DNA from: an uncultured Spirochaetales bacterium
Lineage (GTDB): Bacteria > Spirochaetota > Spirochaetia > Sphaerochaetales > Sphaerochaetaceae
Length of the DNA: 42,235 nt
NCBI GenBank assembly: GCA_945947045.1
Contig: CAMEXG010000002.1
Location: 1 to 42,235, forward strand
Direction of reading: 5' to 3'
The position numbers and the translations under genes were made by a program. Below, piece by piece: positions 1 to 42,235 of the stretch. The first letter of the stretch is position 1, and every line of letters begins with the position of its first letter. The notes beneath the pieces are model-generated. The model worked only from the letters and a program-made list of their open reading frames with translations, had not been told where the DNA came from and did not search any database.

Positions 1-2
1 CA

Positions 3-92
3 AGATTCTTCTCCCGTATCTATAAGAAGGGAGAAAAGCATGTGTTTCCAGAGACCTTGGAGTCGCCATATAAAGATACGCTATTTGGATGA
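3..92 (+). CDS. possible 3' end of an unidentified gene
   Basis: Frame 3 is open from the left edge to a TGA at 90-92 and reads as a plausible polar protein tail (RIYKKGEKHVFPETLESPYK...). The other two forward frames look less protein-like. It is too short for family assignment, and the coding call rests only on amino-acid composition. A hairpin follows about 20 bp downstream, but its T-rich side favours the opposite strand. It could equally be non-coding. Confidence 0.3.
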   Translation, partial: RFFSRIYKKGEKHVFPETLESPYKDTLFG

Positions 93-105
93 TATAGAGA
101 GAAGT

Positions 106-138
106 AAAAATGGTCCGAAGGTTGCTTTCCTCCGGACC
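106..138 (-). terminator. rho-independent terminator of the LRR lipoprotein gene
   Basis: Read on the minus strand there is a 10-bp stem (GGTCCGGAGG / CCTTCGGACC, one G-T wobble) with a 7-nt loop. It is followed by ATTTTTAC. It begins about 10 bp beyond the stop codon of the lipoprotein gene, as expected for an intrinsic terminator. Confidence 0.85.
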
Positions 139-148
139 CATTCTCTTA

Positions 149-1492
149 TTAAGTTTCGTTTTGCCATATAACTGTGGCATTCTCTGCATTCCAAGGAGCC
201 CCATCAAGGGTGCCTTCTGGCTTATTGATTTTGATTTCTAAAAGTTTGTCACATTGGAAAAATGCCCTCTCTCCAATAGAAGTAACAGAACTTGGAATAA
301 CTATACTTGTTAACTTTTCGCAGTAGTGGAATGCATAACCACCAATCGATTCCACTGAATTAGGAATTTCGATTTCTGGTAGTTCCAGGCAGAATCCAAA
401 AGCTTTATAATCGATTGCAGTGACAGAATACGGAATACTAATCTTTGTGAGATTATGGCTACCATAGAAAGAAAATTGACCTATGGTTTCAACTCCATTT
501 GGTATTATGTATTCATTTCCTTCTTTTGATATTGGATATTGTATGAGTTTTGTCCCCTCTATATTGAAAAGGACTCCATCTTTTGATTTATAGAATCTGT
601 TATCGGTTTCCACATTAATAGAGTTTAGACTTGAACAGACATTAAAAGCGCCTTCTCCAATTGATTTGACAGATTGAGGGATTGTAATGCTTGTAAGGGA
701 TCCACAACTATAAAAGGCTCCTTCTCCTATAGTAGTAACAGAATCTGGTATGGTAATACTGGTAAGATTTTTGTTGTTTGAGAAAGCATAACCACCGATT
801 TCTGTTACAGAGTTAGGGATGGTATATTCAACTATAGCTTGAGGGGTGTCACCAACCATTTTAAAATTATTCACAGGGAAATAGATAAGTTTTGATTCAT
901 CCATAGTATAGAGAGCGCCATCGATTATCTTGAAACAGGTATTCTCTTTAGATACTTCTATTGAGCCTAGATGATAACAGTAGACAAAAGCAGCATCTGA
1001 AATAGAAGTAACTGTCTTTGGAATGGTTATTTCTCTTATATATGGAGAAAATGCTGCATCAGCAATCGTTGTAACAGTCTTTCCTGCAAACATTTCAGGA
1101 ATGTTGCATGCTGCCATGACACTTGTATTAATTAATCCCACTACTGTTAAAGTCCCATCTTTGTTCTCCTGATATACCAATTTGTTTTCTGTGTCTTTAT
1201 AGATTCTTATCCAAACAGAATAGAGAGTTGTATCAGATGTTATAGGAGTAGAAGAATCGAAGAGCTCTTTTCCGTCTTTATTTAAGCTCCAACCATGGAA
1301 GAGGTATTCTTCTGTCGATTCAAGAGTTGGAGGTGTAATTGTCGTTCCTTTTCCCACTTCTTTATTGGATATCTCACTGCCGTCTAAACCTATAAAAGTT
1401 ACTTTAACTTTTTCGATTGTAGGAGTAGGGGTACATGCAGAAAGAAGCATGACAATGACAAAGAGAATAAGGATAAACTTTCCTTGTTTCAT
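149..1492 (-). CDS. BspA-type leucine-rich repeat surface lipoprotein
   Basis: This is a 447-residue exported lipoprotein, probably surface anchored. Its N-terminus is a lipoprotein signal with lipobox LLSAC (Cys about residue 20). Residues about 28-95 form an InlB/Listeria-Bacteroides repeat domain (FHGWS...TLYSVW pattern). Residues about 110-440 are tandem LRR_5 (BspA, Treponema pallidum-type) repeats with the recurring core ITIPxSVTxIGxxAF. Proteins of this family bind host or bacterial surfaces in oral and gut anaerobes; that role is inferred here. The gene is monocistronic with its own terminator. The ribosome binding site is weak (GTGAGAA about 10 nt upstream), but the lipobox position supports this start. 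The ligand is unknown. Confidence 0.85.
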   Translation of the reverse strand: MKQGKFILILFVIVMLLSACTPTPTIEKVKVTFIGLDGSEISNKEVGKGTTITPPTLESTEEYLFHGWSLNKDGKELFDSSTPITSDTTLYSVWIRIYKDTENKLVYQENKDGTLTVVGLINTSVMAACNIPEMFAGKTVTTIADAAFSPYIREITIPKTVTSISDAAFVYCYHLGSIEVSKENTCFKIIDGALYTMDESKLIYFPVNNFKMVGDTPQAIVEYTIPNSVTEIGGYAFSNNKNLTSITIPDSVTTIGEGAFYSCGSLTSITIPQSVKSIGEGAFNVCSSLNSINVETDNRFYKSKDGVLFNIEGTKLIQYPISKEGNEYIIPNGVETIGQFSFYGSHNLTKISIPYSVTAIDYKAFGFCLELPEIEIPNSVESIGGYAFHYCEKLTSIVIPSSVTSIGERAFFQCDKLLEIKINKPEGTLDGAPWNAENATVIWQNET

Positions 1493-1664
1493 GTATGTAT
1501 TCTCACTTTTATTGTTGTTCTAAATGAATACCACGCAATTTCAAAACTTTTTGAATGATATTTATAGAACAATAAAACGTGATAATATAAAGGCGCAAAA
1601 TATTTTCTTGTTGACGATAACCATTCATTATGTATTGTTTAGATAAAACTAGGTCTTTTGTATT

Positions 1665-1693
1665 AAAAACCCCGAAGCTTCTATGCCTCGGGG
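1665..1693 (-). terminator. rho-independent terminator of the PAP2 gene
   Basis: On the minus strand CCCCGAGGC and GCTTCGGGG form a 9-bp stem (one wobble) with loop ATAGAA, followed by TTTTT. It lies 6 bp past the PAP2 stop codon and separates that gene from the downstream lipoprotein gene. Confidence 0.9.
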
Positions 1694-1699
1694 AAATCA

Positions 1700-2623
1700 T
1701 TAAGAGTTTTCTTTTTCAAAAATATTGAGCTTTACGGCTATCATCGGGTAGACAAATGTGCTCCAGAAAGCAAGGAAGAAATATGAAACGCATTTGAATA
1801 TCATAGGAAATACAGGAATCGCTTTGATCCCTAGCCATAGCCCGATGCCGATTACAGCTCCAATGATGAATCCAATAATCTTCTTTTTCATAGTTGAAGG
1901 AACTTTGAAATTAACTTTGTTTTTTTCAAGGAAAGCACCTAGGAATAAACCGGAACACATAATGGCTGTCTCCATAAGGTCTTTCCAAAGAAGAGCTTCA
2001 ATAGCTCCTCCTTCTAGGAGAATGGCTGTCACAATGCCTACAGCTCCAGTGGTGGTGGCTATTATGACTGCGACTTTTCCAAAGTGCTTTTCGTCATCAT
2101 ATAGAGTATACATTTTCTTTGAGAGAATAAGAGAGAATGATAATCCTAGAGCTGTACCTACAATTACATCCATGGGCCAGTGGCATGTAAGATATACACG
2201 TGAAACAGGTACGAGGATTATAAGGATAATAGAGATAATCTTAAGCCATTGCTTTTGTGAGAACTTGTATGCCGTACCCCACAGAGCTCCTGATGTAGTG
2301 GAATGACCAGAAGGAAATGAGTAACCTGTAGCAGTGGATGGAAGAATACACTCCAACTCATCTGGGTATTGGACCCATGGTCGAGGAACACGGAATATGA
2401 CTTTCAGAATATTCATCGAGAAGTTTGCTGGAAGTAATGTGCCTCCAAAAGCAAAGCCTAATCGTTTATCTACACACCAATAAACTAATAATAGGACCAA
2501 TATAGCCACCGGAGCATCTCCACAATATGTTACTGCTTTTGCAATAAAATCTCCTGCTGGTACTCTTATGGATTGGATGAAGAGCATAATAGGCTTCTGT
2601 AGTTCTAATATAGCATCAATCAT
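1700..2623 (-). CDS. PAP2-superfamily membrane phosphatase
   Basis: This is a 307-residue integral membrane protein of the type 2 phosphatidic acid phosphatase superfamily. All three signature elements are visible: K-x(n)-RVPRPW near residue 70, SFPSGHS near residue 103, and SRVYLTCHWPMD near residue 140. The two histidines of the second and third elements are the usual nucleophile and acid/base. Several hydrophobic helices surround them, and a hydrophobic C-terminal extension (four further segments) makes it longer than minimal 200-residue members. It probably dephosphorylates lipid phosphates such as phosphatidate or undecaprenyl diphosphate at the cytoplasmic membrane; the substrate cannot be told. 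An AGGGAGG ribosome binding site supports the start. It stands alone between a terminator and a divergent promoter region. Confidence 0.88.
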   Translation of the reverse strand: MIDAILELQKPIMLFIQSIRVPAGDFIAKAVTYCGDAPVAILVLLLVYWCVDKRLGFAFGGTLLPANFSMNILKVIFRVPRPWVQYPDELECILPSTATGYSFPSGHSTTSGALWGTAYKFSQKQWLKIISIILIILVPVSRVYLTCHWPMDVIVGTALGLSFSLILSKKMYTLYDDEKHFGKVAVIIATTTGAVGIVTAILLEGGAIEALLWKDLMETAIMCSGLFLGAFLEKNKVNFKVPSTMKKKIIGFIIGAVIGIGLWLGIKAIPVFPMIFKCVSYFFLAFWSTFVYPMIAVKLNIFEKENS

Positions 2624-2926
2624 TTCGGGCCTCCCTTATTGGTATGAAGTCAATAAATCCCTTGTTGTTAAGTATACATCAAAATGACAAAAGTTATCGG
2701 TAAATATGATTTTTGTGTTGAAAAACGTTCATAATGTGCGGTAAATAACAAAAAAGCACTTTTTTATTTCTCCTATTTTTCTTTTTTAAAAGGAATTAGA
2801 TAAATAAAAGAAAAAATATTTGCTCTTTTTGTATTTTTGATTTGGAAATTAATTGAATAAAAATACTGTTTTCTGTATATTACCACCATAAAACAAAAAC
2901 TTATTTGGAACAGGAGCCAAAACAAT
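2624..2926. other. divergent intergenic region between PAP2 and livK
   Basis: About 300 bp of very AT-rich sequence without a credible gene. It holds the liv promoter listed separately. On the minus strand it contains a TATACT hexamer about 45 bp upstream of the PAP2 start that could be a -10 element. Poly-T and poly-A tracts around 2750-2800 may act as UP-like or curved DNA. The 90-residue minus ORF reaching into this region is a shadow of livK. Confidence 0.6.
2853..2881 (+). promoter_or_regulatory. sigma-70-type promoter of the liv operon
   Basis: TTGAAT (2853-2858), a 17-bp spacer, and TATATT (2876-2881) match the housekeeping consensus well. The predicted transcription start is near 2888, giving a leader of about 38 nt before livK. 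The leader ends in a GGAG ribosome binding site. Confidence 0.7.
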
Positions 2927-4084
2927 ATGAAAAAATTTCTTGCTATCGCTTTGATTGCAGTCGTTGCTATGACAGCAGTCTTCGCAAACGGAAGCAGCGA
3001 ATCAGCTTCTTCTGAGATCAAGATCGGATTTATCGGACCACTCACAGGTGACTATGCTAACTATGGTACTCTCTGCCGCCAGGCTGTTCAGATGGCTATT
3101 GATGAATGTAATGCCAAGGGTGGTGTAAACGGTTCTACAGTCAAGCTTATTGCTGAAGACAGTGAGGGAGATCCGAACAAGGCTTATGCTGCTATGGAAA
3201 AGCTCGCAAATACAGATAAGGTCTGTGCAGTTGTAGGTCCAGTATTGACAGGTGAAGCTTTCTCTGTCGGTCCAATCGCTTGTGAACTTGGTGTTCTTGC
3301 AGTAACTCCATCTGCATCCCACAAGGATGTAACAAACCAGGGCGACTATATCTTCCGCACAACTCCATCTGATGGTCTTCAGGGCGAAGTTGCAGGTAAG
3401 TATTGGTATCAGATCCTTGGCTACAGAAAGCTTGCTGTCCTCTATGCTAAGAACGACTACAGCCAGGGTCTCTATGAAGGTATGAAGGAAGCTTTCGAAG
3501 CTGATGGCGGTCAGGTTGTTGCTGTTGAGACATTCATGGTCGGCGACAAGGACTTCAAGACTCAGCTCACAAAGCTCAAGAACACAGATGCTGAAGCAAT
3601 CTATATCCCAGACTATACAGCTGAAATGGCTCAGATCCTCGAGCAGGCTTCACAGCTTGGCGTTGACAAGCCATTCCTCTCCGGTGACGGATTCCTCAGC
3701 GAAGAAATTTATCAGCTCGCTGGCGAATACACAGACGGTGTTGTATACACAGCTTCTGCTCAGCTGGAAGAGACATCTCTTGTTAAGGAATTTAGAGATG
3801 CTTACACAGCTAAGTGGGGTATCGGTCCTGACTCATTCGCTACAAACAGCTACGATGCTACAAACATCCTCCTCTCTGTCATCGCTAAGGTTGGTACAGA
3901 TAGAAAGGCTATCAGAGATGGTTTTGCAGCTGTCAAGGATTATGAAGGCGTAAACGGAACTATTAACTTCGCTGAAAATGGTGACCTTGTTGCATATCAG
4001 GGAATCTATGAAGTCGAGGGCAATACTCCTAAGTATGTCGGTGCATTCAAGATTGAAAATGGAAAGGTTGTTAAGGTCAACTAA
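2927..4084 (+). CDS. livK: branched-chain amino acid ABC importer, substrate-binding protein
   Basis: This is a 385-residue periplasmic binding protein of the leucine/isoleucine/valine type (Peripla_BP_6, type I fold). A cleavable signal peptide ends at AVFA-NGSSE. The mature protein starts with the strand-turn IKIGFIGPLTGDYANYG, the usual N-terminal hallmark. It carries the middle signature VGPVLTGEAFSVGPIA and the ligand-loop region TPSASHKDVT. There is no cysteine at the cleavage site, so it is probably soluble rather than a lipoprotein. It heads a complete livKHMGF operon, and a strong hairpin after its stop probably sets its higher expression over the permeases. The family also binds amides, urea and other amino acids, so the substrate is an inference. 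Confidence 0.92.
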   Translation: MKKFLAIALIAVVAMTAVFANGSSESASSEIKIGFIGPLTGDYANYGTLCRQAVQMAIDECNAKGGVNGSTVKLIAEDSEGDPNKAYAAMEKLANTDKVCAVVGPVLTGEAFSVGPIACELGVLAVTPSASHKDVTNQGDYIFRTTPSDGLQGEVAGKYWYQILGYRKLAVLYAKNDYSQGLYEGMKEAFEADGGQVVAVETFMVGDKDFKTQLTKLKNTDAEAIYIPDYTAEMAQILEQASQLGVDKPFLSGDGFLSEEIYQLAGEYTDGVVYTASAQLEETSLVKEFRDAYTAKWGIGPDSFATNSYDATNILLSVIAKVGTDRKAIRDGFAAVKDYEGVNGTINFAENGDLVAYQGIYEVEGNTPKYVGAFKIENGKVVKVN

Positions 4085-4108
4085 TAAGGGATAATCCCTT
4101 TGTTTTGA

Positions 4109-4140
4109 GGGAAGAGCGCCTCTGATATGGTGCTTTTCCC
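4109..4140 (+). terminator. intercistronic stem-loop after livK
   Basis: GGGAAGAGCGCC and GGTGCTTTTCCC pair over 12 bp (two G-T wobbles) around an 8-nt loop. Only a weak T-rich tail (TTAAATTT) follows. In binding-protein operons such a structure acts as a partial terminator or as a 3' mRNA stabiliser for the binding-protein message. A smaller hairpin, AAGGGATAATCCCTT, precedes it. Confidence 0.65.
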
Positions 4141-4187
4141 TTAAATTTATGAAATAATCGTAATCAATATTTTCATAGGAGGTCTCG

Positions 4188-5108
4188 ATGGGATCTGTAA
4201 GTTTATTATTCCAGCATCTCATGAACGGCCTGACATTGGGTGGCATATATGCCCTCATAGCTCTCGGCTATACTATGGTCTATGGTATCCTGAAGTTCAT
4301 CAACTTCGCCCATGGTGATATTTTGATGGTGGGTGCCTATATCGGACTCTTCGCTTTTGATGCACTCAGGGGATCGTCACCCCTTGGCCCATGGTGGCTT
4401 GTATCGTTCTTTATCGCTATGGTTATTTCCATGCTTGGTTGTGCAGTTTTGGGTATGGTTATCGAAAAGGTTGCATATAAGCCATTGAGAAAAGGATCAA
4501 GACTTGCTCCGCTGTTATCAGCTATCGGTGTATCTTTTATCCTCTCGAATGGTGCAGCTTGGATGTTCGGAACTCACTCAAGAAAGTTCAACTATCCATT
4601 TGACAACTCACCGATACATCTCGGTGGAGTAGTCGTCACACCTCACCAGATTCTTATTCTTGTAGTCGCCATTGTAATGATGGTCGCTTTAAAGCTCTTT
4701 GTAGACAAGACCAAGATGGGTAAAGCCATGAGAGCAACTTCCCTTGACGGCGATACAGCCAAACTCATGGGAATTAACTCTGATATGATTATATCTCTTA
4801 CATTCGGTATCGGAAGCGCCCTTGCTGCATGTGGAGGTATGTTGATCGCTCTCGACTATAAGGTTTATGCAACTATGGGTACCATGGTTGGTCTCAAAGC
4901 CTTTGTCGCAGCAGTCGTAGGTGGAATCGGAAACATCACAGGAGCTATGCTTGGAGGCTTCTTATTGGGTCTATTGGAAACATTCGGTGTAGCAGTTCTT
5001 GGAATTCCTCAGGGATTCAAAGATGCAATCGCTTTTGCAGTCTTGATCCTCATCCTTCTCTTGAAGCCGGAAGGTCTATTGGGAAAAGTCGAAAAGGAGA
5101 AAGTATAA
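4188..5108 (+). CDS. livH: branched-chain amino acid ABC importer, permease LivH
   Basis: This is a 306-residue inner-membrane permease of the BPD_transp_2 family. It opens with NGLTLGGIYALIALGYTMVYG, the classic LivH N-terminus, and contains about eight hydrophobic segments. The conserved cytoplasmic loop RATSLDGDTAKLMGIN contacts the ATPases. A strong AGGAGG ribosome binding site precedes the ATG. Its stop overlaps the livM start by one base (TAATG), indicating translational coupling. It forms the membrane channel with LivM. Confidence 0.93.
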   Translation: MGSVSLLFQHLMNGLTLGGIYALIALGYTMVYGILKFINFAHGDILMVGAYIGLFAFDALRGSSPLGPWWLVSFFIAMVISMLGCAVLGMVIEKVAYKPLRKGSRLAPLLSAIGVSFILSNGAAWMFGTHSRKFNYPFDNSPIHLGGVVVTPHQILILVVAIVMMVALKLFVDKTKMGKAMRATSLDGDTAKLMGINSDMIISLTFGIGSALAACGGMLIALDYKVYATMGTMVGLKAFVAAVVGGIGNITGAMLGGFLLGLLETFGVAVLGIPQGFKDAIAFAVLILILLLKPEGLLGKVEKEKV

Positions 5109-6046
5109 TGCTGAATTTCTTTATCCTTATTCTTATATATACATGTATCTATGCTTTTATGAGTCTTGGCCAGAACTTGATCACAGGATACTCAGGTATG
5201 CTCTCACTCTGTGCAGCAGGCTTCTTTGCCATCGGTAGTTACACTACGGCAATCCTGACCACATCTTTTGGTTGGTCATTCTGGGCGACTCTCCCTATAG
5301 CTGCTCTTCTTTCTGCTTTGATGGGAGTATTGATCGGATTGCCGACATTGAGACTTAAGGGTGACTATCTAGCCATTGCAACTCTCGGTTTTGCTGAAAT
5401 AGTAAGAAACATCATTAATAACTGGGATGCTCTTACAAACGGTCCTATGGGAATCCAAAGAATTCCAATGATCACTATCTTTGGTATCAAGATCTCTCCA
5501 TATCAGAAGTACGGCTTCCTGTTGATGGAAATCATAATGCTGTTAATCTGCTGGTTCCTCTTTGAGCGCTTGGCTTCTTCTCGCATGGGAAGAGCATTGG
5601 AGGCGATAAGAGAAGACGAGATAGCAGCAAATAGCATGGGAATCAACGTAACAAAGTATAAGGTAGTATCCTTTGCCCTTGGTGCTGCAGTAACAGGAAT
5701 CGCTGGATGTCTTCAGGCTGAGTTCACTCTCTCAGTCTCTCCTGGCTCCTATGTATTCATGGTATCTATCATGGTTCTTTGTACTGTCGTATTGGGTGGT
5801 ATGGGAAACTTTGTTGCTGTTATTCTAGGTGCATTTATCATTCAGTTTATATCATATCTTCCCCAGCTTATCGGGCTTTCGAATATTATTCCTGCCCAGG
5901 CTAAACAGATTATCTTTGGTCTCATCCTTGTCATTATGATGATCTATAGACCTCAGGGTATCCTTGGTAGAAAAGAGAGAAATAATAAGAAAGCCGAGAA
6001 GAATTGGCTTCTAAACAAGAAGGAGGCTATAAATGAGCATGCTTGA
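5108..6046 (+). CDS. livM: branched-chain amino acid ABC importer, permease LivM
   Basis: This is a 312-residue membrane permease, the partner of LivH. The N-terminal half has the LivM signature SLGQNLITGYSGMLSLCAAGFFAIGSY split across two helices. The ATPase-contact loop is ALEAIREDEIAANSMGIN. Length and order match LivM of other importers. A charged lysine-rich tail (about residues 288-312) follows the last helix. The gene overlaps livH by one base and livG by 14 bp, so the cassette is tightly coupled. Confidence 0.93.
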   Translation: MLNFFILILIYTCIYAFMSLGQNLITGYSGMLSLCAAGFFAIGSYTTAILTTSFGWSFWATLPIAALLSALMGVLIGLPTLRLKGDYLAIATLGFAEIVRNIINNWDALTNGPMGIQRIPMITIFGIKISPYQKYGFLLMEIIMLLICWFLFERLASSRMGRALEAIREDEIAANSMGINVTKYKVVSFALGAAVTGIAGCLQAEFTLSVSPGSYVFMVSIMVLCTVVLGGMGNFVAVILGAFIIQFISYLPQLIGLSNIIPAQAKQIIFGLILVIMMIYRPQGILGRKERNNKKAEKNWLLNKKEAINEHA

Positions 6047-6824
6047 GACTCAGGCTCTTACAAGAGAGTTTGGCGGCGTCATCGCTGTTAATAAAGTAGA
6101 CTTCTTCGTTGAAAAGAATATGATCACGGGACTCATCGGTCCTAACGGAGCAGGAAAGACTACTCTATTCAATAACATTACTGGCCTCGATACACCTACA
6201 AGTGGCAAGGTTTTCTTTGAAGGTAAAGAGATTACCGGGACTCCTGCAGATAGAGTCTGTAGACTTGGAATAGCAAGAACATTCCAGAACATCAGGCTAT
6301 TTAAGGAGCTTAGTGTAATAGACAACGTAATGGTCGGTCGTCATTTTCATGCTGGAAACAGTCATAACAGGACGATACAGGCCATCCTCAGTTATCTGAA
6401 TGTGGAGAAAGAAGAGAAGAAGACCTACTTGGATGCCATGAAGTGGCTTGAATTCTTCGGTTTGGAGAATTTGAGAAATGAAAAGGCAAAGAATCTTCCA
6501 TATGGTTATCAGAGGGAGTTGGAGATAGCTAGAGCTTTGGCTACGGAACCTCGCCTCCTCTTTTTGGATGAGCCTGCTGCAGGTATGAACCCTCAGGAGA
6601 CTGAAGACTTGATGAAGACCATCAGAAGAATTAGGGATATCGGCGTAACGGTAGTCTTGATCGAGCACGATATGAAACTTGTCATGAATATCTGTGACAA
6701 TATTACAGTACTCAACTATGGTCAGAAGATAGCTCAGGGAACAGCTATGGAGATTCAGTCTAACCCTGCCGTTATCGAAGCATACCTTGGAAAAGATGAA
6801 GATGAGGAGGACGATGAAGAATGA
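6033..6824 (+). CDS. livG: branched-chain amino acid ABC importer, ATPase LivG
   Basis: This is a 263-residue ABC ATPase. Visible motifs are Walker A GPNGAGKTT near residue 36, the Q-loop in RTFQNIRLF, the family-typical degenerate signature LPYGYQRELEIARAL, Walker B LLFLDEPAAGMN, and the H-loop IEHDMKLV. The CRLGIARTFQNIRLF segment and the inserted region before the signature are typical of LivG rather than LivF. A very acidic tail (DEDEEDDEE) ends the protein. It pairs with LivF to power the LivHM channel. The ATGA overlap with livF supports both boundaries. Confidence 0.93.
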   Translation: MSMLETQALTREFGGVIAVNKVDFFVEKNMITGLIGPNGAGKTTLFNNITGLDTPTSGKVFFEGKEITGTPADRVCRLGIARTFQNIRLFKELSVIDNVMVGRHFHAGNSHNRTIQAILSYLNVEKEEKKTYLDAMKWLEFFGLENLRNEKAKNLPYGYQRELEIARALATEPRLLFLDEPAAGMNPQETEDLMKTIRRIRDIGVTVVLIEHDMKLVMNICDNITVLNYGQKIAQGTAMEIQSNPAVIEAYLGKDEDEEDDEE

Positions 6825-7567
6825 CAGACAAAGAACTTCTCAAAATCGATAACATCAGCGTCAGCTATGGAAACATAAAAGCCCTCAGAGGCGTATCCAT
6901 GAATGTAAGAGAGGGGGAGATAGTAGCCCTCATCGGTGCCAATGGTGCTGGAAAGTCCACACTCTTGAAGGCAATTGTTGGTCAGGAGCCTCTTGTAGAG
7001 GGTTCTATTTCCTATGACGGCGAGATGTTATATGAAGTCAAAGATAAGCATTATCATGGTGTTCCTACATATAATGTGGTAAAGAAAGGTATAGCTCTTG
7101 TTCCTGAAGGAAGACGTGTATTTGCCGATCTTACAGTAGAAGAGAATCTGGATATGGGTGCCTTCATGCTGAAAGACGATGCCCTGATTAAGAGAAAGAA
7201 GGAAGAGATGTTCGATTTCTTCCCGATCTTGGGACAGAGAAAGAAGCAGAAGTCCAGAAGCCTCTCAGGAGGTGAGCAGCAGATGCTTGCCGTCGCCAGA
7301 GCAATGATGAGCAGCCCTCGTCTGCTATTATTGGATGAACCAGGACTTGGATTGGCTCCACTTATCGTCCAGGAAATCTTCAGTAAGATTAAACTCATTA
7401 ACAATGAGGACAAGGTTACGGTTTTCGTCGTTGAGCAGAATGCACGTCTGGCACTCAAGAGTAGTAATGACGGATATGTTATGGAGAACGGTGTAATTGT
7501 ACTCCATGATGAAGCTAAGTCGCTCTTGAAGAATCAGAAGGTAAGGGCTGCATATTTAGGTGAATGA
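6821..7567 (+). CDS. livF: branched-chain amino acid ABC importer, ATPase LivF
   Basis: This is a 248-residue ABC ATPase of the LivF subgroup. Motifs include Walker A GANGAGKST, the LivF-typical VPEGRRVFADLTVEENL, signature LSGGEQQMLAVARAMM, Walker B LLLLDEPGLGLAP, and a VVEQNARLAL H-loop region where glutamine replaces the switch histidine, as is normal in LivF. It is the last gene of the transporter operon. The next gene starts 55 bp on and appears to have its own promoter. Confidence 0.93.
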   Translation: MTDKELLKIDNISVSYGNIKALRGVSMNVREGEIVALIGANGAGKSTLLKAIVGQEPLVEGSISYDGEMLYEVKDKHYHGVPTYNVVKKGIALVPEGRRVFADLTVEENLDMGAFMLKDDALIKRKKEEMFDFFPILGQRKKQKSRSLSGGEQQMLAVARAMMSSPRLLLLDEPGLGLAPLIVQEIFSKIKLINNEDKVTVFVVEQNARLALKSSNDGYVMENGVIVLHDEAKSLLKNQKVRAAYLGE

Positions 7568-7570
7568 TTT

Positions 7571-7600
7571 TTGTGGTAGAGGTCTTTTCTCTGTTATAAA
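7571..7600 (+). promoter_or_regulatory. candidate promoter of the CBS-ACT gene
   Basis: TTGTGG (7571-7576) and TATAAA (7595-7600) are separated by 18 bp, just after the livF stop. This would allow the CBS-ACT gene to be transcribed apart from the liv operon. No terminator is visible between livF and this gene, so read-through is also likely. Confidence 0.45.
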
Positions 7601-7622
7601 ATTAAGTTGAGGGAATAATACT

Positions 7623-8270
7623 ATGATTATAGAAAGAAGAATGACTAAGAACCCGGTGACATGTTCTCCAGACATGTCTATTCAGGATGCTTCCGATCTT
7701 ATGGCAAGGGAGCATGTGCATCGTCTTCCTGTTCTCGATAAGGGTGGAAGATTGGTCGGAGTCATCTCCGAAAAGGATATTTTGAAGGCTGCACCTTCTC
7801 CTGCATCCACTCTCAGTGCTTATGAAACAAACTATCTGTTGAGTAAGCTTACTGTAAAGAAGATTATGAGCCGCAATCCTGTTACTGTTACAAAAGATAC
7901 TACAGTAGAGGATGCAGCCACAATGATGGTTGATCAGGATCTTTCATGTCTCCCAGTACTCGAAGATGGAAAACTGGTGGGTATAGTAAGTAAGAGCGAC
8001 TTGTTCAAAATGCTCCTTGAGACATTCGGTGCCAGAATCCCTGGAACAAATATCTCATTCTTGGTAGAAGATCAGAAGGGATGTATGGCGAAGATTATAG
8101 GCGACATTTCATCCAGAGGTCTGGATCTTGTTACATGTGCCGTACTAAATGGTACAGATTCCACAAATAGACTTATTACTGTAAAGGTAAGCGGTGTCAC
8201 AGAAAGTGAACTGGTGGATATCATAAAGCCATATGCAATTCAGGTAATGGATGTGAGATCTTACTCGTAA
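7623..8270 (+). CDS. CBS-domain pair with C-terminal ACT domain (AcuB-like)
   Basis: This is a 215-residue soluble regulator-like protein. Two CBS domains (about residues 5-58 and 77-128) carry the typical MTKNPVTCSPDMSI and MSRNPVTVTKDTTV openings. They usually bind adenosine nucleotides. Residues about 142-213 look like an ACT domain (ISFLVEDQKGCMAKIIGDISSRG), a fold that commonly binds amino acids. The architecture resembles AcuB-type proteins. Position directly downstream of a branched-chain amino acid importer suggests it senses an amino acid together with cellular energy state. Its output partner is unknown. A GAGGG ribosome binding site supports the start. Confidence 0.82.
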   Translation: MIIERRMTKNPVTCSPDMSIQDASDLMAREHVHRLPVLDKGGRLVGVISEKDILKAAPSPASTLSAYETNYLLSKLTVKKIMSRNPVTVTKDTTVEDAATMMVDQDLSCLPVLEDGKLVGIVSKSDLFKMLLETFGARIPGTNISFLVEDQKGCMAKIIGDISSRGLDLVTCAVLNGTDSTNRLITVKVSGVTESELVDIIKPYAIQVMDVRSYS

Positions 8271-8276
8271 TATTTA

Positions 8277-8294
8277 GGGCCGGGAAACCGGCCT
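8277..8294. terminator. short GC hairpin between convergent genes
   Basis: GGCCGG and CCGGCC form a perfect 6-bp stem closed by a GAAA tetraloop, followed by TATTAAAA. It lies between the convergent CBS-ACT gene and the small unknown gene. The T tract is poor on both strands, so termination is likely but not textbook. Confidence 0.55.
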
Positions 8295-8295
8295 A

Positions 8296-8625
8296 TTAAA
8301 ATGGTACGTTTTCTGCTTCTTTCATCGCTTCGTCAACATATTCTTTTATGTCTTTATTCCCTTCGTATTCACCGTGAGTCTCTGTCCAACGCAAGAGGGC
8401 CTTGGCAAGACTAGAGATGCCGGTGTATTCAGTGGCTTCTCTTGAACACTGAGCTATCGGCAATACAGCGTCGAGAGGAAAATAATCGTCATCCAGAGCC
8501 TTTGCGGTCTCATCCATATTTCTTTTAATAATATTCAATAACTTTTCCAGTCCCCAGTCCAAAGAGTAGGAGTCTCCTGCTCTTAAGACTTCCTCTGCTG
8601 CCTTTAATACTTCTTCTTTTGCCAT
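8296..8625 (-). CDS. small conserved-looking helical protein of unknown function
   Basis: This is a 109-residue protein starting at MAKEEVLKAAEEVLR. The ORF track extends it to 9117, but that extension overlaps nfeD on the other strand and has shadow-like composition. The sequence is strongly helical and acidic, with no signal peptide, membrane segment or motif I recognise. A TATACT -10 element ends only 6 nt before the ATG (with TTTATG 17 bp further upstream). The transcript would therefore start at or next to the start codon, and no ribosome binding site is seen. This suggests a leaderless message. Confidence 0.6.
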   Translation of the reverse strand: MAKEEVLKAAEEVLRAGDSYSLDWGLEKLLNIIKRNMDETAKALDDDYFPLDAVLPIAQCSREATEYTGISSLAKALLRWTETHGEYEGNKDIKEYVDEAMKEAENVPF

Positions 8626-8631
8626 AGACCT

Positions 8632-8660
8632 AGTATAGCCGTAAGAATGGAAAGCATAAA
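8632..8660 (-). promoter_or_regulatory. candidate leaderless promoter for the small unknown gene
   Basis: On the minus strand TTTATG, 17 bp and TATACT lie directly in front of the ATG at 8625. The expected start site falls on the initiation codon itself. The -10 is strong and the -35 weak. Confidence 0.4.
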
Positions 8661-8670
8661 GAACCATTGT

Positions 8671-8699
8671 TTGACGATAAACTCCCTTAGTCTTAGAAT
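8671..8699 (+). promoter_or_regulatory. promoter of the nfeD-stomatin operon
   Basis: TTGACG (8671-8676), a 17-bp spacer and TAGAAT (8694-8699) form a good sigma-70-type promoter. It is followed closely by the AGGAGGT ribosome binding site of nfeD. Confidence 0.65.
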
Positions 8700-8716
8700 T
8701 AATACAGGAGGTGCCT

Positions 8717-9133
8717 ATGCATTGGCTTATTTGGCTTTCAGCTGGAATTATCCTAGCTATATTGGAAGTCTTTACTCCAGGGTTCTTTATCGTTGGAATC
8801 GGAGTATCTCTGGCTATCACGGCTATACCTGCTGCATTTGGCTTGCCATTTTGGGTCCAATTGTTGGTATGTGGAGTAATGATTCTTATTTTCTTCCTTC
8901 TTGTGCGGCCTCTTGTTATGAAGATACCCCACTCGGATAGTAAGAAGACAGGGACTGCGGCACTAATGGGAGAAGAAGGCATAGTCGTCGAAACTATCAC
9001 TCGGATAGAAGGAGGAAGAGTGAAAGTAGGAGGCGAAGTATGGAAGGCAAAGAGTGACGAGACTATTGAAAAGGATTCATTGGTCATCGTTACCGGAGTA
9101 GAGGGTGTCACCCTCAATGTAAGGAGGAAATAA
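8717..9133 (+). CDS. NfeD-family membrane protein
   Basis: This is a 138-residue protein with three hydrophobic segments (about residues 1-75) and then a C-terminal OB-fold NfeD domain (from about GEEGIVVETITRIEGG). I start it at the ATG at 8717, not the GTG at 8711 of the track, because AGGAGG ends at 8711 and would leave no spacing for the GTG. NfeD proteins occur in operons with stomatin-like SPFH proteins and are thought to partner with them in membrane-microdomain organisation or membrane protein quality control. The SPFH gene follows here with a one-base TAATG overlap. Confidence 0.85.
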   Translation: MHWLIWLSAGIILAILEVFTPGFFIVGIGVSLAITAIPAAFGLPFWVQLLVCGVMILIFFLLVRPLVMKIPHSDSKKTGTAALMGEEGIVVETITRIEGGRVKVGGEVWKAKSDETIEKDSLVIVTGVEGVTLNVRRK

Positions 9134-10116
9134 TGGCAGGAATTATTGTACTCATTCTATTAATAGTTCTTTTGATAGTTATTCTTATCAAAGGATTTGT
9201 GATCATAAGCCAAGGTGAGACTATGGTCATCGAGAGACTTGGAAAATATTCAAGAACCCTCAACAGCGGTGTTAATATTCTTTTACCTTTTATTGAAAAA
9301 CCAAGGGAAATCTTATGGAGAACCAGTGCCATGATTCAGGGAGAGAATAAGATTACTCCTACAAAGAAGGTTTCGAAGATTGATCTCAGGGAACAAGTTT
9401 ATGATTATCCTAAACAGAATGTTATTACAAAAGACAACGTAAACATAGAAATTGATGCTCTGTTGTATTTCCAGATCACAGATCCTATGCGTGCAGTATA
9501 TGAAGTGGCAGACCTTCCCAATGCAATTGAGAAGTTGACTCAGACGACTCTCAGAAACGTCATCGGAGAACTGGAACTTGACGAGTCCCTCTCCAGCAGA
9601 GATACCATCAACAGTAAGCTTACAAAGATTCTGGACGAGGCTACAGATAAGTGGGGGGTCAAAGTAAATAGAGTAGAGCTTAAGGACATCACTCCGCCAA
9701 AAGAAATAAGAGAGACAATGGAGAAGCAGATGAGGGCTGAGAGAGATAGACGTGCCGCCATTCTTATGGCAGAAGGTGATAAGCAGTCAAAGATTCTCGA
9801 AGCTGAAGGCTTCAGGGAGAGTGAAGTCAACAAAGCCCAAGGAAAGAAAGATGCAGCGGTATTGATGGCTGAAGGTGAAGCGGAGGCAAAGATTAAGAGA
9901 GCCGAAGCTGAAGCGGAGAGCATAAGAATCGTTACTGAAGCTTTTGGTAACCCGGAGGATGCCAGAAACTATCTGGTTGCCATGAAGTACATAGATACAC
10001 TTGGTTCAATGGTTACTGGACAGGACAATAAAGTAGTCTATATGCCATATGAAGCTACAGGAGTATTGTCTTCACTGGGGACAATGAAAGAGCTTTTCCA
10101 GAAGAATAATGGATGA
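9133..10116 (+). CDS. stomatin-like SPFH-domain membrane protein (paraslipin/QmcA type)
   Basis: This is a 327-residue protein with one N-terminal membrane anchor (about residues 3-25). An SPFH/band 7 domain follows (ISQGETMVIERLGKYSRTLNSGVNILLPF, about residues 25-200), with the typical EIDALLYFQITDPMRAVYEV core. After it comes a long alanine/glutamate coiled-coil (RDRRAAILMAEGDKQSKILEAEG, about 200-270) that drives oligomerisation. It is translationally coupled to the NfeD gene. Such pairs form large membrane assemblies. The precise role is not known from sequence. Confidence 0.9.
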   Translation: MAGIIVLILLIVLLIVILIKGFVIISQGETMVIERLGKYSRTLNSGVNILLPFIEKPREILWRTSAMIQGENKITPTKKVSKIDLREQVYDYPKQNVITKDNVNIEIDALLYFQITDPMRAVYEVADLPNAIEKLTQTTLRNVIGELELDESLSSRDTINSKLTKILDEATDKWGVKVNRVELKDITPPKEIRETMEKQMRAERDRRAAILMAEGDKQSKILEAEGFRESEVNKAQGKKDAAVLMAEGEAEAKIKRAEAEAESIRIVTEAFGNPEDARNYLVAMKYIDTLGSMVTGQDNKVVYMPYEATGVLSSLGTMKELFQKNNG

Positions 10117-10120
10117 AATA

Positions 10121-10142
10121 GGGCGGTCTGACCGCCCCTTTT
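10121..10142. terminator. terminator between convergent stomatin and NCS2 genes
   Basis: GGGCGGT and ACCGCCC form a tight GC stem with a 3-nt loop. On the plus strand CTTTTCTATTCTTT follows, a good U-rich tail. The opposite strand has a weaker tail, so it may serve both genes. Confidence 0.8.
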
Positions 10143-11453
10143 CTATTCTTTATCGCTCTTGGGGAGTATGATATTCAGAAGAATCGCAACAAGTGTAGCA
10201 ACGACTACCGGAGACTTGGCAAAAACCATGGTGACCCATTCTGGAAATTGAGCGAGAGCTTCGGTTACTTGGCTTATGCCGACTCCCAGTGCTGCCGCCA
10301 GTCCCACTATCGACGTATTTCTGTGGTTCATCTCTCCTGTTGAGACAAGTTTCATTCCTGTCATTGCGATGGAAGAGAATACAGAGACAGTCGCTCCACC
10401 AAGAACACACTGAGGTATTGTTGTAAGAAGAGCGGAGAATTTAGGGACAAGTCCGGCAATTAGAAGCATAAAAGCAGTAAGAGCAAATACCCGCCTATTT
10501 ACAACTTTTGTAGTCGATACAATTCCTACATTCTGGGAATAGGTGGCGCTTGGCAGCCCTCCGAACAAGGCGGATGCCATATTAGATACTCCGTAGGCAA
10601 TGATCCCTCGCTTTAATTCCTTTCCAGTAGGCTCTCTTTCCAGTCCTCCCATAGTAGTGGCGGAAAGGTCTCCGATAGCCTGTATTGCATTAATTGCAAA
10701 CAAAATCGAGAAAGATGCTACAGCAGAGAACTCGAATTTAACACTAAAAGGCATAAAACGAGGGAGGGAGAACCATGTTGATTCTCCGATATGAGATAGA
10801 TTCACCATTCCAAAAGGTATGGAGATTATATATCCCGCGATTATACCTATGAGAATGGATGCAAGTTTGATTAATCCTTTGCCGAAGTGATTGCATGCAA
10901 CCACCACAGAGAGAGTGATGACGGCGATAAGCCAGTTTTGCCAGCTTCCGAAATCTGTGCTTCCTGCTCCACCTGCCATATACCTTATGGCTGTAGGGTA
11001 GAGTGACAATCCTATAGTAAACACGACAGTTCCTGTAATCAGAGGAGGAAAAAACTTCTGTATTTTAGTGGCAAATACACCTACAAGCGCCGCAACGGCA
11101 CCTCCTATTATCTGGGCTCCGAATACTTCTGCAATTCCATATCCCATGACTATTGCCTGCATAGATGCCAGATATGCAAAAGATACTCCCATTATTACTG
11201 GAAGCTTCGCTCCCCAAAAGAGCTCGATAAAAGTCATTATTGCTGCTGTAACCAATGATGATTGGATTAATAATACGCTCTGACTCTGTGTCATGCCAGC
11301 CAAAGATGAGAGAATGATGGCAGGAGTAACAGATCCTACAATCATTGCAAATAGATGCTGGACTGCCATTGGAAGCGAATACCGAAGAGGTGGGAGACTA
11401 CCATTTAATTCGAATAGTAAAGATTTGTCTTTATTTGCGGCCATGATTTCCAT
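10143..11453 (-). CDS. NCS2 (NAT-type) xanthine/uracil permease
   Basis: This is a 436-residue polytopic membrane protein of the nucleobase-cation symporter 2 family. The NAT signature is present as QNVGIVSTTK near residue 290. Other hallmarks are the N-terminal LPMAVQHLFAMIVGSVTPAI (the first-helix QH motif) and GGxPSATYSQN. Members import xanthine, uracil, urate or guanine with protons; the sequence does not decide which. Two starts are possible: the ATG at 11453, or the ATG at 11444, which has GGAA four bases upstream. The gene is divergent from a TrpXYZ-like ABC cassette. I see no purine riboswitch in its leader. Confidence 0.88.
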   Translation of the reverse strand: MEIMAANKDKSLLFELNGSLPPLRYSLPMAVQHLFAMIVGSVTPAIILSSLAGMTQSQSVLLIQSSLVTAAIMTFIELFWGAKLPVIMGVSFAYLASMQAIVMGYGIAEVFGAQIIGGAVAALVGVFATKIQKFFPPLITGTVVFTIGLSLYPTAIRYMAGGAGSTDFGSWQNWLIAVITLSVVVACNHFGKGLIKLASILIGIIAGYIISIPFGMVNLSHIGESTWFSLPRFMPFSVKFEFSAVASFSILFAINAIQAIGDLSATTMGGLEREPTGKELKRGIIAYGVSNMASALFGGLPSATYSQNVGIVSTTKVVNRRVFALTAFMLLIAGLVPKFSALLTTIPQCVLGGATVSVFSSIAMTGMKLVSTGEMNHRNTSIVGLAAALGVGISQVTEALAQFPEWVTMVFAKSPVVVATLVAILLNIILPKSDKE

Positions 11454-11620
11454 AATATCTTGTTTGTGTAATAAATCAATGAAAAAATTTGTTTTTAAGA
11501 AAAAATTGAATAATTTTTTGATAATAACATAAAAGATTTTTTAATATTTTAATGAAAATCACAAAACATTAATACCCATTGTTTTGCTTTACATTACTTT
11601 TGACATCAATAATTTATATA

Positions 11621-11640
11621 AAACGCAACAAAACGCAACA
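11621..11640. repeat. tandem 10-bp direct repeat AAACGCAACA
   Basis: Two perfect copies of AAACGCAACA stand head to tail, a spacing of one DNA helical turn. They lie in the divergent regulatory region beside a TATA-rich stretch, so they are a plausible regulator-binding site. Chance occurrence in AT-rich DNA cannot be excluded. Confidence 0.6.
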
Positions 11641-11743
11641 TTTTATTATTGGATATTAATAAATACAGCTATCTGAATCTTTATACATTTTTTATGCAAT
11701 AATCTCATTGACTAAAAACCGTATAGAGAGTTAAGCTAGTCAC

Positions 11744-11777
11744 AGTTGTCTTAGGGCAACTTCTTTTCTTTTTTCTG
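11744..11777 (+). terminator. terminator-like hairpin in the leader of the first TrpXYZ-like cassette
   Basis: AGTTGTC and GGCAACT form a 7-bp stem (one wobble) with loop TTAG, followed by TCTTTTCTTTTTTCT. No plus-strand gene lies upstream that would need termination, so it probably attenuates or stabilises the transcript of the downstream ABC genes. The start codon is 45 nt beyond it. Confidence 0.5.
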
Positions 11778-11805
11778 CTGAATATGATTCGGCGAAGGGG
11801 TTATT

Positions 11806-12762
11806 ATGAAAAAAGCAATTGTCGTATTAATGGTTCTCGCCCTTGTTTCAGGTTTCGTTTTTGCACAGGGTTCTCAGGAAGCTCAGGGAGCAAAATGGAC
11901 AGTAGGTGTTTGTCAGTTAGTCCAGCATCCTGCACTTGATGCTGCTACACAGGGTTTTAAAGATGCTCTCGTAAAGGGACTTGGTGATGATGTAAAGATC
12001 GACGAACAGAATGCCAGCGGTGAGCCTGCAAACTGTTCCACAATCGTAAATGGTTTTGTTGCAAAGAATGTTGATTTGATCCTCGCTAACGCTACAGCTC
12101 CTCTTCAGGCTGCTGCAAGTGCTACAAGCACAATTCCAGTACTCGGAACTTCCATTACAGATTATGCTTCTGCTCTTGAAATCTCCGGTTGGACAGGAAC
12201 TGTAGGAACAAACGTTTCAGGTACATCCGATCTTGCTCCTCTTTCAGAACAGGCTGCCATGATTAAAGAACTCTTCCCGGAAGCCAAGAAGGTCGGTATC
12301 CTCTTCTGCTCAAGCGAAGCTAACTCCGTTTACCAGGTTGAAGAAATCGAGAAGTATCTTGCTGCTCTTTCAGTAAGCACAGAGAGATTCTCATTCACAG
12401 ATACAAACGATGTCGCATCTGTTGCACAGAAGGCTGCTGACAGCTGTGACGTCATCTATATTCCTACAGATAATACAGCTGCTTCCAACACAGAAGCTAT
12501 TGCTAACGTAGTAATCCCTGCAAAGACTCCGGTTGTTGCAGGTGAAGAAGGTATCTGTGCAGGCTGTGGTGTTGCAACACTCTCAATCAGTTACTATGAT
12601 ATCGGATATGCAACAGGTGAGATGGCAGTAGAAATTCTAAAGAATGGCGCTGACGTTTCCAAGATGCCTGTCCAGTATGCTCCTCAGGTTACCAAGAAGT
12701 ACAACGCATCTATTTGCGAACAGCTTGGAATCAAGGCTCCAGAAGGATACGTGGCTATCTAA
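11806..12762 (+). CDS. TrpX-like ABC importer substrate-binding protein (cassette 1)
   Basis: This is a 318-residue periplasmic binding protein of the PF04392/COG2984 family. The signal peptide ends FVFA-QGSQE, without a lipobox cysteine. The mature start WTVGVCQLVQHPALDAATQGF and the segment IPVLGTSITDYASA are characteristic of the family. It forms a three-gene cassette with a COG4120-type permease and a COG1101-type ATPase. Related streptococcal systems (TrpXYZ) are predicted tryptophan importers, but other members are uncharacterised and the substrate here is open. AAGGGG six bases upstream supports the start. A paralogous cassette is at 31231-33979. Confidence 0.87.
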   Translation: MKKAIVVLMVLALVSGFVFAQGSQEAQGAKWTVGVCQLVQHPALDAATQGFKDALVKGLGDDVKIDEQNASGEPANCSTIVNGFVAKNVDLILANATAPLQAAASATSTIPVLGTSITDYASALEISGWTGTVGTNVSGTSDLAPLSEQAAMIKELFPEAKKVGILFCSSEANSVYQVEEIEKYLAALSVSTERFSFTDTNDVASVAQKAADSCDVIYIPTDNTAASNTEAIANVVIPAKTPVVAGEEGICAGCGVATLSISYYDIGYATGEMAVEILKNGADVSKMPVQYAPQVTKKYNASICEQLGIKAPEGYVAI

Positions 12763-12791
12763 GCAAAATTTTATAATATCAGGGGAAAGTG

Positions 12792-13709
12792 ATGGGTTCA
12801 CTTATCAATGCACTTCCGGGTGCTGTTTCGCAAGGTCTAGTATGGGGCATTATGGCTCTAGGTGTATATGTCACCTACCGCATTCTCGATGTGGCTGACC
12901 TTACTGTTGACGGTTCTTTGGCTACAGGCGGAGCTGTATGTGTCATGATGATCCGTGCTGGAGTCAATCCTTGGGTTGCACTTTTTGCAGCCCTTGTCGC
13001 CGGAGGAGTAGCAGGGCTTGTTACGGCTCTCCTTCATACTAAATGTGGAATTCCTGCCATTTTGGCGGGAATTCTTACGCAGCTTGCTCTTTATTCCGTC
13101 AACTTGAGAATAATGGGCGGCAAATCAAACCAGCCTGTCAGCGTAGACAAGTATAATCTTATTGTAAGCCAGCGTTATGTAAGAGAGTTTTCTCTTTCCA
13201 ACCCTATTATTCCTATTATTCTTGTTCTTGCAGCAATTATTGGAATTCTTTATTGGTTCTTTGGAACGGAGAAGGGTTGCTCTATCAGAGCTACAGGTGC
13301 AAACAAGAGCATGGCCAGAGCTCAGGGAATTAACCCTGATAACGATATTATTCTCGGTCTTGTACTGTCAAATGCTCTTGTTGCTCTTTCCGGTGCTCTT
13401 ATTGCCCAGTATCAGGGTGCAGTGGACGTGAACATGGGAAGAGGTGCGATTGTCATCGGACTTGCTGCCGTAATTATCGGCGAAGTTGTATTTAAGAAGA
13501 TCAAGCATAACTTTGCAGGAACACTCACTTTCGTTACTCTCGGTGCAGTAGTCTACTACATTGTAATCCAGATTACTCTTCTTTTGGGCTTGAATACAAA
13601 CGACTTGAAGCTTATTACCGCTGTAATCGTAGGTCTCTTCCTTGCTCTTCCATACTGGAAAGGAAAGGTCAGCGATAGAAGAAGCAGAAAGGGGGCCAAG
13701 AATGCTTGA
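12792..13709 (+). CDS. TrpY-like ABC importer permease (cassette 1)
   Basis: This is a 305-residue membrane permease related to the LivH/BPD_transp_2 fold (COG4120 type), with about eight hydrophobic segments. Features include GIMALGVYVTYRILDVADLTVDGS at the N-terminus and the cytoplasmic loop RATGANKSMARAQGIN that contacts the ATPase. I use the ATG at 12792, because AGGGG lies 6 bases upstream; the GTG at 12789 in the track would be too close. It overlaps the ATPase gene by 8 bp (AATGCTTGA). Confidence 0.87.
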   Translation: MGSLINALPGAVSQGLVWGIMALGVYVTYRILDVADLTVDGSLATGGAVCVMMIRAGVNPWVALFAALVAGGVAGLVTALLHTKCGIPAILAGILTQLALYSVNLRIMGGKSNQPVSVDKYNLIVSQRYVREFSLSNPIIPIILVLAAIIGILYWFFGTEKGCSIRATGANKSMARAQGINPDNDIILGLVLSNALVALSGALIAQYQGAVDVNMGRGAIVIGLAAVIIGEVVFKKIKHNFAGTLTFVTLGAVVYYIVIQITLLLGLNTNDLKLITAVIVGLFLALPYWKGKVSDRRSRKGAKNA

Positions 13710-14496
13710 GTTGAAGAATATTTCCAAAACATTCAATAAGGGGACAGTCAACGCAAAGACAGCCTTGGATAATCTTTCCCTCACTCTAAATGATGGTGAC
13801 TTTGTAACCGTAATAGGTGGTAACGGAGCAGGAAAGTCTACTATGCTCAATGCTATTGCAGGTGTTTTTCGTGTAGACGAAGGCAGTATTATTGCAGATG
13901 GCAACGATATTACATATCTTCCTGACTATAAGAGAGCCAGCATTCTCGGAAGAGTTTTTCAGGATCCTATGATGGGAACTAACCCGAATATGATGATTGA
14001 GGAAAACATGGCTCTCGCAATGCGTAGAGGTCAGAGAAGAGGTCTGAAATGGGGAATAACCCAGAAAGAGAGAGAGTTCTATCATGAGCAATTGAAGCTT
14101 TTGAAGCTTGGACTGGAAGATAGACTTACAACGAAGGTCGGACTTCTATCAGGCGGCCAGCGACAGGCTCTCACTCTATTAATGGCAACACTGAAAAAGC
14201 CTAAAGTTCTTCTTTTAGATGAGCATACTGCAGCTTTGGACCCGAAGACAGCGGAGAAAGTCTTGGATATGTCCGATAGAGTAGTTGAAGAGAACCATCT
14301 TACAACTCTTATGGTTACTCACAACATGAAAGATGCCATCGCTCATGGTAACAGACTAATAATGATGGATGCAGGACACATTGTCGTCGATATTTCAGGA
14401 GAAGACAAAAAGAAATTGACAGTGCCTGATCTTATGGCTCTTTTCTCAAAAGCCAGCGGCAGTACGGAAGCCAATGATAAAATGCTTCTAGGTTGA
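13702..14496 (+). CDS. TrpZ-like ABC importer ATPase (cassette 1)
   Basis: This is a 264-residue ABC ATPase of the COG1101 type. Visible elements are Walker A GGNGAGKST, the Q-loop region GRVFQDPMMGTNP, signature LLSGGQRQALTLLMATL, Walker B with D-loop LLLDEHTAALDPKTAE, and the H-loop MVTHNMKDAI. The LLDEHTAALDP sequence is a marker of this subgroup. The start is at MLELKN (13702) with AGGGGG upstream, since the first 20 track residues lie inside the permease gene. It ends 22 bp before a strong terminator. Confidence 0.9.
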   Translation: MLELKNISKTFNKGTVNAKTALDNLSLTLNDGDFVTVIGGNGAGKSTMLNAIAGVFRVDEGSIIADGNDITYLPDYKRASILGRVFQDPMMGTNPNMMIEENMALAMRRGQRRGLKWGITQKEREFYHEQLKLLKLGLEDRLTTKVGLLSGGQRQALTLLMATLKKPKVLLLDEHTAALDPKTAEKVLDMSDRVVEENHLTTLMVTHNMKDAIAHGNRLIMMDAGHIVVDISGEDKKKLTVPDLMALFSKASGSTEANDKMLLG

Positions 14497-14518
14497 TAGT
14501 AATCTATTTTATTCGTAG

Positions 14519-14552
14519 CCCTCTTTGCTCTAAATAGTGAAGAGGGTTTTTT
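14519..14552 (+). terminator. rho-independent terminator of ABC cassette 1
   Basis: CCCTCTT and AAGAGGG pair over 7 bp with a 14-nt loop and are followed by TTTTTT. It lies just after the ATPase stop codon. Confidence 0.88.
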
Positions 14553-14778
14553 CACTCTTTCAATCCAGATGTCTTTATTTGTACTCCCAGTTTACTTTTC
14601 CCGTCTTCCATATCTAAAAAATATACATAAGGACGCAGAGGACGTATCGAGGGCATTATTCTATTTGTGAATTATCTATGGATGAGGCTGCGGATACAGA
14701 AAACTCAAAAGTGGAGAAGAATTAAAAAAAGTAATAGAAAGAACATCTTTAAGCGTAGCTAAAAAAAGAGACTGTAAT

Positions 14779-14817
14779 AAAAAAGGCGACATAGCTATTG
14801 TGTCATGCCGCCTTTTT
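14779..14817 (-). terminator. terminator of the FtsH-like gene
   Basis: An outer stem (AAAAAGGCG / CGCCTTTTT) with an inner GACA/TGTC pairing forms a hairpin with T runs on both strands. On the minus strand it follows the AAA ATPase stop by about 25 bp. It would also work on the plus strand. Confidence 0.8.
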
Positions 14818-14842
14818 CAGCGTGATAATATCTTAGTTATTA

Positions 14843-15991
14843 CTAATTCTTCTTTATTTTTATATTTAGCTTTTCTCTGCACTTGGAAGCAGAAGCGACG
14901 ATACATTCAATAGTTATCGTTTCTTTATTGTAACTTCTTCTTATTTCTTCTGCTTGATTAATAACGCTTTCGATAGCTGCTGAAGAGAGTCCATCAAAGA
15001 TGGTGGAGAGAATCTGGGGAGTAAGATCTGAAGAGAAGGTCTTTCCCTTTCCATAGATTGTCAAAAGCTCCATTCGTGTCTTCTGGTCGGGATTTGAAAT
15101 AGTGTACTTCAGATCAAATCTGCCTGGTCTTATTAGAGCTGGATCCAGAGATTGGAATGAGTTTGTTGCTGCTACAACCATTACCCCTTTGTCCCCGCTA
15201 AAACCATCCATTTCATTTAAAAGAGTTGTGAGTATTCTATTATTTTCTTTATCAATACCGCTTCCAGCATAGTTTCTCTTTTCGCCTATTGAGTCGAATT
15301 CATCTATAAACACGATGCAAGGTTTCTTGCTTCTTGCTTTTTTGAAGAGCATCTTTACTTTCATTGCACCCAGTCCCATGACGGCGCCTTGGAAATCTGC
15401 ACCTTTTGTGGCTATGAAGTTTACACCTGATTCTTCTGCCAGTGCCCTTGCAAAGAGAGTCTTTCCGTTTCCTGGAGGTCCCTCAAGAATAATTCCTTTA
15501 ACTCTTTTTCTATTTTCATCAGGGCTCTTCATCTCTTTTACGATATTTTCCATATCTCTCTTCACTTCATCCATTCCCGCGATATCGGAGAAATGAACCC
15601 CTGTGTGTCTTACTATCTTGAAAGTGGAAGAATACCAATAGAGCGCTTTATATAGGGCAAAGATAAATAGAGCAAGGAACAGGACGTTAAAGAGGGAGTT
15701 TAATATGTCGTCCAGAGTTGTTGTATCATCAGATACCCTTATTCCTTTCTCCATCATATCCCTTTTGAAAGTAGGATAGTCAGGGTTTGGAACAGAGAGG
15801 GTCTTTCCTTCACTTTTTACTTTTAACACTTCTCCTTGGATGGATATGGATTCGACTTTCCCTTCATTCACTAAGCTTATGAACTGAGTAAAGGAAGTCT
15901 TTTGGGAAGTATCGAAAACATCAAAAGAGAATAAAGCCAAAAGAATGGCAAATACCAAAAAGCCAAAGATGATTATAGGTTTTCGTTTCAT
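14843..15991 (-). CDS. FtsH-like membrane AAA+ ATPase lacking the M41 protease domain
   Basis: This is a 382-residue protein with FtsH organisation. It has a first transmembrane helix (about 6-24), a periplasmic FtsH_ext-like domain (FTQFISLVNEGKVESISIQG, about 30-95), a second helix (about 99-119) and an AAA module (about 132-370). Walker A is GPPGNGKT (171-178), Walker B is IVFIDEFDS (226-234), and the arginine-finger region LDPALIRPGRFD is intact. It stops after the AAA lid. The zinc-protease half with HExxH, another roughly 200 residues in true FtsH, is absent, with no sign of a frameshifted continuation. It could act as a membrane unfoldase or partner of a full FtsH. I start it at MKRKPI, because the track's first 38 residues overlap the divergent permease gene. 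Confidence 0.85.
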   Translation of the reverse strand: MKRKPIIIFGFLVFAILLALFSFDVFDTSQKTSFTQFISLVNEGKVESISIQGEVLKVKSEGKTLSVPNPDYPTFKRDMMEKGIRVSDDTTTLDDILNSLFNVLFLALFIFALYKALYWYSSTFKIVRHTGVHFSDIAGMDEVKRDMENIVKEMKSPDENRKRVKGIILEGPPGNGKTLFARALAEESGVNFIATKGADFQGAVMGLGAMKVKMLFKKARSKKPCIVFIDEFDSIGEKRNYAGSGIDKENNRILTTLLNEMDGFSGDKGVMVVAATNSFQSLDPALIRPGRFDLKYTISNPDQKTRMELLTIYGKGKTFSSDLTPQILSTIFDGLSSAAIESVINQAEEIRRSYNKETITIECIVASASKCREKLNIKIKKN

Positions 15992-16052
15992 AATCCAAAA
16001 GGTAACTCTATTTAGCCTTGCAGGGAAAGAGTTAAGGGGAGAGAATAGGTGT

Positions 16053-17210
16053 ATGAATAAAGTAAAATCTGAAGCTTCTCTTACTTTTTGGGAAGGTGCG
16101 GGCATAATAGTCGGTCATGGAGTAGGCTCTGGCGTATTGGCTGTCCCATATTTAGCGTCGAGAAACAGCTGGCAGAGTTTTGTGTTCATTATTGTTGCAG
16201 CATACCTAGTGAATCTAGTTCTCCACTATATGATAGCAGAATTGAGCCTCAATAATGGAGGAGGGCAATTTATTACAATATTCGAGAATGAACTCTTTAA
16301 GGGGAAGGTAGGAAAGTATCTGTCTTGGGGTGCTTTCGCCATCATGGGCTTCTCTGTACTTGTGAATATCGCTGGATTCATAAGTGGTGGAGGCGCGGTG
16401 TTTTCTTCGTGGTTTGGCCTTCCTGTCTGGGTTTCCCAATTGTTGTATTTTGCTCTTTGTTCCGTGGTGGTATATGCAGGAATGAAGGCGGTGGGGATAT
16501 GCGAGAAGATATCTGTGTTTTCAATGGTGGTGGTCGTATTGATTCTTTTCATTTCAGTCATGACCGGGGACAAAGAATCTCTTCCTTCCCATTTTGTAGC
16601 CCCATCAAATATTCTTGCCCTTTATGGAATGGTCGCCTTTGCTTTATCTGCTGTAATGAGCGTACCTCAAGTAGTAAAGGGTTTCCATGGAGATCCAAAG
16701 AAAATAAAGAGTTCCATTGCTGCAGGAACAGGGCTTAACGTCGTACTTATTGTCGTCATTACTTTCATGACCCTTATTGGCAGCGGCAGCTCAATTACTC
16801 AGGACGGAGCCTTAGTTGATCTCTCGAGAAAACTCGGAGGCTGGGTAGGAGTAGTCGGATATATATTCTCTCTTCTTGCTCTTTCAACTTCTTTCTGGGC
16901 CAATTCACTGAATTTAAGGGATATAGTATCGGAAAAGACAGGTCTCTCAAGAAAGAAGAGCTGGATTCTAGCCACCCTTCCTTGTCTTATTTTGGCTCTT
17001 TTAGGATTGGAGGGCTTTGTAGGGTTCACTAGAATTGCAGGAGTCATCCAGGTCATAACAGGCCTAGGTGTCATTCTTGCTTATCATATTTCTAGAAAGA
17101 GGACTGGAGGTAGTCCGATTTGCTCTTTCTTCGGCACTCTTCCTTTCCAAATAATAGTAGTTGTCGGATCATTGGCATCTACTGTCGGATCCCTTATTAA
17201 GGTTGTTTGA
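16053..17210 (+). CDS. aromatic-type amino acid permease (Trp/Tyr permease family)
   Basis: This is a 385-residue membrane protein with about 11 hydrophobic segments. The opening GAGIIVGHGVGSGVLAVPYLASRNSW matches the first helix of the hydroxy/aromatic amino acid permease family (PF03222, TyrP/Mtr/TnaB type). The start is placed at MNKVKSEAS (AGGTGT just upstream, AGGGGAG further up). The track's first 36 residues lie in the divergent FtsH-like gene. The substrate is probably an aromatic or other neutral amino acid, but this is not certain. The gene ends one base before the phosphatase-like gene start. Confidence 0.8.
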   Translation: MNKVKSEASLTFWEGAGIIVGHGVGSGVLAVPYLASRNSWQSFVFIIVAAYLVNLVLHYMIAELSLNNGGGQFITIFENELFKGKVGKYLSWGAFAIMGFSVLVNIAGFISGGGAVFSSWFGLPVWVSQLLYFALCSVVVYAGMKAVGICEKISVFSMVVVVLILFISVMTGDKESLPSHFVAPSNILALYGMVAFALSAVMSVPQVVKGFHGDPKKIKSSIAAGTGLNVVLIVVITFMTLIGSGSSITQDGALVDLSRKLGGWVGVVGYIFSLLALSTSFWANSLNLRDIVSEKTGLSRKKSWILATLPCLILALLGLEGFVGFTRIAGVIQVITGLGVILAYHISRKRTGGSPICSFFGTLPFQIIVVVGSLASTVGSLIKVV

Positions 17211-17211
17211 T

Positions 17212-17988
17212 ATGAACGGACTGAATGAAGTATCAATCGAAAGAGTAGCGTCTACTATTCTTTCTCTATTAGGAGTAGAGAAAGAAAAAGAGATGACAAA
17301 TGAAATAGAGATGGTTACAAAGGAGAGAAAGTGCGACAGAGTCATAATGTATAATCCTGATGCTGTTGCAGAGTGGATATATGAAGCACATAGAGACTTG
17401 TTTGCACCTGTACTCAATAAGATTGACCTTAACCTTGAGATGCTGTCTATGGTGCCTCCTGTTACCCCTGTATGTTTTGCATCCATGTATTCGGGGCTTC
17501 TTCCAGAGAAACATGGGATAAGGGAATATGTGAAGCCGATACTAAAGTGTAGGACAGTTTTCGATTGTTTATCAGAGAGTGGGAAAAAGTGTGCAATAGT
17601 ATCCACAGAAGGCGATTCTATCTCGAAGATCTTTCTTGAGAGGAACATAGATTACTTTATCTATAAGACGAAGGAGGAGTGTAACGAGAAGGCTTTCTCT
17701 CTAATAGATGAAGACCATTATGACTTAATCGTTCTCTATAATGGGGATTACGACCATTATATGCATCGTTTCTCACCTGAAGGAAAAAGAAGTCTGATGG
17801 CTCTGAAAGAGAATATCGAAACATATTCGATACTAATCGAGAGAGTAAAAGAGAAGTGGAAGAATCACTCCACAGCCATTGCGTTTGCACCTGACCATGG
17901 ATGCCATAAATGGTTGGGCTTACTTGGCAATCATGGGGAAAAAATCCCAAAGGATATGAATATCCGACACTTTTGGACTTTCGTATAA
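17212..17988 (+). CDS. small alkaline-phosphatase-superfamily enzyme (type I phosphodiesterase-like)
   Basis: This is a 258-residue soluble protein with the metal-site pattern of the type I phosphodiesterase/nucleotide pyrophosphatase group. The nucleophile region is PPVTPVCFASMYSGLLPEKHGI (likely Thr85). An upstream Asp50 lies in NPDAVAEW, with a D-x3-H pair in NGDYDHYMHRF and the DHG of APDHGCHKW, then a late His in GNHGEKI. It lacks a signal peptide and is much shorter than most members (400+). It therefore has a minimal core without cap domains and probably works in the cytoplasm. The start at 17212 follows the permease stop directly. The substrate is unknown. Confidence 0.72.
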   Translation: MNGLNEVSIERVASTILSLLGVEKEKEMTNEIEMVTKERKCDRVIMYNPDAVAEWIYEAHRDLFAPVLNKIDLNLEMLSMVPPVTPVCFASMYSGLLPEKHGIREYVKPILKCRTVFDCLSESGKKCAIVSTEGDSISKIFLERNIDYFIYKTKEECNEKAFSLIDEDHYDLIVLYNGDYDHYMHRFSPEGKRSLMALKENIETYSILIERVKEKWKNHSTAIAFAPDHGCHKWLGLLGNHGEKIPKDMNIRHFWTFV

Positions 17989-18005
17989 TATAAATCCGAA
18001 TCTAT

Positions 18006-18039
18006 AGCCAGCTACCTCGACATAATGGGGTAGGGGGCT
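18006..18039 (+). other. imperfect hairpin after the phosphatase-like gene
   Basis: AGCC/GGCT and CTACC/GGTAG pair with a 2-nt internal loop on each side and an apical loop of about 12 nt. No T run follows, so it is a poor intrinsic terminator. It may be a transcript-end structure upstream of the LacI promoter. Confidence 0.35.
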
Positions 18040-18077
18040 TCTATTCCGATGGAAAAGACAAAAGCCATAAGAAAAAC

Positions 18078-18105
18078 TTGCAAAATGGGCATAATGAGTT
18101 AAAAT
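18078..18105 (+). promoter_or_regulatory. promoter of the LacI-ARH-ribokinase operon
   Basis: TTGCAA (18078-18083), a 16-bp spacer and TAAAAT (18100-18105) form a plausible promoter. The expected transcription start falls inside the palindrome at 18111-18126. This is the only convincing promoter before the nine-gene run. Confidence 0.6.
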
Positions 18106-18110
18106 AGATA

Positions 18111-18126
18111 CTGGGAACGTTCCCAG
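18111..18126. promoter_or_regulatory. LacI-family operator CTGGGAACGTTCCCAG
   Basis: A perfect 16-bp palindrome with a central CG, the usual architecture of LacI/GalR-family operators. It covers the predicted transcription start and lies 18 bp before the lacI-type gene. This indicates repression of the whole operon by its first gene product. Confidence 0.85.
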
Positions 18127-18144
18127 TTCCCATAGGAGTATTAG

Positions 18145-19149
18145 TTGCCCACAATTATCGATGTAGCAAAGAGAGCAAATGTTTCAAAAAGTACTGTAAG
18201 CAGAGTTCTTGCAGGTGAAGGGAATGTGAGCAAAGAGAGTAGAGATGCTGTCATGAAGGCTGTGGAGGAGCTTAATTTTGTAAAGAATAGCGTGGCTTCA
18301 TCGATGCGCACAAGAAAATCGAAGACGGTTCTCTTAATTATTCCTGACATAACAAACAACTTCTGGTCTGAAGTATCAAGAGGTGCTCAGATTGTTTTGG
18401 ATAAAAAAGGTTACTCTTTGATGGTTGCCAATTCCGATTGGCAGAAGGACAGAGAAGAAAGATACCTTCAGCTTGCAATGGAGCACAAAGTCGATGCTGT
18501 GATGGTCAATGCTCCGGACATGGATATGGAGAAGGTATCTAAGATGGTGGATACCCCTATAGTAGTTCTGGGAGAAAGAAGTCAAAAACTTCCTTTCCCT
18601 ATTGTAGGAACCGACTCTTACAAAGCAATAAGAAAGGCTTTGGATTATGTGTGGAGCAAGGGACATAAAAGAATAGGAATAGTATTATCTGCATCCTTCG
18701 ATAGTGAAGGGACGAAGAACAGCACGAAGTACAGAGCTTATTGCGATTGGATGAAAGAGAAGAATATAGATATTAATGAAAAATGGGTCATTAATATTCC
18801 TCTTTCTATTGAAGGAGGAAAAAAACTTTTCTCAATATGGAGAGATATGGATGAAAAGCCTTCTGTCATTCTTACTGGAAATGATCTTGTGGCTGTTGGT
18901 TTTACTAAGAGTGCCAGAGATGACGATGTAGTAGTACCAGACGATGTTTCTCTTGTTGGGTTTGATGATATTCCTTTGGTGGGACTTATGAGTCCTGGAA
19001 TAACTACTCTCCAAAAGCCGAAAAGTGAAATAGGAGCAATAGCTGCAGAGAGAATACTTGAAATGCTTGATGGTAAGACAGTTCCAGAGAGAACTCTATT
19101 GGATTCTCTTTTGATTGAGCGAGAGTCTGTAAAAGGAGAAAAACTGTGA
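18145..19149 (+). CDS. LacI-family transcriptional regulator
   Basis: This is a 334-residue repressor. The N-terminal helix-turn-helix PTIIDVAKRANVSKSTVSRVLAG and hinge helix (VASSMRTRKSKTV) are followed by a periplasmic-binding-protein-like sensor domain with the usual VVLGERSQKLPF, GHKRIGIVLS and PDDVSLVGFDDIPL elements. It starts with TTG (18145), 6 bases after AGGAG. No ATG would preserve the DNA-binding domain. It probably binds the palindrome just upstream and releases it on binding an imported sugar or glycoside. Its last codons overlap the next gene by 4 bp (GTGA). Confidence 0.92.
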   Translation: MPTIIDVAKRANVSKSTVSRVLAGEGNVSKESRDAVMKAVEELNFVKNSVASSMRTRKSKTVLLIIPDITNNFWSEVSRGAQIVLDKKGYSLMVANSDWQKDREERYLQLAMEHKVDAVMVNAPDMDMEKVSKMVDTPIVVLGERSQKLPFPIVGTDSYKAIRKALDYVWSKGHKRIGIVLSASFDSEGTKNSTKYRAYCDWMKEKNIDINEKWVINIPLSIEGGKKLFSIWRDMDEKPSVILTGNDLVAVGFTKSARDDDVVVPDDVSLVGFDDIPLVGLMSPGITTLQKPKSEIGAIAAERILEMLDGKTVPERTLLDSLLIERESVKGEKL

Positions 19150-20516
19150 TTTTAAAGGAAACAAAAATACTTGCTCCCTGTGGGATTTTAGGATATGGAT
19201 TTCCAGACACTTCCTTTAGAAGAGGTCTTGATGATAATCCCGATGCAATAATCGTAGATGCCGGGAGTACAGATGCTGGTCCCCATAAGCTTGGCGCCAA
19301 AACAGCCATTGTAAGCAGAATGGCGGCAAAGAAGGATCTTAAGCGCATTATTGGCGGTGGAATTGAGAAAAGAATCCCCGTGATAATCAGCTCTGCTGGT
19401 GGAAGCGGAGGAAAAGAGCATGTTGAGTGGACTCTTTCCATTGTCCAGGAGCTGTTTATTGAAGAGAACTGGCCTAGCGTCAAGACAGCTGTCATTTGGG
19501 CGGACATCCCTGATAAAGCAATAGTGGATGCCATGGATAAGGGTCATGTCATCCCTATGGGTGAAAATATTCCACCTTTAACAAAAGAGAAACTCATGCA
19601 GACAACTGGTGTCGTTGCCCAAATGGGATATGAACCAATTCTTAAAGCCCTGGAGGAAGGGTATCAGCTTCTTATTGTAGGAAGAGCCTATGATCCCGCT
19701 CCTTTTGCTGCTCTTGGAGTTTTCAAGGGACATGATTTGGCTTTGAGTTATCATTTGGGGAAAGTTTTGGAGTGTGGAGCCCTCTCTTGTGATCCAGGGA
19801 CCACAAAGGACTGCATGATGGGAGTCTTAGGTGACGATTACTTTGATGTTTACCCAACGTCTCAAACTCGAAAATGTACTACCCTTAGTGTCGCCGCCCA
19901 TACTTTCTATGAGAAGGATCATCCATATATTCTTCATGGACCGGGATGTGTAATGGATCTTTCCATGTGCACATTTAAGGAAGTCGATAAGAATCGAATT
20001 AGAGTCCAAGGAAGTGCGATTAAACCTAGCGATGGTTATTGGATCAAGCTTGAAGGAGCAAGAAAAGTTGCATATAGAACATTTGTTGTTGCAGGAGTAA
20101 GGGATCCTCTTCTCATAAGAAAAATCAAGGAAGTGGAGGTGTTGGTAGAAGAGAGCGTCAGAGAGCAGTACAGCGAAATAGATCCGTCTTTATATACAAT
20201 CAACTTCTTTAACTATGGAATTGACGGAGTCATGGGAGAACTGGAACCATTGAAAGATGTCCCTCATGAAGTCTGTGTACTCTTTGAAGTATTAGCTTCT
20301 ACGCAAGAAATGGCATCTGCCCTATGTGCTTCTCTTCGTTCTACATTCATGCACTATGGATATGAAGGAAGAAAGTCTACAGCTGGGAATCTGGCGTTCC
20401 CTTATGCTCCTAGTGACGTGGAGTTTGGAGCTGTCTATGAGTTTTCTGTCTATCATTTGATGAAAGTAGACTCTCCTCTCGCTTTTTTCCCTATTGAAGA
20501 ATGGCATGCGAGGTAA
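19146..20516 (+). CDS. AtuA-family (DUF1446) protein
   Basis: This is a 456-residue cytoplasmic protein of the acyclic terpene utilisation AtuA family (PF07287). Family features are the N-terminal GILGYGFPDTSFRRGLDDNPDAIIVDAGSTDAGPHKLG (split over two strands), then IISSAGGSGGKEH, IVGRAYDPAPFAALG and the glycine-rich ILHGPGCVMDLS. The start is GTG at 19146, with AGGAG 7 bases upstream and coupling to lacI. The biochemical function of AtuA is unsettled. In many genomes it is paired with a DUF4387 partner, as here. Its place in a sugar/glycoside operon suggests it handles the non-sugar part of the substrate or an oxidised sugar; that is speculation. Confidence 0.85.
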   Translation: MILKETKILAPCGILGYGFPDTSFRRGLDDNPDAIIVDAGSTDAGPHKLGAKTAIVSRMAAKKDLKRIIGGGIEKRIPVIISSAGGSGGKEHVEWTLSIVQELFIEENWPSVKTAVIWADIPDKAIVDAMDKGHVIPMGENIPPLTKEKLMQTTGVVAQMGYEPILKALEEGYQLLIVGRAYDPAPFAALGVFKGHDLALSYHLGKVLECGALSCDPGTTKDCMMGVLGDDYFDVYPTSQTRKCTTLSVAAHTFYEKDHPYILHGPGCVMDLSMCTFKEVDKNRIRVQGSAIKPSDGYWIKLEGARKVAYRTFVVAGVRDPLLIRKIKEVEVLVEESVREQYSEIDPSLYTINFFNYGIDGVMGELEPLKDVPHEVCVLFEVLASTQEMASALCASLRSTFMHYGYEGRKSTAGNLAFPYAPSDVEFGAVYEFSVYHLMKVDSPLAFFPIEEWHAR

Positions 20517-20519
20517 GAA

Positions 20520-20831
20520 ATGGAAAGATTAGTTGATTTAGCAAAAATGATCAGAAGTAAAAACAGTGGTCCTTTCCTCATTACTCTAGATGTTCTTTTT
20601 TCTGAAGAGAAAAATTACAGAAGGGTCAAGGAAAGTGGCGTTATAAATAAAGAGACTATTGAAAAGGCATATCATTTATCGCCGGGACAGCTGTTGGACA
20701 TCGTGTTCTTCGATTCCGCCCTTGGGGTAAAGATTACTTATGAGAGGAGTATTTCCTCAGGAACAATAGGTGACAGAGATGTATATGGGGCTCAGCAACA
20801 TGGACCTTTGATGGAGATTTTGATTCCGTAA
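20520..20831 (+). CDS. DUF4387 protein, AtuA partner
   Basis: This is a 103-residue protein matching the DUF4387 family. It has the N-terminal LAKMIRSKNSGPFLITLDVLF, the central YHLSPGQLLDIVFFDSALGVKITYER, and a C-terminal end with GDRDVYGAQQHGPL. This domain is found either fused to AtuA or encoded next to it, and the gene starts 3 bp after the AtuA stop (GAGGTAAG ribosome site). No catalytic role is established; it probably forms a complex with AtuA. Confidence 0.85.
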   Translation: MERLVDLAKMIRSKNSGPFLITLDVLFSEEKNYRRVKESGVINKETIEKAYHLSPGQLLDIVFFDSALGVKITYERSISSGTIGDRDVYGAQQHGPLMEILIP

Positions 20832-20850
20832 TAAAGGTAAGGGAGATTGT

Positions 20851-21774
20851 ATGAAGAAAAATGAAGTAGAAAGACCAGTAAATAGAAGCCTTTGGAATAG
20901 ACTGAAGAACGAGAAGCTTCTTTATCTAATGCTCCTTCCGACTCTTATTTATTTCATTATCTTCAGATGTTGGCCTATTATCAATATGCGCCTTGCCTTC
21001 TTCCAGTTTAAGGCGAAGGGAGATTGGCCCTTTGTAGGCTTTAAGTATTTCAAGATGATATTCTCATCTCCTGGATTTGAACAGATTATGAAGAATACAC
21101 TTGTGATAAGTTTCCTGAAGTACATTCTTCTTTTCCCTTTCTTCATTATATTTGCAATAATTCTCAGTGAAATAAGAAGTAATGGTTTTAGAAAGTATGT
21201 TCAAGTAGTCTCTTACCTTCCTCACTTTCTATCTTGGGTCGTAATTGCAGGTATCTGGATTAACGCTCTTTCTTTAGAGGGAGGACTAAATCAGGTACTG
21301 TCTATATTTGGAATGAAGAGTATCGACTTTATGACAGATAAGAGTAAGATCCGATGGATTTTGATGATTTGTGAAGGGTGGAGGAGTCTCGGTTGGGATT
21401 CAATAATCTTCTATACTACAATTATTGCAATTGATCAGTCTCTTTATGAAGCGGCAAGAATCGATGGAGCAGGAAAACTGCAGATTATTCGATATATAGT
21501 TCTCCCTGCTCTCATTACACCTGCAGTCACTATGTTCATTCTGAATTTGGGTTTCTTCTTAAATGCAGGCTTTGACCAAGTGTTTAACTTCTCTAATGCT
21601 GCAGTACAGTCACGAATCGATATTCTCGATACTTACATTTACAGAATAGGTATAGAAGGAGGTCAGTATTCTCTTGCAACAGCCGTAAGTCTTATTAAGG
21701 GAGTTGTGGGAATGCTCTTGGTTCTTGGAACCCACATTATTTCTAAGAAACTTACAGGAAAAGGGGTATGGTAA
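20851..21774 (+). CDS. carbohydrate ABC importer permease, LplB/YteP type
   Basis: This is a 307-residue inner-membrane permease with six hydrophobic segments and the EAARIDGAGKLQIIRYIVLP loop that docks to an ATPase. The N-terminal LLYLMLLPTLIYFIIFRCWPI and the FSNAAVQSRIDILDTYIYRIG ending are typical of the LplB/YteP (COG4209) group. That group imports complex or polysaccharide-derived oligosaccharides. No ATPase is encoded in the operon; such systems commonly borrow a shared MsmX-type ATPase. AGGGAG supports the start. Confidence 0.88.
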   Translation: MKKNEVERPVNRSLWNRLKNEKLLYLMLLPTLIYFIIFRCWPIINMRLAFFQFKAKGDWPFVGFKYFKMIFSSPGFEQIMKNTLVISFLKYILLFPFFIIFAIILSEIRSNGFRKYVQVVSYLPHFLSWVVIAGIWINALSLEGGLNQVLSIFGMKSIDFMTDKSKIRWILMICEGWRSLGWDSIIFYTTIIAIDQSLYEAARIDGAGKLQIIRYIVLPALITPAVTMFILNLGFFLNAGFDQVFNFSNAAVQSRIDILDTYIYRIGIEGGQYSLATAVSLIKGVVGMLLVLGTHIISKKLTGKGVW

Positions 21775-22658
21775 TGAAAAAGAGATTTTCGATAAGTCAG
21801 TTTATCATGGCGATAATGATGATTATCCTCACTCTCACCATGATTATCCCGATCATGAATATTGCTGCAAAATCCTTTTCTTCTCCTGAATCTTCAAGGA
21901 GTATGTCTGGACTTAGGATAATTCCAAAAGATTTTGATCTCTTCAACTACAAGATTGTGTTCTCTCATCCTATCTTGGTTCCAGCGATCATTAACAGTGT
22001 CATTATTACTGTAGTTGGAACTTTTATTAATATTCTTCTTACAACAACCGCCGCTTATGTCCTTACTAGACCAAAGCTTACTCTTAAGCGTCCATTAATG
22101 GTGTTCTTCATTATCATGATGCTTTTTGATCCGGGAACAGTTCCAGAGTATCTTGTTGTGCAGAAAATAGGGTTGATGGGAAGTAAATGGGCTGTAATCT
22201 TAGCCACTGCAGTCAACGTCTACTACTTGATTATTATGATGCGTTACTTTGAAGCTGTTCCCCAGTCAATTGTGGAGGCATCGGTAATCGATGGATGTGG
22301 CAACATGAGGAGCCTTACTAGTATTTACCTTCCTCTTGCCAAATCAGGGGTGGCTACAATTACTATGTTTTATGCCGTAGTGAGATGGAATGAGTATTTT
22401 AGAGCGACAATCTATCTTACAAGAAAGAGCACAGATTCAGTCTTGCAGGTGATTTTAAGACAATTTGTTGTTCTTGGAGACACTGTTTCTATACTAGGTC
22501 AGCAGGCTCTATTCGACTATAACGCAATAGCAAGGGCCGATTATGCTGCACTAAAGGGTGCAACTATCATGGTTGCAATTATTCCTATTCTAATTCTTTA
22601 TCCATTTGTACTTAAGTTCTACGCCAAGGATGCTCTTGCGGGTGGAATTAAAGAGTAA
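21774..22658 (+). CDS. carbohydrate ABC importer permease, LplC/YtcP type
   Basis: This is a 294-residue permease, the partner of the preceding LplB-type gene. Six membrane segments surround the docking loop EASVIDGCGNMRSLTSIYLPL. SFSSPESSRSMSGLRIIPKDFDLFNYK is the typical N-terminal periplasmic stretch of the COG0395 group. I start at 21774, because GGGG lies 7 bases before that ATG, whereas the track's ATG at 21768 has no spacing. It overlaps the upstream stop by one base. Confidence 0.88.
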   Translation: MKKRFSISQFIMAIMMIILTLTMIIPIMNIAAKSFSSPESSRSMSGLRIIPKDFDLFNYKIVFSHPILVPAIINSVIITVVGTFINILLTTTAAYVLTRPKLTLKRPLMVFFIIMMLFDPGTVPEYLVVQKIGLMGSKWAVILATAVNVYYLIIMMRYFEAVPQSIVEASVIDGCGNMRSLTSIYLPLAKSGVATITMFYAVVRWNEYFRATIYLTRKSTDSVLQVILRQFVVLGDTVSILGQQALFDYNAIARADYAALKGATIMVAIIPILILYPFVLKFYAKDALAGGIKE

Positions 22659-22676
22659 TAAAAAAGGAGGTAAACT

Positions 22677-24149
22677 ATGAAGAAGACATTGGTGTTTATG
22701 ACAGTGCTTCTTGCAAGCCTTGCGCTTGTTTTCGCCAACGGTGCAAAGGAGGAGGCCGACAAGGTTTCTGCTCAATCTTCCGATGGAATCGGAACGCCAG
22801 ATAAACCTGTAGAGGTCACTTATCTTTGCAAAGACGTAGACCCGATCACTGATGCCGAGCAGCTTGGTATTCTTGAGAAGGCTATCGAGGAGGGACTTGC
22901 GAAGGAGGGCAAGTACATCGATCTCGTTATTCTTTCAGCTCCGACAGGTTCTTATAAGTCTGTAGTTCCAATTGCATTCAGAACAGGTCAGATTTCCCCT
23001 GATATCATCTATTTCCAGGGCGGTGACCAGCCTATTGCACAGGAAGGACTTTTGGAAGATCTTACACCTTATATTGAGTCAAGCGAGAATGTGCAAAATA
23101 TTCTCGAAGGTCACTCAAGAGCTAAAGTAACCAATTATCCATATCTTTTGTGGCTTGCTCCTGCAAGAGTACAGATTCCTGTAATGAGAGAAGATTGGTT
23201 TAATTCCCTCGAGTCTTCAAAGGCACTGATGGAGAATCCTACTGTAGACAACTACTATGCTCTTTTTAAGGAAATGAAAGACAAAGGTATCTGCAAGTGG
23301 CCTATTACTACAGACGGAACAATCCTTAAACTCGATTCTGTATTCAACCATGCTTTCGGCGTTACAGCTACAATTATGAAAGTTGATGGAAAGTGGGTAT
23401 ATTCCTGTGCGACAGAGATGGAGAAAAACAAGCTTGCATTCTACCACAAGCTATATGCTGACGGACTCTTGGATAACGAATATGTCACAAAGGCATGGGA
23501 TACAATGGAACAGGCATTCTATGAAGGCGAAGCAGGATGGGTTTCTGGAACAGCTGGGGACGTAATTAACGTCTACAACAACAAGATGATCCAGACTCAA
23601 GGTCAGAAGCTTGTCGTCCTTCCTCCTGCAAAAGGAGAGAGCTGGGCATACCAGAGCATAGATGTTACAAAGGAATCCAGAGGATTTGCAATTAATGCCG
23701 ATAGTTCAGTCAAAGATGCAGCTTGGGCTATTCTTGAATATATGGCAGGAGAAGAGGGAAGAATCCTAGATAAACTTGGACTTGAAGGAATCCACTACAA
23801 CATTAAAGACGGAAAGTATGTACTTACAGATAGCTTCCCATCATGGTGGGCTAAATTCTGGCCGACAATGAATGGCCTTGATACATCAAAGGTTGTTGGT
23901 GAAGTTCTTACACAGCCAGCAATTGATTCTTTGGATGCAGCAAATAAGTACTATGCTCCTGATACAAACGTTATCCTTCCTGAGGATCTTTTGCCTCTTA
24001 AGGATGCTATGGATCAGCTTTACACAGAGTATTCTACAGACATCATCAGAGGAATCAGACCAATTTCTGACTTCGATGAATTTGTTGAGAAATGGAATAA
24101 GGCTGGTGGCGACAAGATCAGCGAGTATCTTGCAACTGTCCTTAACTAA
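22677..24149 (+). CDS. extracellular carbohydrate-binding protein, LplA type
   Basis: This is a 490-residue periplasmic family-1 solute-binding protein. The signal peptide ends LVFA-NGAKEE without a lipobox cysteine. The mature protein has a two-lobed pattern with DIIYFQGGDQPIAQEGLLEDLTPYI and late RGFAINADSSVKDAAWAILEYMAG. Length and operon position next to LplB/LplC permeases indicate capture of a large glycoside or oligosaccharide. A perfect AGGAGGT ribosome site and a downstream stabilising hairpin point to high expression. Confidence 0.88.
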   Translation: MKKTLVFMTVLLASLALVFANGAKEEADKVSAQSSDGIGTPDKPVEVTYLCKDVDPITDAEQLGILEKAIEEGLAKEGKYIDLVILSAPTGSYKSVVPIAFRTGQISPDIIYFQGGDQPIAQEGLLEDLTPYIESSENVQNILEGHSRAKVTNYPYLLWLAPARVQIPVMREDWFNSLESSKALMENPTVDNYYALFKEMKDKGICKWPITTDGTILKLDSVFNHAFGVTATIMKVDGKWVYSCATEMEKNKLAFYHKLYADGLLDNEYVTKAWDTMEQAFYEGEAGWVSGTAGDVINVYNNKMIQTQGQKLVVLPPAKGESWAYQSIDVTKESRGFAINADSSVKDAAWAILEYMAGEEGRILDKLGLEGIHYNIKDGKYVLTDSFPSWWAKFWPTMNGLDTSKVVGEVLTQPAIDSLDAANKYYAPDTNVILPEDLLPLKDAMDQLYTEYSTDIIRGIRPISDFDEFVEKWNKAGGDKISEYLATVLN

Positions 24150-24160
24150 ACAAAATCTAT

Positions 24161-24186
24161 CTCCTTCCCCTTTTTTGGGGGAGGAG
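24161..24186 (+). other. strong intercistronic hairpin after the LplA-type gene
   Basis: CTCCTTCCCC and GGGGGAGGAG pair over 10 bp (one wobble) around TTTTTT. No T run follows, so full termination is unlikely. It probably stabilises the binding-protein message and lowers downstream expression. It leaves the GGAG of the next gene (24190-24193) free. Confidence 0.7.
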
Positions 24187-24200
24187 AATGGAGACTAAAG

Positions 24201-26294
24201 ATGAAAGAAAGAGAAGTATTGGAAAGAATATATGCTGGGTTTATTGGCATGAACGCCGGAATAAGGTTGGGTGCTCCCGTGGAACCTACAGTCTGGAGTA
24301 GTGAAAGAATTGAAAGGTTTTATGGTGACATTACTTCATATGTCAAACCTTTTAGAAATTTTGCCGCCGACGATGATGCAAACGGACCCGTATTCTTTCT
24401 TCGTTCTCTAGATGATAAAGAAGAAGGAGTGCCTCTTACAGCTGGTGATGTTGCAGAAGCTTGGCTTAATTATGCCAGGGAAGGAATAGGAATGTTCTGG
24501 TGGGGAGGATATGGTGTAAGCACTGAACACACAGCATATCTGAATCTGAAGAATGGTGTTCCGGCTCCTCTTTCCGGATCTGAAATAACCAATGGAAAAG
24601 TATTATCCGAGCAGATCGGAGGTCAGATTTTTGTTGATACTTGGGGCTTAATTAATCCTGGAAATCCAAAGGCTGCTGCAGAGAGTGCAAAGATAGCGGC
24701 CTCCGTGTCCCATGATGGGGAGGGGCTTGAAGGAGCTGCATTTGTATCTGCTGCAATAGCTGAAGCCTTTGTTTCAAATGATATAGAAAGAATAGTTGAT
24801 GTAGCTCTTTCTTTTGTATCTGATGGTTCAATATATAAAAAGGTTGCAGAGGCGGTAATATCATTTCATAAAGAAAACCCTGATTCTTGGAGAGCCTGTC
24901 TCAGTATGCTTCAGAGTGAGTGGGGTTATGATAAATATAAAGGTGTTTGTCACATTATTCCAAATGCCGGTGTCGTAGTGATGTCGCTATTATATGGAAG
25001 ACACTTTAAGCGGGGCATAGAAATCGCAACCATGGCTGGCTGGGATACTGACTGCAACGCAGGAAATGTGGGGACTATACTTGGCGTAATGGATGGATTG
25101 GATGGCTTAGGAGAGGGATATAGGGCACCCATTAACGATATGATCGTGCTTTCTGGAGTCTCAGGATATCTCAATGTCCTCGATATCCCTACATATGCAA
25201 AGAAGTTGACTGCTTTTGCCATGATAAATATGGGTATTATTCCTTCTGATAACCTAAATATAGACGAAAGGCATCCCTCCTTTGATTTTTCCCTACCAGG
25301 AAGTACACATGGTTTGAGACTCTCCGATAGTATTCTAACGAAAATGCGCCATGTAGAAGGAAAAGGTGTTGATTCCAGCGGAGCTTTGGAAATTCTTTTT
25401 GACAGAATGGTAAGAGGGCAGAAAAGCAGAATCTACTATAAGAGCTTTTGGAGACGTGAGGACTTTGATGATGAAAGATATATGCCTGTGTTCTCGCCTA
25501 CAGTATATCCTGGAGAAAATGTAGAGATTACTTTCCGTTTTGAGCGCTTTAATGGAGAAGGTATGATTATATCTCCATATGTAAAAGATACTTTTACAAA
25601 AGAGATCATATATCTAGGCGGATCAATATATAAAGATGAAGACTGGCACACTATTTCATTTACTGTTCCTCAATTAAATGGTTCTTTCCCTGAGGAGGTG
25701 GGAATAGTTCTGGAGTCCAACAGTCCTTCTAAGTTCAGAGACTTCGGAGTACTTTACATCTCCTCATTCTCCATTAGCGGAAAGAGCGAATACTCTATAG
25801 ACTTCTCTCGTTCTACGAAAGAGTTTGCATCGGTCTTACCTTTCAGTCATGATCATGGTGCATGGGAAATTGTAGATGGAAGAATGGAGGAAATGAGCCT
25901 CAGCGGAGCTGAAGCTTATACAGGAAACTACTTTACCTCTGATGTGACAGTAGAGGGCGGAGTTGTTCCATATAGAGGAGAAAGTCATTTAGTTGGTGCT
26001 AGAATCCAAGGTGCTCAACGTGGGTATTATGGGGGAATAGACGAAGATGGTTTCTCAATAATAAAGAAGAGACATGGAAAGAAAATAGTAATTGCTCATA
26101 AAAAAGCCAATTGGGAATATGGAAGAGAATATGGTCTTACTTTATCTGTAATAGGAGACGAAATTACTCTTTCCGTCGATAATGAGAAGCAGTTGACAGT
26201 AAAAGACGATGAATATAAATACGGAATGGTTGGATATGGAGAGCTTTCCGGAGGAAGAAGGGCTTTCTGTAATATGAAGATCAAGGAGATGTGA
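24201..26294 (+). CDS. ADP-ribosylglycohydrolase-family protein with long beta-rich C-terminal region
   Basis: This is a 697-residue cytoplasmic protein. Residues about 1-350 match the ADP-ribosylglycohydrolase fold (PF03747). Metal-site-like acidic clusters are FAADDDANGPVF near residue 55 and GWDTDCNAGNVGTILG near residue 280, with a middle DTWG and VSHDGEGLEGAAFVSAAIAEAF helix. Residues about 370-697 are predominantly beta in appearance, with two modules that resemble carbohydrate-binding or concanavalin-type sandwiches (the second from about HDHGAWEIVDGRM). There is no signal peptide. The family cleaves ribosyl N- or O-glycosidic bonds. The operon suggests a small-molecule or glycoside substrate rather than ADP-ribosylated protein. 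Confidence 0.8.
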   Translation: MKEREVLERIYAGFIGMNAGIRLGAPVEPTVWSSERIERFYGDITSYVKPFRNFAADDDANGPVFFLRSLDDKEEGVPLTAGDVAEAWLNYAREGIGMFWWGGYGVSTEHTAYLNLKNGVPAPLSGSEITNGKVLSEQIGGQIFVDTWGLINPGNPKAAAESAKIAASVSHDGEGLEGAAFVSAAIAEAFVSNDIERIVDVALSFVSDGSIYKKVAEAVISFHKENPDSWRACLSMLQSEWGYDKYKGVCHIIPNAGVVVMSLLYGRHFKRGIEIATMAGWDTDCNAGNVGTILGVMDGLDGLGEGYRAPINDMIVLSGVSGYLNVLDIPTYAKKLTAFAMINMGIIPSDNLNIDERHPSFDFSLPGSTHGLRLSDSILTKMRHVEGKGVDSSGALEILFDRMVRGQKSRIYYKSFWRREDFDDERYMPVFSPTVYPGENVEITFRFERFNGEGMIISPYVKDTFTKEIIYLGGSIYKDEDWHTISFTVPQLNGSFPEEVGIVLESNSPSKFRDFGVLYISSFSISGKSEYSIDFSRSTKEFASVLPFSHDHGAWEIVDGRMEEMSLSGAEAYTGNYFTSDVTVEGGVVPYRGESHLVGARIQGAQRGYYGGIDEDGFSIIKKRHGKKIVIAHKKANWEYGREYGLTLSVIGDEITLSVDNEKQLTVKDDEYKYGMVGYGELSGGRRAFCNMKIKEM

Positions 26295-26296
26295 TT

Positions 26297-27283
26297 ATGA
26301 TGACCAGAAGTGAACTTGCAAAAAACAGAGAATTGGTAAAAGACAAGGCAGTGGGGGCATTAGTAGGCCTTGCCATTGGAGATTCTTTTGGTGACGCATG
26401 CCGCCTTCAAGACAATCGAGTAAACTATGGTATTACTACAGATTTTAACTCAGGAGCCTCTTGGAGTACCGATGACACTGAATTTGCCCTTTTGACGGCA
26501 AAGACTTTACTTAAGTGTAAAGGGAACCTTACGACAAAAGACGTTGTAGATGCTTGGATGGAAGATGTTTGTGTCCAGGATGAATATAAGAGAGGAGGGG
26601 CCAGCGAGAAGGCTGCTGCAGATAACTTGAGACGAGGTCTCAGACCACCAGAGTCTGGTAAGTTTAACACCTTCTTTATGAGTGACGGTACAGCCATGAG
26701 AATCCCTCCTGTAGGCATTGTTGCGGCTGGAGATCCTGAGAGGGCCATAAAGATGGCGGAAATCGATGCTTCAATAAGCCACTATGAAGAAGGAATATGG
26801 GGAGCCCAGTCTGTTGCCGCAGCAGTATCTGTTGCAATGGTGGATGGTTCTTTTGACGAGATTATGGAAGCAGCTCTCCTTCCTATCCCTACTGACAGCT
26901 GGCTTTATTATAACCTGACAGAAGCTTTTAAGATTATCGACAGTGTAAACGGTTCTCTATTTGACTGTTGGATGCCTATTCATGATTTATTACGTGCATC
27001 CACTTGGGCAACTACTGCAGAAGCAATTCCAAGTGCATATTGTGCACTTAAGCTTTCCCATAATAATTTCAGGGACGGCGTTGTAATTGCAGGCAACTTT
27101 GCTCGTGATGCCGATACCATTGGGGCTGTCTGTGGTTCTATCTTAGGCGCCAAGTATGGATTAAAATCTATTCCTGAAAAATGGGCGAATAAAGTAAGGT
27201 ATCCTAGTGGAACATGCCTTCAGTTTACAAAAGGACTTGATATCTTCCAAGTCGGAGAAGCTTTAGGTAACCTCATAGTATAG
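26297..27283 (+). CDS. ADP-ribosylglycohydrolase-family protein
   Basis: This is a 328-residue protein of standard family length (PF03747). The N-terminal AVGALVGLAIGDSFGDA, the metal-binding WSTDDTEFALL and the C-terminal FARDADTIGAVCGSILGAKYG contain the usual dinuclear-metal acidic residues. It is clearly different from the preceding paralogue, so the two may act on successive or alternative bonds. I start at the ATG 26297 (AGGAG 8 bases upstream) rather than the GTG at 26291. It is 13 bp ahead of the ribokinase-type gene by start/stop overlap context, suggesting a hydrolase-kinase pair. Confidence 0.85.
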   Translation: MMTRSELAKNRELVKDKAVGALVGLAIGDSFGDACRLQDNRVNYGITTDFNSGASWSTDDTEFALLTAKTLLKCKGNLTTKDVVDAWMEDVCVQDEYKRGGASEKAAADNLRRGLRPPESGKFNTFFMSDGTAMRIPPVGIVAAGDPERAIKMAEIDASISHYEEGIWGAQSVAAAVSVAMVDGSFDEIMEAALLPIPTDSWLYYNLTEAFKIIDSVNGSLFDCWMPIHDLLRASTWATTAEAIPSAYCALKLSHNNFRDGVVIAGNFARDADTIGAVCGSILGAKYGLKSIPEKWANKVRYPSGTCLQFTKGLDIFQVGEALGNLIV

Positions 27284-27294
27284 TGGGTATAATA

Positions 27295-28182
27295 ATGAAG
27301 AAGATCCTTGTTTTTGGTTCATTGAATATCGATATCGTATACTCCTTAGATCATATTGTCAGACCTGGGGAGACTATCCTTAGTTCTTCTATTGAGAAGA
27401 ATGCAGGAGGGAAGGGGCTTAACCAAGCTTGCGCAATATCTAAGACAGGGCTGGATGTCTATATGGCAGGATGCGTAGGAGAGGATGGGGATATACTCAT
27501 CGATACTCTCTCTTCCTTTGGTGTGAATGTAGATAATGTTAAGAGATTAGATGTTCCTACTGGAAACGCAATTATTGAAAGAAGTCGTGACGGTCAGAAC
27601 TCAATCATTCTTTTTGCAGGAGCCAACAGAGCCATTGATGAAACATTAATAGACAGCGTCCTCGCCTCTTTCTCTACAGGCGATATTATTGTGCTCCAGA
27701 ATGAGATTAACGGACTCTCTGAAATAATTAAGAAAGCAAGCGAAAAGGGTATGTATGTAGTCTTTAACCCAGCACCGTTTGATGAGTCTGTATTCTCTCT
27801 TCCTTTGGAGAATGTAAACTTACTGGTAGTAAATGAAATCGAAGGAGCAGGAGTAGCTGGAAAGGGAGATGATGCAACGTATGAAGAGATTCTCGATGCA
27901 TTGAAAGATAAGTATAGAGATAACGAAGTGATTATGACCTGCGGCAAGAATGGTTCTTATTGGCAAAAAGGAGATAAACGAATCTTTGAGAAAGCAAGAG
28001 TCGTAGATGCTGTGGACACTACTGCCGCTGGCGATACTTTCATCGGTTACTTCATCGCTTCAAGAGAGATGGGATATGACACAGAAGATGCAATGAAATA
28101 TGCTACCATCGCTTCTTCTATCACTGTAACAAGAAAGGGAGCGGCAGGTAGTGTTCCTGAAGGAAAAGAAGTCTTTCAGTAA
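27295..28182 (+). CDS. PfkB-family sugar kinase, ribokinase-like
   Basis: This is a 295-residue kinase. It begins KKILVFGSLNIDIVYSL and has the first PfkB signature GGKGLNQACAISKTG. The second signature is DTTAAGDTFIGYFIA, whose final Asp is the catalytic base (the usual DTTGAGD with Gly changed to Ala). Length and motifs fit ribokinase or nucleoside-type kinases. In context it would phosphorylate ribose or a related pentose released by the two glycohydrolases. I choose the ATG at 27295, because the GTG at 27283 overlaps the previous stop and lacks a ribosome site. It is the last gene before the operon terminator. Confidence 0.85.
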   Translation: MKKILVFGSLNIDIVYSLDHIVRPGETILSSSIEKNAGGKGLNQACAISKTGLDVYMAGCVGEDGDILIDTLSSFGVNVDNVKRLDVPTGNAIIERSRDGQNSIILFAGANRAIDETLIDSVLASFSTGDIIVLQNEINGLSEIIKKASEKGMYVVFNPAPFDESVFSLPLENVNLLVVNEIEGAGVAGKGDDATYEEILDALKDKYRDNEVIMTCGKNGSYWQKGDKRIFEKARVVDAVDTTAAGDTFIGYFIASREMGYDTEDAMKYATIASSITVTRKGAAGSVPEGKEVFQ

Positions 28183-28206
28183 AAGAAAAACTATATAATA
28201 AGGTAG

Positions 28207-28240
28207 GCTCATCAGATGAAACTGATGGGCTCTTTCTTTT
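28207..28240 (+). terminator. rho-independent terminator of the LacI-ARH-ribokinase operon
   Basis: GCTCATCAG and CTGATGGGC form a 9-bp stem (one wobble) with loop ATGAAA, followed by TCTTTCTTTT. It is the first convincing terminator after lacI, which supports a single nine-gene transcript. Confidence 0.85.
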
Positions 28241-28488
28241 GAATGAAAGGGGACAGAGTTGTAGACAATTTGACGTGTAGTATTTCTTTTTGTCATTCTT
28301 GCTTTCTTTATCTCTATTAATGAGTATTAGAATCAAAAGTGATAAACAAAAGAGAATTATGCTCTATTGTTTTATAGCCCAAAACTTGTAAGAAACATAA
28401 ATGACAATTATTCTTTTGTCACCAAATAAGTTAAAGATTGCACCTGAGACAGTATGTGCATTAAAGATTCGTTTGTAAAACGGAACTT

Positions 28489-28502
28489 GGCTTCTCAAAG
28501 CC
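28489..28502 (-). terminator. possible tRNA-Arg terminator hairpin
   Basis: On the minus strand GGCTT-TGAG-AAGCC forms a short stem about 10 nt past the tRNA 3' end. It is followed by AAGTTCCGTTTTAC, a weak U-rich tail. Confidence 0.35.
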
Positions 28503-28511
28503 TGGCTAATA

Positions 28512-28583
28512 TAGGCCCACTGGGAATCGAACCCGGATATTATCCTCCGGAGGGATACGCTTTATCCATTAAGCTATAGACCC
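28512..28583 (-). tRNA. tRNA-Arg(CCG)
   Basis: This is a 72-nt cloverleaf. The acceptor GGGTCTA/TGGGCCT pairs fully with wobbles. The D arm GCTT-AATGGATA-AAGC has the Arg-type GGATA. The anticodon stem TATCC/GGATA carries loop CTCCGGA, anticodon CCG, reading CGG. The variable loop is ATAT, and the T arm CCGGG-TTCGATT-CCCAG has one C-A mismatch at the second pair. The discriminator is A, and no CCA is encoded. A matching promoter lies immediately upstream on the minus strand. Confidence 0.9.
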
Positions 28584-28591
28584 ATGTCTTT

Positions 28592-28620
28592 ACCATAATG
28601 CTTTTCTTCTTCTCGTTCAA
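28592..28620 (-). promoter_or_regulatory. promoter of tRNA-Arg
   Basis: On the minus strand TTGAAC, 17 bp and TATGGT end 8 nt before the tRNA. The -35 box overlaps the stop codon of the MtnA-like gene, so the tRNA can be transcribed on its own as well as by read-through. Confidence 0.6.
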
Positions 28621-29669
28621 TATTCGCCTTCTCCTCCGTCTGAGAAGTATGAGTTTAGGTTGAGAGGGTTGTATATACCCATATCTGTTACAATTCCGTC
28701 TATAAGGGACGGAGGTGTAATATCGAAGGCCGGGTAGTAGCCTTTGACGCCGCCGGGGGCTGTCCTGATTCCCATGGCTTCAAGAGAGAACTTTGGGTCT
28801 CTCATTTCAATTTTCACATCATCTATTGATTCATGGAATTTATCAGGATCGCCTGTTACATATGTTTTTACACCGAAGTATCTAGCACATATTGCTATAC
28901 CAAGAGTCCCCACTTTATTGACCACATATCCATCCATAGTTATTGCATCGGCGGCTGAAGTAAAGACATCGATATTTTCGTTTTTCATTACAAAGGCAGG
29001 CATGTTGTCTGTTATTACTGTAGTATCGAAGCCCATTTCAGAAAGTACTGTGGATGTAAGCCTTGCTCCTTGGAAGTATGGTCTGGTTTCAGGACAGAAG
29101 AATCTGACGTTTTTCCCTTCTTCCCTGAGAGTTCTTGCCATCATTCCGATTATGGTTTCTCCAAAGCATTGAGTCATTACAGATCCGTTGTCAGGGATTT
29201 GTGAAGATAGATACTTTGAGATTCTACATATTTTTTCATAACGCTTGTCATTGAGGGAGTAAACGTGATCTCTTACTGCATCTTCTAAGCTTTTCCCTTC
29301 TCTTTTAGCTTTCAGCGCTATAGGAATACAGCTTTCAGTAATGGAAGCGTATCTCTTTTGTGTAGTGGGGCGGGCTGTAGACAGAAGAAAGGAAGCTTCC
29401 TTTAAATGCTTTATAGTTTCTTCTTCATCAAGAGTTCTGCATTCCCTTGCCGCCAGAGCCATTCCCATGCCTACAGCTGTATATGGACCAGCAGATTGAG
29501 TGACCATGTTCCTTATGGCATCTCTTACTTCCATAACGCTATGGCATATTTCAAATCTAACAGTATTGGGATAAACACGCCTATCAAGGATTCTTACGAT
29601 TCCATCTTCATAGGATGCTATGTTTTCGTATCTGAGCATAAAGGCAAGGTCATGGTCTTCTCTTTTCAT
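28617..29669 (-). CDS. MtnA/eIF2B-alpha-like aldose phosphate isomerase
   Basis: This is a 350-residue protein of the IF-2B/MtnA superfamily (PF01008). Key elements are VMTQCFG (the catalytic-cysteine region), ETRPYFQGARLTSTVL, VITDNMPAFVM, and ADAITMDGYVVNKVGTLGIAICARYFGVKTYVTG. The last contains the conserved Asp. Members isomerise methylthioribose-1-phosphate or ribose-1,5-bisphosphate (or 5-deoxyribose-1-phosphate). Its divergent partner encodes an MTA/SAH-deaminase-like enzyme, which favours the methylthioribose-1-phosphate role. GAGGAAG supports the start. A TTGGTA/TAGAAT promoter on the minus strand overlaps that of the deaminase. Confidence 0.8.
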   Translation of the reverse strand: MKREDHDLAFMLRYENIASYEDGIVRILDRRVYPNTVRFEICHSVMEVRDAIRNMVTQSAGPYTAVGMGMALAARECRTLDEEETIKHLKEASFLLSTARPTTQKRYASITESCIPIALKAKREGKSLEDAVRDHVYSLNDKRYEKICRISKYLSSQIPDNGSVMTQCFGETIIGMMARTLREEGKNVRFFCPETRPYFQGARLTSTVLSEMGFDTTVITDNMPAFVMKNENIDVFTSAADAITMDGYVVNKVGTLGIAICARYFGVKTYVTGDPDKFHESIDDVKIEMRDPKFSLEAMGIRTAPGGVKGYYPAFDITPPSLIDGIVTDMGIYNPLNLNSYFSDGGEGEY

Positions 29670-29703
29670 TTTCTTCCTCGTCTATATTCTATATAAACTC
29701 TAG

Positions 29704-29732
29704 TTGTTACCAAAGACTACTACTGATAAAAT
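29704..29732 (+). promoter_or_regulatory. promoter of the MtaD-like gene, apparently leaderless
   Basis: TTGTTA (29704-29709), 17 bp and TAAAAT (29727-29732) end 8 nt before the ATG at 29741. Transcription would start at or within two bases of the start codon, and no ribosome binding site is present. The -35 box overlaps the -35 (TTGGTA on the minus strand) of the divergent isomerase gene. Confidence 0.55.
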
Positions 29733-29740
29733 CTAGAGCT

Positions 29741-31051
29741 ATGTCATCTATATTATTTAAAAATGCAGGGATACTTGCGACAAAAAACAATGAGTTTGAG
29801 TTTATCGAAAACGGGTATTTGGCTGTCGATGGAGAAAGAATCGACTATATTGGGAAAGAAGAGCCAAAGAAGAAGTATGATGAAGAGAAAGATTGCTCAG
29901 GCTTGATTCTCACCCCAGGCTTTGTAAACTGCCATGGTCACTCGGCCATGACACTACTGCGTGGTGTAGGAAGTGATCTACCTTTGCAGGATTGGCTACA
30001 TGTAATGTGGCCTATAGAAGACAGAATGAATGAAGAGGACTTAAGGTGTGGAATGGATCTCTCTATTATGGAGATGCTTGCTTCCGGCACTACAAGTTTC
30101 ACTGATATGTACCTTATGCCTTGGGCTGTTGCAGATACCATAGGAAAAAGCGGTATTAAGGCAAACTTCTCTCGTGTAATGCAGGCTTTCCAGGAGATGG
30201 ACGACAGCGACTATGACTCATACTACAGAGTAAAAGAAACAGAGGACTTGGTCTCAGCTTTCCATAATTCCTACTCCGAGAGACTTAAAGTCGATTATGC
30301 AATACATGCAGAGTATACATGTAAGCCACTGGTTGTCAGAAGATATAGCGAGGATTGTCTAAAAAAAGGTTTGAAGATGCAGATCCACCTTTCCGAGACA
30401 AAAAAAGAGCACTTGGAATGTATAGAGAAGTATGGGAAGACTCCCACAGAGTGGTTTAATGACTTGGGGTGCTTTGAAAACCCAACGCTTGCTGCACACT
30501 GCGTTTGGGTGGAAGATAACGATATGGACATTCTAAACGAGAAAGGTGTTACAGTTGTTCATAACCCTACATCCAACTTAAAGCTTGGAAGTGGATTTGC
30601 TCCTATTCCCGAGATGATCAAGAAGGGCGTTAATGTCGCCTTGGGCACAGATGGAGCTGCCAGCAATAATAATTTGAATTTCATGGAAGAGATTCACCTT
30701 GCATCCATTATCCATAACGGCAGATTGGGAGATCCTACAGTCATGAATCCAAACACTGTACTGAGGATGGCCACAATCAATGGAGCGAAAGCCCAGGGAA
30801 GGGAAGATACAGGTAGTTTGGAAGTAGGAAAGAAGGCTGACATAGTAGCGTTTGACGTAAATAAGCCTCACCTTACACCAAACCTCAATCCTGAAGCCCT
30901 GTTGGTTTATTCAGCACAAGGAAGCGATGTGTGTATGACAATGGTGGATGGAAAGATTCTATATGAGAAGGGAGAATTTAAGACTATCGATAAAGACAGG
31001 GTCTTTTATGAAGTGAAGAAGAGTATAGGGAGATTGTACGGGGAAAAATAA
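29741..31051 (+). CDS. mtaD: 5-methylthioadenosine/S-adenosylhomocysteine deaminase-like amidohydrolase
   Basis: This is a 436-residue cytoplasmic amidohydrolase. Metal ligands are the HxH of FVNCHGHSAM (65, 67), the His of AAHCVWV, and the Asp of GTDGAASNN. HLSET supplies the usual catalytic-side Glu/His region. LRGVGSDLPLQDWLHVMWPIE and VHNPTSNLKLGSG are hallmarks of the MtaD/SsnA group, which deaminates the adenine ring of MTA, SAH or adenosine. Other members are chlorohydrolases or guanine deaminases, so the exact substrate is inferred. It pairs with the divergent MtnA-like isomerase. A phosphorylase linking the two steps is not in the window. Confidence 0.82.
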   Translation: MSSILFKNAGILATKNNEFEFIENGYLAVDGERIDYIGKEEPKKKYDEEKDCSGLILTPGFVNCHGHSAMTLLRGVGSDLPLQDWLHVMWPIEDRMNEEDLRCGMDLSIMEMLASGTTSFTDMYLMPWAVADTIGKSGIKANFSRVMQAFQEMDDSDYDSYYRVKETEDLVSAFHNSYSERLKVDYAIHAEYTCKPLVVRRYSEDCLKKGLKMQIHLSETKKEHLECIEKYGKTPTEWFNDLGCFENPTLAAHCVWVEDNDMDILNEKGVTVVHNPTSNLKLGSGFAPIPEMIKKGVNVALGTDGAASNNNLNFMEEIHLASIIHNGRLGDPTVMNPNTVLRMATINGAKAQGREDTGSLEVGKKADIVAFDVNKPHLTPNLNPEALLVYSAQGSDVCMTMVDGKILYEKGEFKTIDKDRVFYEVKKSIGRLYGEK

Positions 31052-31082
31052 ATGTTTCTATAAATAGTAATTTTCTTTCTAA

Positions 31083-31123
31083 AACCTATTGACAAGTGTT
31101 ACTATAGAGAGTAACAATAGGTT
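31083..31123. promoter_or_regulatory. promoter with nested inverted repeats before ABC cassette 2
   Basis: TTGACA (31089-31094), 17 bp and TAACAA (31112-31117) form the promoter. An inner inverted repeat GTTACT-N6-AGTAAC fills the spacer and reaches the -10. Outer arms AACCTATT and AATAGGTT enclose both. This looks like an operator placed to block RNA polymerase. The regulator is not identified. Confidence 0.6.
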
Positions 31124-31143
31124 CATCGATGAAGGAGAAGGAT

Positions 31144-31188
31144 ATGAAAAGAACAACTAGATTCTGGCGCGGGGCGCCTAAAGAGTGA
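31144..31188 (+). CDS. 14-codon leader ORF upstream of ABC cassette 2
   Basis: ATG to TGA encodes MKRTTRFWRGAPKE. It is preceded by an unusually strong ribosome binding site, AGGAGAAGG, and lies about 20 nt downstream of the promoter's expected start. Its 3' half contains a GC-rich hairpin, GGCGC-GGG-GCGCC. The TTCTGG at its middle can instead pair with CCAGAA at about 31198, sharing the two G bases, so two exclusive structures are possible. It is a candidate regulatory leader peptide. Chance cannot be ruled out. Confidence 0.45.
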   Translation: MKRTTRFWRGAPKE

Positions 31189-31230
31189 CAAATTATCCAG
31201 AAAAATCTCTAATAATAAGGAAATAAAAAA

Positions 31231-32262
31231 ATGAAAAAATACATCGCTATACTTCTTATGGTCTCTCTCATCCTCGTCTCCGTCTTTGCCAATGGCAGTA
31301 AGGAAGAATCAAGTGTAAAAACATACAAAGTAGGAATCTGTAACTTTGTAGATGATGCTTCCTTAAATCAGATTTGTGAAAACATACAGTCCCAGCTTTC
31401 TGAAATCGAAAGCGAGAAGGGTGTAAAGTTCGATATTAAATATGACAACTGTAACGCAGATGCAAATGTTCTTGCCCAGATAATAGCTAACTTCATCGCA
31501 GATGACGTGGATCTTATGGTTGGTGTTGCAACTCCTGTGGCCATGGCTATGCAGGCTGCTACAGAAGACAATAATATACCTGTAGTATTTGCAGCCGTTT
31601 CCGACCCACTTGCTGCCGGAATTGTATCATCACTCTCCGCTCCTGGAGCAAACCTTACAGGAACAAGTGACTTCTTGGATACTACTGCTGTCATGAACTT
31701 GATCTTTGCCCTTAATCCTGAAACAGATAAGGTGGGTTTACTGTATGATGCAGGACAAGATTCTTCCACAACTGCCATCAAGACAGCAAAAGAGTATCTG
31801 GAAAAGAAGGGTATTGCATATGCAGAGAGAATGGGAACGACAGTTGATGAAGTAATTCTTGCTTCAAAAGCTTTAGTTGCAGACAAGGTCGATGTAGTCT
31901 TTACTCCTAGTGACAACACTATCATGACGGCAGAGCTTTCAATCTATGAAATTTTCAATGCTGCAGGTATCCCTCAGTTCACAGGAGCAGACTCATTCGC
32001 TCTCAATGGAGCTTTCCTTGGATATGGTGTAGACTATGCTAACCTTGGAAGAGAAACAGGTAAGATGGTTGCTGAGATCCTTATTGATGGAAAAGATCCT
32101 GCTTCTACTCCTGTCCGCACTTTCGACAATGGTACAGCTACTATTAATACTGAAACAGCAGCAGAGCTTGGATATGATTTTGATAATCTCTCATCTATTT
32201 TCGCTCCATACTGCACAAAGGTTGCTGCAATTACAACAGCTGAAAGCTTCAGCGATCTATAA
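31231..32262 (+). CDS. TrpX-like ABC importer substrate-binding protein (cassette 2)
   Basis: This is a 343-residue periplasmic binding protein of the PF04392/COG2984 family. The signal peptide ends SVFA-NGSKEE. Typical segments are VGICNFVDDASLNQICENI, IPVVFAAVSDPLAAGIV and KVGLLYDAGQDSSTTAIKTA. It is more like canonical family members (IPVVFAAVSDP motif) than its paralogue at 11806, which has IPVLGTSITD at that site, so ligand specificity probably differs. AAGGA lies 9 bases upstream. It follows mtaD in the same direction but has its own promoter. Confidence 0.88.
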   Translation: MKKYIAILLMVSLILVSVFANGSKEESSVKTYKVGICNFVDDASLNQICENIQSQLSEIESEKGVKFDIKYDNCNADANVLAQIIANFIADDVDLMVGVATPVAMAMQAATEDNNIPVVFAAVSDPLAAGIVSSLSAPGANLTGTSDFLDTTAVMNLIFALNPETDKVGLLYDAGQDSSTTAIKTAKEYLEKKGIAYAERMGTTVDEVILASKALVADKVDVVFTPSDNTIMTAELSIYEIFNAAGIPQFTGADSFALNGAFLGYGVDYANLGRETGKMVAEILIDGKDPASTPVRTFDNGTATINTETAAELGYDFDNLSSIFAPYCTKVAAITTAESFSDL

Positions 32263-32271
32263 GGATATAAA

Positions 32272-33201
32272 ATGCTGGAAACAATAATTGGACTTGGAAC
32301 AACCGCCCTTGAATTGGGTCTGATAAGTTCCCTTACCGTATTGGCTCTCTTCTTGAGTTACTCCATGCTCAATGTATGTGACCTCTCTACTGACGGCTGC
32401 TTCACTTTGGGAGCAGTCGTTGGTGCTGTTACAGCTCTCTCAGGGCATCCCCTTCTGTCTATTCCTGCTGCCATGGGTGCAGGAGTATTATCGGGGTTGA
32501 TAACATCTCTGTTGCAGACAAAGATGGGAATCGACAGTCTTTTGGCTGGAATAATCGTAAATACAGGGCTTTATTCAATAAACATCGCCATAATGGGTGG
32601 TTCTTCTCTATTGAATATGAATAAGACCACTACAATCTTTACAATGATGAAGAGCCTTGTTTCTTCCACATTCCTCGCTCAATCTTATAAGCTTGTGACT
32701 GCTTTGATCTTTGTAGCCTTGGTTGTTCTTTTCCTTTCATTTTTCTTAAAAACAAGATTGGGTCTGTCTTTGAGAGCGACTGGCGACAACCCGGATATGG
32801 TGAAGTCTTCATCAATAAATCCAGCCTTCACTACTATTATCGGGCTATGTATCTCTTCATCTTTTACAGCTCTTTCAGGATGTTTGTTGGCCCAGAGCCA
32901 AAAGTCTGTAAACGTAACCATAGGATCGGGTATGGTTACAATAGCTTTGGCTTCTCTTCTAATTGGTAGAGCTTTTATGGGGAAGGGTGGAATAACAAAG
33001 AGAGCAATCGGCGTTGTAATCGGTGCCATAATTTTCCGTCTTGTTTATACAATAGCCCTTAGATTCAATCTCCCTGCCTACATGTTGAAGCTTATTTCAT
33101 CTGTAATAGTAATAATCGCAATTTCTTTCCCATATTTTAAAGGAAAGAAAGATGACTATATGAGAATCCATAGGGCTAAGAAGGAGGCTGGAAATGCTTG
33201 A
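32272..33201 (+). CDS. TrpY-like ABC importer permease (cassette 2)
   Basis: This is a 309-residue membrane permease of the COG4120 type, with about eight hydrophobic segments. SYSMLNVCDLSTDGCFTLGAVVG at the N-terminus and the ATPase-contact loop RATGDNPDMVKSSSIN parallel the cassette 1 permease (VADLTVDGS, RATGANKSMARAQGIN). AAGGA precedes the ATG. It overlaps the ATPase gene by 8 bp through the same AATGCTTGA junction as cassette 1. Confidence 0.88.
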   Translation: MLETIIGLGTTALELGLISSLTVLALFLSYSMLNVCDLSTDGCFTLGAVVGAVTALSGHPLLSIPAAMGAGVLSGLITSLLQTKMGIDSLLAGIIVNTGLYSINIAIMGGSSLLNMNKTTTIFTMMKSLVSSTFLAQSYKLVTALIFVALVVLFLSFFLKTRLGLSLRATGDNPDMVKSSSINPAFTTIIGLCISSSFTALSGCLLAQSQKSVNVTIGSGMVTIALASLLIGRAFMGKGGITKRAIGVVIGAIIFRLVYTIALRFNLPAYMLKLISSVIVIIAISFPYFKGKKDDYMRIHRAKKEAGNA

Positions 33202-33979
33202 AATCATCGGTGTCTCCAAAACATTTAACCCCAATACTGTTTTTGAGAAGAAAGCACTTGTGGATATTAACCTAAAGGTTGAAAACGGTGAGTTTATATC
33301 AATAATCGGAGCCAATGGTGCCGGTAAGTCTACCCTCTTCAATGCCATCTCCGGTTCTTTTTTGACTGATAAAGGCAAGATTGTTCTGGATGGAGAAGAT
33401 ATCACATTCCTTCCAGACCACAAAAGAGCAAGAATGATAGGACGTTTATTCCAGGATCCTATGAGGGGGACAGCTCCTGGTATGAGTATTGAAGAGAACC
33501 TGTTTCTTGCTTCCGGCAGGGGCGGTTGGCTTGGAGGCATCAACAAGAAGGATAGGGAGTTATTTAAAGAAAAGCTTTCCTCCCTTTCTATGGGATTGGA
33601 AGATAGGCTCTCTCAGCCTGTAGGCTTACTTAGCGGAGGTCAGCGACAGGCGTTGACGCTATTGATGGCCACATTCAATCCCCCTTCATTGCTGCTCCTT
33701 GACGAACATACGGCAGCTTTGGATCCCGCTACAGCAGAGAGAGTACTTTCTTTGACAGACAGAATCGTGAAAGAGAATAACCTTACTTGCCTTATGATTA
33801 CTCATAACATGCAGTCTGCGCTTGTGCAGGGTGATAGAACGCTGATGATGGATAAGGGCAGAATCATATATGATGTAAAGGGTGATGAGAGAAAGGGCCT
33901 TACTGTTTCCGATCTCTTGGAGAAATTTAAGGAGAACTCAGGAAAAGCCTTGGATAACGACAGAATGCTGATGATTTAG
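33194..33979 (+). CDS. TrpZ-like ABC importer ATPase (cassette 2)
   Basis: This is a 261-residue ABC ATPase, closely similar to the one at 13702. Motifs are Walker A GANGAGKST, GRLFQDPMRGTAP, signature LLSGGQRQALTLLMATF, Walker B and D-loop LLLDEHTAALDPATAE, and H-loop MITHNMQSAL. It completes the second cassette. Its stop codon is separated from the convergent vsr stop by a single base, with no visible terminator, so the two transcripts must overlap. Confidence 0.9.
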   Translation: MLEIIGVSKTFNPNTVFEKKALVDINLKVENGEFISIIGANGAGKSTLFNAISGSFLTDKGKIVLDGEDITFLPDHKRARMIGRLFQDPMRGTAPGMSIEENLFLASGRGGWLGGINKKDRELFKEKLSSLSMGLEDRLSQPVGLLSGGQRQALTLLMATFNPPSLLLLDEHTAALDPATAERVLSLTDRIVKENNLTCLMITHNMQSALVQGDRTLMMDKGRIIYDVKGDERKGLTVSDLLEKFKENSGKALDNDRMLMI

Positions 33980-33980
33980 C

Positions 33981-34403
33981 CTATTCTGTTTTTCCAGAGA
34001 CTATCTCAAGGTATATTTCATCTAGTCTTTCTTTGCGTCTCTCTTTCTTCCTTATTTCGCACTCCCAGACCACGATGACTCTCCATCCCATGTTTTCCAG
34101 AAGGATGATGTTGTCTCTGTCTCGGTTTATATTTCTTTCTATCTTATTCTTCCAAAACTCTGAATTTGATTTTGGAAGAATAAAACATCCTTGGTGACCA
34201 TGCCAAAAACACCCGTTTACAAATATGACGCACTTCCATCTCTTTAAAACAATATCCGGAGAACCAGGGAGTTTTTTTACGTTTATTCTATATCGCAGCC
34301 CCTTTGAAAACAAATAAGAACGCACTATCATCTCAGGCTTTGTATTCTTTCCTTTTATCGCCTGCATAGTGCGTCTTCGCTCTTCTTTGGTCAAAGTGTC
34401 CAT
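33981..34403 (-). CDS. vsr: very short patch repair endonuclease Vsr
   Basis: This is a 140-residue DNA mismatch endonuclease. It starts MDTLTKEERRRTMQAIKGKNTKPE and continues LPGSPDIVL (catalytic Asp), CVIFVNGCFWHGHQGC (zinc and catalytic histidines), EFWKNKIERNINRDRDN and GWRVIVVWECEI, all as in Vsr. It nicks 5' of T in T-G mismatches left by deamination of 5-methylcytosine. No cytosine-5 methyltransferase is encoded in the window. The track's 25 extra N-terminal residues lie in the CPBP gene and are dropped. It follows the CPBP gene by 2 bp and has no obvious ribosome site, suggesting coupling. Confidence 0.93.
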   Translation of the reverse strand: MDTLTKEERRRTMQAIKGKNTKPEMIVRSYLFSKGLRYRINVKKLPGSPDIVLKRWKCVIFVNGCFWHGHQGCFILPKSNSEFWKNKIERNINRDRDNIILLENMGWRVIVVWECEIRKKERRKERLDEIYLEIVSGKTE

Positions 34404-34405
34404 AG

Positions 34406-35092
34406 TTAGAAAATGAAGTATATTGAGAGGTCTATTATTGCATGGACGATAATAGGCAGCCACATTGCACCTGTCCACTTTTTCATGCCCATAAGGGCAA
34501 AATGGAAGATAGTGGACCAGATGATATCAGGAAGAATTGATGTGAGGGTACTGAGAGAGAGTCCATATTGGGCCAAAGGAAGGGCGCTCTGATATATTCC
34601 ATAGACCAGGGCAGGAATAACGGCCCTTATCCAAGAAGGGAAGGAGGAACGATCCATAAGTGTAGGAACCAGACCTCTATATAAGAATTCTTCGAAGAAA
34701 GAGATGAATACAAGATAGTATATCCATGCAAAGGCACCTCTTCTCGGATTCAAATCCAGCCTTGTAGAAAGAGGAAGCATCAATGCATATATCATGGTAA
34801 GAATTAGAGTCAGAAGATATCTGTCTGTCTTTATGTACATCATCTTGTCATCAAACTCACGCCTGTATCTGATGACTGTACCTATAAAGACAATGATCAT
34901 TGGAATCGCGATGACAAGGTTGAAGAAAAAGGCCGGGATAAACCCTATAGGCGATGTTATTCTTGGAAGAGTTCCGATTCTTTTGAAGTAAGAACTTAAA
35001 AAGTATGTCCATAAATACTGGACTCCAGCATATAGTATTCCTAATAAAGCGTAAATGTTCTTCTTTTTTTCCTGGATTGTATTATGTTCCAT
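34406..35092 (-). CDS. CPBP-family intramembrane metalloprotease
   Basis: This is a 228-residue membrane protein of the CAAX protease/bacteriocin-processing family (PF02517). The signature FFEEFLYRGLV supplies the EExxxR motif. The later histidine-containing segments IWSTIFHFALMG and LPIIVHAIIDL supply the metal or catalytic residues. Six or so membrane helices are present. Start is at MEHNTIQEKK (GGA upstream). The track's longer N-terminus extends into the divergent regulator region. Roles in this family include prenyl-protein processing and peptide export; the substrate is unknown. Confidence 0.85.
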   Translation of the reverse strand: MEHNTIQEKKKNIYALLGILYAGVQYLWTYFLSSYFKRIGTLPRITSPIGFIPAFFFNLVIAIPMIIVFIGTVIRYRREFDDKMMYIKTDRYLLTLILTMIYALMLPLSTRLDLNPRRGAFAWIYYLVFISFFEEFLYRGLVPTLMDRSSFPSWIRAVIPALVYGIYQSALPLAQYGLSLSTLTSILPDIIWSTIFHFALMGMKKWTGAMWLPIIVHAIIDLSIYFIF

Positions 35093-35184
35093 GTTCCAAT
35101 GATATGCTTTGGTTTTAATTAATGGAAGAGGAAAAAGATGACACATCATCTTCGGTGCAATATTGTAATAAAAGGGAGGAAGAA

Positions 35185-35478
35185 ATGAAACTAGATAATG
35201 AAAAGGGTGTCGTGGACTTCTTTGAAGCGGTTCTTAGTTTGAAAGACAGAGGTGAATGTGCAGCCTTTTTTTCCGATATCTGCACCATAAAAGAGTTATT
35301 GGACTTCGGACAGAGGATGGAAGTTGCGTCTTTATTGACCGAGGGCATGAATTATCAAGAGATATCGAAAGAGACGGGAGCGTCCAGTGCAACTATCTCC
35401 AGAGTAAACCGATGTTTGATGTATGGGGAGGGAGGTTACCGATTAGTCTTGGATAGAATAGACAAAGATAACAAATAG
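35185..35478 (+). CDS. YerC/YecD TrpR-family regulator
   Basis: This is a 97-residue DNA-binding protein. Signature segments are FFEAVLSLKDRGECAAFFSDICTIKEL, FGQRMEVASLLTEGMNYQEISKETGASSATISRVNRCLMYGEGGY; the second is the Trp-repressor-type helix-turn-helix. Length matches YerC proteins (about 100). The start is the ATG at 35185, preceded by GGGAGG; the track's 21 extra residues have no ribosome site. Its target is unknown. The family is suspected to control histidine or aromatic amino acid metabolism genes. A CAATATTG palindrome lies 20 bp upstream. Confidence 0.88.
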   Translation: MKLDNEKGVVDFFEAVLSLKDRGECAAFFSDICTIKELLDFGQRMEVASLLTEGMNYQEISKETGASSATISRVNRCLMYGEGGYRLVLDRIDKDNK

Positions 35479-35612
35479 TGTAGGATCTTTGAAAGAAAAG
35501 AGAGAATCAGTCAAGGCATTATATTGCTATTATGTAGTTTTATAGAGAGATTGTGACGATGGGTTTTCATCTTTTGGAAAGAGTGTATATTCCTTTTCTA
35601 GAGGTGAAAGAT

Positions 35613-36746
35613 ATGAAGAAAATAACTACTACACTTATGGTTTTGGCCCTTTCCGTATTCTTTGTATTACCGCTTTTTGCCAGCGGTGCAACAGAAAAGG
35701 GAACAAATTTTAAGGATTTGGATCTCAATACAGCTGCTGTCAAGGATATGGAGAACGCTTGGAATTACTCCGTTGAAAGCTATAGTAGTCAGAGAACAAG
35801 TCTAAGAACAGCAATGAATGAAGCTATAGAAAAGAGAGATGTAGAGGATTACCTTGAACTTAGATCACTATATAACTCTCTTGAATATCCAATGATCACA
35901 AAAGAGCAGACAGAGACTTTGACAGCGAGGATGTTGAATACAGAGTCTCAGAAGGAAAAAGATGCCATCGCTTCTTTCTTATATGAAAACTCAGCTTGGT
36001 ATCATCCGACTATCACCTTCCAGTATTCTGTAACAAATGGAAACTTCAGTAGATCTTACACTAGATCCTATTCCTCGGTTCCTGGAACAAAGGTGACAGT
36101 TCCGGAAGTAAAGGGGGAGGGAGTGTTTTTAGGTTGGAGCGCTGATGGTGAGAGTGTCGCCTACAAGAGTGGCGAAGAAATCACCATGCCTTATTCTGAC
36201 ACGGTTCTTTATGCTCTATTCTCAACAGGAATCACATTTAAGGATAGTGTAAGTGGAAATGATACATATGTAGAAGGAACAGAAGCTAGTGTTCCAGATG
36301 TTGTAGTGACAGAAGATTCCGGTCTGGTTTTCCTTGGTTGGTATGATCAGTATGGAAAGAAAATCGACGGCGATACTGTGACTGTAGAGAACGGCAGGAA
36401 CAAGGAGTATACAGCGCTATATAAAGGCGTTGAAATCGGAGAAGCATCTATCCGCTACTATGAGGATGGAAAGATTCCTTCTTCAACTCAAGTTGTTTTG
36501 TCATTCCCAATCAAAAACATAGGCAACACAGCTCTTAGAAACCTGAAAGTATCTCTCTCCGGGGAAGACGTAAAAGTTCTCTCTTCTTCTTTTGACGCCA
36601 CACTTATTGGAGACGAAAGTAGTTTGAACGCTTCATTCCTTGTATATGCAGATGGAGAGAAGGGTGAAGAGAAAGTATTTAAAGCTACCGTTGAGGACTC
36701 TTCAGGTAATGTCTGGACAGAAGATTTCACTTTTGTCATTCAATAA
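35613..36746 (+). CDS. exported protein with InlB/Listeria-Bacteroides repeats
   Basis: This is a 377-residue exported protein. The signal peptide ends LFA-SGATEK. Residues about 30-130 are helical and charged. Two InlB-type beta-grasp repeats follow, recognisable from GVFLGWSADG...TVLYALF and LVFLGWYDQYG...EYTALY. The C-terminus (NIGNTALRNLKVSLSGEDV) looks like a CARDB/Ig-type adhesion module. It is probably a periplasmic or surface protein involved in adhesion; the ligand is unknown. Start at MKKITTT, with GAGGTGA 7 bases upstream. The track's first 20 residues are dropped. Confidence 0.8.
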   Translation: MKKITTTLMVLALSVFFVLPLFASGATEKGTNFKDLDLNTAAVKDMENAWNYSVESYSSQRTSLRTAMNEAIEKRDVEDYLELRSLYNSLEYPMITKEQTETLTARMLNTESQKEKDAIASFLYENSAWYHPTITFQYSVTNGNFSRSYTRSYSSVPGTKVTVPEVKGEGVFLGWSADGESVAYKSGEEITMPYSDTVLYALFSTGITFKDSVSGNDTYVEGTEASVPDVVVTEDSGLVFLGWYDQYGKKIDGDTVTVENGRNKEYTALYKGVEIGEASIRYYEDGKIPSSTQVVLSFPIKNIGNTALRNLKVSLSGEDVKVLSSSFDATLIGDESSLNASFLVYADGEKGEEKVFKATVEDSSGNVWTEDFTFVIQ

Positions 36747-36765
36747 TAATTTCGATTGAATGGAA

Positions 36766-36804
36766 TCGGAGGAGGCAGGACGCCTTCTCCGATTTTCTAT
36801 TGAT
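36766..36804 (+). terminator. rho-independent terminator after the InlB-repeat gene
   Basis: AATCGGAGGAGGC and GCCTTCTCCGATT form a 13-bp stem (one wobble) with loop AGGAC, followed by TTCTATT. The gene's stop is 20 bp upstream. Confidence 0.88.
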
Positions 36805-36898
36805 AAAGCATATTTTTCCCAAAATAGTAGCACTTTACTATATCTACTACATCATAGTTATGGTCAACTGGTTTTATTAGATGGGAATAAATCCCTAA

Positions 36899-36927
36899 TT
36901 GTCACCTAAATAAAATTACATTATCGT
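36899..36927 (+). promoter_or_regulatory. candidate promoter of the acyl-CoA ligase gene
   Basis: TTGTCA (36899-36904), 17 bp and TATCGT (36922-36927) lie 32 bp before the ATG. The -35 is good and the -10 is moderate. Confidence 0.45.
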
Positions 36928-36959
36928 CTTAAGTGTCAGAAATACGACAGAGGGAATAA

Positions 36960-38747
36960 ATGTCAAATAAGAAGAACAAAAAACAGAAAGTACGGGTTAT
37001 TACTTCATCCTCTTGTAGAAAAATCAAGAGGAGTGACGGACTCAAGATGAAGTGGGTACAGGAATATACCTTTAGAGGATTCTTGGAAGCAATAACAAGC
37101 CGCTATGGTAATAGAAAGGCCTATTCTGTATTTGGTGACGATGAAGAGAAGTTTATTTCATACAATAGATTAAAGTGGAGCGCCGAGAGTATCGCAACTT
37201 ATCTTTTGGAGAAAGGATACTCCAAGGGTGATAGAGTGGCGGTGATAGGAGAATCTAGTCCATCTTGGATGATGATGTATCTCGGCATCACATATATCGG
37301 ATGTGTAGCTGTTCCAATTCTACCTGATTTTTCTCAAAGGGAAATGGAGCAGATTCTAAAAGATAGCGGGGTAAAGGGTGTTTGTGTCAACGTCAAGCAC
37401 TTTAAGAAGGTAGAAGAGTATGCTTCCATTAATAGTCTGATGGTAATACGTATGGAAGATCTTGTTCATGTTCCATCTATTCCTGAAGGCTTTTCTTTTG
37501 ACACCTCCCCTGGCATTTCTCTTAAAGAGCATAACCATAACCATACTCTTCTTAATTCTTCCGTACCTCGGGAAGATGATATGGCGTCACTTATCTTCAC
37601 AAGCGGAACCACTGGTTCCAGTAAGGGTGTGGTACTTACGCACAAGAACCTTCTTGTATGTGCAGATGAAAGCTCTGATACATACGTGAAGGTAAAGAAA
37701 GGTTTCAGAGTGCTTTCCATTCTCCCTATGAGCCATTGCTATGAGTTCACAATTACGCACTTGCTGTGTCTCATGCAGGGATCTGAGGTTGTTTTTCTGG
37801 GTAAACCGCCGGCAACGACAATTCTGATGAGAGCATTTAAGGAAGTAAGACCTCATGTAATTCTTACTGTCCCTCTCCTGATTGAGAAGATTTACAAGGC
37901 TGCAGTAGTGCCTACTCTACGTGACAATCCGAAGATTTCAAAGCTATATAAGAATCCTCTTACAAAGTGGATAGTGTTGAAGACAGTAAAGGCAAAGCTT
38001 ATTTCTACAATGGGTGGATGTATGAAGTTCTTCGGTATAGGTGGTGCTCCTTTGGACAGTACCGTCTGGGACTTCTTATATTCTTGTCATTTCCCATATG
38101 CCCTAGGTTATGGTTTGACGGAGACAAGCCCGTTAATTGCAGGTTGCGGACCAAAGCACAAGATGCATAAGAAGGGGTACATCGGAAAGCCTGTAAAACA
38201 TGATGATGTTATCCTCTTGGATAAAAATGAAGAGGGAGTGGGTGAGATTGCTGTAAAGGGTCCTAATGTCATGACAGGCTATTACAACAATGAAGAACTA
38301 AATAAGGAAGTATTCACCACGGAGGGTTATTTCAAGACAGGAGACTTGGGATATATCGATAAGCATGGCTACCTATCCATAAGGGGGAGAGTCAAGACTA
38401 TGATTTTGGGTCCTGCGGGAGAGAATATTTACCCTGAGTCAATCGAAAGTATTATTAATAACATGGAATTTGTCCAGGAGTCATTGGTAGTGCCAGGTGA
38501 CGGTGGTTTGGTCGCCCTCATCAAGGTGGATCTTGAAGCGATGCAGGAGAAGCTTAAGATAAGCGCCGAAGAAGTTAAGAACGAAGCTGAAAAGTACTTG
38601 GTGAAGCTAAAGAAGACTGTAAACGAACAGCTCTCTTCATTCTCCAAGATTTCTGATACGGAACTACAAGAGAGAGATTTTGAACGTACTCCTACGCAGA
38701 AGATCAAGAGATTCTTGTATTCAAAAAAGAAAAAAGAAGACAAGTAG
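36960..38747 (+). CDS. long-chain fatty acid-CoA ligase (AMP-forming)
   Basis: This is a 595-residue acyl-adenylate-forming enzyme. The P-loop-like motif is LIFTSGTTGSSKGVVLTH, the A5 region is YALGYGLTETSPLIAG, the A7/A8 region is FKTGDLGYIDKHGYLSIRGR, and the late Lys region is FERTPTQKIKR. The family converts fatty acids to acyl-CoA with ATP, at the cytoplasmic face of the membrane. A lysine-rich N-terminal extension of about 35 residues precedes the catalytic domain. GAGGG supports the start. Host-associated spirochaetes commonly scavenge fatty acids, which fits. The chain-length preference cannot be read. Confidence 0.9.
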   Translation: MSNKKNKKQKVRVITSSSCRKIKRSDGLKMKWVQEYTFRGFLEAITSRYGNRKAYSVFGDDEEKFISYNRLKWSAESIATYLLEKGYSKGDRVAVIGESSPSWMMMYLGITYIGCVAVPILPDFSQREMEQILKDSGVKGVCVNVKHFKKVEEYASINSLMVIRMEDLVHVPSIPEGFSFDTSPGISLKEHNHNHTLLNSSVPREDDMASLIFTSGTTGSSKGVVLTHKNLLVCADESSDTYVKVKKGFRVLSILPMSHCYEFTITHLLCLMQGSEVVFLGKPPATTILMRAFKEVRPHVILTVPLLIEKIYKAAVVPTLRDNPKISKLYKNPLTKWIVLKTVKAKLISTMGGCMKFFGIGGAPLDSTVWDFLYSCHFPYALGYGLTETSPLIAGCGPKHKMHKKGYIGKPVKHDDVILLDKNEEGVGEIAVKGPNVMTGYYNNEELNKEVFTTEGYFKTGDLGYIDKHGYLSIRGRVKTMILGPAGENIYPESIESIINNMEFVQESLVVPGDGGLVALIKVDLEAMQEKLKISAEEVKNEAEKYLVKLKKTVNEQLSSFSKISDTELQERDFERTPTQKIKRFLYSKKKKEDK

Positions 38748-38755
38748 TATAGATT

Positions 38756-38786
38756 GGCTGTCAATTGTGGCAGCCTCTTCTTTTTT
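38756..38786 (+). terminator. rho-independent terminator after the acyl-CoA ligase
   Basis: GGCTGTCA and TGGCAGCC pair over 8 bp (one wobble) around ATTG, followed by TCTTCTTTTTT. It separates the ligase from the downstream outer-membrane-protein gene, which must therefore have its own promoter or depend on read-through. Confidence 0.88.
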
Positions 38787-38813
38787 GCACTAATGAGGGG
38801 TAGAATTACAGAT

Positions 38814-40334
38814 ATGACAAAGAAACGAGTTGTATCTGTTATCTTATTATTAGTTTTTTCACTTTTAGTGTTATCTGCAAAGATTACACCCTTCCTGCAG
38901 CTGTCGCCATTTTATTTCGTTGATTCTACTCCTCTTTTATATGATAAATGGCCTAGCGGTGGAGATGATGGCTTTAGAGCTATGTTGAATAACAAAACCA
39001 TAGAGGGAAGCAGTGAAACAATACAAGATACTATTTTACGTTTCGATAATCGCCCTGAGTTTCTTGCCGCAGGTTTTGAAATAGAGACCGAGAGCATTCT
39101 ATTTGCAATAAAGATTGATATAAGAGAAGAGTTGTCCAATTTCATAAGATTCACTCCTTCGTCAAATATTCCTTTTTTGGGGAACACTAAGTACGCCGTC
39201 ACAAACGCCCAGTATCCTCAAGTCGCCTTCATTGAGTATGTTAAACCATATTTCTTTGCTTCCGTAGGAAGAAGAAAACTTGATATGGGGCCGGGAAAGT
39301 ATAGTTTTATGCTGTCAAAAGAAGCCCAACCGAATATAGACTCTGTGGTATTAGGTGCCACTTATAGAGAGGGTGGATTCAGTCTGGATTATTCTTTTTA
39401 TGCAATCGGAGGCTCTAACAGCACTATTAATGGTCATGGTAATGAAACAGAGAAGATGAAGACATTCTTTATCCATAAAGTCTCTGCATCCAACGATGTG
39501 TTCATCTTTGGCCTATCTGAAATGAACTGTGTCTATGGCGCTTACCCAGGAATATATGACATGACACCATTTGTGTTGTGGCACAACTTATATCAAGAAG
39601 AACATTCTAATGTAATGATAGAAGTCTCGATGGAAGGAAAGATTGGGCCCATGAGATTATGGGCGCAGTATGCCCAAGATGATTTATATTTCAAAGGGGA
39701 AGGTGGGTTTAATAATAAGCCTACAGGAATCGGAATGGGGGCAGGCTTTGACTGGAAGATACTGGAAGGAGAAGAATTCTTGTCCCAAGGAAGAAAGAAT
39801 GACGAATATGCACTCTCGGAAGACAACTTAAAAGACGAAGGAGGAGTTCACCTTTCAGGAGAGTTCTATTGGGCTACTAATTACCTCTACAACAGAAGAG
39901 AGAGCTATGGAGGTAAGTTTATTAATGACAGATATGGTAAACTGACCCTTCCATATAGATTCTACTCCAGTTACGGCGGGTATACAGATAAGGTGGATGC
40001 CTATTATTTGGGCTTTCCTTATGGACCGGGGTCTATTCTCTTCTCCCTTTCCTTGGAGATGGAGAATAAAATCATCGAGGGTGTTATTAACGCATCTCTA
40101 TTAATGCGTGGAGACGATAATATCGATACTGTCATCGATAGTTCCACTTACGACACTTGGTTATGGCTAAATGGGGATGTTAAAAGAGTCTGGAGCATAG
40201 GGTGTGATCTCAGACTTAGCCTCGGGAAGTATGTAAAAGGTCTTGAAATAGACTTGGATGCTACTATTAATTACGACGAGTACTATGACTCTATTGTTCC
40301 AATAGTCGCCGTCGGAGTGGTGAAAGTGTTCTAA
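38814..40334 (+). CDS. putative outer-membrane beta-barrel protein
   Basis: This is a 506-residue exported protein. A signal peptide (about residues 1-23, ending LVLSA) precedes sequence rich in aromatic residues and alternating polar/hydrophobic strands. Examples are VAFIEYVKPYFFASVGRRKL and FSLDYSFYAIGGSNST. The C-terminus ends in Phe after VAVGVVKVF, as in many outer-membrane barrels. I recognise no specific family. Start is placed at MTKKRVV; an upstream ATG (38793) lacks a ribosome site. Only about 28 bp separate it from the ligase terminator. A porin or adhesin role is inferred. Confidence 0.65.
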   Translation: MTKKRVVSVILLLVFSLLVLSAKITPFLQLSPFYFVDSTPLLYDKWPSGGDDGFRAMLNNKTIEGSSETIQDTILRFDNRPEFLAAGFEIETESILFAIKIDIREELSNFIRFTPSSNIPFLGNTKYAVTNAQYPQVAFIEYVKPYFFASVGRRKLDMGPGKYSFMLSKEAQPNIDSVVLGATYREGGFSLDYSFYAIGGSNSTINGHGNETEKMKTFFIHKVSASNDVFIFGLSEMNCVYGAYPGIYDMTPFVLWHNLYQEEHSNVMIEVSMEGKIGPMRLWAQYAQDDLYFKGEGGFNNKPTGIGMGAGFDWKILEGEEFLSQGRKNDEYALSEDNLKDEGGVHLSGEFYWATNYLYNRRESYGGKFINDRYGKLTLPYRFYSSYGGYTDKVDAYYLGFPYGPGSILFSLSLEMENKIIEGVINASLLMRGDDNIDTVIDSSTYDTWLWLNGDVKRVWSIGCDLRLSLGKYVKGLEIDLDATINYDEYYDSIVPIVAVGVVKVF

Positions 40335-40367
40335 AAAAAGGAGGAATCTCATGATTCCTCTCTTTTT
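40333..40367. terminator. bidirectional terminator between the barrel protein and rubredoxin genes
   Basis: GAGGAATC and GATTCCTC form a perfect 8-bp stem with a 4-nt loop. It is flanked by a seven-A run on the left and CTTTTT on the right. It serves the plus-strand gene ending at 40334 and the minus-strand rubredoxin ending at 40370. Confidence 0.9.
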
Positions 40368-40369
40368 CC

Positions 40370-40525
40370 TTACGCTTCTTCCTGGAACATATCCTTGGAG
40401 ATACCGCAGATTGGGCAAGCCCAATCATCTGGAAGATCTTCAAATGGTGTGCCTGGAGCGATTCCATTGTCTGGATCACCAACTGCTGGATCATAGACAT
40501 AGCCACATGGGCAGACGTACTTCAT
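40370..40525 (-). CDS. rubredoxin (missed by the ORF track)
   Basis: This is a 51-residue electron carrier: [20 protein letters not shown], then [20 protein letters not shown] and GISKDMF. The PDNGI...[17 protein letters not shown] pattern is unmistakable. The iron site has Cys5, Cys7, Cys37 and Cys40. The first pair is C-x-C-G instead of the canonical C-x-x-C-G, so the first loop is one residue shorter. AGGAG lies 8 bases before the ATG. It probably serves oxygen or peroxide detoxification or another anaerobic electron transfer path. It sits downstream of the DUF134-NifX gene on the same strand. Confidence 0.93.
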
Positions 40526-40550
40526 GGTGTTTTCTCCTTCACTTTAGATT

Positions 40551-40564
40551 AGGGGAAATCCCCT
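40551..40564 (-). other. short hairpin between the DUF134-NifX gene and rubredoxin
   Basis: AGGGG-ATTT-CCCCT on the minus strand lies between the two genes, with no T run after it. It could attenuate read-through or mark an RNA processing site. Confidence 0.4.
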
Positions 40565-40587
40565 TAGAAAGAATATAATCTTAATAA

Positions 40588-41322
40588 TCAATGGTGGCAA
40601 TGACCTCCACAGCCTCCATGGGAACAATTATGGCTTTCTTCGTGGTGATGATGGTTGCAGTTTGCGTTGGAATTCTGTTCTAGTTTTCCTTCTAGATATG
40701 CCTTTACCGCTTCGTCTGCTTCCCCGTCGATTCCACCATATAGTTCTATGCCCATGGCGGCGACTCCACTTTGAGCTCCACCTCCGATTCCTCCACAGAT
40801 AAGGACATCGGCTCCAAGTGAATCCAAAACTCCCAATAACGCACCATGTCCCTGACCGTTTGTGTTGATGACGGTGGAAGACTTAATCGCTCCATCTTCT
40901 ACGTCGTATACTTTAAATTCCTCTGTTCTTCCAAAGTGTTGAAAGATTCTACCATTGTCATAAGTGACAGCAATTCTCATTATTCCGTCTCCTTTATCAT
41001 TGATTTCGTTATATGTTTTGCTTTCTTTATTTGATTCTTTAATAACAAAGGCACCGCCTTTAATGGTAAGGCTTCTTCCATCTACTATCAAAAGAGCTAT
41101 TTTTTCTCTTGCCCTTTGATAGATGGAAGCGATGGTTGCCCTCGATACTCCCATCTCTTTTGCAGCTTCTTCCTGGGATAGTCTGTGTTTGTCTATTAGT
41201 CTTATGACTTCGAATTCATCAGTGGATAGGACGACTTCAGAGCCAGAAGGAATTCCATCTGTGTGGAAAGATTTGTATTCAGGGATACTCTCTATTACTC
41301 TTCTTTGGATAGGTCGTGCCAT
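40588..41322 (-). CDS. DUF134 regulator fused to a NifX/NifB-type cofactor-binding domain
   Basis: This is a 244-residue protein. Residues about 1-100 are DUF134 (PF02001), a sigma-like helix-turn-helix: FEVIRLIDKHRLSQEEAAKEMGVSRATIASIYQRAREKIA. Residues about 114-215 are a dinitrogenase iron-molybdenum cofactor domain (PF02579): MRIAVTYDNGRIFQHFGRTEEFKVYDV and LGADVLICGGIGGGAQ. A Cys/His-rich tail (NCNHHHHEES, HGGCGGHCHH) ends it. An internal ATG at the second domain has its own AAAGGAG 8 bases upstream, so a separate 130-residue NifX-like protein may also be made. Two proteins of this kind are often adjacent genes. GGAG precedes the full-length start. Confidence 0.85.
   Translation of the reverse strand: MARPIQRRVIESIPEYKSFHTDGIPSGSEVVLSTDEFEVIRLIDKHRLSQEEAAKEMGVSRATIASIYQRAREKIALLIVDGRSLTIKGGAFVIKESNKESKTYNEINDKGDGIMRIAVTYDNGRIFQHFGRTEEFKVYDVEDGAIKSSTVINTNGQGHGALLGVLDSLGADVLICGGIGGGAQSGVAAMGIELYGGIDGEADEAVKAYLEGKLEQNSNANCNHHHHEESHNCSHGGCGGHCHH
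40978..40995 (-). promoter_or_regulatory. internal ribosome binding site and start codon in the DUF134-NifX gene
   Basis: On the minus strand AAAGGAG (40995-40989) stands 8 nt before an in-frame ATG (40980-40978) that begins MRIAVTYDNGR, the exact N-terminus expected of a free-standing NifX-family protein. Confidence 0.6.
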
Positions 41323-41337
41323 CTATTTCTCCATTAC

Positions 41338-41349
41338 TGACATATGTCA
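41338..41349. promoter_or_regulatory. palindrome TGACATATGTCA in the divergent DUF134-NifX / rsuA promoter region
   Basis: A perfect 12-bp palindrome lies 16 bp before the DUF134-NifX start. On the minus strand it directly follows a candidate TAGACT-17-TATATT promoter, and on the plus strand it precedes a TATAAT box (41354-41359). This is a likely operator, perhaps for the DUF134 protein itself. Confidence 0.5.
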
Positions 41350-41418
41350 ATAATATAATGGCATAATTCCATATAGTCTACAGTTGTTTTTATGTTTTGA
41401 TAAAAGGAGAATAAGAAT

Positions 41419-42105
41419 ATGGAAAGATTAGATAAACTTGTTGCTGCGTATTCTGAGTATTCGAGAAAAGACGTCAGGCGACTTGTAAAAGAAAAACGAA
41501 TAGAAGTAAACGGTGCTCCTGCATCCTCCTTTGACCAGAAGATAAAAGACGAAGACTGTGTATTAATGGATGGTGAGCCAATTGTCAGAAAAAGAAGGAT
41601 AGTGGCAGTACTAAATAAGCCTATGGGATTTGTAACAAGTACAGAGGACCCGAGAGATAGGACAGTGATGGAACTGGTACCAAGGGACTGGATGAAGATG
41701 GGAGTGTTCCCTGTAGGAAGACTAGATAAAGATACTGAAGGTCTTCTTATTTTTACTAACGACGGTGTATTGGCTCATACTTTGATATCTCCAAAAAATG
41801 GAGTTGAAAAAGAATACTATGTAGAGCACACCGGATCTGCGAAAGAAGAAGACATAAAAGCCTTCAAAGATGGAATGATTCTTGATGATGAAGTTTTAAA
41901 GCCTGCTATTCTTATTCCAATCGAAAAAGGGAAAAGTAGAGTTATCATCAAAGAAGGGAAATACCATCAAGTGAGACGTATGATGGCAATTAGGGGTATG
42001 GATGTAACATATTTAAAGCGAATAAGGGAAGGAAATCTCCTTTTGGGGGATATGGAAAAAGGCGAATGGAGGGAGCTTGATAGCGAGGAAGAAAACCTTT
42101 TTTGA
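41419..42105 (+). CDS. rsuA: RsuA-family 16S rRNA pseudouridine synthase
   Basis: This is a 228-residue enzyme. The N-terminal S4 RNA-binding domain (about 1-60, MERLDKLVAAYSEYSRKDVRRLVKEKRIEVNG) is followed by the catalytic domain with GRLDKDTEGLLIFTNDG; the Asp of GRLDKDT is the catalytic residue. Late KEGKYHQVRRMMAIRGMDVTYLKR is typical of the RsuA/RluB/RluE/RluF group. Length matches RsuA (about 230), which modifies U516 of 16S rRNA; RluE/RluF-type targets cannot be excluded. AAAAGGAG lies 9 bases upstream. Confidence 0.88.
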   Translation: MERLDKLVAAYSEYSRKDVRRLVKEKRIEVNGAPASSFDQKIKDEDCVLMDGEPIVRKRRIVAVLNKPMGFVTSTEDPRDRTVMELVPRDWMKMGVFPVGRLDKDTEGLLIFTNDGVLAHTLISPKNGVEKEYYVEHTGSAKEEDIKAFKDGMILDDEVLKPAILIPIEKGKSRVIIKEGKYHQVRRMMAIRGMDVTYLKRIREGNLLLGDMEKGEWRELDSEEENLF

Positions 42106-42143
42106 AACATTGGTGCAATATTAAAAAAAATAAAAAAACATAG

Positions 42144-42172
42144 TTGACATATTTTTTAGATTTATCTATGCT
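42144..42172 (+). promoter_or_regulatory. promoter of tRNA-Asp
   Basis: TTGACA (42144-42149), 17 bp and TATGCT (42167-42172) end 11 nt before the tRNA. An A-rich stretch just upstream could act as an UP element. Confidence 0.75.
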
Positions 42173-42183
42173 TTCATTGTCAT

Positions 42184-42235
42184 GTGGGAGTAGCGAAGCT
42201 GGTTATCGCGCTGGCCTGTCACGCCGGAGATCGCG
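42184..42235 (+). tRNA. tRNA-Asp(GTC), truncated by the window edge
   Basis: The acceptor 5' strand is GTGGGAG, the D arm GCGA-AGCTGGTTA-TCGC, the anticodon stem CTGGC/GCCGG with loop CTGTCAC giving anticodon GTC. The variable loop and the first three bases of the T stem (GCG) are visible before the window ends. Confidence 0.88.

Follow-up and report, generated by a model that had tools for sequence, protein, structure and literature searches.

A DUF134–NifX-type fusion gene with a conserved internal translation start and a candidate operator at its promoter

The window, by which we mean the entire 42,235-nucleotide stretch of DNA analyzed here, contains on its minus strand a reading frame that joins a DUF134 helix-turn-helix domain to a NifX-type cluster-binding domain, and the question this locus raises is whether the frame specifies one protein or two. 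A sequence-only reading had pointed to the two domains in one frame, to a separate AAAGGAG and ATG for the second domain at the position of a NifX N-terminus, and to a Cys/His-rich tail. It suggested that one gene may supply both a cluster-sensing regulator and a free cluster-binding protein, or else that the fusion reflects the recent loss of a stop codon. The elements of the gene relevant to this question are the following.

40588..41322, minus strand: DUF134–NifX-type fusion gene, 244 residues plus stop codon in a single frame
41041..41319, minus strand: DUF134 helix-turn-helix domain, residues 2-94 (Pfam match, AlphaFold model)
40981..41040, minus strand: flexible linker, residues 95-114, bearing the internal ribosome-binding site (low pLDDT)
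40681..40980, minus strand: NifX/ORP-type cluster-binding domain, residues 115-214, which together with the tail forms the predicted short product (profile and fold matches)
40591..40680, minus strand: Cys/His-rich C-terminal tail, residues 215-244, 30 residues (sequence)
40989..40995, minus strand: internal Shine-Dalgarno (SD) element AAAGGAG, dG -8.0, kept in relatives in three codon phases
40978..40980, minus strand: internal start codon ATG, residue 115, the first of the NifX fold
41327..41333, minus strand: SD element of the full-length start, TGGAGAA (sequence)

Profile searches bear out the single-frame arrangement. Against Pfam, residues 2-94 match DUF134 (PF02001) with an E value of 3.7e-21 and 76 bits (gathering score 27), and residues 122-210 match Nitro_FeMo-Co (PF02579) with an E value of 2.6e-18 and 66.5 bits (gathering score 26.3). 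The N-terminal domain is a clear member of the DUF134/UPF0251 family (PF02001, COG1342), which has a sigma-70 region 4-like helix-turn-helix and whose function is unknown; the window member differs from the family at large in being fused to a cluster-binding domain and in allowing an operator to be proposed. It is also the only DUF134 gene in the source assembly (234 contigs totaling 2.0 Mb, completeness about 76%). The AlphaFold model of the fusion protein (mean pLDDT 88, pTM 0.55) contains two confident domains separated by a disordered linker, with pLDDT <50 at residues 98-104. Specifically, the predicted recognition helix of the DUF134 domain spans residues 61-81, and Met115 is the exact starting point of the first NifX strand.

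The C-terminal domain shares the fold of the IPR003731/PF02579 family (NifX, NafY, ORP, MTH1175, TM1816 and IssA), with fold matches to structures of ORP, TM1816, PH0822, MTH1175, NafY and NifX. The earlier label of NifX-type is sound at the level of the NifX/NifB/ORP superfamily, of which this domain is a member by its profile and fold matches, but not for NifX proper (TIGR02663, 17 bits against an equivalog cut-off of 112), and 'NifX' is accordingly a loose name; no nif context was seen in the genes adjoining the fusion. Similarly, the MrpORP iron–sulfur carrier profile (NF041136, an Mrp ATPase plus an ORP domain) is matched at 79 bits against 450, through its C-terminal ORP part only, and the window protein lacks the P-loop ATPase domain. 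The tail is indeed rich in Cys and His, and these columns are nearly invariant in an alignment of 71 fusions. Within the same fold family, IssA stores Fe–S as thioferrate, has an unstructured C-terminal tail and rebuilds [4Fe-4S] ferredoxin (PMC5524996); the IssA tail is cationic and aromatic, whereas that of the window protein is Cys/His-rich.

Two further NifX-like arrangements were observed. In L283, L284, L285, L287 and L316, a NifX/ORP-type domain with Cys/His tail is followed by an apparent FKBP-type peptidyl-prolyl isomerase domain, a reading based on the annotation of one plasmid match; such a NifX–FKBP combination may act as a metallochaperone in the manner of SlyD. The window's genus also has a second, distant NifX-like family (L024 and L025); in L024, the end of a rubredoxin-like ORF lies a short distance upstream of it.

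With respect to the number of products, the element to consider is the internal start. In the window gene AAAGGAG lies 8 nt ahead of the ATG at codon 115, at the first NifX strand and thus where it had originally been placed. Among 160 unique fusion ORFs, reduced to 111 by clustering at 80%, a start codon stands at the NifX boundary in 107 (103 ATG, 3 GTG and 1 TTG), and 8 nt is also the preferred SD-to-start spacing across fusions. Mean pairing energy with the anti-SD is -7.4 kcal/mol for these internal starts; the genes' own starts average -8.3, and the remaining in-frame ATGs -3.7. An energy of -4.9 or better is reached by 96%, 92% and 32%, respectively. Synonymous resampling that preserves the peptide gives a mean of only -5.6 (z = -9.2). 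Moreover, GGAG precedes 77 of the 107 internal starts, where synonymous recodings lead one to expect 32.5 and never exceed 47, and when the set was cut to 37 representatives at 58% identity, 2000 recodings included none as strong as the observed sequences. The SD element and ATG were also present in all five of the plasmid fusions fetched later (Treponema, Roseburia, Selenomonas, Pusillibacter and Subdoligranulum), which are independent of the sequences used to set up the test. No special RNA structure was found at the internal site (fold z-score 0.1), a result that neither supports nor hinders an internal start.

Conservation of this kind could in principle belong to the linker peptide, a K-G-E/D...M hinge or interaction motif whose resemblance to an SD element is incidental, and K-G does precede the internal Met in most fusions. 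The codons, however, speak against this: the linker Gly is encoded by GGA in 71 of 77 cases, compared with about 35% in ORFs, and among the 37 representatives its column is 89% GGA while 24 other Gly columns reach at most 59%. The element also occurs in different phases (counts of 58/11/9), as AAA GGA G (KGE, KGD, KGA, KGG), AAG GAG (KEN) or AA AGG AG (KRSS, RRT), so that a shift of phase gives the same GGAG in linkers reading KEN, KRSS, RRT or GRN. Because GGAG is found in all three codon phases, it is the bases and not the amino acids that are conserved. Given also the disorder of the linker in the AlphaFold model, we regard a conserved peptide as extremely improbable; codon choice and the three codon phases led us to reject it.

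Exceptions to the pattern are few. One Bacteroidota fusion has the internal Met without an SD element, which is as expected because this phylum rarely uses SD. Four divergent fusions from the Synergistota sample (L225, L227, L231 and L232) have no start at the usual place and carry the linker ...MxxGIIAVT; this group may make the long form only, or may start a few codons upstream.

We next consider how old the fusion is. Match tables show it in about 20 of 139 genomes sampled from the window's family; sampling around a Lachnospiraceae member gave about 60 in 299 genomes, and around a Negativicutes member about 57 in 121. Besides Spirochaetales, Lachnospiraceae and Negativicutes, similar fusions occur in Synergistes (Synergistota), Oscillospiraceae and others. 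Carriers include well-known gut and rumen anaerobes. Fused proteins of other phyla are about 42-54% identical to the window protein, and their linkers have diverged. By this comparison, the DUF134–NifX-type fusion is old and common. The recent loss of a stop codon, offered earlier as the alternative origin, is rejected because the fusion is spread over several phyla in diverged sequences.

Both domains also occur as separate genes, and comparison with such genomes had been proposed as a check on the two-product idea. In L082, L085 and L323 they are overlapping genes in different frames. In Peptoclostridium, the split duf134 and nifX-type genes have 4 nt in common, with two genes for ATP-binding proteins after them; on a Citrobacter conjugative plasmid the overlap is 26 nt, and the AAAGGAG of the nifX-type gene lies inside the end of duf134. 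Overlapping split relatives therefore carry the same SD element, and on sequence comparison the internal start of the fused gene is the counterpart of the second gene's start. The plasmid of Citrobacter farmeri (NZ_CP077292.1; L352:2501-3248) has a two-gene DUF134 and Nitro_FeMo-Co module with a Cys/His-rich tail and TGGCATATGCCA upstream; plasmid records matching P0001 number 175, mostly from Klebsiella, Citrobacter and Escherichia.

The existence of split operons suggests another account, in which duf134 and nifX have fused repeatedly and recently, the internal SD and ATG are fossils that have not yet decayed, and the full-length protein alone matters. A tree of the NifX domain, which is too short for a resolved phylogeny and was used only for the clustering of the fused state, requires about 19 changes between fused and single states, so several fusions or splits did occur. 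Nonetheless, the site is kept in cross-phylum fusions at the low identities given above, and in one fused clade (98% support) the linker has changed from KGxxxM to KRSSxM with a shift in the codon phase of the SD element and about the same distance to the ATG. Conservation of the bases, moreover, exceeds what codon usage allows. We therefore consider a fossil site improbable.

Taken together, the genes show a start codon and SD element conserved at the domain boundary under nucleotide-level selection, and there is strong comparative evidence that this internal start has been kept by selection across phyla. The sequence-only reading had staked its two-product idea on conservation of the internal ribosome site; the site proved conserved across phyla at the nucleotide and not the peptide level, and the idea emerges strongly supported by comparison. 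Very probably, then, both a full-length regulator and a free carrier are produced from one gene. In-frame internal starts that yield a second protein are familiar from the short forms of CheA and ClpB and from Cas10d/Cas11d, and the principle is shared: a ribosome site inside the gene delivers its C-terminal part as a protein of its own. The window gene differs in that the division parts a DNA-binding from a cluster-binding domain, and in having overlapping two-gene relatives.

As for what the short form does, it might be no free carrier at all, pairing only with the full-length regulator and tuning its activity, as short in-frame forms are known to do in other proteins. We think this unlikely, though not markedly so, as many species, including most of the genus, keep a NifX-type protein without DUF134, which points to an independent role. 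In the window's genus, most of the sampled members have the free NifX-type protein only, its first residue at the position of Met115, and the NifX-type part is thus useful without DUF134.

In terms of regulation, the promoter of the fusion gene contains a palindrome that was absent from the sequence-only reading.

41338..41349, no strand assigned: 12-bp palindrome TGACATATGTCA, candidate DUF134 operator, conserved in relatives
41352..41380, minus strand: promoter-like element, -35 TAGACT (41375-41380), 17-nt spacer, -10 TATATT (41352-41357) (consensus match only)

The palindrome adjoins the promoter-like element, lying between the -10-like TATATT and the start codon, and exact TGRCATATGYCA has a single copy in the source genome, at this promoter. 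In 86 of 110 fusions, the 130 nt upstream include a CATATG-centred palindrome, compared with a mean of 0.7 in shuffled sequence, and many of the remaining fusions have near variants such as TGACATAAGTCA. Of 25 stand-alone duf134 genes, 10 are preceded by such a palindrome, in some cases with other outer bases; of 101 stand-alone nifX genes, none is. A second copy is present in many fusions, most often 32-37 bp apart; by inspection, the TTGACA of the upstream copy can act as a -35 element, with the downstream copy just past the -10. The promoter of the gene thus bears a conserved, dedicated site, as expected for an autoregulator. Comparison provides strong evidence that the palindrome is kept by selection, and TGACATATGTCA is probably the DUF134 operator.

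One could instead imagine that a different regulator, such as a member of the CRP/FNR family, occupies the palindrome and that DUF134 has some other function. In favor of this, one CRP site of E. coli contains TGACATATGTCA (PMC4655474), and one fusion has a Crp/Fnr gene upstream of it. This is an unlikely explanation, however, for a site limited to DUF134 genes, since a global regulator would be expected to have other intergenic targets as well. No palindrome regulon was found in other promoters: about 40 further sites were read in 43 genomes, and 38 were inside ORFs. One-mismatch sites in the window's own genome number 29, compared with 14 for a reversed-pattern control, about a twofold excess. 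The outer palindrome bases also vary with recognition-helix residues. Specifically, A versus G at operator base 3 is best explained, among 96 domain positions, by residues 62 and 66, which are separated by one turn of the recognition helix. Columns outside this helix score as well, and the covariation is suggestive and no proof because relatedness, which confounds it, was only down-weighted.

Away from DUF134 genes, just two exact palindromes are intergenic: one in L155 (G134:C103), upstream of an unidentified protein, and one in L160 (G159:C19), upstream of a DNA-polymerase-IV-like protein; they are possible extra targets.

These observations are most consistent with a self-regulated gene of two products, in which a DUF134 switch acting on TGACATATGTCA is encoded together with a free cluster-binding protein whose loading changes DNA binding, a model that we consider probable. 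The fusion, the conserved internal start, the conserved promoter palindrome and the split relatives all support it by comparison. Translation from the normal start would give a DUF134 regulator with the NifX/ORP-type domain and Cys/His tail, and the internal ribosome-binding site would give a free cluster-binding protein of about 130 residues. The helix-turn-helix would occupy TGACATATGTCA at the gene's promoter and most likely repress it, and an Fe–S or metal cluster loaded onto the NifX domain and tail would alter DNA binding, so that carrier output rises when there are clusters or metal to handle. That the full-length protein senses clusters is suggested by its domain family and the Cys/His tail. 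The more ambitious form of this model, a one-gene homeostatic circuit present in several phyla, in which a cluster-controlled DUF134 autorepressor on TGACATATGTCA is combined with a conserved internal site making the carrier, has perhaps slightly less than an even chance of being correct; as the same mRNA would encode sensor and carrier, such a circuit would have one promoter and a built-in ratio.

We infer an Fe–S or metal ligand from the fold shared with IssA and because some fused genes adjoin genes for rubredoxin, Mrp/NBP35 or C_GCAxxG proteins. In Selenomonas ruminantium, an Mrp/NBP35 ATPase gene lies upstream of the fused gene, and C_GCAxxG genes adjoin some others. In the window, the neighbor is rubredoxin.

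40370..40525, minus strand: rubredoxin gene directly downstream of the fusion, with rubredoxin likewise downstream in L032, the nearest relative (88% identity across the match)

Rubredoxin is possibly co-transcribed with the fusion gene. No conserved downstream operon partner was found among the fusions, rubredoxin occurring in only a few and neighbors not being strongly conserved.

The two domains, and internal starts as a principle, were known before. Our literature search found no study that treats the DUF134–NifX-type fusion, its internal start or an operator for DUF134; as far as this search shows, a phylum-crossing conserved internal start that parts a DNA-binding from a cluster-binding protein is new, as is an operator proposed for the uncharacterized DUF134 family. 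An old, widespread family without known function thereby gains a testable role, that of an autoregulator with a DNA site and a likely Fe–S or metal-cluster signal. The annotation 'DUF134 domain-containing protein' probably masks a second, separately translated protein that has been selected across phyla.

Two minor features flank this region. The contig end (42180-42235, plus strand) looks like the beginning of a tRNA-Asp (GTC) gene truncated by the assembly, with no ARAGORN call on the fragment, and a hairpin at 40340-40361 could terminate transcription from both sides.
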